Shown piece after piece: positions 1 through 64,000 of a DNA stretch of 64,000 nucleotides; the stretch's first letter is position 1; each line of letters begins with the position of its first letter. The notes beneath the pieces were generated by a model that ran no database searches, had not been told where the DNA came from, and saw only the letters and a list, made by a program, of their open reading frames with translations. A program made the position numbers and the translations under genes. This stretch comes from Magnolia sinica (taxonomy: Eukaryota > Streptophyta > Magnoliopsida > Magnoliales > Magnoliaceae), in NCBI RefSeq assembly GCF_029962835.1, contig NC_080582.1, positions 76,132,177-76,196,176 on the forward strand. Reading direction: 5' to 3'.

Positions 1-158
1 TTGGTATTTGGTACTGTATGATCTGAAATGTGCATCTGATCCAGAATGCACCCGGTTATTGGGGTGATCTTTCTTCTCCATAGGAAGAAGCGTGGAGATG
101 CTAAAATGACAATTGGTATTTGGTACTGTATGATCTGAAATGTGCATCTGATCCAGAA
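1..158. repeat. 46-bp direct repeat in intron or 5' region of eIF(iso)4G
   Basis: Bases 1-46 recur without a visible change at 113-158 (start TTGGTATTTGGTACTGTATG). The 66 bases between contain TGCACCCGGTTAT, also present near 28118, so a piece of a dispersed repeat lies between the copies. This looks like a short tandem or insertion duplication in non-coding sequence upstream of the first visible exon. I see no coding sequence in 1-362. Confidence 0.8.
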
Positions 159-362
159 ATCATTTCATGAAGCACATGATCACACACATTTGTATGCATT
201 TAAAACTTAATTTCCTCTAACAAACATTTTCTTAATTGTCAATTTGCCTTTATATCAATTTGACTGTTTCATTTCATCTATCTATCCCAAGTTGCATTCT
301 CTGCAGAAATGGTTGTCGTTCTGGTATTAGTCCTGACCGTTGGCATTCTTACTTGAAACCAG

Positions 363-3300
363 GGAGGACCTGCTGCTCTCATCAAGGCTGAAGTGCCATG
401 GTCTGCCCGAAGAGGCAACCTTAACGAGAAGGAACGAGTTTTGAAAACAGTTAAAGGGTACTTAATTTTGGATGTTTTATATTCATATCATAATGATTAT
501 TTCAGGCTGGAAATGCGAGTTAACATGCATCATTGACTTTGAGACTTGATTCTGCATTTAAATAAGCAACATTCTAAAAAATGAGTTTTGGTCCACTGTA
601 CAAGGCGTATCTTCTACATGTCCACACATGTACCAATCTCCACTCTGTCCATCAGGTGGGTCTGACCATGTAGATGTTCTCAATCTCATCTGAAAATCAT
701 GCTGGTTTATTCATCAGGTGGGCCATACTGTTAGAAACATGTAGATGGCCTAGTAAAATTCAGTAAGTTTTATCCTTCAAAATTTCCCCTAGCCCTGCAT
801 TTTCTTATTGTTATAGTTTGGCCCGCCTGATTACTAGACCAATCTGATCTTTAGTTCATCTACATATTGGACCTCCCTGATGGATGGGTCAGATCCCCTA
901 CCTATACCCCATGCTCGCATGTGGTGGTATCTACAGAGCTGCCTTATGCACACTTGTGGGCTTATCAAAGATCTTAGACACCAGTTCTGTTTTTGGAACC
1001 TGGGATAACTAGTTCAGGCCTAATACTGTTACTTATAATTTGTTTGGTGATGAAATGGTAATTTTGTTTCATAGGATACTGAACAAGCTGACCCCGGAGA
1101 AATTCGATCTTCTCAAGGGACAATTGATTGATTCTGGAATCACCACACCAGATATCTTAAAGGTTTTCATTTCTTGGAAATTAGATGCTTGTTTCTCTTG
1201 CAGAGGTCTCTTAGAGTTATCATTCTCTGACTGGCTTTGCTAATTGCACATGCAACACAGGGTGTCATAACACTGATATTTGACAAGGCGGTTTTGGAAC
1301 CTACGTTCTGCCCCATGTATGCTCTTCTATGTTCTGATCTCAATGAAAACCTCCCGCCATTTCCTGCTGATGAACCTGGTGGAAAAGAAATTACGTTCAA
1401 GCGGATCCTTTTGAATATTTGCCAAGAGGCATTTGAAGGTGCAGACAATCTGAGGGCTGAAATTAGACAAATGACTAGACCAGAGCAAGAGCTAGAACGT
1501 AGAGATAAGGAAAGGATGGTGAAACTCCGCACCCTCGGAAACATCCGTCTCATCGGTGAACTTTTGAAGCAGAAGATGGTGCCGGAGAAAATTGTCCATC
1601 ATATCGTTCAGGTATTTAGAGCACTTTTCCATGGCTGGTCCGGTCCCTGTGCCTCCTGATAATATCTTAAGCTGGTTTGCTATTTTAAAAAGTGGCCTGA
1701 TGATCTGTTGGTATTGAACAGGAGTTGTTGGGGCATGATGGCAAGACATCTCCTGATGAGGAAAATGTTGAGGCTATCTGCCAGTTCTTCACCACCATCG
1801 GCAAGCAGCTTGATGAAAGCCCAAAGTCCCGCCGTTTCAATGATGCCTACTTCAATCGGCTGAAGGAGCTGACGACAAATCCCCAGTTGGTACTGCGGTT
1901 GAGGTTTATGGTCCGTGATGTTCTGGAATTGCGTGCCAACAACTGGGTCCCTAGGCGTGAAGAGGTAAACATAGTCATTTCTTGAATAAGACCCGACTGT
2001 GCTATGATCCTAACCTGTCTTTTGAAAGCTAGTCCAGTCCAGTCAGTTTGCCCTGACTGACAGATAACTGCGTGGATTTTCCACCGTTCATTGAGTGGTT
2101 GTAACTCATCCACCATAGGAGGCATGCAGACATTAGATCATGGTCCCATCATGAATGGATATATCAGATGGTACAATCATAACCTTCTGATATCATCTTC
2201 TGAATATGGACCGTGGGCCATTTACTTCCTCGTCATGCATGTGATGGCTGCCAATTGGATTGCTAAGATTGTTTGATGTGTGATGAGGAATCCCATATGT
2301 GCGGTCTCTGGATATCATATCCACATTGGGGCCCATACTCATTGTTGGATGAGCTACCATTATCTGAGAGTGGGTGGAAATGCATGGTAACATAATTAAT
2401 ATGGATGAACGCGGAAAATGATAATATAAAATTGTATTCAACATGTGGCTTAGTCTGGCCTTTTGAAGCGCAGATGTGATATTCAACTAATTCTTCTTCT
2501 TCTTTTTTTTAATTATTGTTCTGAATTTACTTCTCACAAAGAGTGGGTTCTAGTAGCATGGAATTGGTAGTGCAAACCTATGTTTTAAAACCTGGACCCG
2601 ACCTCAATCTACTTTCTTCTTCTTTTCTGGCCAATTTGGTTGAACTGCTGATGAAAATGGCCAGAACCTCTGTCTGCTATGGCCTGGAAATTTGCTTCAT
2701 TTGAAATTCTAAAGAGGAAAAAAGGAGCTGATCTGCTGTTGGCCTAGTGGGTTGGAGTGTTTAGTTTCAACTTTCAAGTACAGGGATGAGCTTGAGCTTT
2801 GATGGTTGTTCCTGTTTTGGATTTTTGGTAGCAGGTTCTGGTCCAAACTGGTCTGACTGCTTGGTCCTGTCTGTTTTCGAAACCATTGATTTGGACCTTC
2901 AATTTGAGCATGTGGTTCCTTTTGTTTTCAGGTGAAAGCAAAGACTATCAATGAAATCCATTCAGAGGCAGAGAAGAATCTTGGGTTGCGGCCTGGTGCT
3001 GCCGCATCAATCAGAAACGGCCGGGGATCTGCCGCAGGTGCTCTAGGGGGTATTGGGCCTGGTGGCTTTCCAATCAACCGACCTGGCGCCGGCGGCATGA
3101 TGCCCGGAATGCCTGGAACTAGGAAGATGCCTGGCATGCCTGGGATCGATAACGACAACTGGGAGGTCCCCCGTTCCAGGTCCATGCAATCATCTGCCCG
3201 AGTTCAGGCTCCCTCAGTCACCAAGCCGGCACCCCTCAGCAATAAGTTCTTACCACAGGGCAGCGGTGGTGTGATAACTGGCAAGATGAGCGCATTGCTA

Positions 3301-3960
3301 CAGGGCAGCGGCGGACTGCCTGCCCGCACCTCTGGTTTGGTTTCAGGAGTGGAACCCTTGGCCCAAAACCTGGCGCCTGCGAAGCCCCTTGGTCCCGCAC
3401 CATCTGTGCTCCCGGTTTCTCAGAAGCCGTCAACTGCTGCAAGAGCAAACCCGGCTGATCTGCACAGAAAGACTGTATCACTTTTGGAGGAATACTTCAG
3501 TGTTCTCATTCTCGAGGAAGCATTGCAGTGCGTGGAGGAGTTGAAAAGCCCTGACTACCACTCCGAGCTCGTCAAGGAAGCTATTTCTCTTGCCTTAGAG
3601 AAGAGCCCGCCTCTTGTATCATCTGTCTCCAAGCTCCTGGAGTTCCTGTTTACCAAGAAGGTTCTGACTGCTCGCGACATAGGGACTGGGTGCCTGCACT
3701 ACGGGTCAATGCTTGATGATTTCGGCATTGACATTCCAAAAGCGCCGAGCAATTTTGGTGAGGTGGTTGGGCAGCTGGTCTTGGCAGGTGGCCTGGATTT
3801 CAAGGTAGTGAAGGAGGTATTGAAGAAGATTGAGGATTCAATGTTCCAGAAGGCAGTGTTTGATGCTGCCATGAAGACCGTTGGTTCGAACCCCACTGGG
3901 CAGGTGATATTGGCTTCGCAAGCAGCCGAGATCAGCGCATGCCAGGGCCTCTTCTCTTGA
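363..3960 (+). CDS. eIFiso4G: Eukaryotic translation initiation factor isoform 4G (eIF(iso)4G), 5' partial
   Basis: Scaffold of the plant cytosolic cap-binding complex eIF(iso)4F; it bridges eIF(iso)4E, eIF4A and eIF3 to recruit mRNA to the 40S subunit. Visible exons are 363-457, 1075-1162, 1261-1611, 1722-1964 and 2932-3960. All junctions are GT/AG and the frames join without a break, giving 601 residues. The first exon reads [18 protein letters not shown], a typical plant eIF(iso)4G segment. The MIF4G domain follows ([17 protein letters not shown], later [20 protein letters not shown]), spanning exons 1 to 4. The last exon has a Gly/Met/Pro-rich linker ([14 protein letters not shown]), then the MA3 domain at about 3463-3840 ([13 protein letters not shown] to [10 protein letters not shown]). 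The protein ends [14 protein letters not shown], as in the family. Relatives are about 780 aa, so roughly 180 N-terminal residues, including the eIF4E-binding site, lie outside the window. Introns of 617 and 967 bp hold degraded repeats. Confidence 0.96.
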
Positions 3961-4850
3961 TCTTAGACATCCTCTCTCATGGTTAATCTTGTCCTTCCCT
4001 GTAACTGGTAGAATGAATATGGTTATTATGTTTTGTTTTTGTTTTTGTTTTTTACTTTTTTAAAAATCTTTTGTTTTTGAGGCGAGCAACTATGTTACAA
4101 TTGTGATAAGTAGAGAGCTGTGAAGAACAGGTAAATTTTATGAGCTTGTATATCTCTCTTTTTTTAATTTTTTTTCAAAAAATTAATTCCTGAGATGGTA
4201 CGAGCGGCGTTTCTTCATTCAGAGGAAGAGGAAGGAAATCAGGCAGTTGATTTTTTTGCTTTTGAGCCAAGGTTGATTTCGCTGGGCCAGGGGTTGAGAC
4301 TAACAAAGCTTTGAGATGTCCACTGTTTGATTGTTTCTCTGATTCCAGCTTCTCTGGGTTCTCCCTTGGGTCCTGATTTCACTTTCAGTGAAGCTACTTT
4401 AGGCGTGGTTGAGGCTCCAATGATTGTCATGGTGGTCCACCTGCCGCCATGATAGTCTAGATGGGACGGGGCTTTGGTTTTGGACCCTACACATGTAGAT
4501 TATTCATTTGGAGATCTTGGTCTGGGGGCACTGCATTACATGCAGTTTGATTTACCCTTTCACTGATCTAGATTGTTCCACTTGTGGGCATCACCGTTGA
4601 TTTGCAAATGAATGAAAAAAGGATCAAGCTTGTTGGCAAATGGGTGAAAAGGATCAGCTTGTTGGCTGCAGTATCATATGTTGGGTCCCAAGCTGTGACT
4701 TATATGTGGAGTTTCATGCAGGAGTCCCTATGTTGTGTACTGGTCACCTAGAGTTTTGGTGTCAGGACTTGAGGCCCAGCACGATGTATATATTCATCCA
4801 TTTTGCAAGCTCATTTATTTTTATTTTTTATTTTTTTATCGAATGATTTC
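3961..4850. other. 3' flank of eIF(iso)4G; no gene seen
   Basis: T-rich sequence directly after the stop codon (about 4020-4175) is probably the 3' UTR and polyadenylation region. The remainder carries no reading frame I recognise. The short frames here lack family features and are treated as chance. Confidence 0.5.
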
Positions 4851-4859
4851 AAAATTGAA

Positions 4860-5290
4860 GAAGCATATCAAGTTAGAGCACACCATAGGAAACAGTAGGG
4901 ATTGGGATTGAGCGCATACTGTTGAAAACTTCTTCCAAGGTGTTGTTTCCTATGGTGTGTGTGTGTGTGGGGGGGGGTGGTCCGTGTAACCTTCTAACCA
5001 AGCTGCCAGGTCCTTGTCACCTTATGAATGGGTGGGTTGGATTATAAATAAACATTACTGTGAGCCCTAGGAAGGTTTTGGGTAACTGTCCTGTGGTGTG
5101 GTCCACTTGAGCTTTGGCTATACCTAAATTTTTGGGCTCATGCCTAAAATGAGTTGGTAAATGGATGCACGGTCTGGATAAAATACATGCCTCATGGTGG
5201 GCCCCCCAACGAGACCAGACCTCACCTAGCACCACGCAATTCGCTCCCTTCAAATGGGATATGTTCTTGTCATTGGCTTTCATGGACCAC
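4860..5290. repeat. Family F foldback MITE, rearranged copies
   Basis: Family F is defined here as a roughly 400-530 bp foldback repeat. One half reads GTGGGCCCCACCATGATGTA, then a stretch like CCACACCGTCCATCCATTTT, then AAGTGGACCACACCACAGGA. The other half is its reverse complement, around a spacer that contains GGATGGCAAATAAACATCA. At 4860-4975 only the inner stem is present (CACACCATAGGAAACAGTAG and its inverse). At 4990-5290 the spacer and the right half are present, ending CACCACGCAATTCGC. Both look like decayed pieces. Confidence 0.75.
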
Positions 5291-5354
5291 ACGGTTTCTC
5301 TTCTGAATTTGGAGAAGTCATATTTCCAGGAATCTTAGGAAGCCTATTGCCTAC

Positions 5355-5695
5355 TGAGTAAACTGTGGGGCCCACCGTGATGTATAGGTCTTTACCAGCT
5401 CATTTCGGGCACACAAAAGTTTTGATCGAGCTGGTATTTGTATTTTCCCTTCATCCATCTCTTTGTGACCTTAAGAACAGCTTGGACGACAAATAAACAT
5501 CACCGTGGCCCCCAGGAAGGCTTCAACGATGGATGTCATTATCCCCACTGTTTCCTATCGTGTGGTCCACTTGGACATTGTATATGCTTAAATTTTGGGC
5601 TGATGACCTAAAATGAGATGCTAAAACGGATGGAAGGCGTGGATGAGACACATACAACGCGGTGGGCCCCACGAAATTTTCTCAGTACGATCAGT
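5355..5695. repeat. Family F foldback MITE, next to the PPR gene start
   Basis: The element runs from CTACTGAGTAAACTGTGGGG to TTTTCTCAGTACGATC, so its ends are inverted (TACTGAGTAAA against TTTCTCAGTA). It contains the family spacer and the stem CCCACTGTTTCCTATCG. The left stem is shortened. It stops about 100 bp before the ATG of the PPR gene, so it forms part of that gene's promoter region. Confidence 0.75.
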
Positions 5696-5795
5696 TCGCA
5701 GCCCACGCTCGGCCATCGGCCATCTCTCTGCTAGTGCTGTGACCCATCTCACCCAAACGGCCCTGATTCTTGGCCTGAGGGCCTTGAATTATTGA

Positions 5796-7310
5796 ATGGC
5801 TTGCCTAATTCTCTGCTCTCCGTCCTTGCCATCTTCTCCCAACCAACGCCAATGGAATAAGCTTATCAAACAGCAAGCTCTCAGTGGCAACATGGAACAA
5901 GCAATTTCCATGTTCGTGAAGATGCTAGAAGCAGGAATCAGCGGTGATAATTTCACGTTCCCGATCGTACTCAAGGCGGCCGCTTGTCTTTCATCCGCAT
6001 CTACTGGTGCCAGCATTCATGGCCACACCATAAAAACCTGCTTCTCGATTCATGCTTTTGTGCAGACCGCTCTCATCAACATGTATTCGACGCTTGGACA
6101 CGTCGAACATGCTCGTCTGGTGTTTGAGAAGATGTTGCATAAAGATCTGATTTCTTGGAATTCCATGCTCGATGCGTATGCTTCTCGTGGGCAGATGGAT
6201 GATGCCGTCAAGTTGTTTGATACAATGCCCGTTAGAGATAAGGTTTCTTTCAATATCATGGTCTTTGGGCTTTCGAATATTGGACGGGAAGATTTAGCAG
6301 GGCAGATGTTCGATGGAATTCCTGTTAAAGATGTTGTCTCATGGAATTCGATGATTTCTGCCTATGTCAAGGTGGGAAAGATTGATGCAGCTCGCGGTTT
6401 ATTTGAACGGATGCCAGAAAGGAATGTAGTCTCTTGGAATGCGATCATTGCTGGTCATGTACAAAGTCATCGCTACATTGAAGCCGTTGATTTGTTCTAT
6501 GATATGAAGGCCCATGTCGTTAAGCCTAACCATCTGACTCTGGTGAGTGTCTTATCTGCATGCGCCCACATGGGTTCGCTTGAAATTGGAAGAAACATGC
6601 ACATCCATGCAATGGAAACTGGACTCGCATCAGATCACTGTGTAGCCACGGCGCTGATAGATATGTATGCAAAATGTGGCAGTATAGAAAATGCTCTTGA
6701 GGTGTTTTACAAGTCTCAGGAGAAGGATGTATTCTGCTGGAATTCAATGATTTCAGGACTGGCAATTCATGGCCATGGCCAAGCTTCCATAAAGCTCTTC
6801 CATGACATGAGAAGCCAAGGCGTGAAGCCTGACGATATAACCTTCATTGGCCTTCTGAGTGCATGTAGCCATTCAGGGTTGGTAGAGGCAGGCTGCCGCA
6901 TCTTCACATACATGGACGAACACGGCATTTCACCCAAGTCAGAGCACTATGGATGCATGGTTGATCTTATGGGCCGTGCGGGGCTGCTTGATAATGCTAA
7001 TGAGATCATTGAGAGCATGCCATTTGAGCCTGGAGCGAGCGTCTTGGGTGCATTGCTTAGTGCTTGTGTTGTTCATAGGAATGTGGAGATGGGCCAGATC
7101 ATCGCCGAGCGGGCTGCAGCTAGAGCTGATTGTATGAGTGATGGGGAGTATATGATGCTGGCTAACATGTATGCAACATGTGGGAGGTGGGCAGATGCAA
7201 GTAGATGGAGGGCTGTGATGAATGATGCAGGGATTAGTAAAACAGCTGGTTGTAGCATGATTGAGGTTAATGGTAGATTGCACAGGTTTCTGGCTGGTGA
7301 TCTTAAATGA
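5796..7310 (+). CDS. Pentatricopeptide repeat protein, PLS class, E-type end
   Basis: Intact intronless frame of 504 aa. Proteins of this family bind single-stranded RNA in plastids or mitochondria, and PLS-class members usually specify sites of C-to-U editing. Tandem motifs fill most of the protein; typical cores are DLISWNSMLDAYASRGQMDD, DVVSWNSMISAYVKVGKIDA and NVVSWNAIIAGHVQSHRYIE. Then come P-type motifs (ALIDMYAKCGSIENALEVF) and the E-domain region (HYGCMVDLMGRAGLLDNANE, ANMYATCGRWADASRWR, GCSMIEVNGRLHRFLAGD). The protein stops right after HRFLAGDLK, so there is no full E+ or DYW domain, and any deaminase activity would have to come from a partner. The first ATG is used: it precedes a short Leu/Cys/Ser-rich leader and the first repeat. 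The target RNA and organelle cannot be read from the sequence. The gene stands alone between repeats. Confidence 0.93.
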   Translation: MACLILCSPSLPSSPNQRQWNKLIKQQALSGNMEQAISMFVKMLEAGISGDNFTFPIVLKAAACLSSASTGASIHGHTIKTCFSIHAFVQTALINMYSTLGHVEHARLVFEKMLHKDLISWNSMLDAYASRGQMDDAVKLFDTMPVRDKVSFNIMVFGLSNIGREDLAGQMFDGIPVKDVVSWNSMISAYVKVGKIDAARGLFERMPERNVVSWNAIIAGHVQSHRYIEAVDLFYDMKAHVVKPNHLTLVSVLSACAHMGSLEIGRNMHIHAMETGLASDHCVATALIDMYAKCGSIENALEVFYKSQEKDVFCWNSMISGLAIHGHGQASIKLFHDMRSQGVKPDDITFIGLLSACSHSGLVEAGCRIFTYMDEHGISPKSEHYGCMVDLMGRAGLLDNANEIIESMPFEPGASVLGALLSACVVHRNVEMGQIIAERAAARADCMSDGEYMMLANMYATCGRWADASRWRAVMNDAGISKTAGCSMIEVNGRLHRFLAGDLK

Positions 7311-7369
7311 ATGTGGTTTGAGATAGCCTTTGATATATGTAGATGGGGAATGATCAATCGAAGCGTAGC

Positions 7370-7745
7370 TGTTTGGAGCCCACCTATGATGTGTATGTGG
7401 AATCTGAACCATGAATCTTGCGCGTCTCGTCATTTTCACCGTACCTTCCCAAGAATCGTGCTGATCCAAGATTCAGGTGGAGCACACCACAGGAAGCAAT
7501 GTACAATCAGACTTGAGACATATTAATATGGTTTGTCCCACCTGAGTTTTGGAATGGCTTGAATCTTGTTTCCCTTGGTCCCAGGGGAGAACGAGGTGGG
7601 CCCCACATTCCATTTGGAGGATTCTATGGTGGGTGTTCCCCTCTCTTATCTCCCATATTATGCCCTTTGGTGTGGCCCACTTGAGTTATGGGTTAGGCTG
7701 GATTTTGAGATATAGGCCTAACATGATGGGCCCCAGATAGCTCAA
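7370..7745. repeat. Decayed GGCCCACC-type repeat after the PPR gene
   Basis: Contains AGCCCACCTATGATGTGTAT at the left, GGAGCACACCACAGGAAGCA and GTGGGCCCCACATTCC in the middle, and TGTGGCCCACTTGAGTTATG with ATGATGGGCCCCAGA at the right. These elements belong to the same style of repeat as family F but with a different spacer, so it may be a related family. The remaining bases up to 7997 show no gene. Confidence 0.5.
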
Positions 7746-7997
7746 ATCCTGTTATAATTACCATATTTCCGAACATATGCGATCATTCTCTCAAGTAAAT
7801 AGAGAACACTATGGTTATGTGATGATACATTGAACAGAAAAGGAGGCCCATCCATGTTTGTTCTTGATCATTGAGGTCCATCGTCCGACCCATCCATGAT
7901 GAGGCAACATAGTGGTGAAAATGGTCTGAGCTTGGGCTTGTCCTGGCTGTTTGTGGAGCTGATCTATCCATCTGGCTTATAGTTCAAGCTCAGGCCA

Positions 7998-8303
7998 TGG
8001 TGGCCCACTAGCCAAGTACCGATCGTCTTGTGGTAAAGACGCCGATAGATCGAGCTTGCCAATGCCATTCTATTGGAGTAGAGATATGAACCAATTAGGT
8101 GTCAAAAATTGTCTCTCATCTCTTTTCATTTTTGTTCAGCCTTTGGTTATATACATTTAAAAAAGAATAAAACCTAAAACCTATTCTTTGCTATACAATT
8201 CCGTCTCCTAGACTCATGCTAAACTCCCTTATTCACGGGATGTTACAGATTTCAAATGCCTAAAATCTCTCTTGGTTGTTTACAATGACAGCTCACGCCA
8301 ACA
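7998..8303 (-). repeat. 3' LTR of the copia element
   Basis: Pairs over 306 bp with 12643-12948. Its right end GCTCACGCCAACA adjoins CTCCCCCTCAAG, the complement of the polypurine tract, which fixes this boundary well. The left boundary near TGGTGGCCC is less certain. Confidence 0.88.
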
Positions 8304-11300
8304 CTCCCCCTCAAGTTGATGCATAGAGGTCTCGCATGCCCAACTTGTCAAGTGAGTTGTAGAAGTCCTTGCTAGATACAACTTTTGTAAGGATGTCCAC
8401 CAACTGATCTTCGGATTTCACAAACGGAAACCTAATTGTTTTTGCTTCAAGATTCTCTTTGATGAAGTGTCGATCTACCTCCACATGTTTAGTACGATCA
8501 TGTTGAATAGGATTGTGAGAAATGGCAATTGCAGCTTTATTGTCACACAAGAGATCCATCTCGGAAGTGGGGGCAAACCCGATTTTAGTGAGTAGCTTTC
8601 TTAGCCAAAGGAATTCATAAAGACCCTTAGTCATTCCCCTAAACTCAGCTGCAGCACTTGACAAAGCTACCACTTTTTGTTTCTTGCTTCTCTAGGTTAC
8701 AAGATTTCCCCCAACAAATGTAAAATATCCTGAGGTGGACTTTCTGTTATTGATATTACCTGCCCAATCTGCATCCGTATATCCATAAACCATCGACTAA
8801 CTGTTATGTTTTGAGAACATAAGTCCCTTGCCCAGGGATGACTTCAAGTATCGAAGTATTCGAATCACTGCTTCCATATGACTTTTACTTGGATTATACA
8901 TAAATTGACTTACAACACTTACAGCGTATACAATATCTAAACGAGTATGAGAGAGATAAATGAGTTTACCAACTAACCTTTGGTATCTTCCTTTATCTGT
9001 TGGTACTTGGTCTGGGTATTCTCCAAGCTTGTGATTCTGAACCATGGGGGTGTCTACAGGTCTACACTCCAACATCCCTACTTCAGTTAGCAAGTCTAAT
9101 ATGTATTTCCATTGGGAGAGAAATATACCCTGCTTAGACCTAGCAACTTCAATTCCCGAGAAATACTTGAGTCCTCCCAGATTTTTCATATCAAATTCAG
9201 TTGCTAATTGCTTTTGAAGCAGATAGATTTCTTCATCATCATCTCCTCTAATAATCATGTCATCTACATAGACTATCAAAGCAGTTACCTTGTCCAACTG
9301 ATGCTTTAAGAACATAGTATGGTCAGAGTTACTTTGTTGGAAGCTATATTTCTTCATTGCCAAGCTAAGCCTTCCAAACCATGCTCGTGGTGATTGCTTC
9401 AGTCCGTACAACGCTCGCTGCAATTTACACACCACTCTATTATTTGAAGATGCTATATAACCTGGAGGAATATCCATATAAACCTCTTCTTGGAGATCAC
9501 TGTTGAGAAAAACATTCTTTACATAAAGTTGATGCAAAGGCCAATCAAGATTTGCTGCAAGAGATAATAACACCCTAACTGTATTCAACTTGGCTACAGG
9601 TGAGAAAGTCTCCTGATAATCGACACCATACGTCTGCATATATTCCTTCACTACTAGTCTTGCTTTGTACTGTTCAACAGATCCATCTGCTTTGTGTTTA
9701 ATGGAGAACACCCATTTACACCCCACGGTTTATTTTCCTTCAGGTAATGGAACAAGAGTCCATGTATCATTTTTAAGTAGTGTCGCCATTTCTTCCTCTA
9801 TAGCTCGGGTCTATCTTAGATTTGCCAATGCCTCATGAACACTGGTAGGAATCTGACATATGAAGAGTTCCTGTGCAAATTTCTTGAGAGGTTCAGAGAG
9901 TTCCTTGGTGGATACATAGTTAGCAATTGGATACCTCGACCTTTGTTCTTCAATATCTGGAGAGTATCTATTAGGTGGCTTGCCACGATTGTACTTGTGA
10001 GGTAAGACATATCCCGCAGAAGCATCTATATCATCGGTATGTAAGGGTGTAATAACAGTACTTACCTCAGGAGTATTCTCAGGAGATGATTCGGCTGACA
10101 CTTCAGAGGGAGGGGATATAGGTTCGGTCTCAGATGTTGCATGCTCTACATTAGGATATATCTCGGCTTCACAGTTCACAACGCCTGAGTTATCATTCGG
10201 CCCATCATGCTCCTACGGCTTTTCATGATTCTGCCCCTCATGTCTGAACCAATCAAACTCATTCGGCATCTCATGTTGGAACCAATTCAACTCTTCATTA
10301 TGTATCTCCCCCCGAAGAGGAGAAGTAGGTGCCGAAGAGGAAAAAAACATATCAGTCTCCAAGAATTGGACATCCATTGTCACATAGAGTCTGCGAGTGG
10401 TAGGATCATAACACCGGTACCCTTTTTGATGGACGCCATATCCCAAAAACAAACACCGACGTGCACACGGATCAAGTTTAGTGCGTTGGTTCTTGTGGAG
10501 ATACATATAAACGACACACCCAAAGACGCGATGAGGAAGCATCAGTGCGGTAGGTAGTAACACAAGTAAAAAGACATTGGAATGGTGTCTGAAAGGATAA
10601 AACCTTGGAAGGCATTCGGTTGAGAAGATGGACAGCAGTTGAGACGGCATCGGACCAAAACCGTTTAGGCATATAAGCACCGAGATGCAAAGCACGAGCA
10701 GTCTCAAGAACATGTCTATTCTTCCTCTCGGTGACACCGTTCTATTGAGGTGTTTGTGAGCATGAAGTTTCATGAATTAAACCATGTAGAGTAAAGTCCA
10801 CTTTAAGGTGCTTATTGACATATTCACCACCATTATCAGAGTGGAGAACCTTCATGGTGGCACCGTACTAAGTACCAACCATAGCATGTAATGTTTCAAA
10901 GGCAATGAGAACCTCATCTTTGTGTTTCATCAAGTAGAGTCATGTCATACGGGTACAATCATCCACAAAAATAACAAACCAACGAAAGCCAGACATATTA
11001 GTAACAGGTGAGGGCCCCCATACATCAGAGTGAATTAACGCAAATGGAGTGTCACTTTTATTCATGCGTAATGGATAAGTAGCACGATGGCTCTTAGCCA
11101 AAATACAAGTGTCACATTTCAAATCAAAAGTATGTAAATGCTTAAACAGATCAGGAAAAACATGCTTCAAATAAGGAAAAGATGGGTGTCCCAAGCGTCG
11201 ATGCCACAACCAAAGTAGTGTCTCTTTATCAGCATGCGGATGGTTCATGTTATTGGCCTGGCCGATACTGATGTCTTCCACATAATATAATCCCCCCCTC

Positions 11301-12642
11301 TTAGTACCACGTCCAATTATCTCCTTGGTGAGAATATCCTGAATAAGACAGAAGTTTGGATAAATAAGTACAACACACCCAAGGTCTGCAGTAAGCTGAC
11401 TTACAGACAACAATTTATGGGATAGAGACGGAACAAGTAAAGTATTAGATAAATGCAAGGATGGAGATAAGGTCACAAAGCCAGCTCCAGTGACTGGTGA
11501 GATAACACCATTTGCATTGGCTATGCTGGTGCATCGCGGAAGAGAGGTCTGAGAGAGTCCGAGGCAGCAAAGGTCATATGGTCAGTGGCCCCCGAGTCGA
11601 GAAGCCATGCGCTATAGTCCGCATCTCTGTGGGAGGTAAAAAGAGCAAGACCAGGGATACTTGAGTTCAAGTTGGGAGGAGCATCCGTGGACGTTGCAAC
11701 TGGTTGTATAAGAGATGGGGCTCTGCAGCAGCAACAACAGCTGTGCTTGAACTTCCATTAGTTCTAGTTCCATAAGAATGTTTACGAGCTTGAAGATCAT
11801 GCCACCAATTAGGGTACCCATGCAACTTAAAACAATTTTCACGTGTGTGTTTTTGGTTTCCACAATGAGAACATTTTTTCACATCAGTAGAATTTCGGGT
11901 CTTGGAAGATTTACCAGGGGCAGAGGTGCTTAACATAAGGGCTTTGGAGGCCAAGACAGCCCCCTGGAGCCCATCGGTGTTATGGGAAGTCATAACTGCT
12001 GTCGAATAGCCTCTTGTCTAACATATGCATACGCTTGTTCGACAGTAGGAAACGGTTTCATCTATAAAACATTAACCCGTATTTTGTCTAGCTGATCGTC
12101 AAGACTATCCAGAAACATATAAACACGGTCTTCCTGGATGATCCGATTATAGTGCTGAATATCAACAGAGCATTCCATAGGATTTGGCCGGCGAAAATCA
12201 ATTTCACGCCATAAACCCTGCAACTCAGTGTAATATTTTTCCAACGAGCCAGCGGCTTGCTTCAGTCGTGTCACACGCCATCGAAGATCATAAACTTGTG
12301 AGGTATCACTACCATCAAAGAAGGTAGTTGCAATGGAATCCTAAACCGTTTTTGCCGTAGGAAACCAAATAAAATTGGCAATTAAGGATGAATCCATGGA
12401 AGAAATTAACCAACCTTTAACAATGGCATTATCAGTGCGCCAATGGCGAAAGGAGGGATCAGTTGGTAACGGCTAGGGAAAGTCACCGTTAATGTACCCC
12501 AGTTTGTCCTTGCCAGAGATATACATCTCGACAACCTGAGACCACAGTGCATAGTTGGAACCATCCAACTTAATGCCGATCGGAGCAGCAGATGTTTCAG
12601 TGGTGATGGTCGGGGTCCGAGCATTATTCAAAACCTCGGTCA

Positions 12643-12948
12643 TGGTGGGCCACTAGCCAAGTACCGATCGTCTTGTGGTAAAGACGCCGATAGATCGAGC
12701 TTGCCAATGCCATTCTATTGGAGTAGAGATATGAACCAATTAGGTGTCAAAAATTCTGTCTCTCATCTCTTTTCATTTTTGTTCAGCCTTAGGTTATATA
12801 CATTTAAAAAAGAATAAAACCTAAAACCTATTCTTTGCTATACAATTCCGTCTCCTAGACTCATGCTAAACTCCCTTATTCACAGGATGTTACAGATTTC
12901 AAATGCCTAAAATCTCTCTTGGTTGTTACATAATAGCTCATGCCAACA
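12643..12948 (-). repeat. 5' LTR of the copia element
   Basis: Same length and about 97% the same as the copy at 7998-8303. It contains ATATACATTTAAAAAAG and CAAATGCCTAAAATCTCTC like its partner. The gag start lies immediately to its left, so the usual primer-binding site is not obvious. The exact LTR edge may lie a few bases off. Confidence 0.85.
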
Positions 12949-14450
12949 TTAGGACCATCATGGATTGCTTGTGATTGTATAATCTATAAAGTGTTTGATA
13001 GCACTGGAATCGAATGGATTATATGAAACCTTAAGATCCTATCCAAGTCCATATAAGTCTATGTAAGTCTAATCCCAAAACAACCTCAATCCAGTCTGGA
13101 CCAACCCAAAGCCTCATCTAAGTCATCCAAAAACTAAAATAATGCCAATTGTAGAAATTCTAATTTTGAGTAACATTGGGATTGGAGTAAAAATAGTAGT
13201 GAAAATCCAATTTTCGCTACCCTCTTCTCCTTTAGAGATTGCTAAGTGTCCCAAAATGAAGAACAAGTTAAGTATGTATCAAAATTTATGTCATAGGGAG
13301 GTAATGGAAATCTAATTTCTGCTATCCCATTTTTTAAAATATTGTTCTTGTTTCTATAATCAACGGCCAATCAATCTAGCACCAAGATCGGGTGAATCAT
13401 CCCTAGTAGAAGTTGGATTTTCGCTTTTGATTACTCACCTAATTATTTTAACCACTCTTATCATAATCTTTTTCCAACTTTATTTAAAAAAAAAAAAAAA
13501 ACCAAAAAGAAAATATTTTACTACTTAACCTTTTGCCTAAATTACCAAGCGTACCCCCATATCCGCTAAATATTTCATAGGCTTCCAAGAATTAATTACA
13601 ACAAATCATGTAGTATTTTTCCCATGGCCTTCATCGAAATCATAAATATGATACTACCTTTACCTATTTAAACCCCTTCCCTCATTGACAACAACAATAC
13701 AATCCAGAGAGAGAGAAGCTTATTCTCTGCACCATTTGCTTAGCCTTCTCATAGCATTTCCCATAAGCATCTTGAAGTGAGTGATATGAGTGTTCTTCCT
13801 TCCTGGCTTACATTTCTAGATATGACCCTTCATCTTGTGATCCAGATTCCTTAATGTAGGGTTGAGGATGTAAGTGTTGGTGTTCTTCCTTCTTCACTCA
13901 ATCTCCACTTCCCTCAATCAATTTAAATGGTTTCTTTTTATTCCATTTTTTTCAATTTACTTTAAAGCAATAATTTAAAATTGGAATTCTAAAAATTTCA
14001 AATGTCATAAAGTAAAGACAATACGTTGGTGTGAGTGAAGAATGGTGCTTAACACATTCATTCTCCGTAACTGAAGCCCTTACTCAAGATCAACATACAT
14101 AGACGACATGCGAAACATTCAAATACAGACGGTTGAATATACAACGTCTAGCTTATTGTAGATTCCAAGATCTTTAGCTAGTGGCGACTCCAAAACTGTC
14201 TTACACATCACTCCACAAACAAACCTGCCATCCGGGGCTGTTCCACACCATACATGGTTTAGAAAAAGGTTGGCCAAATTAAGGATCCACCAGATCATTT
14301 GATTAGTGTGACTTTCACATGGTTGTGCATGAAATGTGTCATGGAGTTAATGGATGGTTCAAAATTGATGATTGAACTGTCCAATTGATCCAATTAATGC
14401 AACTAGGAGTACTAACAGTATTTTGAGAGCACCGGAGCATCTCCGTGAAC
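12949..14450. other. AT-rich intergenic stretch, no gene seen
   Basis: Poly-A run near 13486-13500. A promoter-like piece at 13660-13790 (ACCTATTTAAACCCC followed by a leader with AGAGAGAGAGAAG) leads into no recognisable coding frame. It could be the remnant of an LTR or of a lost gene's 5' end; I cannot decide. Confidence 0.4.
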
Positions 14451-15075
14451 AAATATAATTGATGTCGAGTTGTGCGGCGTCCAGGTGGATGTTATCAAGT
14501 TTTGTTTAGTCAACTTCATTTTTTTTAAAAAAGTTTTGAACTGGATGTGACTAGATCAAAATTTTCTTGAGCCTCGGTGGAATCTAGTCGAGTCAACTCG
14601 AGCAAGTTATTTTGAACTTTAATTTTATTTTTTATTTTAACTAAGACCATAGTTCCAAAACTCCATGACTCAAGTTCGAACTTGGACGAGGCAACTCGAA
14701 CTGATGAGATTTTAAGCTGAGTAATTCAGAAACTTGTTTTGTCATGTGACCCGGTCTTGAATAGACAGAGTTATTGAGTTGGCTTTTTGACTCAGCATGA
14801 CTCAAGCTGAGTCACTCAGTATAATGAGTTAAAAGAAATAAGAAGTGAGCAGTGAATTTCAAATTCACCCACGAGAGCAAACACCTGTAAGTAATCACAT
14901 ACCCCACAGGTGATGCTTCAGCTTATTTTTGGTATTTTATTTTACCATACTATGTATGACTATTTAAAATGTTTTTAAATACCAAGTTGAGTCAAGTAAA
15001 GTTGGAGTCAACCCAACTGCAGTGGAGATCAAGTCGAATCAGATTTATAGGTTATTGAACTATGACTTAGGATTT
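14450..15075. repeat. GAGTCAACTCG-rich repeat
   Basis: Dense in GAGTC/GACTC words such as GAGTCAACTCGAGCAAG, GACTCAGCATGACTCAAGCT and AAGTTGGAGTCAACCC. A related short stretch lies at 15735-15790. It resembles the GTACACGAGTCGAG type of plant repeat but clear ends were not found. Confidence 0.45.
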
Positions 15076-15104
15076 AAAGTCTATTGATATACATTGATAC
15101 ACCA

Positions 15105-15200
15105 TCCTCTAATGGCTAGAGTATCTAGCTATTTAGCATGATATCTAAGCGAAAAGGTCTCATGTTCGAATCTTGGGAACAAATATGCTTCCCTAATATA
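15105..15200 (+). repeat. tRNA-like SINE head, possible
   Basis: TAATGGCTAGAGTATCTAGC resembles a polymerase III A box, and TCATGTTCGAATCTTGGG a B box, at a plausible distance. The stretch is not a foldable tRNA gene. No poly-T tail is seen close by, and the next sequence is a family F piece. Confidence 0.35.
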
Positions 15201-15219
15201 TTCTCTCACTTACACTCAG

Positions 15220-15597
15220 ATCCAAACCTCAAGTGGACAAGGCAGTGAAAATTGAATGCATACCCTTGAAAACTTCTTATGGGCTAAAGAAGTTTTGGAT
15301 CAAGTTGATATTTGTATTTTTTTTTTTTTCCCTTCATCCAAGTCCATGTGACCTTATGAGCCAGTTGGATGGCAAATAAACATCATGGTGGGCCCTAGGA
15401 AGGTTTCAATGGGAGTCATTGTCCCCACTACTTTCTTGGTGTGGTCCACTTGAGCTTGGGATCTGCCTCATTTTTTGGTTCATGTGCTAAACTGATCTTG
15501 AAAAATATTAGATAGACAGTGTGGATGTAACACATACATTGCAGTAGGGCCCACAGAACTTGATGACATAAACACACCACGCAATCCGCTTCCTAAA
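15220..15597. repeat. Family F foldback MITE, left half shortened
   Basis: Contains GTTGGATGGCAAATAAACAT, GTGTGGTCCACTTGAGCTTG and a right end of the CACCACGCAATCCGCTT kind. The left stem survives only as AAGTGGACAAGGCAGTG. Confidence 0.75.
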
Positions 15598-15869
15598 GTA
15601 TTAAACCCTCTTAAGAAATAAAGCTTTCTATTGAAATATGAATCAATCCCAAAAGCCCCTAAATTTAATTTGGGCCATCAGATATCCTTTCCGGGACCTA
15701 TGTTGTATTGAAGGGATATACATTGGCAAAAGTAAGACTTGAGTCAGTTCGATAGCTGACTGAGTCAACTCAACATGACTCGAACCCAATCACTTCCTAC
15801 GTCCTTTCTTTTTCAAATGAAAAAGCTAAAAGTGGACGGTGAGATAGCTAGATCACTCACAACTTGATT

Positions 15870-16270
15870 ACAAGTGAGAATAAAATCTACCGAAAAGCCA
15901 TGCACTGTGTCTGCGCTTTAGGTAGCTGGATTTCATAATGAGAAATGCTGTAGTGCTTGGAGAGCATTATAAGCTATAGTGCTCCTAGTTTCATTGAGAC
16001 ACGTACACAGTCCAGTCAGTTGATCCAGATCGTTCATTCCGTCCAACACATATTTCATGGGCCGCAACATCATACTGATCAGAAAAATATAGTCATTTGA
16101 TCAATAGCCTTTAATATGTACGGTCAAGATCATTAAAAAGAAAATATGTTCGCTTACCAATTTGATCCATCTATCCGTTATGGAACGGTTATGATTCTAA
16201 AGAATCACTTATGTCACGCAATCGTAACCATCCCATCCATGGCTTGGAAAGTGGATGGCTTAAAAAAAAT
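15870..16270. repeat. Dispersed repeat, partner of 19005-19400
   Basis: Shares AGTGAGAATAAAATCTACCG, then CATTTGATCAATAGCCTTTA with AATATGTACGGTCAAGATC and CATCCCATCCATGG in the same order and spacing as 19005-19400. This is about 400 bp of direct repeat, 3.1 kb apart. It may be a mobile repeat or the edge of a segmental duplication that includes copy A. Confidence 0.8.
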
Positions 16271-16424
16271 AAAAATAAATAAATAAATAAAAATCCAAAT
16301 CAAGGATAGATTGGATCACCTGTATTTGGTTAATATGTGCCACGACCCATCAAGATAGTAAATTTTTCTTCTTATTTTAATTATTAAATATCAGATGCGT
16401 GGCGTGCAACACACGTGACACCAC

Positions 16425-17045
16425 CGTCCTAGGCTGTGTGTTGACATCACCAAGTTTTGTGGGCCCCCCCATGACATATAAATGTCATATCCACACTGTC
16501 CATCCATTCTGAGAGATCATTTTAAGAAATAGGTTTAAAAAATGAGGCAGATCCAAAATCTCTAGTGGACCACACTACAGAAAGCAGTGGAGATTCAATG
16601 ACTACCGTTAAAAATTTCTTGGGCCCACCGTGATGTTTATTGGCCGTTCAACCTGTTCATAAGTTCACACATACTTACACAAACCTGCATGAAGGGAAAA
16701 ACACAAATATCAGCTTCATCCAAAACTACTAAAAGCTTCCCAAGGCTCACATGATTTATTTTGCATCCAATCTCTTCGTAAGTTCACAAAATCTTGATTG
16801 AAGGGAAAACACAATTATCATCTTGATTCAAAACTTTCATGACCTTATAAAAGTTTTCTATGCTAGGCGTTCAATCCCCACTACTTTTTTGTGGTGTGGT
16901 CCACTTGAGATTTTGGATCTACCTTATTTTTTGGACTATGCCCTAAATTGGTCTCGCGAAATGGATGGCCGGTGTGAATATAACACATGCATCATGGTGG
17001 GGCTACAGGACTTGGTGACGTGAACACACACCACGCAATCCGCTT
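16425..17045. repeat. Family F foldback MITE, near full length
   Basis: Left stem from GACATCACCAAGTTTTGTGG, the AAACATCA-type spacer in duplicate, and a right end ACACCACGCAATCCGCTTA. It is longer than usual because part of the middle is repeated (two CACAAATATCA / CACAATTATCA segments at about 16690 and 16810). It ends 40 bp before the promoter of copy A. Confidence 0.82.
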
Positions 17046-17084
17046 ATGATAAAGCGAGTGTAATTGGAACTTCTTTGTGAAAGT

Positions 17085-17314
17085 TAGTGTAAATGGAACT
17101 TAGACACATCCCTCGAGAATTGCAGCTATAAAGTGGACAGTATTAGCTTTAGCAGTGTAACTGGAACTCACACACATTGCTTGTAGCTATAAAGTGGACC
17201 ATATGCAATACCATTTCTCCACCGTATTTCGTCCACCTTTTCTTGTTCTCTTCAGTGGAATGGAAGAGCTTCTTTCCAATCATTAAAAACCTCATTTAAT
17301 CATTTACACTCAGA
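17085..17314 (+). promoter_or_regulatory. Promoter and leader of copy A, with duplicated core
   Basis: Two units of about 80 bp each carry GTGTAA(A/C)TGGAACT followed by GCTATAAAGTGGAC, a TATA box (near 17128 and 17188). The same arrangement precedes copy B. The leader continues to an ATG at 17315. Confidence 0.65.
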
Positions 17315-18690
17315 GATGAAGATAAACTTGCGGTTGAGAATTTGATAATCTCAAATTATAGATTTATAATTATTATAAAATAGAAGGAAATATGAAATCA
17401 AAAAATATAGTATTAAGAATAGGCTGAAGCACGTGTAGTAATGCTGTCCTTAAAATGTTATTCGCGCAATTTCAAAATAATTAAGACTGTTGATAGGTTG
17501 CAGACAAATCACTTCTAAAATATGACGAGCTTGTGTGTAGTTCTGTATTAAGTAAGCATGAAGGAACCACTAGTGGAACTCATTAAAAACAATTTTCCTG
17601 TCAGATGAAAATTAAAAGGATTGAAAATTCCCAAATTGAAGAGAGAGATAGAAAATGAAGTTTAGCTTTGCTAGATTAGATCACTACACGGGTTTGGTTC
17701 TTGTGGACCTGTTGGTCCACATGAACCATTAAAGCTTGCTAGTTTAGATGAGAGTGAATTGGTTTGCTTGAGATGGTGGAATGAACCAGCCAAGTTCCAT
17801 TTATAGGCAATGGTGGCTGGACATTTGGTCCAGCGTCATAAACACACTAGATTGTTTCTAACTGTTTATGAGAAACTATCTATTATTTGACACTTTCTGA
17901 CCATTTTGCATGTGGGAGGCCAGCTACATACTAACCATTTAGACACAGTGGCTAACCATTTATGACTATTGGGCTAGCTACATGCAACCATTTCTGCATG
18001 GTCTGGTTTATTACTGCATGAGCAGTTACATCAGGCCTTTTAAACAACTAGTTTAGCTCATATATAAGGCAGAGATGTTTCTCTCAGACCTCTTACCCAT
18101 ACGCTCCGAACACAACCACTTAATCCATCTCTCTTAACCACTGTCGTACTACGACTCATACCTGCCTTGCGTAAGGTCAAAAGGGAGCGACCCATCTGCG
18201 CATGTATGAAGTACAAAGTGCGCCACTAACGCCTCTACAACCACACCACCTTATATGCCTACACCCTTGCAACGAGCCCGAAACCGTGCCCATGCCCATG
18301 CGCTTCGCACTAGAAAACACAAGTCTTGGTACTTCTCTATCTCACCGAGTAAATATTAATATACTCAACACCTTACTTATTAAGATGGTTTTTTCTTCCC
18401 TCCCATTTGATACAGGACTATTCCCAAAGGTAAAAAATCAATTTTTTTTCACAAACACTATATATATAATATTTTTTAACCAAACATTTTCATAACATGC
18501 CGCCATGTCTCTTCCTCATCTCATGCTTTCTGGCCCACCTGATTTTTGCCCAAGAATATGTTGGTGCACCGAAGGACGATGGACGTCACCTTCCGCAAGG
18601 TAAAGACTTCACATCTGGTTTCCCACTTCGAGCAATGTATCACGTATAAAATTCCATATGTAACAGTTATGTTCAATGGTTGCACATCAA
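17315..18690 (+). pseudogene. Copy A of the small secreted protein gene, split and incomplete
   Basis: The start (ATGAAGATAAACTTGC, 17315-17331) matches copy B, but the match stops inside the signal-peptide codons. It resumes at 18501 (CGCCATGTCTCTTCCTCATC) and runs through the end of exon 1 at 18599 (encoding YVGAPKDDGRHLPQ) and about 90 bp of intron with a kept GT donor. No exon 2 equivalent follows. An insertion of about 1.17 kb therefore splits exon 1 and the 3' half is missing. An ATG at 18497 gives a short frame with most of a signal peptide, but without exon 2 it is unlikely to make a working product. This is a host gene copy, not a virus-like element. Confidence 0.75.
17332..18500. 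mobile_element. Insertion of unknown type inside copy A
   Basis: Bounded by AACTTGC (17325-17331) and AACATGC (18494-18500), a near-perfect 7-bp flanking pair. It contains a promoter-like CATATATAAGGCAGAG at about 18058 followed by a leader-like stretch, which recalls a solo LTR, but TG...CA ends are not clear. The first bases (GGTTGAGAATTTG) and the reversed last bases (GGTTAAAAAATA) are weakly inverted. No protein domain was recognised. Confidence 0.5.
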
Positions 18691-19004
18691 ACGATGATGA
18701 ATTACACACACACACACCATTTCGACCATGTATCATCTCAACCCTTGATTTTAAATTTCTTGATCTGATGCTCAGGACTCGGCCATATAATGCCTCTTCT
18801 AGGTGAACTTGAGAAAAAGAGTTTTATTATTATTTTTTTATTATTATTTTTAGGTCATGTTGTGGCTCACTTGAAGAGTGGCCACCTTATCTACACGATC
18901 AGAACCACCTGATGGATGGCCTGGATCTTTCTCTAATATGGGACATGTGGTGGCATGTAGATGGGATGCCTTTTACATTTATGTGGGCTCAGTAAACCTT
19001 GATT

Positions 19005-19400
19005 CTGAGTGAGAATAAAATCTACCGACAAGCCATGCAATGTGATAGCTGTATTTTGTAATGAGAAACGCTGGACTACTCGGAATGCATTATAAGTTAC
19101 AGTGCTCCTAGTTGCATTGTGACACCTAGACCGTCCTATCCGTTGATTCAGATTGTTCATTAGGTCCAACCCATATATTTCATGGGCCACAACATCACAA
19201 TGATCAAACAAATATAGCCATTTGATCAATAGCCTTTAATATGTACGGTCAAGATCATTCACACAAAAATATATATATGTCCACTTACCAATTTGGTCCA
19301 TCTATTTGTTAGGATCGGTCGTGGAACCGTTACAATTCCAAAGAATCACTTACGTTGGGCAATTGTAATCATCCCATCCATGGGTTGGAAAATGAATGGC
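19005..19400. repeat. Dispersed repeat, partner of 15870-16270
   Basis: Same order of blocks as the partner, with several indels (for example an added ATATATAT near 19268). It ends near CATCCCATCCATGGGTTGG. Sequence 18690-19005 holds no gene. Confidence 0.8.
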
Positions 19401-19879
19401 AAAAAAGCAAAAAGAAAAAAGGTCCAATTGGATCTAAGATAGATTGGATCACTTGTATGTGTTTGGCTCAAATTCAGTTATTTATGCAATGTGTATGTAC
19501 TGGACGTGTTAGAGCTGAATGTGACTCGAATCGAACTAAATGCCTATGATCCCAAGTGCTGAATGGATAAGGAGATCGAGTTTCATATGGTTAAACCATC
19601 CATCCGGCCAACGATGATAAAAAATCAAGTGATTTGCGAAGGGAAACGTTTGTCCTTCTTACGATGGGGTTTTTTTTTTTTTTACTACTTTCGAGTGAAA
19701 GGACTTTCAATTAAGTGCATAAGTGCATGATAGCTTATACAATTCAATGATAAGATAATATTAATACAAGGAAAACTACCTAGAGCTAAAAGTATTTTAT
19801 TGATATGTTTAATCCATGTTTATAATAATCATTAAAAAATTAAAAGGTAAAAAGAAAAAAAGGAAAAAGGAAAACAAAC

Positions 19880-20440
19880 AATAGTCTATTCATTGCTCAG
19901 TAAAATATTAGGCTTTGTAGGCAAAACGGTCATCAAGCATGACAGTCTATTCATCATTTAGTAGGGCTTCATAGGCAATACGGTCATTAATAATGACGAT
20001 ATATTCGTCAATCGACTAAACGTTGTAAGCTAGACAATTCTGGGTCGCGGGATAGTCGGTATGTTTGTCGTTCGGCATGGACAAGACTTCAAATGCAAGA
20101 TGGTTAATGGTGGTTGGATCTCTGACAGTTTATTTATCGCATGGTCGAGCTTTGTAGGCAAGATGGTCGTGGTTAAATGACAATCTGTTTATCACTTAGT
20201 ATGACACTTCGTAGGTGAGAACGGCAATGGGGTGACAATCTATTCATCACTTAGAACCAAACTTCATAGGCGACACAATTGTGGTTAACGACTCTCTATT
20301 CATTACTCAAAAGCTCATTTCATAGGCGAGATTGCCGTGGTTTAACTCTGTTTGTTGCTTTAGTAGGCTTTATAAGCAAATATTCATGATTTGATCGTCT
20401 GTTTGTTATAAAACTTGAACTTGGTAGGCAAGGCAACTAA
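19880..20440. repeat. Degenerate tandem array, about ten units of about 55 bp
   Basis: Units of the form (A)GTCTATTCATCACTTAGTA, then GCTTCATAGGCAA, then ACGGTCATGGTTAATGAC recur about ten times with heavy divergence. Clear starts include AGTCTATTCATCATTTAGTA near 19943 and AATCTATTCATCACTTAG near 20239. No open frame runs through the array. Confidence 0.75.
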
Positions 20441-20445
20441 AAAAA

Positions 20446-21770
20446 ACTCTTTTAAGTACATATAGTGAGAAAGCCCCATCTGACCTTCTATTTGAAACTT
20501 GGAAATCTTCTTAGTAGTCTAACAGTGTGATCGTGGGCATAGGGTGGATAGATAATCAATCTAATCGATCAATGCTTTTGCAATATTGCTCTAGCTAGCA
20601 GTAGAGTTAATTCAAAATTAAATTAAATTAAGATAGGCGTTTACGAGGGATGGAGGATATGAAGCATTGCATTATATATGAATTGTATTGGATTGGCATA
20701 GACCTGAAACTCTTTGTTCTTGGCTTTATATTTATATGTAAGTGAGACGGTGGAATATTATAGTTCGAATCAATCTTCATGATCTTCTCTCAATTAATTA
20801 GCTAATTAACAAATATGACCAATTATGTTTTTATCTTAATGATGGCTCCTTGTGATCTTCACGCTGCTCCTAGCCTGTCATTACCGATAAGCTTTACCAA
20901 TCACATTCTATCATGTGTTCTGGAGCATATCATCATCCATTATCTATTCAATTGTGTGCACTCTCTTATGCTATTAAGTAAACTATGACCTTTAGTGTTA
21001 AAGTTCACCTGTCGAAAAAATCTAAATAGAATGACTTGATAGCTATGTGCTCTTGATTTGCTTGATTGTTTGACACGTGTCTATTGACGACGACCATCTT
21101 AGTCTCTAATGATTTCCTTTAGCCTATGGTATTAGATGCAAGTACCTTGTCATGATCTTCCATATGAGGGTGCCATCACGTGTCAACCTTGTAGTGGTTG
21201 GATCTGATAATGTCAAGTCGAGTGTAAACAATATAATCAATGCCATTTTTACATTATAACTCATGAAATGTGTTCCAACTCAGTGGACCATTTATATCAA
21301 TGGAATAGGTATTGTCCAAGTGAACTGACGCAACTAGGAGCACTATAACCTATTAGTGCTCAGAGAGCACGGTAGAATATATTAGTAAGGGGCACACTCT
21401 AGCATTATACTGCTGTAAGCCAAAGTGGAGCCCACGTGATGTATTCATAACATCCGACCCATCCATCAGATGGCTCAGCTCAATCTGGCCCCACAATGCC
21501 CAAAAATCATCCCAACAGTCTCGACTGGGCCACAAAACAAGGACAAGTTGAGAGGGGGATGGCCACCCTTGATTTTCATGGGCCCACCATGTTGTGTGTA
21601 TAGCATCGAACCCATCATGACCCTTCATCTACAATATATGAAGGCTCAGGACAAAAATCAGGCTGTTTTGCAACTTAAATGGCCCACTAAAAATCATGGG
21701 TGACCAATCCCTCCCACTTGTTCCCCACGAGAGTTTTGGATTGTGAGATTTTAATGGCCTGGGTTAACCT
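20446..21770. other. Intergenic stretch, no gene seen
   Basis: Mostly unique AT-rich sequence. From about 21330 it shows short repeat words shared with other intergenic places (GGAGCACTATAACCTATTAG and GGGCCCACCATG). No coding frame was recognised. Confidence 0.4.
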
Positions 21771-21777
21771 GAGGAAG

Positions 21778-22235
21778 CGGATTGCGTGGTGTGCCACCTC
21801 GGTGGTCTGTTGACGCCACCAAGTCTTGTGGGCCACAACATGATATATGTGTTATATCCACACAGCCGTATATCCATTTTGCAAGATAATTTTAGGGCAT
21901 GGACATAAATATAAGGTAGAAAGCTGAGTGGACCACAACATAAAAAGCAGTGAGGACAATGATTCCCACCGCAAAATCTTCCCAAGGCCCACCATGGTGT
22001 TTATTTGCCATCCAACCTGTTCATCATAGGGACAGTGTGACATGGATGCTGGCAAAATAAAAATAACAAATATTAGATTGATCTAAAACTTACGCAACCT
22101 CATGTGAGTATTCAAAGATAGACACTTAATCCCTTGCTGCTTTCTATGGTGTAGTCTACTTGAGCTTTGGATCTATCTTATTTTTAGGTCTGTACAAACG
22201 GCTTGGATATAACACGGATTGCATCCTACCCCTAG
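21778..22235. repeat. Family F foldback MITE
   Basis: Left end AAGCGGATTGCGTGGTGTGC, followed by TTGACGCCACCAAGTCTTGT and the stem with CCACACAGCCGTATATCC. The right half is decayed and runs into the next copy. Confidence 0.8.
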
Positions 22236-22640
22236 CAGGTGGGTCCCAAAATGATATAAGTATTTTACCCACGCATATCATTTTAAGGTATGATGCAAAA
22301 TATTAGGCAGATATAAGTGGACCACAAAGTGGGGATTGAACGTCCACCATTAAAAAGTTCTTGGGAGCTGGAGAAGTTCCAGATCAAGCTTATATTTGTG
22401 TATTCACTTCAACCACGTTTACATGACCTTATTAACAGGTTGAATGGTAAAAAAAACATCACAGTGGCCCGCATCAAGGTTTCAACGGTGGGTGTCATTA
22501 TCACCGCAGCTTCCTTAGGTGTGGTCAACTGCATAAAAGTGATGAACAACATGGATAAAATACTTACATCACTTTGGGTCCCACAGAGCCCTGGGGCAGG
22601 AAGCAATCCGCGTCCTTTATATAAATCATACATATTGGTG
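22236..22640. repeat. Family F foldback MITE, directly after the previous copy
   Basis: Contains GGTGGGTCCCAAAATGATAT, GTGGACCACAAAGTGGGGAT, AGGTTGAATGGTAAAAAAAA and CTTTGGGTCCCACAGAGCCC. The head-to-tail arrangement with 21778-22235 suggests repeated insertion into the same neighbourhood. Confidence 0.72.
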
Positions 22641-22795
22641 GAGCCGACTGAAATTGGTGACGTTAGGTGGTGTGTTTAACATGTGCACCGAATCGAAATG
22701 GTCAAATTCTCTTTTTATTTCGATTATTAAATATTAAGCCTATTCGAATCCAATTCAGTTTTTGTTTTTGATTTGACCCAACCTGAATCGATACG

Positions 22796-23323
22796 TAAGC
22801 GGATTGCGTGGTGTGTCCCCGCACCACCGACCTCCACTGTACGATGATGTCACTAAGCTCTGTGGGCCCCACCATGACCTCTTTGTTATATCCACACTGT
22901 CCATCCATTTTACAATATCATTTTAAGGAATGGGCCCAAAAATGAGGTAGGTCCAAAATCTCAGGTGGACCATAACATAAAAAATAGTAGAGATTAAATG
23001 TCCACCATTGAAAACTTTTTGAGGCCGTAGCAAGTTTTGGATCAAGCTGATATTTGTGTTTTCCCTTAATGAGTCCTTTGTGACTTTATAAACAGGTTGG
23101 ATGGCAAATAAACATCATGATGGTCCATTGGAAGATTTCAATGGTGGACTTGATGGTCAAAACTTTCATACGTCGTGTGGTCCACTTGAGATTTAGATCT
23201 CCTTCATTTTTCAGACCATGCTTCAAAATGATATAAAAAAAAATAGATGGAAGGTGTAACACATACATCATAGTAGGGCCCATTGACCTTAGTGACGTCA
23301 ACACACCACGTAATCCGCTTACG
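22796..23323. repeat. Family F foldback MITE, best full-length copy
   Basis: Termini are GTAAGCGGATTGCGTGGTGT and the inverse CACACCACGTAATCCGCTTAC. The left arm continues with GATGTCACTAAGCTCTGTGG, the right arm ends with TTAGTGACGTCAACACACC. The body has GAGGTAGGTCCAAAATCTCA, GGTTGGATGGCAAATAAACA and GTGGTCCACTTGAGATTTAG. This copy shows the whole layout of the family: about 528 bp, arms of about 200 bp, no coding capacity. Confidence 0.88.
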
Positions 23324-23397
23324 ATGGGTACCGAGTCATGTCTCAAGTTTTTGAGTTTTTAAACCACGCACCGTAGGGAGTAGATTAGGTGCGGCCC

Positions 23398-23535
23398 TTA
23401 ACTTCTTTTTTTTTTCTAACACACGCACGCACACCCCACACACTCACGCTAGTGGAATTTCACCTCCTATGGATACTTGAACCCTTGACCGGGTGTTGAA
23501 ACTCATGAGAGTCTACCACCCGAGCAAGAGAAAGG
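23398..23535 (-). mobile_element. tRNA-derived SINE, copy 1
   Basis: On the minus strand it begins near GGGTGGTAGACTCTCATGAG (A-box-like), then GTCAAGGGTTCAAGTATCCA (B box), and ends in a homopolymer run (T-rich on the plus strand at 23403-23415). It shares almost its full length with 28725-28857. The head is tRNA-like, the body has no coding capacity, and copies are dispersed, all as expected of a SINE. Confidence 0.78.
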
Positions 23536-23539
23536 ATCC

Positions 23540-23960
23540 TTGGGGCCACCTTGATGTATGTATTGTATATCCATGCCGTCTATCCATTTTTTCAGATTAC
23601 ATTAAGGCATGATGCCAAATACTAGATCCAAATCTCAGGTGGACCACACTTGAAAAAACAGTGGTAATTGAAAGTCCCATTATTAGCCTACCTTAATGTT
23701 TATTTTCCATCCAACCTGTTGATAATGTCAACAAACGATGAATGAATGAGAAAAACAAATATCAGATTAATCCAAAACTTTTGTGGCCACAAGAAGCTTG
23801 AGAAGTTTTTAACGGTCAATCGCAACTGCTTCATACAGTATAGTCCACCTGAGATTTGAATCTTCTTCATTTTTGGCCTCATGCCCTTAACAGATCTGGA
23901 AAAAAAAACGGATAAATGGCATGGATATGCAATACATACATCAAGGTGGGCCCCACCGTA
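23540..23960. repeat. Family F foldback MITE
   Basis: Left stem GGGGCCACCTTGATGTATGT, inner stem CAGGTGGACCACACTTGAAA, right stem TATGCAATACATACATCAAG to GGTGGGCCCCACCG. It lies just right of the SINE. Confidence 0.8.
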
Positions 23961-24019
23961 GGGGCCGCACCTAATCAGCTCCCATCACACACATGTGCCT
24001 GAAATTAAGATTCTGATGT

Positions 24020-24318
24020 TATTCATGCAAGTAGCTTTAGCATTGTAAATGGAACTTTAAATAAATAAAATTGAAAGGTAGTGTAAATGGAACTCAGACA
24101 TTCTTTAAGAATTGTAGCTGTAAAGTAAACAATATTAGCCTTAGAAGCGTAAATGGAACTTACAGACATTCCTTCATAATTGTAGCTATAAAATGGACCA
24201 TGTGCAATACCTTTTCTCCACCTTTAATTTCAGTCACCTTCTTTCCTTCCTTTCTGTGGAAGAGCTTCTTATAATTTCCAATCACTAAAAACCTTCTCTA
24301 ATCTTTCTACACTGAGAG
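24020..24318 (+). promoter_or_regulatory. Promoter and leader of copy B
   Basis: Three related units carry TGTAAATGGAACT or CGTAAATGGAACT. The last has GTAGCTATAAAATGGACC, a TATA box near 24183, about 130 bp before the ATG at 24319. The middle unit has GTAGCTGTAAAGTAAAC in the same place, a decayed TATA box. The pattern matches that before copy A. Confidence 0.65.
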
Positions 24319-24812
24319 ATGAAGATAAGCTTGCTGCCATTTCTCTTTCTCATCTCATGCTTTCTGGCCCACCTGATTTTCGCCCACAAATATGTCGGTC
24401 CACCGAAGGACGATGGACGTCACCTTCAACAAGGTAGAGAAATTCACATTTGATTTGCGAAACTTCGAGCAATGTATCACTTATAAAATTCTATGTAACA
24501 GGTATGTGCTACAATTGCACATCGAATGATGAGGATATTATACATTTTAACAATATGATTACAGGTTTAAATGCAACTGTTGGATTGAATGGCGGAGGGC
24601 TAGGTGAAGAGTTACCCATCAGAAGATCGCAGAAGCGCGAAGCAGGAGGAGTTAGGGGAGGTGGTGGTGGAGGAGCTCTTAAACACCCACAAGATCACAA
24701 GAGGCACAGTGGTGCATTTACCGTACTAAAATTACAAGCATTTGATAGCTCTGATGCCATGTTAACTACTATTGTCATGATATTGATGTATGGTCTTCTT
24801 CCCTTCTTCTGA
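24319..24812 (+). CDS. Copy B: small secreted, possibly GPI-anchored protein
   Basis: Two exons, 24319-24433 and 24565-24812, with a GT/AG intron of 131 bp; the joined frame gives 120 aa. The N-terminus (MKISLLPFLFLISCFLAHLI then FAHKY) is a clear signal peptide. The next part, YVGPPKDDGRHLQQ, is charged. Exon 2 opens with an N-glycosylation sequon (GLNATVGLNGGG), then a basic stretch (PIRRSQKREAGGVRGG) with a Gly run, and ends in a hydrophobic tail (AMLTTIVMILMYGLLPFF) that could be a GPI signal or a membrane anchor. The same exon layout, phase and sequon position occur in copy C, which supports a real gene. I do not recognise the family and assign no function; an arabinogalactan-like wall or membrane protein is one possibility. 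Confidence 0.62.
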
Positions 24813-25174
24813 CCACTTGTTATGATAATAGTTTAAAAACATGGGAATTTCTCAATTTGTAAGCTGATTAATTAGTCTAGATTCAAGAACTTGGATAAGC
24901 TTCTCAAAAACTAGTATGAGCTTTTCAGAGATTTTCTTAATAATATTTAATATTTAAAAGGTGCATATATTATAAAATGATGTCAAGTTGCCTCTTGTTA
25001 ATAGTGCCATGTATGTATGTCATCCGCGGGCCTGTGGACCCGACATTGTTCCTTCCATAATTTCATTTCTTCATAAATAAAGAGTCAAGGTGAGGTAAAC
25101 CCGTACCAAAAAAATTCTATAAAATTTACATGGTATTAGAGCCCAGGTCCATAACTCTAATATTTATCTTTCGT

Positions 25175-25178
25175 CGCT

Positions 25179-25226
<48 letters not shown>
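25175..25226. repeat. (AT)n microsatellite
   Basis: About 22 dinucleotide units, ending in ACACACATATATT. The sequence from 24813 to 25780 holds no other recognisable feature. Confidence 0.95.
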
Positions 25227-25235
<9 letters not shown>

Positions 25236-25794
25236 TTAAGCAAATGCGTACAAATAGACAGACTAGGCTCATCCTTTTATGTTGAGGTCAGTGCAAGTCT
25301 GTCTATGATTAAGAGTCTAGGTGGTGTTGAAGCTGGCTTATTTATGCTGGTTATCTTAGAGCTATAAGTCAGAACAATGTTCACCAACTCTAATATGCGG
25401 AATAATTGTTACCATTATTATCCCTAACTAAGAAAGTTTCATCAGAGATGAAACTCTAAATGTCCCTGACACCTAAAAAATTATCAACATGGTCATGAGC
25501 ATCGCGCAAAAGGCTGGGCGATTGAGCAACTCAAGTGGACCGCCCTATGGAAGCCACTCCACCTACGGATGGAGGAGTATAATGATACAAGATAATCCTG
25601 CCTTTACCTCTATATCTAGAAGGGCCACCAGCCCAAACGATTGTAGTGGAGGAGGTGAAAGAAATTTTTATAGAATGGAGGAGCGTCCCTGCCTTGGTTT
25701 GAGCACATAGAAACATAACATACAATCAAGTCGTGTCTTAGTGTGAGCAGTTGGATGATAAACATTCAAAACGCGCGGAAAGATGCGACAACCT

Positions 25795-26325
25795 CTTGAG
25801 GAAGCGAGACTAACTACCGAAGTGACGTCACCGAGCTCCATGGGCCTCACCATGACGTATGTTTTATATCCACACCTTCCATCTATCTTAAGAGATCATT
25901 TTAGGGCAATATCCAAAGAACAAGTTAAATCCAAAGCTCCAGTGGATCCCAGCACAGAAAACAGTGGGATAGTGACGCCCACCATTAAAACTTCTAAAGG
26001 CCACAAAAGTTATAGATCAAGCTGGTATTTGTGTTTTCTCTTATGTCTTGTTTAAACTTTTGAATAGGTTGGGTTTCAAATAAACATTATAGTGGGCCTT
26101 AGGATAGTTTCAATGGTGGGAATTACTCTTCCCATTGTTTTCTGTGGTGGGGTCCACTACAGCTCTTTAATTGCCTCATTCTTTGGCCCATGCCCTAAAA
26201 TGATATCTAAAAATGGATGGACGGTATGGATATAACACATATATCATAGTGAAACCCACGTAACTTGGTGATGGCACTTGAGTAGCCGACTTGCTACTTA
26301 ACCTGTCAGCATCTAATCCGCTTAC
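25795..26325. repeat. Family F foldback MITE, near full length
   Basis: Left: GAAGTGACGTCACCGAGCTC and CTCACCATGACGTATG. Spacer: GGTTGGGTTTCAAATAAACA. Right: CCATTGTTTTCTGTGGTGGG to AACTTGGTGATGGCAC and TAATCCGCTTACG. The right end carries about 40 extra bases before the terminal word. Confidence 0.82.
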
Positions 26326-26359
26326 GCTTCCACATGGGAAGAGGAAAGGCTGGTGTGCC

Positions 26360-26830
26360 ACATGCCACCGACCGTGTTAGCTTCGCTAAGCTCCGTGACC
26401 CCACCATGATATAAGTAATATATCTACACTGTTCATCCATTTGGAAAAATCATTTTAGGACATTAGGACAAAAATTAAGCAGATCCAAAGCTCAAGTAGA
26501 CCATAACATAGAAAATAGTAGGGATTAAACGCCTACCATTAAAAACTTCTTGGGGCCACAAAAGTTTTGGATCAAGATAATATTTTTTGGGTCCCTTCAT
26601 CCAGTTTTATGTGACGTTATGGACAGGTTGGATGTAAAATAAACATTATGATGGGCCGTAGAAAGGTTTTAACAGTGGGCATCATTGTCCCCATTTTAAG
26701 TGTCGTGGTCCACTTGAGGTTTGGATCTGCCTGAGTTTTACAGAAAAGCCTTAAAATGATATCTCAAAATAGATAGACGGTATGGATATAACACATATAT
26801 CATGGAGGACTCCACACAATTGCTGACAGC
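26360..26830. repeat. Family F foldback MITE
   Basis: Left: CGCTAAGCTCCGTGACCCCA. Spacer: GACAGGTTGGATGTAAAATA. Right: GTCGTGGTCCACTTGAGGTT to ATATCATGGAGGACTCC. It has lost both terminal words. Confidence 0.78.
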
Positions 26831-26997
26831 AATGCACCCCAAGATTATATAACTCCGATATAACTGGGTTTGCCCTTTTTTCGGGGATGGCATCTGATCT
26901 ATTATATATTTGAAAATTTATCATCCAACTGCTCATTATAAGACACATTGGACCGTATGCTATGGTTCCATGCGCTCGACCTTATAGTATCATTTTC

Positions 26998-27033
<36 letters not shown>

Positions 27034-27035
27034 GC
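26998..27035. repeat. (AT)n/(CA)n microsatellite
   Basis: TATATATATA repeats pass into ACACACACACAC. Flanking sequence is intergenic. Confidence 0.9.
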
Positions 27036-27189
27036 TAGAAGCCAGTTCGGGCTAGACTATTTTGGCCGGCCATTGTTTGAGCTGAGCTCGAGCTTAATTT
27101 GAAGGATATGGGTTGGGGTTGGGTCAGCCCTAACCCAGCCATTGACCCTCCGCACGGCAACGTGGGTGTCACCTCAACTGTGCATCCGA

Positions 27190-27610
27190 TGTACTGTGTG
27201 GATCAACCGTCCAACTCTAGTGGGCCACACCACAAGGAACAGTAGGTAAAGGATACCACGACCAATAAAATCTTTCCTATAAAATCTTTCCTACCTTTTG
27301 TGGAGCCCACTAGGTTATGGATATGCTTAAACCATTCATCAGATGCAGCCCACCAGGATGAAGGGCTACACCAGGAATCAGGCCATTCCAAAACTCATGT
27401 GGGTCACACATCTGAATTTAGAGGTCTTAGGCATGATATTTATATTGTTCCTACATTGTGGCCACTCAAACTTTGGATTGGCCTGATTTCGGTTTCTGGA
27501 GCAATCCAAAGAGTGGAAATTACGATGGGCGGGCTGGATCTTATGCACAATTGACGTAGGCCCCACAGAAGCCCGGTGTCACCTGTGTCATGTGAGGACA
27601 CCCCTTCTAA
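27190..27610. repeat. Decayed GGCCCAC-type repeat
   Basis: Contains AGTGGGCCACACCACAAGGA, TTTGTGGAGCCCACTAGGTT, CATGTGGGTCACACATC and TAGGCCCCACAGAAGCCC. It is related in style to family F but lacks the AAATAAACATCA spacer, so it may be a sister family. 27611-28050 holds no gene. Confidence 0.5.
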
Positions 27611-28724
27611 GCGGACATGTTACATAATGCAAGACATCTGGGCCTTTTAAAAAGTTGAGTTCAATCATGAAGGTACTTGCAGGAAATTCTTGCAGTTCCA
27701 CTGATAAAGGTGATCCAGACCGTTGAAATCAATGGGCGGTGGGCAATTTCACTGGAAGAATATTTGGACCACCTGATTAATGGATGTGTAAGGAGGTCAG
27801 TATTTATTTGCATGGTTACGGACGTCCTACACAAGTGGCACATTGATGGGGGAAAAGAACAAATCTTCAATCAATATTTATTGTTAACTAATTAATAAAT
27901 TTCAAAATTATACAGGTAAGTCTGCAGTGAATAATTTTAAATTTATGAATTTTTACCCAAAATTCCACATAAATCAACATTTTACCAAATAATGGAAGGT
28001 TCTTTTTAAAAATTTCAAAAATGCCTTCATCTACTTTTGTAAGTAGTGAAGATCAAGGCTTGTTGGGCCCACAGGATATGTGTATAACATCCAAGTCATC
28101 CAACACATGCACCCGGTTATGGTGATCATACCAACAACAACTCAGGCCTATCAAATCATCATATAGTGCACACTTGAATTTGGATGTTTCAAGTGATGTA
28201 TATTATTTTTAATGAGTGGCCCACTTTATAATTGTATCCATTTTCTTGCCTAATAATCATGTTAGCTTTCATTGTTAGATGGTTTAGATGTCAAACACAT
28301 ATCATATAAGCCTTAAATTCTAAATTCTCTACTTTGTTTTAAAAAAAAATGACAATAATAATATAATTTCTCTTCTCAAAAAGCACTTTCTACCTGTACC
28401 AATTCTTTTGGGCACTATTTGGTAAAATTCAAATAGTGAAAGAATATGAAAAGTGCCAAGATCTTGAAAATCTTGGCTGTCTGCTGAGGACTGGGGCTGT
28501 TATTAGGTCCAGGCTGTCAATAGGTATGGTTCAGTTCAATCTTTTAAGTACCTGTACCTAATTGGAATCAGGTCCTACTTAAGTCTCTTTTTTGGGGGAT
28601 TTGGATTCGGTGGTCACCTCTCCTAACTGAGTTGGAAAAGCTCTACTGGCCGGGCCCTACTATGATATATGTGTTTTATCCTCACCTCATCCATTTTCCT
28701 AACTTATTTTAGTTCACGGGCCTT

Positions 28725-28857
28725 CTTTTTTTTCTTTTTTTTTTTAACACACGCATACACACCCCATACACTCACGCTAGTGGAATTTCACCTCCTATGG
28801 ATACTTGAACCCTTGACGGGGTGTTGAAACTCCTGAGAGTCTACCACCCGAGCAAAA
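28725..28857 (-). mobile_element. tRNA-derived SINE, copy 2
   Basis: Nearly identical to 23398-23535 over its length. Minus-strand A-box-like GGTAGACTCTCAGGAGTTTC and B box GGGTTCAAGTATCC, with the homopolymer tail at 28727-28744. It sits inside a family F element, between GTTCACGGGCC and AAAATGAGGTAG, so it is younger than that copy. Confidence 0.8.
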
Positions 28858-28914
28858 GTAAAAATGAGGTAGATCCAGATTTCAGGTGAATCACACCATA
28901 GAAAAACAGCAGGT

Positions 28915-29582
28915 TAGGGTTGAAAGTTGGGCGGGTTCAACCTAACCAACCCTTGATCAACCCAACATTGGGTTGGGCTTAGGTAGGATGAATCGGGTGT
29001 AGTATTGGGCTTGGGCCATACAAACACCAAGCAAATAAAACTTCGGTTGGGCTCGGGTTGAGGTCTTGAGTTCCCCAGCCCAACCCAAACTTGATTAATA
29101 TATAAGTTCCTTATAAATTAATTATAATTAAGTACGGATCATCTGTGTTGAAAGCACAAAAACTTCTAATGCCGTCGGGTTTCATTGGTCCACGTCATTT
29201 CCGATGACTCAAGCTAACAAGATTGCCAAATTTCTCTCTCCCAAATAGATTGCTTTATATATAATATGACTTTTAACAGAGTAGTTGTCTTATATTTTAA
29301 CTTGTTTGTTTAGAAAAAAATAAACTTCTTAATGATAAATAACTACATATATAATTAATAAAATTATAGGTCCAAAAAATAAGACTTGTATTGAAAATAT
29401 AATAGACTAATGTAATAATGAAAATATTAGCTTATATCTACCTTACCAAGCCCGGGTTGGACTTGGGTTGAGAATTCCCAACCTCAGGTTGGGTTGGATT
29501 AGGTTAGGGTTGAGATATAAGAACCTTAGATTAAGCTAGGGTTGAGCGCCAACCCGGCCTAACCAGCCCGACTTTCAGCCCT
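28915..29582. mobile_element. Non-autonomous Mutator-like element with a 9-bp target duplication
   Basis: The termini are inverted: AGGGTTGAAAGTTGGGCGGG at the left and the inverse CCCGACTTTCAGCCCT at the right. ACAGCAGGT stands on both sides (28906-28914 and 29583-29591), an exact 9-bp target-site duplication as made by Mutator-like transposases. The interior is rich in AACCCAAC/GTTGGG words and AT-rich in the middle, with no transposase. It landed in a family F copy. Confidence 0.8.
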
Positions 29583-30424
29583 ACAGCAGGTGATTGAATT
29601 TTCACCATTAAAAACTACTTGCAACCCTTCTTAATAAATTCTTATCTCTAAAATAAAAAAATAAAAAATAAAAAAATAAAAAAATAAAAAAATAACAAAC
29701 AAACAAACAAGCAAACAAACTTCTTAGGCCCACTAAACTGTGTATACGGTGTCTATGCACGGGATGGAACGGTGGGATGTCCATGATATAACCTATGGGA
29801 CCCACTTCTACTTGGTACTACCGAGGCACTGCCTTTTGAAATCGGATTGCCTACTAACTCAGTATGCTTCTACTGTGATGAGTAAAGTCTGTTGGGCCCA
29901 CCGTGAATGTACATGGTTCATCCGTTCATCTGTTTTTCTAGCTCATTTTAAGGGTTGAGCTCAAAATTAAAGCATATCCAAAGCTCAAGTGGACCACACC
30001 ACAGGAAACAATGGAATAATGATTCCTACCGTTGAAACCTTCCTAGGGCGCACAGGGATGTTTATTTGTCATCCAACATATTCACAAGATCAAACAGACA
30101 TGGATGAAGGGAAAACACAAATAACAACTTGATCCAAAACTTCATTGGCCCCAAGAATTTTTCAAAGGTAGACGATTCAATTCAAACTGTTTCCTGTAGT
30201 CTGGTTGAGCTTTTGGGCATAAATCCTAAAATTATATGGTAAGATGGATGGACGGAATAGATAAAAGATATGAATCACAGTGGACCCCACAGAGTTTACT
30301 CAGTACACCTATGTTATTGGGTACGCAAGCCGCTTGCCACCCTGCTGATAAATGGAGTGATATTTTGGATATAAACCCACGCAAGTGTTCAAATTTTCAA
30401 ATCTCTTCATCAAGTTCAGTTCAA

Positions 30425-30905
30425 TGACCTGTGGGGTCCACCAGATCAACTTGCGCCCCTACCAGAGAAAGGACTTGGGCACTGGTATCATTATGTGTGC
30501 TACTAAAAAACTCAGTTGCCCCCATGATGTATGCGTTTTATCTATGCCATCCATCCATTTTACTGGCCCATTTCATGGCATGATCTAAAAAATGAAACGG
30601 ATTCAAATCTCAAGTGGACCACACTGTTGGAAATTGTGGTGATTGAACGCCAACCATCAAAAACTTTATAAAGGGCCCACCGCAATATTTATTTGCTATC
30701 CAACTTTTTTATTAGGTCACATAACAGCTTGATCCAAAACTTTTGTATCCTCCATGAAGTTTTTAAAGGTGGGTTAATTACTACTATTTCTTATGGTTTG
30801 GTCCACTTGAGATTTTGATCAATCTCATTTTTTCAATAGAAAAGTGGATAAATAGCATGGATAAAATACCTACATCATGGTGGAGCTAATAGAGTTTTTT
30901 TTCTA
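30425..30905. repeat. Family F foldback MITE
   Basis: Left: CAGTTGCCCCCATGATGTAT and TGCCATCCATCCATTTTAC. Inner stem: TCTCAAGTGGACCACACTGT. Spacer: TTTATTTGCTATCCAAC. Right: ATGGATAAAATACCTACATC followed by AGAGTTTTTT. Confidence 0.78.
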
Positions 30906-30949
30906 GTGGGTAAAAGTACTTAGTCCCTATGGACGGATGCAGATTAGGT

Positions 30950-32135
30950 AGTGTTGCCTCCACCTTGTGGTGATGTGTTGGCGTTGTGGGACTACTTTAA
31001 TGTATATGTTTTACATCTAATTTATCTATCCATATACGTTTTTGGCTCATTTTATATCATGAATTCAAAAATGAAGTGAACTAGAGTTCAAGTAGACCAC
31101 ACCACAAGAAAATAGTGGAGATATTGACACCGTCTAATCCTTTATGGGGTCCATGTAAAGTTTATTATCCCCCAACAAGTTTTTAATGGTGTGGCACTTA
31201 ATCACCATTGTTTCATGTGATGTAATTCAGCAAAGATTTGGATCTACTTCATTTTTTGGCTCGTGCCCTAAAATGGATATCATCTTGGGTTCATGCCATA
31301 AAATGTGATTATCATACCTACTTCATTTTTATTTTTTTTTGTTTATGTCCTAAAATGCCCTGCTATTTTTTAGATTGATGCTTTAATAAATCAACGCGGC
31401 CGATATAAACTCATACATGACGGTGGGGCCCACCCTGAGTATCGTGTGGGCCACACCACCTAATCTGGGTCCACACAAGGATGGCCTTCGAAACAAGTAC
31501 ACGAATATTCTTTGTAACGAGGCACGTTCTAACCCCATCAATTGTCGCAACCTTTTCTCACATGTTCTCCGACACAATGATATCACTCCATTTCTTTTTG
31601 GTAAACAATTTCCACTTTCGGTAGTGACCCCTTCTAGTCGGTGTTGTGGGCCCCACAATAATTTATCTTTTTTTTTTTAATCCATGCCGTCTATTCATTT
31701 TTTGAGCTTATTTTAAGTCATTATATATCTTTATAAAAAAAAAAAAAAGAAAAAAAAGAAAAAAAAAGAAGAGAGAGGTAGATCCGGATCTCAGTGGATC
31801 ACACCATAGGAAACAGTGTTGATTGAACGCCCACCATTAAAAACTTCTTGGGGCCACAAATTTTTTTTTTTTGATTAAGTTGATATTTGTGTTTTGCCTT
31901 CATCCAGGTCTGTGTGACCTAATCAACGGGTTGGATGGCAAATAAGAATTACAGTGGGCCCTGCAAACTTTTTAATGACATACGTTTGATTACCACAGAT
32001 TCATACGGTGTCGTCCACCTGATATTTGGATCTGCCTTGTTTCTGTGCTCATGCCCTAAAAATCAACAGTAAGATGGGATGGATAGCAAATAAAACACAT
32101 ATATCACGGTGGGCCCCACACAGCACCCACCAGTA
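30950..32135. repeat. Cluster of family F pieces
   Basis: Three pieces can be told apart. 30950-31300: GTGGGACTACTTTAATGTAT and GTAGACCACACCACAAGAAA. 31400-31460: an inverted pair around GGTGGGGCCCACCCTGAG. 31640-32125: from GGTGTTGTGGGCCCCACAAT through GGGTTGGATGGCAAATAAGA to ATCACGGTGGGCCCCACAC. The A-rich run at 31736-31770 lies inside the last. No gene is seen up to 33100. Confidence 0.72.
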
Positions 32136-33120
32136 CCGATTTTAGGTACCGGAGGCATCACTTCCCGCATCCGAATCCAAGAAAAACCATCTCACGTGTG
32201 AACTAGAGAGAGAGTGCCAAATGCATGCACTTGCCTCTCACGTGTAAACTACAGAGACGGGAGATACTCGAGCTGTCCATCAGCGGCCTTTACTTGTAGA
32301 TTGCATGTATGAAGAATTAGGCCAATCTGATCATCTGGCAGGCCACGTGTATACATTGAGTTAGGACAATTGACCTACACGTGTGGCCCACCTCATAATC
32401 TCATTGGCCTAATTTTTCTGACATAACATCTAAACAGTAATCATCACCTGATGATCGGCTAGGATGCCACACAGGTGCCTCATATCAACTAGCACCTGAG
32501 GGAGTACACTTAATATTTTCTCCTCTTTGTATAAAACTCCTTCCACAAGGTTTCCAATGGTGACCGTTCAATCCCTTCTGTTTCGTGTTGTGCGGCCCAC
32601 ATAAATTTTGGATCTACATATCTTTATTTCCTGTGTGGTGGTCTTGAAAAACTGATGAACAGAGGGGATTGATCACAGGCATCTCTGTGGGCCCCACACA
32701 GCTTCAGGCTACAGGAACTTCCTCTGCCTGCGGCATAGGCAATCCACGTCCGACAGAGATGCCGGACTCCTTTCCGAAATCATGGACAACTGGGCCACAT
32801 CTTTCCAGCCAGCATGCCACTTTTCTTGGAAATCCGTACCATGTAAATGATAGAGCTCAACGTGAAGATCACCTCGAACAAAAATCATGCAGTCCTTTCA
32901 TCAGGTTTGCCACAATTTTGGAATCAATGGACAACCAACGGTGTAACTCAAGCTACATGTGTGTCCCACTTGATCAGTACACCAGACCGATTTTATCAAA
33001 ATGATATTAATGATGATGAACTACCATTTGAACGGCATGGATGTTCTCCATAACTAGATTGTCAGCAGGAAAGGTGTCGCTGGACACAAGTTAGAATACT
33101 TCTGGATGTATGATACGAGT

Positions 33121-33279
33121 AGGGCTGTACACGAACCGGGCTAGCCCGGTTAATTCATTCGACTCGGCCCGAAAAAGCTCGACTCGGCCCGACTTGGAAC
33201 TGAGTTCGGGCCGAGTTCAGATAAGTTCAAGTTCGGCCCAACTTGGCCCGAAACCCGATCCGGCCTGACTCAGTCAAGT

Positions 33280-33338
<59 letters not shown>

Positions 33339-33694
33339 ACTCTCACCTGCGAACCAGTTTGTACAGGCTACATACGAACTTTTTTGAGAAACCATCATAT
33401 CTGATGAGTCTCGAAAATCTGAACCGTTCATATGAAGCAGAACCTTGTGAAACTACCTTGTACCAATTTTTTACTTTGAACCAAACTTCAATGGGCCTTC
33501 CCATAAACTTGCTGTAAAGTTTGAAAGTGGCTCGAACTCGACCCAAACTCACTAGATTGCTAATCGAACCGGGTTCAGGCTGGACATGTTGGCCCAGTGA
33601 CCGGGCCGAGCCGGGTTCAGGCTGGGTGTGGTTGGTGACCGGGTCGGGCCGGGTTGAGCCCAGTTCGACTCGGATCGACTCGTGTACACCCCTA
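33121..33694. mobile_element. GTACACGA-type inverted-repeat element with a TA microsatellite
   Basis: Left end AGGGCTGTACACGAACCGGG and the inverse ACTCGTGTACACCCCTAG at the right. The subterminal parts are rich in GGCCCGA / TCGGGCC words on both sides. A (TA)n run at 33281-33336 and about 190 bp of non-repetitive sequence fill the centre. No coding domain is seen. Such elements are common in plant genomes and are likely non-autonomous DNA transposons. Confidence 0.68.
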
Positions 33695-33699
33695 GATAT

Positions 33700-34150
33700 G
33701 AGTGAGGGCAGATCCGAAAGTCAAGTGAGCCTAAAGATATGCCTGTGATAAATCCACTCCATCCATCAGTTTCTATTTCTAAACAGGAATCCAAAAATAA
33801 CTCACATCCAAAACACAGGTAAGCAACACCGCATGGAACAGTGATAATAGAAACGTCCACCGTTCAAACCTTCCTGGAGCCCACCATGATGTTTATATGC
33901 GATCCAAACCGATCATATGGTTATTACCAATCAGATAAGATGTAGGAAGAAGTATCACCCTAATACGAAGCTTAGTAGACCCCACGAAATTTTCAGTGTG
34001 GGCATTCAATCCGTGCTGTTTTGCATGGTGTATGGCCCATTTGAGTTTTTGATCTGTCTGATTTTTGGACACCTGTCTTATTATAATGCTTATAAACTGA
34101 TGGACAGAGTGGATTTGTCACGGGGATTACTGTGGACCCCACAGCATGCG
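33700..34150. repeat. Decayed family F-type repeat upstream of copy C
   Basis: Contains ACCTTCCTGGAGCCCACCAT, GTTTATATGCGATCCAAACC, GTGTATGGCCCATTTGAGTT and TACTGTGGACCCCACAGCAT. It ends about 55 bp before the TATA box of copy C. Confidence 0.65.
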
Positions 34151-34204
34151 ACCATATTCAGTCACGTTTTCCTCTTTCCTTTTCCAAAAGCTCTTTTTCC
34201 CAAC

Positions 34205-34216
34205 CTTTTATAAATC
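34205..34216 (+). promoter_or_regulatory. TATA box of copy C
   Basis: CTTTTATAAATCC lies about 90 bp before the ATG at 34301, a normal distance for a plant core promoter and leader. The duplicated core seen before copies A and B is not visible here. Confidence 0.5.
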
Positions 34217-34300
34217 CTATCCTCTACGAAATTGCTCCTCCCCGAAGTCATTCCCATCAAAACAAATTACAATCCTTCTCTGAGCCAATCCATCCAACAA

Positions 34301-35695
34301 ATGATGATCAAATTGCTACCATTGATCTTCCTTATTTCATGCTATCTAGTCTATCCGATTTCGGCCCACGAAAGGGTCCTTTCACCAATGATCAACGGTT
34401 CAGAACCATCCAAACTTCTTCTACAAGGAAAACAACTTCCAGGTCAGATTTTCAACTTAGATATTTCATGCAAAAATGTTTGATATTTGTAGTATTTTTC
34501 TCTCTTATGTACTGTGAAAAAAGATCCTATTGGATACTTGGAAAGTTCAACCATCAATATGGCTGTCGGTCTCATCGAATCCATTTATCATCGGTCCACA
34601 AAGCTGAAATCATGTTGATTAGAGTTATATGCGGCATATTGACTGTTAGAGTTATATGCGAACCTAGTTACCGTGTTTAACTCGCTCAACTAGAATCGGA
34701 AAAGCCTGAATCGAATTTGACTTGGTTTGATCAAGTCGATTCAACTCGGATTAGGTTCACTTTATATATATATATATATAACTTAAGCTCAAACTCAGCT
34801 CATAGGCTTAAACTTGAACTTGGCTTGAGCTGGTCTGAGCTGAGCTAGCTAGTCAGGCTCAAGGACTTAGCCAAACCAAGTTCGAGCTGGGGTAACCTGT
34901 TGCCGAGTCGAGCTGTGGTGGGCCAAGCTCGACTCAGTTCAGCTTGTGTACAACTCTATTAGCCATTAGGGGTGACAACACCGGCCTGGCCAAAGCCTAG
35001 CTAGCCCGGATCAGACCAAGCTTGGACCTATACTGGACTGGGGCTGACATTTTTCTGCACTCGAGGTTGGGCTTAGGTCATTTTAGCCTGATCTGGTATC
35101 CCTGCTTTCATTTTTCTGTCTATTTATGTCCTATCCATAGAAAAAGTGGGCCAGACAATGCTGATTTTGATAATCACGCTGGTCCATTCATTAGGTGGCC
35201 TACGTGAATACACTCAGTCGTACCATTATCCATTAATATTGATGTTGTTTCCTGCTGTATATGTGGATCATCTTAATTCTCAGATCAGGCGATCACTACT
35301 ATCGCGTGGCCCACTTTTTGGATGATATGATATTCTACATATATGATAATTTCTCATTAAATAAAGAAATGAAATGTGTTCTTATGGTGCAGTTTTCATG
35401 AGATAATATAGCAGGTTTATTCAACGTGACTATTGAATTTGATGGAATGAGAAGCCATGCAAGGTGGCCCAAAGGATCCCACGTCTGGAGATTGCGTCGC
35501 CGTGAAAGGACGGCACTATCAGGAGCTGGGGCGAGGGTGGTCCCGAGAGGCCGCGGCACAAACATTCCTACTCAGCCACGAGGTGGGGCCCACAGCGGGG
35601 CATCGGCCATGCCGGCATTTCCCTCTCCAGTCACCTCCAACACCGTGGTGCAAGTTGGCCTTGGATTGCTTATTGGTTCCATTTTATTCCTTTGA
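34301..35695 (+). CDS. Copy C: small secreted, possibly GPI-anchored protein
   Basis: Two exons, 34301-34442 and 35415-35695, joined frame 140 aa, intron 972 bp with GT/AG ends. The signal peptide is MMIKLLPLIFLISCYLVYPI then SAHE. Exon 2 starts GLFNVTIEFDG, placing an N-glycosylation sequon where copy B has NAT, then a basic region (WRLRRRERTALSGAGARVVP, GRGTNIPTQPRGGA) and a hydrophobic end (TVVQVGLGLLIGSILFL) that looks like a GPI or membrane anchor. The intron phase matches copy B. The intron holds a repeat rich in GAGCTGAGCTAG words (about 34690-34965). Either ATG 34301 or 34304 could serve. Function unknown. Confidence 0.62.
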
Positions 35696-35937
35696 TTATT
35701 TTCATGAGTTGTATTTTAAGCAAGGAAAAAAGAAAATAGTGGGACATGTCCAAAGGGGAAGATCACCGGCCCAGGCATCAGGTCCATTCCTCACCACCTC
35801 TATGTACCATTGGCTGCACACTGTAACAATTCATTGTACCAGCCTGACTTTTGCACTAGGTGATCATCATCATTGTGAGGCCTACTATAATTTTCATGGC
35901 TTGGATTTCCTAAACGAATAACACATGACTATGAAAA

Positions 35938-36272
35938 ATGCCAAGCGTTTGGATAGTAAGTTACTTAAGCTACTTATTCCACAAGTAACCTATTTTAGTT
36001 TCTACTTATTAATAAGATATTTAAGTAAGTCCGGCAAACAACCTACTTATCAGCTTCTTTATTCTTTTGTATCTCCGGTTGCTTTTCCTCAACAACTTTA
36101 TGAAAAGTAGAAAAGCTAAAAAAAAATCAATTAAAATAATTATGTACTTTTAAGTAAAAAAGTTATAGCTAATCATAAACCAAACTTGCTTATCTGAAAT
36201 AAGTCACTTAACTATTTTTGTAGATAGAAAAAGTAACTTATTTGGTGGTATTCAAACGGCCGGGCCCTGGCA
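35938..36272. mobile_element. Small inverted-repeat DNA element (MITE)
   Basis: Left GCCAAGCGTTTGGATAGTAA and right GGTATTCAAACGGCCGGGC are imperfect inverted ends (CGTTTGGAT against ATTCAAACG). The body is full of AAGTAACTTA / TAAGTTACTT words, so it folds on itself. The GGCCGTTTGAA-type end recalls hAT-derived MITEs. Confidence 0.6.
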
Positions 36273-36349
36273 ACAACCAGTTATAAGTGATCATTCCTCT
36301 TTGTGATTTTGATGATAACCGTGAAGCGAGCACTTGGACAATGTATTAT

Positions 36350-36391
36350 CATATTATTATTATTATTATTATTATTATCATTATTATTATT
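36350..36391. repeat. (ATT)n microsatellite
   Basis: About twelve trinucleotide units with one C interruption. The flanks show no gene. Confidence 0.92.
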
Positions 36392-36584
36392 AAATGGTCA
36401 GAAGCTGGAACACAAAATCTAATAACTTAGTCTAATCAACACATATGGGAGGACAAGTCAATTCACCTCCTTGATCAGACAACAAAGATGCAATACTGAA
36501 GAAAAGTTACAGTCAAATGTAGGTGGATGGGTTCTACTGTAAGTGGGGCAAGCAGGTAGCCTATTAGATGGAGGCCATATTGGC

Positions 36585-37090
36585 TACTGAAGTGACATTA
36601 CAAAGTTCTGCGGGCTCCACCATGATGTATGTATTGTATCCACACCTTCTGTCCATTTGGATAGATTATTTTAAGGGCATGAGTCAAATAATGTGGTAAA
36701 TCGAAAGCTCAAGTGGACCCCACCACAGAAAACATTGGGATTGAATGCCTACAATTAAAAACTTTTTAAGGCCATAGGAGGTTTTTTATCAAGCTGATAT
36801 TTGTGTTTTCTCTTCTTCCATGTTTACGTAAACTTATAAACAAGTTGAGATCAACTTATAAACAAGTTGCATCTCAAATGAACATCAGGCTTTAGAAGGT
36901 TTCAAACGGTGGGTGTCACTGTGCCCATTATTTTCTGTGTTGGGTCCACTAGAACTTTGGATCTACCTCATTATTTGGGTCATGCCCTAAAATGATTTGG
37001 GTCATGCCCTAAAATGATCTCTCCAAATAGATGGACCGTGTGGATACAACACATAAATTAGGGCTCACAAAACTTAGTCGGTTTGTGTAC
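36585..37090. repeat. Family F foldback MITE, near full length
   Basis: Left: CTGAAGTGACATTACAAAGT and GGGCTCCACCATGATGTATG. Right: TTATTTTCTGTGTTGGGTCC to AATTAGGGCTCACAAAAC. It has two small internal duplications (about 36842-36870 and 36980-37015). Confidence 0.8.
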
Positions 37091-37109
37091 TACCCTTCTC
37101 TTGTGAGTT

Positions 37110-37625
37110 GGGGACTGGCTGAGGCTATGAGACGCTTTAATGTATGGGTACTATCCACACCGTCCATTCATTTTTCCATATCATTTTAGGTAAAAACCAT
37201 AAAATTGAGACGTATCAAAGGGTCAAGAGTACTACACGATGGAAGTATCAAAGGGTCAAGTGGACTACACGATGGAAATTATACTTAATATACTTCTATG
37301 GTTGAAACTTCGTAAGGCCACAGAAGTTTTGGATCAAGCTGATATTTGTATTTCCCTTCATCCATGCCTATATGACCTCATGAACAGGTTGGATGAAAAA
37401 TAAATATCACGGTGGGCCCTAAAAAGGTTTCAACTGTGGGTATCATTAGCACCGCTGCTTCCTATGGTGTGGTCCACTTTGAGTCTTGGATATGCCTCAA
37501 TTTTGGGATTGTAACCTAAAATGATGCGGAGAAATGGATAGACAGTGTGGATAAAATCCATACATCACGGAGCCCCAGCCTGCACCGAGCTCGTAACAGG
37601 CGGGGTAGTAACCAATCCGCGTCCC
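37110..37625. repeat. Family F foldback MITE, adjacent copy
   Basis: Left: TATCCACACCGTCCATTCAT. Spacer: AACAGGTTGGATGAAAAATA. Right: CTATGGTGTGGTCCACTTTG to ACATCACGGAGCCCCAGC. A duplication of about 30 bp (ATCAAAGGGTCAAG twice) lies near 37215-37260. 37626-38425 holds no gene I can support. Confidence 0.8.
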
Positions 37626-38427
37626 GTCTACATATGGTGGGGCCCATCTGATGCAGAGCTGGGATCTCTTCCATATTTGCCAGGTGGACACGTGTGGCCA
37701 AGCCTACAGGTCCCTGTAGTCATAGCAAAGGTCAAGAAAGACATTGTAGCAGCCATATGTGGGCGTGTGATTCATTGATCCAAACCGCTAATAAAATAGG
37801 TTCACTTAGGATTAATCCAATAAAAAATAAAAATAAAAAATCCAATATAAAAATTCATGACCCTTCTTTAATGACCAGAAAATAGACAGTTAAGAGAGAA
37901 AATACATCAATGGTGAATGGTCCACGTTCAGCTGAACATGTCAAAAGTTTTAATGATCTTGTCGTATCCATCTGGCGAGATTTTTCTTTCATGGAGCATC
38001 AACGGTGGCTCCTATGATATCAACGGTTTAGATCATTTGATTATGGGCCATAAATCCAATGTTCATTCATCGTAGAGTTCAAAGAGTACCATCCCGGGAT
38101 GCGATTTTTGCTCGAGCCAGAACCAGAACTCTACATGCAGGGCCAACTTGTAGGTGATCCACACCTTTCAGTTAGTGGGCCCCCTTCATCAATGGCCCAC
38201 CCGAGCCCAGGCTGCTCAGCAAAAATGTAAATGCACAGCTGACTTAGTGGGCCTGGGACAACCCACAACCCATGTCCCTAAGTCCTTTCAACAGGGGGTC
38301 ATGGACCACTAATCTGATGAAATTCGCTGTGGATAGACTATGTCCCGAAGTCTATGGCAATGGGACATTCCTGACCGCCGATCATTGGCCCAAAAATGCA
38401 TGGTTACAAGGAATACAACACATCTTA

Positions 38428-38430
<3 letters not shown>

Positions 38431-38461
<31 letters not shown>
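38431..38461. repeat. Poly-T run of about 30 bases
   Basis: An almost pure T run; a minus-strand poly-A tail of a retroposed sequence is possible, but no source was recognised to its left. Confidence 0.9.
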
Positions 38462-38464
<3 letters not shown>

Positions 38465-38584
38465 GCCAGGGATTGGAAGGCTAGGAATTTTTTTGTGGCA
38501 TGGTCCAACCACAGTTTTTCCATCTGACCAACGGTCTGGATCTTGTAACCATGAAACGAACTCACAGAAACTCAGGGCCAGTAT

Positions 38585-39960
38585 ACTGAGTTGAGTAAAC
38601 TCTTTGGGGGCCAACATGACATATGTGGCTTATCCACACCGTCCATCCTTTTTAACAACTCATTTTAGCAAATGATGCCAAAATCGAAACACTGCAAAGG
38701 TCAAGTTGACCACACCACAGGAAACAGTGAACTGAACACCTACCATTGAAAACTTCTTAGGGCCACATGAATTTTTGGTTGGGTCATATACACTAGGTCT
38801 ATGTGTGGTCCAAAGCCAGGCTCAGCACTGGCTCATTGACAACTCCTACCAATTTGATTTGTGCCAGTACTACAATCGCACCCGGTGCACACGTATGCCA
38901 TGTCGACACGTGTGATCCTTGTGTCCAATGGAAGTGCACTGGCACGTGTGTCTAACGTGTTTGAGATAGCAACATTCACATGGGCTCTATGGGGCTCACT
39001 TAGATGTATATGTTTTATCCACTCTGTTAATTTATTTTGACAGATTATTTTAAAGCATGATCTCAAAAAATGAGGTAGATCAAATGCTTAAGTGGGCCAC
39101 ACTCAAGGATGCAGGTGGGGATTTAACTACTACCATTGTGTACTTCTTAGGGACTACCTCAATATTTATTTGCCATCCAACTTGTTCATAAGGTCATGTA
39201 GACTTATATGAAGGGAATACATATATCAGCTTGATTCAAAACTTTTACAGCCCTCAAAAAGTTTTTAAGAGTTGGCTTTTATTTTCTACTAATTCCTATA
39301 GTGTGGTCTGCTTAAGCCTTTAATATGCTTATTTTTGGGCTCATGCCTTAAAATGAATTTCAAAATGGATGAACAACATAGATAAAACATATACATCAAT
39401 GGACAGTATTGATAAAACATATATATCATAGTGGGCCTCATAAATCCGTTGGTCTGACCACATTTCTTTGTGGTGGGGGCAAATTGGGCATCGTGCCACA
39501 GTGACGATGACCTAGCTTGAGAAGAATGATCCTATCAGGCCCTACCATAATGTATATATTTTATCCATCCATGCCATTCATCCATTTTGACAAATCATTT
39601 TAGGCCCTCATAAAATAGACAAATTCAAGGATCAAGTGGACCACACCATAGGAAGCAGTGGAGATTAAATGCCTACCGTTGAAACTTCCTAGGCACATCA
39701 TGTTGTTTATTGGCCATCCAACCTGTTCATAAGATCACATAGATCTGGTTGAAGGAAACACATATATATTAATTTGGTCCAAAACTTGTGTGGCTCTGCT
39801 ATATACTTTCAATCCCCACTGTTTCTTATGGTGTGGTCCACTTGAGTCTTTAATCTACTTCCTTTCGAGCTCATGCCCTAACCTGATCTGTCAAAATAGA
39901 TGAACAACATAGATAAAACATATAAATCAAATCGCCTCCAAAACCCCTAACAGGACTGTC
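38585..39960. repeat. Three family F pieces
   Basis: 38585-38810 starts with ACTGAGTTGAGTAAACTCTT and holds only a left half. 39000-39440 runs from GGGGCTCACTTAGATGTATA to ATCATAGTGGGCCTCATAAA and has a duplicated right end. 39530-39930 runs from CAGGCCCTACCATAATGTAT to ATAGATAAAACATATAAATC. All are internally complete enough to show both stems or one stem plus the spacer. Confidence 0.74.
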
Positions 39961-40094
39961 CATCTCTAGCTAGGTCGTGGTGGGGCTAATACCAATTGAC
40001 ATCCAGTTCCCTCAGTCCAAACAAGCTGTCCCACCAGCTTGAACCTAGATCTGGCCCAATTAATTGTGAGGCTAAAATCATGCTCATGTCAAAC

Positions 40095-40605
40095 AATGGG
40101 CCTAGAGCTGTCAATGGGCTAGGCTGGCCCATCTTCTTTTCAGGCCTGGGTTGGACTGGAATCCAGACCTAAAACTTAGGCCAGTTTATTAATGGGCTGG
40201 GTTCAAGTTAAATCTAATAGCCCATAAGATCAGCCCAGACAAGTCCGTATATGGTTCAAGTGCATTTTTATAAAAATATCATGCATGATGGTGGGTTTGA
40301 CATTGGGTTGGGTGTGGACCAGGCCAAGGTCAGTCCAAGCGTGACTCATCTACTAAACAGGTGAAGAATTTTTTGCCAAAACTGACTCACGAGTCATGAC
40401 CCATGACCCTCTTACCCAACTTAGGTGAACTCAGCCCCCATTGCAAATGGGTCTGGTTCGACTGACTTGTCCCAACCCACAACGACCCACCTTAGCTGCT
40501 TGACTGACTAACCCAGTCCACCATAACCTGAGTTCCGGCTACTGGGACGGGCCTATGAGTTACTATTCGGGCCCGTCTCGGACAGAACCGACCCGTTTAC
40601 AAACG
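40095..40605. repeat. CTGTCAATGGGC-type repeat upstream of IF-3
   Basis: Starts with AGAGCTGTCAATGGGCTAGG and is rich in GGCCCA, GACCCA and AACCCA words up to GACCCGTTTACAAACGACAG. Related words occur near 62170. It ends about 150 bp before the IF-3 start codon. The 5' leader that follows has a CT-rich run (40649-40678). Confidence 0.5.
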
Positions 40606-40758
40606 ACAGGATAAGGTCATCTCTCACCATTTCTATTCCAAATTAACAATTCTCTCTCCCTCTCTCCCTCTCTCTCCATGTTGGAAATCACATGAACACT
40701 CCCTTCCACTAACATACGCAGAGGGTGTTGGGCTCTTAACCTGCGCACTCCATCCTCC

Positions 40759-43700
40759 ATGGCTGGAATCAGCACCACCAGCTTCCCATGCAAGCCAATC
40801 TTATCGCGTACACTTGCAACCCCTCTATACCAACTCTCTCCATACTCGACCAGAACTGACTGCAGTCGATCCGTCCCTACCGTCGTCCTGCGGGCTACCA
40901 TAACAGCCAGGTTCGGCGGCGGCGGCGGCTTCCGTCCCAGCCCGGGCGACTCGAGGCGCCCCAGAGGTCCTCGGAAGGTCGAGTTCGAACCCGATCCTGC
41001 CCTTGATCTATCCACCGTCAGGTGCGCCGTCCAATCCCATCCGTTGGATTTCCCCCCCAAAAAAAAACCCTTTCTTTTGTTAATATTACAGCTTAGTACT
41101 ATTCTAATACCAAAAGTAGAAAAATAGGGGGCCATATGTCAAAAACAGTGGACCTACTTATCATTTCTCCTTGTATATAAACCTTAAGGGTTTTCAATTC
41201 TGACAGGTCGGGCCCATGCTCCGGTAATCTTTACCACTGGTTTGTTGTGTCCCACTGTGGTGGACTATGCCCAAGAAATCTCCTTGATTGGACGGTCGTG
41301 ATGTTTCAATTTCTGGCCTATCATATAGATGGTTAAGAAGAGAAATACAACAACAGTCGGCATTCAGCTGAGGAAGAGTCCAGATCTTGGTTTTAACCAT
41401 ACACATGGGATGGCTGTATAACTTGTGTGGGCCACTTGATTTTAACCGCAGACATGGCATAGTTGTACGACAATCCAAATCTTTCAATCAGCAACTCAAG
41501 TGTGGATGGTGGGCCACTTGGTTCCAACCATACACATGGCATAGTATGATAATCTAAACCGTCCAAATGAGTAAGTCAACTATAGATGGTGGGTCACTTG
41601 GTTTCAACCATATACATGACATACCTGTAGGCAGTGTTTGAAGTATTAGTATCTTCACAAGTTTCGCTGGTTGGGGATATGGAAACAATATCAATATTGC
41701 CAATAATATCGCCGATGACAGGAAATGCAGGGAAACATGGGAAAAATGGTAGAATTTTTTAGTGAAACTTCAGGAGATGTTAAAATACACATATTTGCAT
41801 ATTTAGGAATAAAAAAATTGTAAAAAAAAAAGAAGCACACGTAATAAGTTTCTATTTAATGGTGGCCTAAAAGCATGCATTGTCGTAAGAAATCAATCTA
41901 ACCATCCCATCTATCCATCCAACCGTCCAAACAACCATTGATATTTCAAAATATGGATGTCACATGATGTTTTTTGCCAAGAAATCGTTGACAACTGAAA
42001 AGGAAACGAAAGATTGTGGTTCGATATCACCCATGTTGTGATAATGATACTATCATGACATTATCGATATTATTGTCGACAAATTGAACATTGCATGCAA
42101 CCATGTGCCCATAAAAAAATTGGAATGGAAATTTTTTTAACAAACAGTTTTTTAGTGATATCTATGCATTGGCAATATTATCGAAATATCGCCGATACAC
42201 TGGCGATACAAGCAACACCTGGAATTTACGTAGTTAGAAATATTGGCAATACATTGGCAATGTTGATACATTGGCAATACAAGCGATGCCTGGAATTTAC
42301 ACAATCGAAAATATTGGCGATTCTTAGCAATACATCGCTGATACCTGGAATTTCTGATACTCCCATTGTTATCGGTATCGCTGAGCTAGAGATATGGATA
42401 ATATCAGGGATATTTCAATAATATCGGGGATGCTTCGAACAATAGTTTTAGGACAGTCTAGTGTTGCTGACTATTGGTATGATGTTGGAGCACGTAGAGC
42501 ATGATTGATATATGACATGTTAATTTCTGTCATCCGAACAACAGATAACACTATGAACATAGGCTTATTATACCAATGTATGGTGTCATTGCCACACACC
42601 AGAAATACTTTGCCATCACAATAGTAATCATCGTGAAATAACCATGTCCAAACAACAGTACCCACACTGTACCATGACGCCCTTTGAACAGATTTGTACT
42701 ATGTAAAGCCTTGGGTTGGTTATGCTATTATTCCTTATTTAGTTATCAATGGTGATTGTCTGTTGAGCGGATTGCAAAATCACATTGGAAATTTAAAATC
42801 TTGATTCTTGGCTGAGAATTTGTTGTATGAAGGGAAAAGATGAGGTGTTATGCACACCAGCATCTTGGTTGTCAACCACTCAATCTTGACATGTGGCGAC
42901 TGTTTTTGAGTCCCTACTGTGAATGCAGCATATGCCAAAGATTACACAGATCAGATGATCGTTGTCACGCATTGTACAACTTGTCCCCACCGAATTTTGA
43001 CCATTAGTTGGATCCATTTTCTAACTGCCCAACTGCAATTCTCAAAAGTCCAATCGGTGGCTAGGATGACCCAAACTGATGTGATTTTTGTGGTACACCC
43101 CATCCATGGTAGGGCCCAGTAGATGAATATTCCGGGTGTTGTATGTTTGTGCCATGTGTTGATAGATTGAGTGCTTGATGACTAACTAAAGTTTTAGCTT
43201 TTATCACTGGGCACTTTCTTTTAATATAATACAGTTATATAAGATAAAATGAGCATAAGATGATTAGGACAAAATCTGCCCCTACATGTATCATGTACCC
43301 CACACATGGCACATGTCTGCTGATCAAAACCATGCATCCTGCATCTCCGCTATTGATGGACTATCCTAACAATGAATGGAGTTTTTCTCCCTGAATGTCA
43401 GCCATTGATTTTTGTCTCACAGTACCCAGTTTCGTCATTGAATACAGGTTTTGGATCATCCAAACAGTGGTTTTTGGTCCATGGCCCTGTCCCTGTTGGG
43501 TGTGCTGAATGAACGGTACCAATCACATCTGTTTATGTATGCCACGTGTGTGCGGCATGACATGGATGCACTGTACCTGCCATGCCTCAGCGGCAGTGGC
43601 TCCCAAGATAATTATTAACTAATGAAGCCATGTACTGTCATAATTCACTAACTACACCACATCATCACAGGACAATGACGTCGTATATGAATGAAGATTT

Positions 43701-46700
43701 GGGTCTTTGGTGTTGGTAGTGATAGTTTTTCATCCCATCATACCAGACTGGGCGAGTATTCTGTAGACTTGCTTGTGTTGATAAACTACGATCCATTTTT
43801 TAATGAATACAGCTCATACCATTCCCTTTATGACAATGCTTTTACAAGAGTCTGAATTCATTGTGTTTGAAGGAAAGAAAAACCTATATGGTGTCAGTTA
43901 TACCTTAGGTAACAGTTGCTCCATCCCAAAATATTTGGTACACACGTTCAAGAATAGACTGCGTAATTACTCATCTGTTGGAACCTGCCTTGGATGGGGT
44001 GATCTTAGCAATCGATTGGAGGTTACTAGTGGGTGGTTAGAAACTAGTCCAACCAAACTGTTGGCATTCAATGGAAATGAGTTCTCTGATTGGCGGTTAG
44101 GATCACCCAGCTACTGATTTTCAGGGTATGGCCAATCAACAGTAGGGCCAACAAATCAGCAGTCTGGATCTTGTTCACATGGGTGACATTTATGGAGATG
44201 AGCATTTCAAAAGAAGAAGAAGACATCTATGGAGATAAAGAGTTACTGACAATTAACTTGAAATTTGTCTTTAACACTGTTGTCTCGCCTATTTTTGGAT
44301 ACATGGTGCTGTCTTTTTCTTCCTTATTATTTTTTATTTTTACTTGTTTGAAGCATGCTTGCTTATCCCAAAAGTGGAATGCCTTACATAGAACTCATTT
44401 GCTTGCTACTCAGTCTATTTCTTGTTTTCATTTGAATAGATCACCTTCTGTAAGGCTAATAGATGAACAACAGAATATGGTGAGCCTCTTTTCTATTTCA
44501 TTCTTTCCTTCTTCTTCTTCTTCTTCTTCTTCTTCTTCTTCTTTTCTCGAGTTGTGCTTGTCACTATGGTGTTATCATCGACATTGCAATTTGTACTTTT
44601 AATCAATCCACATGTGTTTCTTTTTTCCTTCAGGTTGGGGTGGTGTCAAAAAATGAAGCCATGCAGATGGCGGAAAATGCTGAACTTGATCTGGTGTGTC
44701 TTCTCTAAATCATGGATGTTCAAAGCCATACTAAATTGGGGTCTCTACTCATGGCTCAGTGGTAGATACTGTTTGTTTCTACTCTGAGGTCATGGATTCG
44801 AGAACCCATGTGGTGTGTGTGTGTGTGTGTGTGTGGGTGTAAGAGTGTGTGTGTATTCACCTTTTTTTAAAAAAAATTCCATACTAAATTGCATCATAGA
44901 TGCCTTTTGGAAACACTAAAATTGCAGAGCTGGTGCATAGTGTTCTTTTCAATTTAATTTTTTAAAAAATACCAACAATATTCATTTCAAATAAAATATT
45001 TCATCTTTTAAATCTTGTCAGTATGTATTCATTAGTCAATTCTTGATAATCTACCTCAAGGTTTAAGGGTATATTTGGAGTTCCAAGTTCCCGAGGGTAA
45101 CATTATTCACAGGCACCAAAATGGCAGCGAGACATGATCTGGACTCTCCAGTACTTCTAACACTTGTGATGCGGTAGAAAAGGAAGGAAAATGTAAGCTT
45201 GCTGAATTACAGTTCCTTTTCCTTGCCCAAATTCTAATCGCACATTGTTGGCCTGAAAGTCTGGCCAACCACCATTTGGTGGTACATTCAAGCACTACAT
45301 AAAATACCAATATCCGAAGGTGACTTTTCCAATTCCATAAGTGGTACAACTCAGGAAGTGTAGTGTAATTCGGCAAAGTCATGTTCCTTTTTCGTTGTTG
45401 GTATTTGACGAAGGCCCAAATTTCACAAGCGACGTGGCAAATATGTCATACTGATGTGGCTGGTGCATGTTGGATTCAATTTTATTTTTATCAATAAATC
45501 ACTAATTTGGCCAGATTACAAGCCATATGTACCTTTTATCCGGATTCAGCTGATATTTTAAACTGTAATCCAGCAATAAGTCTTGATTTCACTGCCAAAT
45601 TAGAAAGAATAGTAAGAATCTAGTGCATGTTGTTAAACTATGTGAGATCCAATCCTGTCAAAAGGACATCATCAAGATTATTAGAGACTCACAAGCTGTG
45701 CGCTGTTTCTTACATTTATTTATATTCGATGACAAGGAATTATAGGGTTTCCATGCATCTGGACATGCAGTGTCTCAGTGAGCCCAGGTTTTACACTTGG
45801 AACCAATAGTTTGGTGATCTAGACTGGTGATCTGGATGGGGGATGCCCAAAATGTTCAAATTGGAAGATCCTAGCCATCTACTATTTGCTTGTTCTTTTT
45901 TTTTTTTTTTTCTTCTGGACAATCTGGTAGATCATATGCGAGTCCCTAATCCATGGTGGGGCCCATCAGATCAACGATCTGGATCTCTGTACCATGAGCC
46001 GCACTTGTATGAACTGCTTCAAGACTACCATGACTTTATAGTTTCTCTTCATTCACATTCCCTTGCTTTTCAACATTCAAAATAAAATACAAGAGAATAG
46101 GATGACTCTCTTTATTCTTTGGACAACTCTGTGCTAATAATTGACCATTGTGATTTTACAGGTGATATTGTCTCCAGATGCAGATCCTCCCGTCGTCAGA
46201 ATAATGGATTACAAGTACGGGTTAAATTTGTATTGCCTCTAGCTTTGAATATTCAAATTCATTTGGAATTTACAAAAATAAAATAAAATCATTGCTTGTA
46301 TTGAAGCACTTCTTGAGAAATGGATCTTTGTAATTGGCAATATTTCAAATAGCGAATAGCATGTAGCGTAGCATTCACCTCTCTAATGCATGGGGCGTAC
46401 ACTACACACTACTGCTAGCTTTTTAATGAAGGTTGCGCATGGTTCCACCAATTTCATGATATTTTACACCGAATTAGATCGATTAATAATGAAATTTCAT
46501 GATATTTGGTGCAACGAAACACAACCTAATGTAATAGGAAAGGGCAATTATTAAATATGAAAGTAAAGAAAGAGCAACAAAATTGATTTAATACTATTAC
46601 TTGTATTATTTTACTAAAAGCATTGAAAAGATTAACTAATTTTTATTGAAAATAGAAAAATGTAATAAATCATTGAAAACATTTATTGATTTTAATGTAG

Positions 46701-49700
46701 TGAAAAATAATTTGTAATGTAAGCTACATAGCATGTAGCCTAGTCTTTGTAGCGAATAGCATATGCAAATTATCATGTAGCGTAGGCTACACAACTCAAG
46801 CTATTTTCATGAGCTACGTAGCGATAAGGCTAAGCTACACTAAATAGCGTCAGCTACATGCTACATAGTTGTTCAAGGATTTGTTGCACAAGCACTTTCC
46901 GTATTTTAATGCACACAAAGTTTCTGGAATTTTGATGTGAATACTGATATTGCAAAATACTTGTTTGGTAATACGTAAAGCAGGTCATCAGTCATGCATC
47001 AACAATGTGTGAGGAGAACATCTTCAGTCACACTTTACCGGACTATCAAATACTGTTCATGAATTATGATTGCCTGTCGTAGAAGTTTAATATAGTTCTT
47101 TCTCAGCCTAGTTTGCCATTTGGTTATGTCGATAGAAGTGGAGTATCTAAACACTCAATTCCTATTTTTACAGCAAATATAGGTATGAGCAGCAAAAGAA
47201 GAAAAGGGGGCAACAGAAAAAAAGTGCTGGTGAATATCTTATCCTTCCCATTTCCTTTTCCCTATATTCTTTTGGAAATTTAGTCAAGGTTTTGTCAGGA
47301 AAGCTATTAAACTTCTTATTTGACAAAGCAGCACCTCTTATACATGGTCTTGAATGTGCAGCAAGTCGTATGGATATGAAGGAGCTCAAAATGGGGTAGG
47401 ATTTGTTTATTTTCATTTCTGTATGTCATTTGATCCTTCGTAGCTGGTTTTGTTTTGTACTTGACTAGTCTCCTCATTGCTAATAAAAAGGTAAAAAGAA
47501 AGAAGAAGAAAAAAATGAAAACAAAAGGAGAACAGGTAGACTACTACACCCATTTTTCACCATCTCTTTAGGGCCTGTTTCAATTGAAGGTAAACTAGGG
47601 GAATGCAAGTGAAAGAAAAAACATAAACATAAGTGGGAGGTAAACTGACACCAGTGCTAGGGTAAGTAAATCCTTTGCACCTGTTTGTTTTGCTAAGAAG
47701 AAGTCTCGGAAAATGCTTTTAAAAAAAAAAAAATTTATTATATGCATTTGCAACTGTTTGGATTGCAATCCCACAACGGGAAATCTTTTTCCCTCCAAAA
47801 TTGCCATTTGAAACATCACATCAGAGGCAAACTCTTTTCCCTCTATTTGTCTTTTTGAAAAAAAAAAAAAAAAAGGTGTACTCCCTTGTCGATAAGGGAA
47901 AAGAAAATGCAAACACTTTGCTGCAGCATCCCCTGCTTCCCAAACAGTTGCAAATGACTTGTCGATACAAACTGGTTGCATTCCCCTGTTTGCATTCTAC
48001 CCAAACAGGCTATAAAGGTGGTGACTCATCGGCCATCAACATGGCCTCGTTGTCAATGGAGCATGTCCCAAGAATAAATTGATTGGAAACCCTTTACCAT
48101 CTGACATTGGCCATTGAATTTAGACCACTGACTATTTTCTTCATAGTGGTCTGTTTGATGATTGCAAATTGGATTCTTCACGTCGCCTGTTTTCAGTGTG
48201 GCTTGACTGTACTCCATCCACAACCAGGTCAATGATTTCGACAGTCTGGGTTGACATACATTTATGCCATATGTATGGTGGATAAATTACCACCATTCAG
48301 GAAATGGTGGAAAATGAGGGCCGTGTCTATAGTCACAAACCATTGAAAAGCGTACCTTCACAGTTCTTTCTACTTCTTTGCATCTGCATTCTTCTTTATC
48401 AGCATTGAATTATTAACCCCTTTCTAGAGATTTGGATTAATGTGCTAGAAAATGTTTTTGATAGATTAGCCTGAGGTCTAAACCCCTGACCTCAATGTTA
48501 TATCCTTGAGGCATAGCCAATTTGGTGAAGGCACTTCATTGTGCTAAAGAAATGGTTAAGACTTTGCTTTGCATTTCCCACAACTGTATTAAGTGGGTGG
48601 CGATGACACATCCAGCATACATGTGGTATACATGCATGTCAATCCAGACTGTCAGAGACTCCAAATTGTTGGTGGATGGAGCATATATCTCAGAAATTGT
48701 ACTGATTAGACAATCTGAAACATTTCTTTTGCATTTTGAATTTGCACCATTGTCCTTTTTTCTTTCTAACCATTTATTTGTTAGGATTGTTTGATTGATC
48801 TGCATGCATGCCACATGCACATTAGACAGGTCAGGAAGGATGCAGGACAGATGTCTAAAAGCTGTAAAATGAAGAGTGATTTGTTGGTTGAAGAATTGGG
48901 GATGGAAAGAGAAAAGAAGAAAAAAAGGATGGATTTGGAATCTCTCCTCAATCTAGAAGGATCACTTTGAGCAAAGGATCATTGCGCTCCTAGGAAAATC
49001 CCTCACACCTTTTCCAATGAAAAAGAACTAATCCTACTCATTCATTGATTCTAATTATAGCCATCTATTTTAATAAAATAATTGATAGTGAAACATCCCT
49101 AACAAGTAACAACCATTTTGTAAATCAGTCATAACTCACTCAAATAATGTTAGAATCACATTGGGGATTTTTATAGGGATTGAAAAATAAGAAAGGAAGT
49201 GAAAAGAAGAGAGAGAGAGAAGAAAAGAGGAGATTAGTGTTTGCACTTTCCCACTTCTCTTTTATACTGAAAGTGATAAAAAAGCAAAAATGGCGAAACT
49301 ATCCCTAATACAAATATCTATATGCTACATATCCCAAAGACCAAAAAGACTAAACATGCATGTCCAGCTTGAAAACTGAGACTTTCTAAGGGCACTGGTG
49401 AGTAAATCCGCCATTTGATCATGAGATGAAATATCAGGTCTATGGATTTGTCCCAGAGATATCTAGTCTTAAATGAAATGGCAGTCAACCTCTGTTTGTT
49501 TCATTCTCTCATGAAACACTGGATTATTTGTAATATGTACCATAGCTTGATTGTCGCAGTCTAAAGACATTAGAACCTGAACTTCGAATCTCAATTCTTC
49601 GAGAAAAGATTTCAACCATATAAGTTCGCAAATTGTATGCGCCATTGACAAGGTGTTCCTGTTTCGACAAGAAACAAATGCATTTGATTTGGGGAAATGT

Positions 49701-52700
49701 TCAATAACAACAAAGAAAGAATGAGAAAACAATGATCACAAGATGTTTAATCAATCTGAGTTCATTTATATCCTCATATTCCCTTGATTCTCAGATAGAT
49801 TATAATGAATAGGCACAATGAATGAAAGAGAAGGTAGTTTAATAGGAATTTTAGCAGTATTTCGACGCTTTTGATGTTCATTGCAAAGGCAGATGAGTTA
49901 TGCGAACTCAAAGCCCCTGATTCCGCAGTCTTAAGTTGCGCGGGTGCACAATTGAGGAAACGCTTGTGGGCCACATGGTGTTCTAGCAAAAGGGTTGTGT
50001 GCCCCACTGACCACCTAGTGCACAACAGGTATTGCCAATGCCTGGATTCTCTTGAAGTCTAAACCTTTCTCTCTCTTACGCTTTGATGTTGCTCTTTGAG
50101 GTTTTCCAAATTTCTGTCTAAATGAAGATGGAAGAGAGAGGTATTTATAGATCTCTCACGTATGTATAGATCATTCGTCTGAAGGTGAGAGTGCACAATC
50201 CAAGGTGGGAGCGCACAAGCTCCTTCAAACATGGAGCACACAACCCTTAAGAAGTGATGCAGGGAGCTTTCCTCAGGTGCACAACATTCTCCTTGAGAAG
50301 TGGCGCAGGAAGCCTGGCATTAGGACAAGATTCTACATGAAATGGCGCACAGACCTTGCTTCAGGACAGTGTTGCACAAGAAGTGGCACACAGGAAGCCT
50401 TGCTTTAGGACAATATTCCCATAGAAGTGGCGCACAGAGGTTGCATTAAGACAAGAGAGAGAAGTGGCGTTGTGTGTTGGGACGGGAGAGAAAGAAGGGA
50501 CGTTGTGCGTTGGTATCAGGACATGGCCCTTTGAAAGTGGCGCACAAAGGTTGTATTTGGACAAGGGTCCATTGGAAGTGGTGTACAAAGCAGGGTATTA
50601 GGACATGGGCGAGAAAGATATGACGCACAAAGCAGGGTATTAAGATAAAGGAGAAAGATATGGCGCACAAGGCAGGGTATTAAGACAAGGGAGAGAAATA
50701 CATGGAGCACAAGGCAGGGTATTAGGACATGGGTGAGAAAGATATGGTGCACAAAGCAGAGTATTAAGACAAGGGAGAGAGATATGACACACAAGGCAGG
50801 GTATTAAGACAAGGAGAGAGATATGGCGCACAAGGCAGTTGCGCACAAAGCAAGTCTTCAGGACGAGAGAGAGAGGTGGTGATGAGACAAAATCCCTTTG
50901 AAAGTGTGTTGTGCGCAAACCCTTTTGAGGGGTGTTGTGCGGACAATAGGTTGTGCGTCCATACTCCCTCCAGCGCACAACCCTTCTTCAAAGAGGGGCG
51001 GACGATCTCCACTTCCTTCTCCCCACTTTTCTCTCTCTCTTAAATGAAGAGTAAGTAGAGGTATTTATAGACTTCCCTTCCTTAAATAGTGGTGATCACC
51101 ACCACTTCCTCCTTTAAGACAACAACCAGCCTGCTTTCTTAAACAGTGGTGTTCACCAACTTCTTCCTTAAATAGTGGTGTTCAACCACTCCTTAATACA
51201 AGGCAATTTCCATTCCTCCTTAAGACAAAGCACAACCGTCCTTCATCCCAGGTGACGCCCATGCACTCCTCTATCCCAGACAACACCTGTGCACTCCTCT
51301 ATCCCAGACGACATCCATCCATTTTTCTATCAAATGACACCTGTCCATTCTTCCATATCAAATGACATCCGTCCATTCTTTTATCCTAGATTACATCCGT
51401 CCATTTTTCTATCCCAGATGAGATTTCCAGAGAGAGATGGAATATTTTTTGTCCTCAACAAATGCCTAACAAGTAGAAAGATGACACGACTACAAAAGAC
51501 AAAGTCATGTATTCCTTTTCATGTGAATGAATAAAAAGGGCGTAAATTTCCAAGCAAGGTTTCTTAAGCATATTAGGCATATTAAGATTGAGCACAACGT
51601 CGATGATTGTTGTCAAGCGTTGATGATTGCTGTCGAGCGTCGATGATTATATCGCCACACGCCAATGATTTTCGTCAAATTCGCCAAGTATCAATAGTTA
51701 TCACCAAAATTAGCAACTATCGCTGTCATCATCAATCGCCCATATGAGATTATTTTATTAAAATTACTATCATCGCCAAGCTGATGTACTATCTTAAACA
51801 TAATATGAGTATCTCAGAACATTATTAGCAGCGGCGAAATATCAATTATTGGTTCACCATTTTTGGCAGTGGAACAAAACTATATGGCCAACCACATATA
51901 AAGTTGACGACAACAATGGTAGCTTATCATTTAAGGCAGCCTAGCCAAGCCCTATACGGCCAACTACGCATAAGACCTATCATCATCGTCTATATATGAC
52001 AATAGTGAGCGCTTGAGCAGATATATGTAACAAGCTTCAATGACTCGAAGAGCCCGAAATCGGCGGTAAACTATAATTGCTCTTTGAGCCCAAGTCTTGT
52101 CCAGTCAAGTTGTGTACAGTTTAGTCTAGTTTAGTCAGGTCAAGTTCAGTCTTGTCCAGTCAAGGTGTGGTTAGTCAAAGTGCACTAGCTCCATTATTCA
52201 AAAGCTTAAACTATGCGTAGCATCAAAATGCTACAAAAATACATGATAATCTATTTACTTTAGATACGCTCAAATATGCAATTTCCTGATGAAAATTTCA
52301 AATATTGATCAAACAATATACAAAAATGCATTTCTGTTGAATCAGGTTTAATTTACAGCAACAGCAAATGCCTTCAAAATATTGGCAGTTTTCTATTCAA
52401 AAGTTCAAATCTTCAAGATTAACTACTAGTCTTCAACTACAATATATTTATTCCTCTGACAAGAGCTGCAAGGTCCTTCTGTCTCTTGCCTATTTGATGA
52501 TGAAGAAATATTATCTCACAAAATTCTCAAAGGCGAGAAAGAATAAGCTAGCAAATAATTATCATTCTCTTCTGGACCATCTAAAGATTCAGATATATTC
52601 TTTGGATTCTTTAAAAGGAGCATCGAGGGTTATTCATCCTTCAAGAGTATCAGCAGACTTTATTTTCTTGAATATTATCTTCCGAAGAGATCCTTATACA

Positions 52701-55700
52701 AAGTTGACTTGGAAAGAGGGCATGATCTATTTCTTCAAAGTAATTTATGCCTTGGTCTTTCTGATAATTTCTTATGCGTGGCAGAGGGATCCATATGGTA
52801 TAATCTACTAAGCAATAATCGTGCGCTAAGTAGTATTGATGATCTCATCAACGCACTCAACTATAAGAAGCATGAGCTGAATAATTATAGCCGATGAAGC
52901 ATGATCCAATGTGAACGTTCAAAAATGGTTTTTATATCAAGGCCCAGTTATATGGTCCGATGCTACAACTTCTTACTGTTCTAGTAATGACATCGCAAGT
53001 CTCCGAGTATTTGACCCGATGAAGACAAGGAACAAATGATTATCAAAAGTGATAGAATCATCATCAGTAACTTCTATGGCCTTCGGAAAGCTATTAAATG
53101 GAATTGAGAGAAGTCTTATCTATTTTTCTGAATCAGCAAAGGTTCAGGAAAAATATATTCCTAGTCACCCCATAAAGAAATGCCAAGGAGCACAAATTAG
53201 AAGAGATTCAGCGATTGAACCTCTAGAGTCGGAAATGACATCTCCAAAAGCACGATATATAGTGAAGCATGATGACGAGCACAATAAAGGGATAATTAAA
53301 TCATTATCATATTGCAAATATTATAATCATTCCAGAAGTTTTCAATATAATTTCAAAAATATATGTACTTCATAAAAAATTATAATATCTTGAAATACTA
53401 ATTCCGATTAATTTGGCAGGAAAGATTACCATTTGAAAGCTTAGGTTATGCAGACCATGATTAAAGGAGACAATCGAAAAAAAAAAAAAAGTTGTTGCAG
53501 CAGGAGCAGTGCTAAAGAACAATTCTCTAGATGCAAAGTTCAAAGAAAGAGCTGCAGGAATTAATCAAAAACATTGTTGCAGCAATAACAGCATTGCAAG
53601 AAAGTTCTTTGGCCAAGATACTCAAAGATGAAGCTATCACATCTATTACAGTGACAAGTTTCGATGAAAAGAGAATTTATCCTCTCTATTAAAGCATCTG
53701 CTCGACACTGCTGGTTGGGGGCATTCAATCTTCTGGTCGAGTATGATCATTCAGTCTTCCGTTCGAGCATGATCATCCAGTCATCCTTTAGTCACAATTC
53801 ATTCGGTTCTTCAGTCAGGCGATTCTTCTTCGTTAATGCGACTACATTTCAAGAAGAATCCTTCTCTGACGTGAAGGGATTTTTGTGTAGAAGAGGATCG
53901 ATCCTCCATTTGATCTCATAATTCAATCAAAGAAGGATTGAGGGTGCATCTGTTGAGGCACAAAAAATATTCTATTTCTCTCTCTAGAAATCTCATCTGG
54001 GATAGAAGAATGGACGGATGTAATCTGAGATAGAAGAATGGATGGATGTCATTTGATCTGGAAGAATGGACGGGTGTCATTTGATAGGAGAATGGATGGA
54101 CGTCGTCTGGGACAGAGAAGTGCACGAGTGTTGTCTGGGATAGAGGAGTGCATGGCGTCACCTGGGATGAAGGACGGCTGCACTTTGTCTTAAGGAAAGG
54201 AGGAACAGAAGTTGCCTTGTATTAAAGGAGTGGTTGAACACCACTATTTAAGGAAGAAGTTGGTGAACACTACTGTTTAAGAAAGTAGGCTAGTTGTTGT
54301 CTTAAGGGAGGAAGTGGTGGTGATCACCACTATTTAAGGAAGGGAAGTCTATAAATACCCCTGCTTACTCCTCATTTAAGAGAGAGAAAAGTGGGGAGAA
54401 GGAAGTGGAGATCGTCTGCCCCTCCTCTTTAAAGAAGGGTTGTGCGCTGGAGGGAGTATGGGCCCATAACCTATTGTCCGCACAACACCCCTCAAAAGGG
54501 TTTGCGCACAATGTCCTTCAAGAGGACTTGCGCACAACACACTTTTAAAGGGATTGTGTCCTAACGCCACCTCTCTCTCTCTGTTGTCCTGAAGACTTGC
54601 TTTGTGCGCAATTACCTTGTGCGCCATATCTTTCTCTCCCTTGTCTTAATACCCTGCCCTGTGCACCATATCTTTCTTCCCTTATCTTGATACCCTGTTT
54701 TGTGCGCCATATCTTTCTCACCCATGTCCTAATACCCTGCCTTGTGCGCCATATCTTTCTCTCCCTTGTCTTAATACCCTGCCTTGTGCACCATATCTCT
54801 CTCCCTTGTCTTAATACCCTGCTTCGTGCACCATATCTTTCTCACTCATGTCCTAATACCCTGCTTTGTGCGCCACTTTCAATGAACCCTTGTCCAAATA
54901 CAACCTTTGTGCGCCACTTTCAAAGGGCCATGTCCTGATACCAGCGCACAACGTCCCTTCTTTCTCTCCCTTGTCCCAGCACACAACGCCACTTCTCTCT
55001 CTCATCTTAATGCAACCTCTGTGCGCCACTTCTATGGGAATATTGTCCTGAAGCAAGGCTTCCTGTGTGCCACTTCTTGTGCAACACTGTCCTGAAGCAA
55101 GGTCTATGCGCCATTTCATGTGGAATCTTGTCCTAATGCCAAGCTTCTTGCGCCACTTCTCAAGGAGAATGTTGTGCACCTGAGGAAAGCTCCCTGCATC
55201 ACTTCTCAAGAGACTTGTGTGCATCACTTCTTAAGGGTTGTGCGCTCCCACCCTGGCTAATGTTATGTGTTCCCACCTTGGATTGTGCAGTCTCACCTTT
55301 AGATGAATGATCTATACATACGTGAGAGATCTATACATACTTCTCTCTTTCATCTTCATTTAGACAGAAATTTGGAGAACCTCAAAGAGCAACATCAGAG
55401 CGTAAGAGAGAGAAAGGTTCAGACTTCAAGAGAATCCAGGCATTGGCCATACCTGTTGTGCACTAGGTGGTCAGTAGGGTGCACAACCCTTCTGCTGGAA
55501 CACCATGTGGCCCACAAACATTTCCTCAATTGTGCACCCGCGCAACTCAAGACTGCGGAATCAGGGGCTTTGAGTTCGCATAACTCATCTGCCTTTGCAA
55601 TGAACATCAAAAGCGTCGAAATATTGCTAAAATTCCTATTAAACTACCTTCTCTTTCATTCATTGTGCCTATTCATTATAATCTATCTGAGAATCAAGGG

Positions 55701-58700
55701 AATATGAGGATATAAATGAACTCAGACTGATTAAACATCTTGTGATCATTGTTTTCTCATTCTTTCTTTGTTGTTATTGAATATTTCCCCAAATCAAATG
55801 CATTTGTTTCTTGTCAAAACAATTCCATAATGGTAACGGTGGCGTAACCCATAACGGCTGTTACAACCCCCCCCCCCCCCTTCGGTATCGGCCATTACGT
55901 CTCTCTCTCTCTCTCTCTCTCTCTAAAAAATTGTTATAGGACCATTACCATTACAACCTATTTTTTCTACAATAACTGTTACGGCAGTTTCAACCCTCTA
56001 ATGCATAACAGTTATGACCGTTACCGTTACATAACCGATTTTAAATACCATGGTCATTGACCCATGTTTAACACTTGATCTAGCAACCACGTTCTGTTTT
56101 TTAGTTTTCCAAGTAACCACATTACTGCCTAGGAAAGTGCAATAACCCATAGTTGGCCTTCTATCATGTCTTGACTCTACATAATATGTATCTGAATGAC
56201 CAATTGCTTGAAGATGATCATGAACTCTGTATAAGATACTCTTCCTATGTGAACATTTCAAATACCTAAGAATCCTCATGACTGTTGCTAAATGTGGTGC
56301 CTTCGGACTTTGCATGAATTGATTTTGCCATACTGATTGAGAAGGCAATATCCGCCCTGGTGATGGTCAAATAGATGAGTTTGCTAACAAGTCTCTTGTG
56401 CATACTACATACTAAGGTTTCCTAATAATTCTCCTTTCTCAGGTGGAAGTTTGAGATAAGGGTTTATTGATGTATCAACCGGTTTGGCACCCAACACCCC
56501 TGTCTCTTCCAACAAGTCACAAACATAACTTTTTCTTAAAGAAATTTATTCCCTACTCAATGCCTAGAAAATATCAAGGAAGACTAAGATCTTTAATTTG
56601 AAATTAAGTTTGAAGATATGACTTTAGTTTTTTCAACACCCTCAAGTCATCAGCTGCCACTATAATATCATCCACATACACAACAAGAATAATGTAGAAC
56701 GAGATAGAATGCTTTAAGAAAACTAAGTAATTTACTTTACTCATTTTTAATCCAAACGATACAACCACGCTACTAAAATTTTCAATTTAGACCTGTGGTG
56801 ATTGCTTCAACCCGTATATAGATTTGTTCAACCTGTAGATGACTCTCCCTGAGCAACATACCAAAGAGGTTGCTCCATGTAGACTTCTTGTAGATCTCCA
56901 TGCAGGAATGTGTTCTTCACATCCAGTTGAAAGAGAGGCCAATCATGATTTGCAACTAGTGATATAATAACCCAAACCGATTCAAACTTAGCCACTGGTG
57001 ATATATATATATATGAAAGGAAAGCGTATCCAGATAATCTAATTCATAAATCTGAGTATACCCCTTGGTAAACAACCTGGCTTTGTATCGATCTATTAAC
57101 GCATCTACAATTGACTAGAGTCTTACCTGAGGTAAGATCAATCAGCTTCCAAGTATCATTGGAGTACATGACTTCCATCTCTTCATCAATAGCTTATTTC
57201 CAATTTTCATTCAACAATGCCTCCTGGATTAACTTAGGAATGGGTACAACAGACAAGGTAAGGGAAAAATTATAAAAAATTGTGGATAAATGGGAAAAGG
57301 TAACAATGATAGAAGGACTAAAAACCTCAGTAGGCACAATAATCGAATGAGTGTGTCGAAGATGAATAGTCTGTAATGCCTAGTCTTTTCTCATTTTTCT
57401 GTAATAAGTCTACTTGAAATCCTTTTGAAATCTGAGGTGACAATGGTATCTTGACATCAAATTCTGAAGGAAATACACTTGGCGGGAGAGCTTCCACAAA
57501 TGGGCAGTGACAACACACACAGATGTAGCATTAACAACACACTCATTTTTTAACGGAGAATGGAACGTTTTCAAGGAAGTTAATATCAATAGTCACAAAA
57601 TTGTTCTTAAGAGTGGAAGAAGAGCACCGATAACCCTTTTGAGTATGAGAATATCCTAGAAAAATATACTTATCTGAATGAGATAAAAGTTTATCTTGAC
57701 CTAACTCAAATATAAGCAAAGCAAGTACAAAAAAAAACTTTGGGAGGAACAAGAAAAATTAGTTGATTATGAAACAATAGAGAGTGTTGTTTTATCATCT
57801 AAAATCGATGAAGGCATCCTATTGATTAAATTACATAAAGTAAGAATTGCGTTACCCCAAAAGATCTGCAAAACATTGATTTCTAGTAATAAGGTTCAAG
57901 TAACTTCCCCCGGATGTCTATTCTTGCGCTCAACCACCACATTTTTGTTAAGCTTTATAAAGCATCAAAGGTATGACGAATAATACCCTAACTTTCTAAA
58001 TAAGTTTGGAAATCTTGAGAAACGAATGTCAAGACATTATCTTACTTGAATATACCCAATTTCGCAGAAAATTGATTCTTTATTTCATTATAAAAAATTT
58101 GAAATACACAGAAGACTTTCGACCTATGCTTTGTTAGATATAATCATGTCATCCTAAAGTAATCATCAAGAAAGAAAACAAACTAGGGACTTTAGCCGGT
58201 CCCCACACATTACTATGAACTAATTTTAATGGAACATCACCTCTTGAATCAATTCTAGATGGAAAAAAGAACTCTATGATGTTTGCTCATCTCGCATGCT
58301 TCGTACTCCAAATTTGCCACCATAGGAAGTGATGGGATGAGAGTTTCTAGATTTGGAAAGACGAATGTCTCAAATGACGATGCCATTGAATTGTCGAATC
58401 CACAAGAAGCACTGCCGCATTTACCAATTCCCTTTCCAAGTAGTGCAAGCCGTTCTTCTCACGACCTCCACCAATTGTCCTACCCATCTTGAGGTTCTAA
58501 AACACACAAAAAGGACACAGAACAATTCAAATATCGTATTAGTTTACTAATAAATAAAATGCTAAATAGAAACTTGGGTGCATATAGAATTTGACGACAT
58601 GGAGATTGATGCATTAGGCCAAGCAGTACCAAATCTAATGACACTAGATGATGTACCATAAGCTAAAGTAACCAACGTATTTGATGAAACACACTTAATG

Positions 58701-61700
58701 TAAGAAATGAGACTGTGGTTACTAAGATATATGGTCGGACGGCCTAAAGTCGATGATCCAAGAGGAAGTAGAAGATGACAAGAGACATCTTTGCCTGATT
58801 TAGCCAAAGTGGTTGTAGAGCCACTAAAAGATTTATTTTTATTTTTTAAAAATGTGCATATTCATCCCATAATAGTGAAATATTGATCAAATCATTACCA
58901 GGATTAGATGAAGGAAGATTGGGGGGGCTACCATTGGAAGAAGCATCCTCTGCCATAAGGGCTTGATTAGTCGTTGGGGGTTTTCCATGAAGATCCCAAC
59001 AAAAGTCTATGGTCTGATTTGTCAGGCCACAATGAGTACATATACAGTCTCCTTGACCACTACGACCACCTCTACCTCTCCCTAGGAATTCTACCACCTC
59101 TGTCACCATGGAGTGCACCACGCCCAACACGTATACTATGGACTCCACAAACTAGAATAACCGGACGAAGAGGCTAATGTAGTTTTATTAGATGCATTAA
59201 TTTAAATATTGCCAAATTTATTTGCTAAAGAGACTCTCTAAAGCCTTGCATAAACCTCTACCATTGAAGAAATGAAAGCTTTTCCCAAAATCTAATCATT
59301 TGCCAATTGATACTATTTTAGCAGTCCAGATAGAAGTTTCACTACTTTCATAACTTCTCACTGCTTCTTCATGAGTGTGACATCTGAGATAATGAGATGA
59401 TAAATGAAAAGCTCTTCCCACATTCTAGTCAGTTTTGCAAAGTACTCATCAAGGAACTTATCCCCTATTTAGAAGAGAAGATCTGCTCATATAATTGATA
59501 TGCCTAAGAAATATTTTGTTCTGAGGAGTACATCTTCCTCACAGTATCTCAACATGTTTAAAAACGCCAAATTAGAACTCACCTTAAGACTTTCATTCCA
59601 CAACCAAGATCGAATCTGGGCATCCTCACCCATCCATTGTTTGTATCTAGGATCAGATTCCTCTGGTATAGGATCTGTGAGGTACTTTTCTTTTTTCGCC
59701 GGCTCAGAGGAATACCTCAACGGACTTGGCCCATAGAAGATAATTCTTTCCATTCACGTCATAGAAGTAATTGACGGATTGAAGGAGGATCTTTGCATTT
59801 CCCCAAGAGATGAAGAACCAACAACTACACTTTTAGATTCCATAGCCACTCCACGATCAATTTACTTCAACACCAATGGAAAACGCTGAAGTGAATGGAA
59901 AGAATCTGACTCAATGGGCTTTCAAGCAGGCCTAATTCCGTCTTTTTTCAGACATCATTTAATACCTGGAAAGTGAAAAAATCTAACTGCTACGATAGGA
60001 AAACTTGCTGGACAGGTCATGCTATCTAATTAACTGCTACTATAAAAAAAACATGCACCTGTGGACCAACGGACATACTAGACCACTCATGGGGGATCAG
60101 TAATTAATCAGACAGTATGTGGGGTCCAGTTCACTGTTCAGATAGATGGTGGATCCCACATCATTTGTTGGTAGATAGTGGGGCCCAATCCTTGCCTGCA
60201 TCAGGTCACTACCATTTAAAACAGTGCATTGAATGCACACCATGGTCAGCCTTGCTAAATAATTATTGATCTCAGCATGCCATTTCGCAACCTATAATTC
60301 TCATTGGCATAGGTTTAAAACATAGTTACCTTTTTTTAAAATATTTTTCATTCTCTTGATCTCATTAATAGGTACAACATTGATTCTCATGATTATTCCG
60401 TGCGGTTGAAAGCTGCCCAGAAATTTCTCAAAGATGGAGACAAGGTCACTGAGAACTTTCCCACATAATTGAACACCAAACTTTAGTCTCAACTCTTTTT
60501 TATTTGATAACTATTAAGGCTGAAATTCTCAAGCAAATTCCTGCAGGTTAAGGTCATAGTGAACCTGAAGGGCCGTGAAAACGAGTTCAGGAATATTGCC
60601 ATCGAACTTATCAAACGGTTTCAGAATGAAGTTGGGGAGGTATGCAATTTGGTAGTATTATGGATATTGCTTAGTGATGCTTCATTATTCAGTTTTCTAA
60701 CATTGGTTTGATCTCAAAATTGTTAGTGTTCATTATTCGTGATGTTACCTGTGAATTTTATTTTTTTTAAATGGTACTCGTGAAACTTTGATGAGTATAT
60801 AAACCGTAAAAGCCTTCACATGATTCAATGGGTTGACATATTGCCATTGTTTGATATGATTATTGGGTTCATGCTTCTACGGCTGGTCTGAAAAAGTGTA
60901 GTAAATATTCAAAAGGTGCATGGAAACATGAAAAATTGAAGTAATCATTGTCGTTGTTGTCGTCATCATCATCATTGCCATCATCATTACCATACTTTTG
61001 TGGCAGCTATTTGGGTTGAGCTTCATGATTGTCTGAGAAAACTTTGATGCGAGATGGCCACCCAACATCAGCTGTCCTTCGTCTGGGCTGGGGACCAGCT
61101 GGCACATTGCCACCAAGAGGAAAATTGAAGTAGATAGCTAAGCAAAAATGCTAGACTACTATTTCCAACATTTTTTTAACTGTGGGGAGTCATTCATCAT
61201 ATATGTGGCATGAATGTAACTCAAGCCAGGCAGTTGAGATCGCCAGCCCCTTTGTGGAATTTGCACTGCCGATCTTTCTCCTTTTACCAGTTATTTTATG
61301 GACACCAATCAGGACATGCTCCATCTACATTTGGGCCCATGATTTGGACAGTCTTGATTAACACACATATATGTTACAGTGTACAACTCGCCGCCATTCC
61401 AAAAATGGTGGAAAAAACTACACGATAGTCTCTTGACTCTCATGCATGAAAGATTCACCCAAGTAAGTGCTTCTTACAATTCTTCTCGGTAAGGAAATCC
61501 TCTTGCATGCTAGCATGTGAAGTCAACAAAATGGAACAAATAAAAGTTTGTAGATGCGGGAAATGTAGTGCTTTTTACACATCTTCTCGGTAAGGAAATG
61601 CTCATGCATGTTAGCATGTGTAATCAACAAAATGGAACAAATAAAAGTTCGTAGATGCAGGAAATGTAGTGCTTTTTACACAATGCTCATGCATGTTAGC

Positions 61701-63801
61701 ACGTGTAATCAACAAAATGGAACAAATAAAAGTTTGTAGATGCAGGAAATGTAGTGCTTTTTACACACCTTCTTAGTAAGGAAATGCTTATGCATGTTAG
61801 CACGTGTAGTCAACAAAATGGAACAAATAAAAGTTTGTAGATGCAGGAATCTTACTAGAAATTCACAAAGCAACATAATCAAGTTTCTGTACTTTCCTGA
61901 ACCATTGTGTTTTGAGAAGTCTCTTGTAAAGGCAATGAGTACATTCATTTTCATAGGAAAGCACTCACAAGTTTCTGTACTTTCCTGAACCATTGTGTTT
62001 TGAGAATACTCTTGTAAAGGCAAGAGTACATTCATTTTCATAGGAAAACACTTACAACGGCAAGAGTACATTCATTTTCATAGGAAAGCACTTTCAAATT
62101 TCAAAATCTGTCCAGATGAGGAAACCACCTCCCATACTGAGGAAGACTATATAGAAAATGCTAAAGTAGGGCTGGGCTGTCAATGGACACCTGGATTCAT
62201 AGATACCAAAAGTATCCAACCCTGTTTACTCAGATAGAGATCCAGATTTCAGGCCCAATTAATGGTGTTTCGGTCCATGGATTTAGATCTGATTTGGGGT
62301 CGGATCTGTTTGGATGCCTAACTCGAGTACCAGAATATTTGATTTTATTTTTTTTTTTGTATTTTTTTAAACTATATTTATTTATTTGAATGGTATTTAA
62401 TTATATTTATTATTCAAAAACCATACAAAATTCAAGCTTCTAGTTTGGACCTGAATTCAGATCCAGACCCAAACATGAGTCAAGATCCAATTTGTTATCC
62501 AAACTCCATTTCAAGCTCTAATTTGTGCTCAAAACTAGACCTGATAGGACCTGACAGGGTCTCTAGATCAGATGTGGATGTATATTGTACCCGTATTCAA
62601 ACCCAACATGACCAGAATCCAATTCCTCTGGTTGGGTCTGGAATCTGGATGCCAACAACAGTACCCAGTCCCCAATATAACTAATTCTAGTAGATAAGCA
62701 TAACTAAATTATGATATCATGTAACCCCAACAGACTTATACTGAGTGTTTGGAATGTAAGTTTGGTAGGAATAGTTATAAAGGTGAGGTTTAGATAAAAA
62801 TCGATGATCAGGAGTTTCCTTGAAGTGATTTTTTCTTTTCTTTTTAAAGGAGTAATCAGTGTCTCCAATAGCATTAGAGGTTGCTGGATAAAGTGGAGAT
62901 GTGCCTTTGAGGAGTTGTGTGATCACCCGATGCCTATGAACCTCAAGGCCCTGTTCGTAATTACAGAAATTAGAATATGAATTTGGTTAACCCATGAACT
63001 CATCAAATTCATGGATTTACATTGAATTGGGATTTGACAAATCTCGAAATCCACTATTTGTGAATCATGCTACAAATCCATGGATTTGGGAGCATTAATT
63101 GCAGTGTTAGAGCATTTATTGCAACAGAATAACTTTTATTGCTTCTATGCATTCTCTTATAATATTTCTTTTAAATGCTTTTGGTATCACCCATCTAAAC
63201 TTGTGGTGGGTATTAAAATTAAGAACGTGAGCTGTCAAACCATATGTCAGCTATTCCATGCTATGCCACTGCACCACTTGCATGCAAAGGCTTGCTGATT
63301 CCAAACTGAACAGTTGTCAACAACTAGACTTTTGAAGCTATCAACAATAGCAAACCAACATGCAATCCTCATGGACTGTTACTTCCGGTTTTTGTTCCGA
63401 ATTTAGAGTTATTTGATTTGAGACAACTCCAAAAAACTCAAAAACCCGGATCTCTTTATAGATTGCCTTTGTCTGTTTGTTGTCTCATTTAAGGCGGGAT
63501 TGCTTGTATGAGTTGGGTCCTGTGCATCAACTTGTCATTATAGTCCTTTCTCCTAATACAACACTCAATGAGTCTCTTACTATCCAAAATATCCAACGTA
63601 TGCTTGTAGATTTTGACTTGTTGGTTCATTCTCGTGTTTGTTCTTTGTTGGCATTGGCAGCTTGCAATGGAGGAGAGCAAAAATTTCAGTGATAGGAACA
63701 TCTTTATTGTTCTAATCCCCAACAAGACAGTTCAGCAAAAGGCACAAGAACTTCCAAATAAACGGGAAAAGCCAGTGACTGGAGTTTCTGCAGGTGTCTG
63801 A
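40759..63801 (+). CDS. Translation initiation factor IF-3, plastid type, complete
   Basis: Bacterial-type IF-3 for organelle ribosomes: it keeps the small subunit free and checks start-codon pairing. Nine exons join in frame, all with GT/AG: 40759-41021, 44455-44479, 44634-44693, 46162-46214, 47174-47229, 47362-47395, 60372-60444, 60547-60639 and 63661-63801; 265 aa. The start is the first ATG and opens a Ser/Thr/Arg-rich transit peptide (MAGISTTSFPCKPILSRTLA). The IF3 N-domain follows: VRLIDEQQNMVGVVSKNEAM, then PPVVRIMDYNKYRYEQQKKK, the family signature. After the linker comes the C-domain: ELKMGYNIDSHDYSVRLKAA, KVKVIVNLKGRENEFRNIAI. The tail KREKPVTGVSAGV is typical of plant plastid IF-3. 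Exon 2 has only 25 bases. Intron 6, about 13 kb, is filled with nested mobile elements. Arabidopsis relatives are about 280-310 aa, so the length fits. Plastid rather than mitochondrial location is inferred from the resemblance. Confidence 0.94.
41633..42445. mobile_element. ATCGCCGATA-type repeat in IF-3 intron 1
   Basis: Ends are imperfectly inverted: GTTTGAAGTATTAGTATC at the left and GGGGATGCTTCGAACAAT at the right. The right third has a loose tandem pattern of ATTGGCAATACATTGGCAAT and TGGAATTTAC. No coding domain is seen. Similar ATCGGCGATATT repeats are widespread in plants and are probably non-autonomous DNA elements. Confidence 0.6.
44511..44543. repeat. (TTC)n microsatellite in IF-3 intron 2
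   Basis: About ten TTC units ending in CTCGAG. It lies 31 bp after the 25-base exon and forms the pyrimidine-rich part of a 154-bp intron. Confidence 0.9.
44750..44875 (+). mobile_element. tRNA-derived SINE in IF-3 intron 3
   Basis: ATGGCTCAGTGGTAGATACT is a clear A box with a tRNA-like start, and GGTCATGGATTCGAGAACCC a B box. The body holds a (GT)n run at 44811-44835 and ends in T and A runs. The head resembles that of a tRNA, but the rest does not fold as one. It is a different subfamily from the two SINEs at 23.4 and 28.7 kb, which share the run of GTGTG/CACAC before the tail. Confidence 0.6.
46340..46875. mobile_element. GTAGCGTAGC-type inverted-repeat element in IF-3 intron 4
   Basis: Left: CAAATAGCGAATAGCATGTA with GCGTAGC. 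Right: inverted words ACTAAATAGCGTCAGCTACA and TGCTACATAG, plus GAATAGCATATGC in the middle. The AT-rich centre (46500-46690) has no coding frame. Likely a MITE or solo end. Confidence 0.55.
47571..48013. mobile_element. hAT-type MITE in IF-3 intron 6
   Basis: Left AGGGCCTGTTTCAATTGAAG and right CTACCCAAACAGGCTATAAA give the inverted ends GGCCTGTTT / AAACAGGC common to plant hAT-type MITEs. Subterminal words GAATGCAA and TTGCATTC are also inverted. No transposase is present and the 8-bp target duplication is not clear. Confidence 0.65.
48014..49300. other. IF-3 intron 6, unique part
   Basis: Ordinary AT-rich intron sequence. A purine-rich run (48895-48930) and an AGAGAGAG run near 49211 are the only low-complexity parts. 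No reading frame with family features. Confidence 0.5.
49660..51465 (-). repeat. Left inverted arm
   Basis: Contains, from outside in: a 370-bp non-repetitive part, GTATTTATAGATCTCTCACG (inverted TATA box) near 50141, the minisatellite 50270-50860, a second GGTATTTATAGACTTCCC near 51060, and a part with repeated CATCCGTCCATTCTT words. It ends inside at CTCAACAAATGC. Confidence 0.85.
50270..50860. repeat. Minisatellite in the left arm
   Basis: The inner part (50590-50840) has about six units of 40-42 bp of the form GCAGGGTATTAAGACAAGGG, AGAGATATGGCGCACAAG. The outer part has about six looser units near 48 bp sharing GAAGTGGCGCACA and GGACA. The array is mirrored in the right arm. Confidence 0.85.
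51466..53945. other. Unique centre of the inverted-arm element
   Basis: AT-rich. Near 51590-51700 there is a loose repeat of GTCGATGATTGTTGTCAAGC words, and near 52090-52180 a run of CTTGTCCAGTCAAG words. Several short frames exist, the longest 52368-52811. No known transposon protein was recognised. It may be captured host sequence or the remnant of an internal region. Confidence 0.6.
52368..52811 (+). CDS. Hypothetical 147-aa frame in the element centre
   Basis: Longest frame in the centre, from MPSKYWQFSIQKFKSSRLTT to YAWQRDPYGIIY. It is Lys/Tyr/Leu-rich with a hydrophobic segment near its end (VIYALVFLIISYAW). No family was recognised, no splice signals were judged, and the AT-rich context makes a chance frame quite possible. 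It is listed because it is the only sizeable frame inside an otherwise non-coding element. Confidence 0.15.
   Translation: MPSKYWQFSIQKFKSSRLTTSLQLQYIYSSDKSCKVLLSLAYLMMKKYYLTKFSKARKNKLANNYHSLLDHLKIQIYSLDSLKGASRVIHPSRVSADFIFLNIIFRRDPYTKLTWKEGMIYFFKVIYALVFLIISYAWQRDPYGIIY
53946..55821 (+). repeat. Right inverted arm
   Basis: Inverse of the left arm. TGTTGAGGCACAAAAAATAT begins near 53951, preceded by a purine-rich GAAGGATTGAGGGTG. CTATAAATACCCCTGCTTAC lies near 54350, the minisatellite at about 54600-55215, GAGATCTATACATAC near 55326, and the arm ends CTTGTCAAAACA. Confidence 0.85.
54600..55215. repeat. Minisatellite in the right arm
   Basis: Reverse complement of the left array: units such as CTTGTGCGCCATATCTTTCT, CCCTTGTCTTAATACCCTGC, about six, then looser units with GTGCGCCACTTC. 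Unit number and order are close to those of the left arm, so the arms were copied as a whole and did not amplify separately. Confidence 0.85.
61455..61853. repeat. Tandem repeat in IF-3 intron 8, four units
   Basis: Units of about 90-110 bp with GGAAATGCTCATGCATGTTA, GTGTAATCAACAAAATGG, AACAAATAAAAGTTTGTAGA and TGCAGGAAATGTAGTGC. The third unit lacks about 20 bp. Confidence 0.88.
61880..62095. repeat. Second tandem repeat in IF-3 intron 8
   Basis: Two full units of about 91 bp (AAGTTTCTGTACTTTCCTGA through AGTACATTCATTTTCATAGG) and one partial unit. It lies directly after the first array but has an unrelated unit. Confidence 0.88.
62165..62660. repeat. GCTGTCAATGG-type repeat in IF-3 intron 8
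   Basis: Starts with AGGGCTGGGCTGTCAATGGA and is rich in GATCCAGA, GACCTGA and GGATTTAGATC words to about 62650. The ends are only vaguely inverted (CCTGGATTCATAGATACC against GGTCTGGAATCTGGATGCC). The rest of the intron to 63660 shows no gene. Confidence 0.4.
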
Positions 63802-64000
63802 TGAGAATCGTGATTTCTGCATGGGTGGTTTTGACATCTAGTAATGAAAAAGGTAATCTTCTTTGTATTCTTTAATTAGAATTCTTCAAATCAAGCTGTA
63901 TATAGTAATGTGATGCAATTCTCATTTTCTGCAACATGTTTGGTAACCAAAGGAATTGCTATCTTTTCTTCATTTCATTGGGGATTGAAACTGTGAGCTT

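Follow-up and report, generated by a model that had tools for sequence, protein, structure and literature searches.

Two LTRs facing away from each other around an asymmetric centre are not expected of an ordinary LTR retrotransposon, and the question raised by one such element, found in a 64,000-nucleotide stretch of the Magnolia sinica genome (hereafter the window), is how it was made and whether it moves in this form. An earlier note described LTR-like arms inverted around a centre of about 2.5 kb and proposed a new non-autonomous family. The anatomy was upheld by the present analysis, and the locus is probably a single insertion of an LTR retrotransposon whose cDNA was wrongly made.

Anatomy of the inverted element

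The two arms align in inverted orientation (49660-51465 versus 55821-53946) with 89.9% identity over 1,881 columns, gaps included; the corrected borders of Table 1 were read from the sequence. Without gaps, they differ by 95 transitions and 13 transversions over 1,795 sites (K2P 0.064, about 6% substitutions). Read in the LTR sense, both begin and end TGTT..AACA, and the LTR-like features that had been noted earlier, namely the TATAAATA box and the purine-rich tract AAGAAGGATTGAGGGTGCATC ahead of the right arm's inner TG, were found as described, as were the 5-bp flanks GTTCC/ATTCC, which match at 4/5 positions. The full PPT is present only before the right arm, and only its last 6 nt travel with the left one. 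The element has the TG..CA LTRs and 5-bp TSD (4/5) of an LTR retrotransposon and departs from the ordinary layout of direct LTRs, a PBS after the 5' LTR and a PPT before the 3' LTR. No recognised coding sequence or long gene was seen in the centre on six-frame reading by eye, the one ORF tested there (156 aa) had no Pfam match, and by the same means no gag or pol gene was seen in the element.

Table 1. Features of the inverted element and its flanks (positions in the window)
Feature	Position	Strand	Basis or remark
Interrupted host Copia, RNase H part	49373..49648	-	matches the 8311-9729 Copia at residues 365-456
Left TSD copy, GTTCC	49655..49659	.	sequence reading; 4/5 versus right copy
Left arm, complete LTR, 1,801 bp	49660..51460	-	U5 outward (49660), U3 inward (51460); arm alignment, relatives
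TATA box of left LTR, TATAAATA	51062..51069	-	read from sequence
Inverted last 6 nt of PPT, travelling with left LTR	51461..51466	-	AATGCC; minus strand GGCATT
Head-to-head junction, inverted LTR/internal domain	51466..51467	.	genome-wide pattern search
Centre, asymmetric, 2.49 kb, 3' part of an ordinary element's internal domain	51467..53950	+	precedes 3' LTR in C5, C6 and C13
Polypurine tract before right LTR	53930..53950	+	sequence reading, relatives
Right arm, complete 3' LTR, 1,871 bp	53951..55821	+	U5 outward (55821); arm alignment, sequence reading
TATA box of right LTR, TATAAATA	54350..54357	+	read from sequence
Right TSD copy, ATTCC	55822..55826	.	sequence reading
Same host Copia, RT to RNase H start	56073..57105	-	aligns to residues 15-358 of the Copia at 8311-9729

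Both U5 ends adjoin host DNA, and this host DNA is a decayed Copia that the element has split, with residues 15-358 on one side and 365-456 on the other. Since the two flank peptides gave no Pfam match, the Copia identity rests on a tblastn comparison with the Copia at 8311-9729 within the window. The arrangement is not a product of chance, and a hairpin read artefact appears an unlikely source, because the arms differ by 6% plus indels and a single Copia supplies both flanks.

Ordinary relatives and the U5 ends

The same 1.84-Gb assembly was searched for relatives, and C-numbers denote loci there. As LTRs, the arms belong to a repetitive family, and the centre gave at least 120 matches, with 40 scored of 2,330 candidates. 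Three relatives were examined (C5, C6 and C13). All three have direct LTRs and a PBS-like site after U5, with the window's centre lying ahead of the 3' LTR; they share with the window element the kind of LTR, the 3' internal domain and, in C5 (GTGGA/GTGGA) and C6 (CTATT/CTATC), a 5-bp TSD, whereas the window's LTRs are inverted with U5 outward. The gag domain PF03732 was matched in the tested pieces of C5 and C6, and the family is probably of Ty3 type, as far as these gag remnants indicate; pol was not recognised among ORFs of at least 90 aa, read by eye, in C5, C6 and C13. In a further locus, C14, the 4.3 kb ahead of the centre contained no left LTR, while C8 is a pair on one strand in which identical flanks follow the two U5 ends; an inverted arm was found at neither locus. 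A narrower LTR subfamily comprises six LTRs at four places (window, C16, C10a and C10b), which match over the whole query at 83% or more. C10a and C10b lie 57 kb apart, are nearest each other and have flanks (GCGCT/ATGCT) that match at 3/5 positions, and could represent a single element interrupted by nested insertions. The counterpart of the purine tract in C16 and C10a is GAAGGATCGAGGGGGCATC before TGTTG, and its last 6 nt read GGCATC, versus GGCATT in the window.

The relatives also provide the orientation of the arms. Among 30 U5 ends inspected, 8 of 28 (repeats L024 and L030 left out) are followed by the PBS-like stretch AAATGGCGACTCCACTGGGG or variants of it. Because the same U5 end precedes this stretch in the relatives, the outer ends of both window arms are taken as U5, and the presence of two U5 outer ends is well supported by these comparisons. 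None of the four arms of the window and C16 elements has a PBS-like stretch after its U5 end, and a search of both elements on both strands, allowing up to 4 substitutions, found no such site, while the same search matched C5, C6 and C13. The LTR promoters of the window and C16 elements point outward.

Other inverted loci and their junctions

The earlier note held that a lack of other inverted-arm copies would point to a single rearrangement or an assembly error. At least four inverted loci are now recognised (window, C16, C11 and C17). C16 and C11 have the same U5-out plan as the window, each with its own TSD at fixed U5 ends (ATGTT/ATGCT and CCTTT/CCTTC, respectively) and its own junction. 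All three TSDs are imperfect, 4/5 each, and a match of at least 4/5 has a chance of 1.6% per locus. C17 is a fourth locus of similar plan; no clear TSD is present at its fixed ends, and outside its left U5 lies a PBS-like stretch. C11 and C17 carry this plan with LTRs other than the window/C16 type. The LTR pair counts were made by eye, and C11 and C17 emerged from combining two match listings. Among the 100 of 1,084 places listed, there were 12 same-strand neighbours less than 30 kb apart, 1 convergent pair and no divergent pair; at least 77 matches from a second search (40 scored of 3,362 candidates) included seven places with same-strand pairs within about 20 kb and two with divergent pairs, the window and C16. 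Chance would be expected to yield about 0.7-1.0 divergent LTR pairs spaced 4.5-6.5 kb apart at 1,084 sites, so that divergent pairing alone proves nothing.

This chance expectation of about one pair genome-wide, together with the nested and tandem LTR complexes that occur in the window's LTR family (C5:56.27 Mb), might suggest a chromosomal rearrangement, in which one LTR of a normal insertion was inverted and the 5' half of that insertion deleted, or two LTRs of separate insertions were brought together. Such an origin is highly improbable, as it is opposed by the exact U5 outer ends beside near-matching 5-bp flanks in three loci, by window flanks that are parts of one Copia, and by the arms of each locus being nearest each other: the arms differ by p=0.045 in the window and 0.076 in C16, versus 0.136-0.146 between these loci (bootstrap 100), and, over the last 290 bp of 16 LTRs, by 0.040 in C11 and 0.047 in C17 (next 0.094 in both cases).

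The junctions differ from locus to locus. In C16, LTR position 547 is joined to centre position 1706 with a CCC overlap, and in C11 a point about 100 nt inside the PPT meets the tandem repeats of the LTR, with TCTT as the overlap; in C17 the turn lies in U3, close to the TATA box. At all three loci the short arm extends from U5 as far as the switch point, with a nested insert interrupting it in C11. At the window junction, two purine-tract sites are joined and no clear overlap is seen; its internal side aligns directly after AAAAGGGGGCAT, a second PPT-like motif found in C5 and C6, the exact motif not being shown by C13 at the corresponding place. A genome-wide search, which covered the window junction only and allowed up to 3 mismatches, gave a single match, the window itself (control 1 and 1).

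These junctions bear on whether a small family, ancestral to the window and C16 elements, has moved in inverted form and kept its arms alike at each move. The two are half of the narrow subfamily's four places, the LTR tree places them together, apart from C10 and C6 (bootstrap 100), and the AU test retains a window+C16 clade of centres (p=0.244), though the centre tree leaned against it; among the centres the window is also C16's third-nearest of 16. However, the junctions differ, no PBS was found in either element and their promoters face outward, 7 of the 15 other centre copies lie nearer to the window than does C16, and C11 and C17 show the plan with other LTRs, which together leave little room for such a family. 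A propagating foldback family is likewise unlikely because the genome has one instance of the window's junction pattern, and a single inverted family was rejected on the same search. Hence, of the mobile family that the earlier note envisaged, other inverted-arm loci with their own near-TSDs (C16 and C11) were found and a common junction was not; the proposal of a new non-autonomous family is not borne out, given the locus-specific junctions, the PBS not found in the window and C16 elements and the ordinary structure of C5, C6 and C13. Because the AU test did not reject their clade, independent origins of the window and C16 elements are not claimed, and C11 carries the argument.

A proposed snap-back cDNA and comparison with known systems

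The evidence points to recurrent aberrant cDNA of an ordinary LTR retrotransposon as the best explanation of the inverted loci, and we hypothesize, with a probability of roughly 70%, that the window element is one insertion of a snap-back cDNA with two U5 ends, inserted by integrase. Minus-strand DNA would start at the PBS (the U5 end), pass through R, U3 and the PPT into the internal domain for about 2.5 kb, and halt at a second purine tract. Its 3' end would then fold back, prime on its own strand at the PPT/U3 border and copy the LTR back to the U5 terminus, giving an LTR(inverted)-internal-PPT-LTR product with U5 at both ends and no PBS. The hairpin must become double-stranded before two-ended integration; following second-strand synthesis, integrase would treat the two U5 ends as a normal U3/U5 pair and produce the 5-bp target duplication. 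We infer the snap-back step, the completion of the second strand and the action of integrase on two U5 ends. The short arm of C16, C11 and C17, from U5 to the switch point, is as snap-back requires. Weighing against it are the imperfect TSDs, the lack of a TSD and the outlying PBS-like stretch at C17, and the absence of a clear overlap at the window junction.

Alternatively, a particle could have contained two incomplete double-stranded cDNAs, with ends at the 3' PPT and at an internal purine tract, respectively, which were joined head to head by end joining before the U5/U5 molecule was integrated, which would yield the same anatomy. In the window, the PPT-side 6 nt and LTR meet the sequence directly after the second GGGGGCAT tract of C5 and C6, resembling two plus-strand starts ligated without overlap, and this junction of two purine-tract sites suits such joining as well as snap-back. 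However, the C16 and C11 junctions lie away from such tracts and have 3-4 nt overlaps, and in the four loci the LTR partner (with up to 6 nt) lies within the other partner's span, as predicted by snap-back but not by random joining. End joining is therefore considered unlikely, and we favour snap-back by inference from these junctions. Exact U5 ends, a TSD, a contained short arm, a locus-specific junction and nearest arms are combined in the window, C16 and C11, and in part in C17 (without TSD), but because the proposed class was defined from these loci, this fit is a description and not an independent test.

No description of U5-out inverted LTR insertions was found in the open-licence literature searched. 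Annotation tools generally search for direct LTRs, and such insertions are therefore likely to have been overlooked or labelled foldback elements. That snap-back minus-strand cDNA is a recurrent, so far uncatalogued insertion route that delivers ready-made foldback loci, with plant germline integrase accepting U5/U5 ends, is a tentative proposal to which we give somewhat less than even odds. If true, U5-out loci would be natural sources of hairpin RNA and could seed foldback elements, and, if the route is general, genome mining could test at which points reverse transcripts pause and fold back on themselves, whether integrase in vivo needs one U3 and one U5 end, and how retrotransposons yield the long inverted repeats that are sources of hairpin small RNAs.

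Several known systems resemble the window element in part. DIRS elements are not known to have a TSD. In DIRS-1, ORFs are described as enclosed by inverted LTRs, and inverted LTRs also occur in the window element, but a tyrosine recombinase is encoded and circles are thought to be integrated (PMC5633606), whereas the near-TSDs of the window element point to integrase. A DIRS origin was rejected on the near-TSD and on the lack of a visible recombinase in a six-frame reading of the centre by eye and one ORF compared with models. Palindromic retroviral cDNAs, reportedly described by Olsen and Swanstrom in 1985, have inverted segments or LTRs formed around reverse transcription. The same holds for autointegrants, defective retroviral cDNAs described as circles (PMC3148978), in contrast to the window element, which is integrated in a plant assembly with a near-TSD at two U5 ends. 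An autointegration product would carry a PBS next to the U5 of its 5' LTR and would be a circle or fragment lacking a host TSD; this reading was rejected, as no PBS was found and both U5 ends abut host DNA. A DNA transposon (MULE, hAT or CACTA) was rejected, as the flanks match by eye over 5 bp only and the arms end as LTRs on their inner side as well. Foldback elements (FB and plant foldback) have long inverted arms with tandem subrepeats and a TSD of the 9-bp type. The window element shares the long, subrepeat-bearing inverted arms, whereas its arms are LTRs, its flanks form a near-TSD of 5 bp and not 9 bp, and the three junctions compared (window, C16 and C11) differ.

Anatomy and orientation of the window element

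The genome searched was a 1.84-Gb assembly of 127 contigs, with the window, plant-like in its PPR gene, MIF4G and MA3 domains and Copia, on contig C10 (76132177-76196176). The two inverted arms with LTR-like termini proposed in the earlier note are borne out: in pairwise comparison, the arms of the element at 49660-55821 are 89.9% alike over 1,881 columns with gaps counted (K2P 0.064 without gaps), and each reads TGTT..AACA in LTR sense. The purine-rich tract claimed before the inner TG of the right arm is present as a PPT, and the flanks read GTTCC (left) and ATTCC (right).

Coordinates of the window element's parts and of the other inverted-LTR loci, the latter named by contig
Feature	Coordinates	Strand	Remark
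Right LTR	53951-55821	+	preceded by PPT
PPT of right LTR	53930-53950	+	directly before right LTR
Left LTR	49660-51460	-	with just 6 nt of PPT
6-nt PPT remnant of left LTR	51461-51466
C16 inverted locus	47016576-47020438
C11 inverted locus	65532190-65536624
C17 inverted locus	15619914-15623191

Whole-genome searches gave at least 77 matches with one window arm (40 of 3,362 candidates scored) and at least 120 with the centre (40 of 2,330 scored). A PBS-like stretch (AAATGGCGACTCCACTGGGG and variants) lies directly 3' of the U5 end in eight of 28 LTR ends compared (30 rows minus two repeats; L005, L008, L015, L017, L018, L025, L028 and L029); each window arm therefore has its U5 end outermost. 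Direct arm pairs, which the earlier note suggested seeking elsewhere, occur in C5, C6 and C13; these relatives have direct LTRs and a PBS-like site, the window's centre corresponds to the 3' part of their internal domain, and they are ordinary elements. The pieces of C5 and C6 tested match Retrotrans_gag (PF03732), and the TSDs are GTGGA/GTGGA and CTATT/CTATC, respectively. Elsewhere, C5:56271500-56285000 (L038, L037 and L039) has the opposite arrangement of LTR(+), PBS-like site, 1.27 kb and LTR(-), with the exact U5 end of LTR(-) facing LTR(+) and an inverted repeat 86% alike over 1.7 kb; a U5-like duplication seems to be present inside its LTRs.

The right flank of the window element matches residues 15-358 of the Copia at 8311-9729 and the left flank residues 365-456, so a single Copia was interrupted. 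By eye, a ~220-bp insert (55827-56045) with C and CT runs separates the right TSD from the Copia frame, and the Copia bases either side look duplicated.

Other inverted loci and the pairing of the arms

In C16, a unit of right LTR, PPT and internal domain (0.85 kb, centre 1706-2488) is joined, with a CCC overlap, to a short inverted LTR running from U5 to position 547 only (arms 87.5% alike by BLAST; flanks ATGTT/ATGCT). The left LTR of C11, with PPT and ~100 nt of internal domain, is joined through a TCTT overlap to a truncated inverted LTR holding a 1.85-kb nested insert (flanks CCTTT/CCTTC); the switch point falls among tandem repeats, which makes its precise place in the LTR ambiguous. The C17 arms are 89.6% alike and turn within U3 close to the TATA box. 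A 5-bp duplication of its own, at 4/5 matching, flanks each of C16 and C11 but not C17, where no TSD was found at the fixed ends (CATTT/TCCCT); overall, three of four divergent loci examined have a 4/5 duplication at fixed positions (chance 1.6% each). Outside the left U5 end of C17 lies an ~18-nt PBS-like stretch (L052 1430-1530), whose far end reads TCCCT on the + strand, identical to the right flank (L052 4793-4800).

Over 865 gap-free columns, arm-to-arm distances are 0.045 in the window and 0.076 in C16, against 0.136-0.146 between the two loci, and the direct LTR pair of C6 is 0.087 apart (bootstrap 100 for each pair). Over the last 290 bp of 16 LTRs, the arms are 0.040 apart in C11 and 0.047 in C17, the next copy being at 0.094 in both cases. 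As for LTR pairs, the arms of each locus would have become alike at its own insertion, a pattern that later gene conversion could mimic.

A fold-back model and its alternatives

In all four loci the short arm begins at U5 and ends at a switch point within the span of the long arm, as expected if the minus strand folds back and self-primes. The nascent minus strand would run past the PPT for ~2.5 kb in the window, 0.8 kb in C16 and 0.1 kb in C11, or reach only into U3 in C17, before folding back and priming on its own LTR. Palindromic retroviral cDNA was reportedly described in older work (Olsen and Swanstrom, 1985). In the window the stop falls at a second purine tract, which reads AAAAGGGGGCAT in C5 and C6 and whose exact motif is absent from C13; this tract is plausibly a pause site or, alternatively, a plus-strand start, with two cDNAs joined head to head. 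A retained PBS copy, possibly as in C17, could speculatively permit second-strand priming. The exact ends and near-TSDs (4/5 matching flanks) suggest integration via two U5 ends.

The earlier note's new non-autonomous family is probably not what these loci represent. The window junction pattern (≤3 mismatches) has one genome match, the window itself (control, one per strand), and no PBS-like site was found in the window or C16 element, so that neither would be expected to act as an ordinary template. A common origin of the two as an inverted-form family would fit their shared narrow subfamily (six LTRs, four places) and the LTR tree, which groups them; the AU test on the centre tree does not reject it (p=0.244). 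However, C16 is more distant from the window than seven of the 15 other centre copies are, C11 and C17 carry other LTRs, and the window junction is unique. Propagation in inverted form is thus improbable.

No description of an inverted-LTR plant insertion was found in the open-licence literature searched. The inverted LTRs of DIRS-1 represent a different class from the window element (PMC5633606), and autointegration yields rearranged circles (PMC3148978).

Rest of the window

A Copia on the - strand (7993-12948) has 313-bp direct repeats 96.5% alike and RVT_2 and gag_pre-integrase domains. Scattered through 5412-39930 are numerous related stretches, most of them 160-450 bp long, which occur in either orientation and are 67-85% alike. 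Parts of genes that encode MIF4G and MA3 domains, probably eIF4G-like, and a PPR-E gene lie at 1231-3957 and 5796-7307; the PPR-E protein gene is open over 504 aa.
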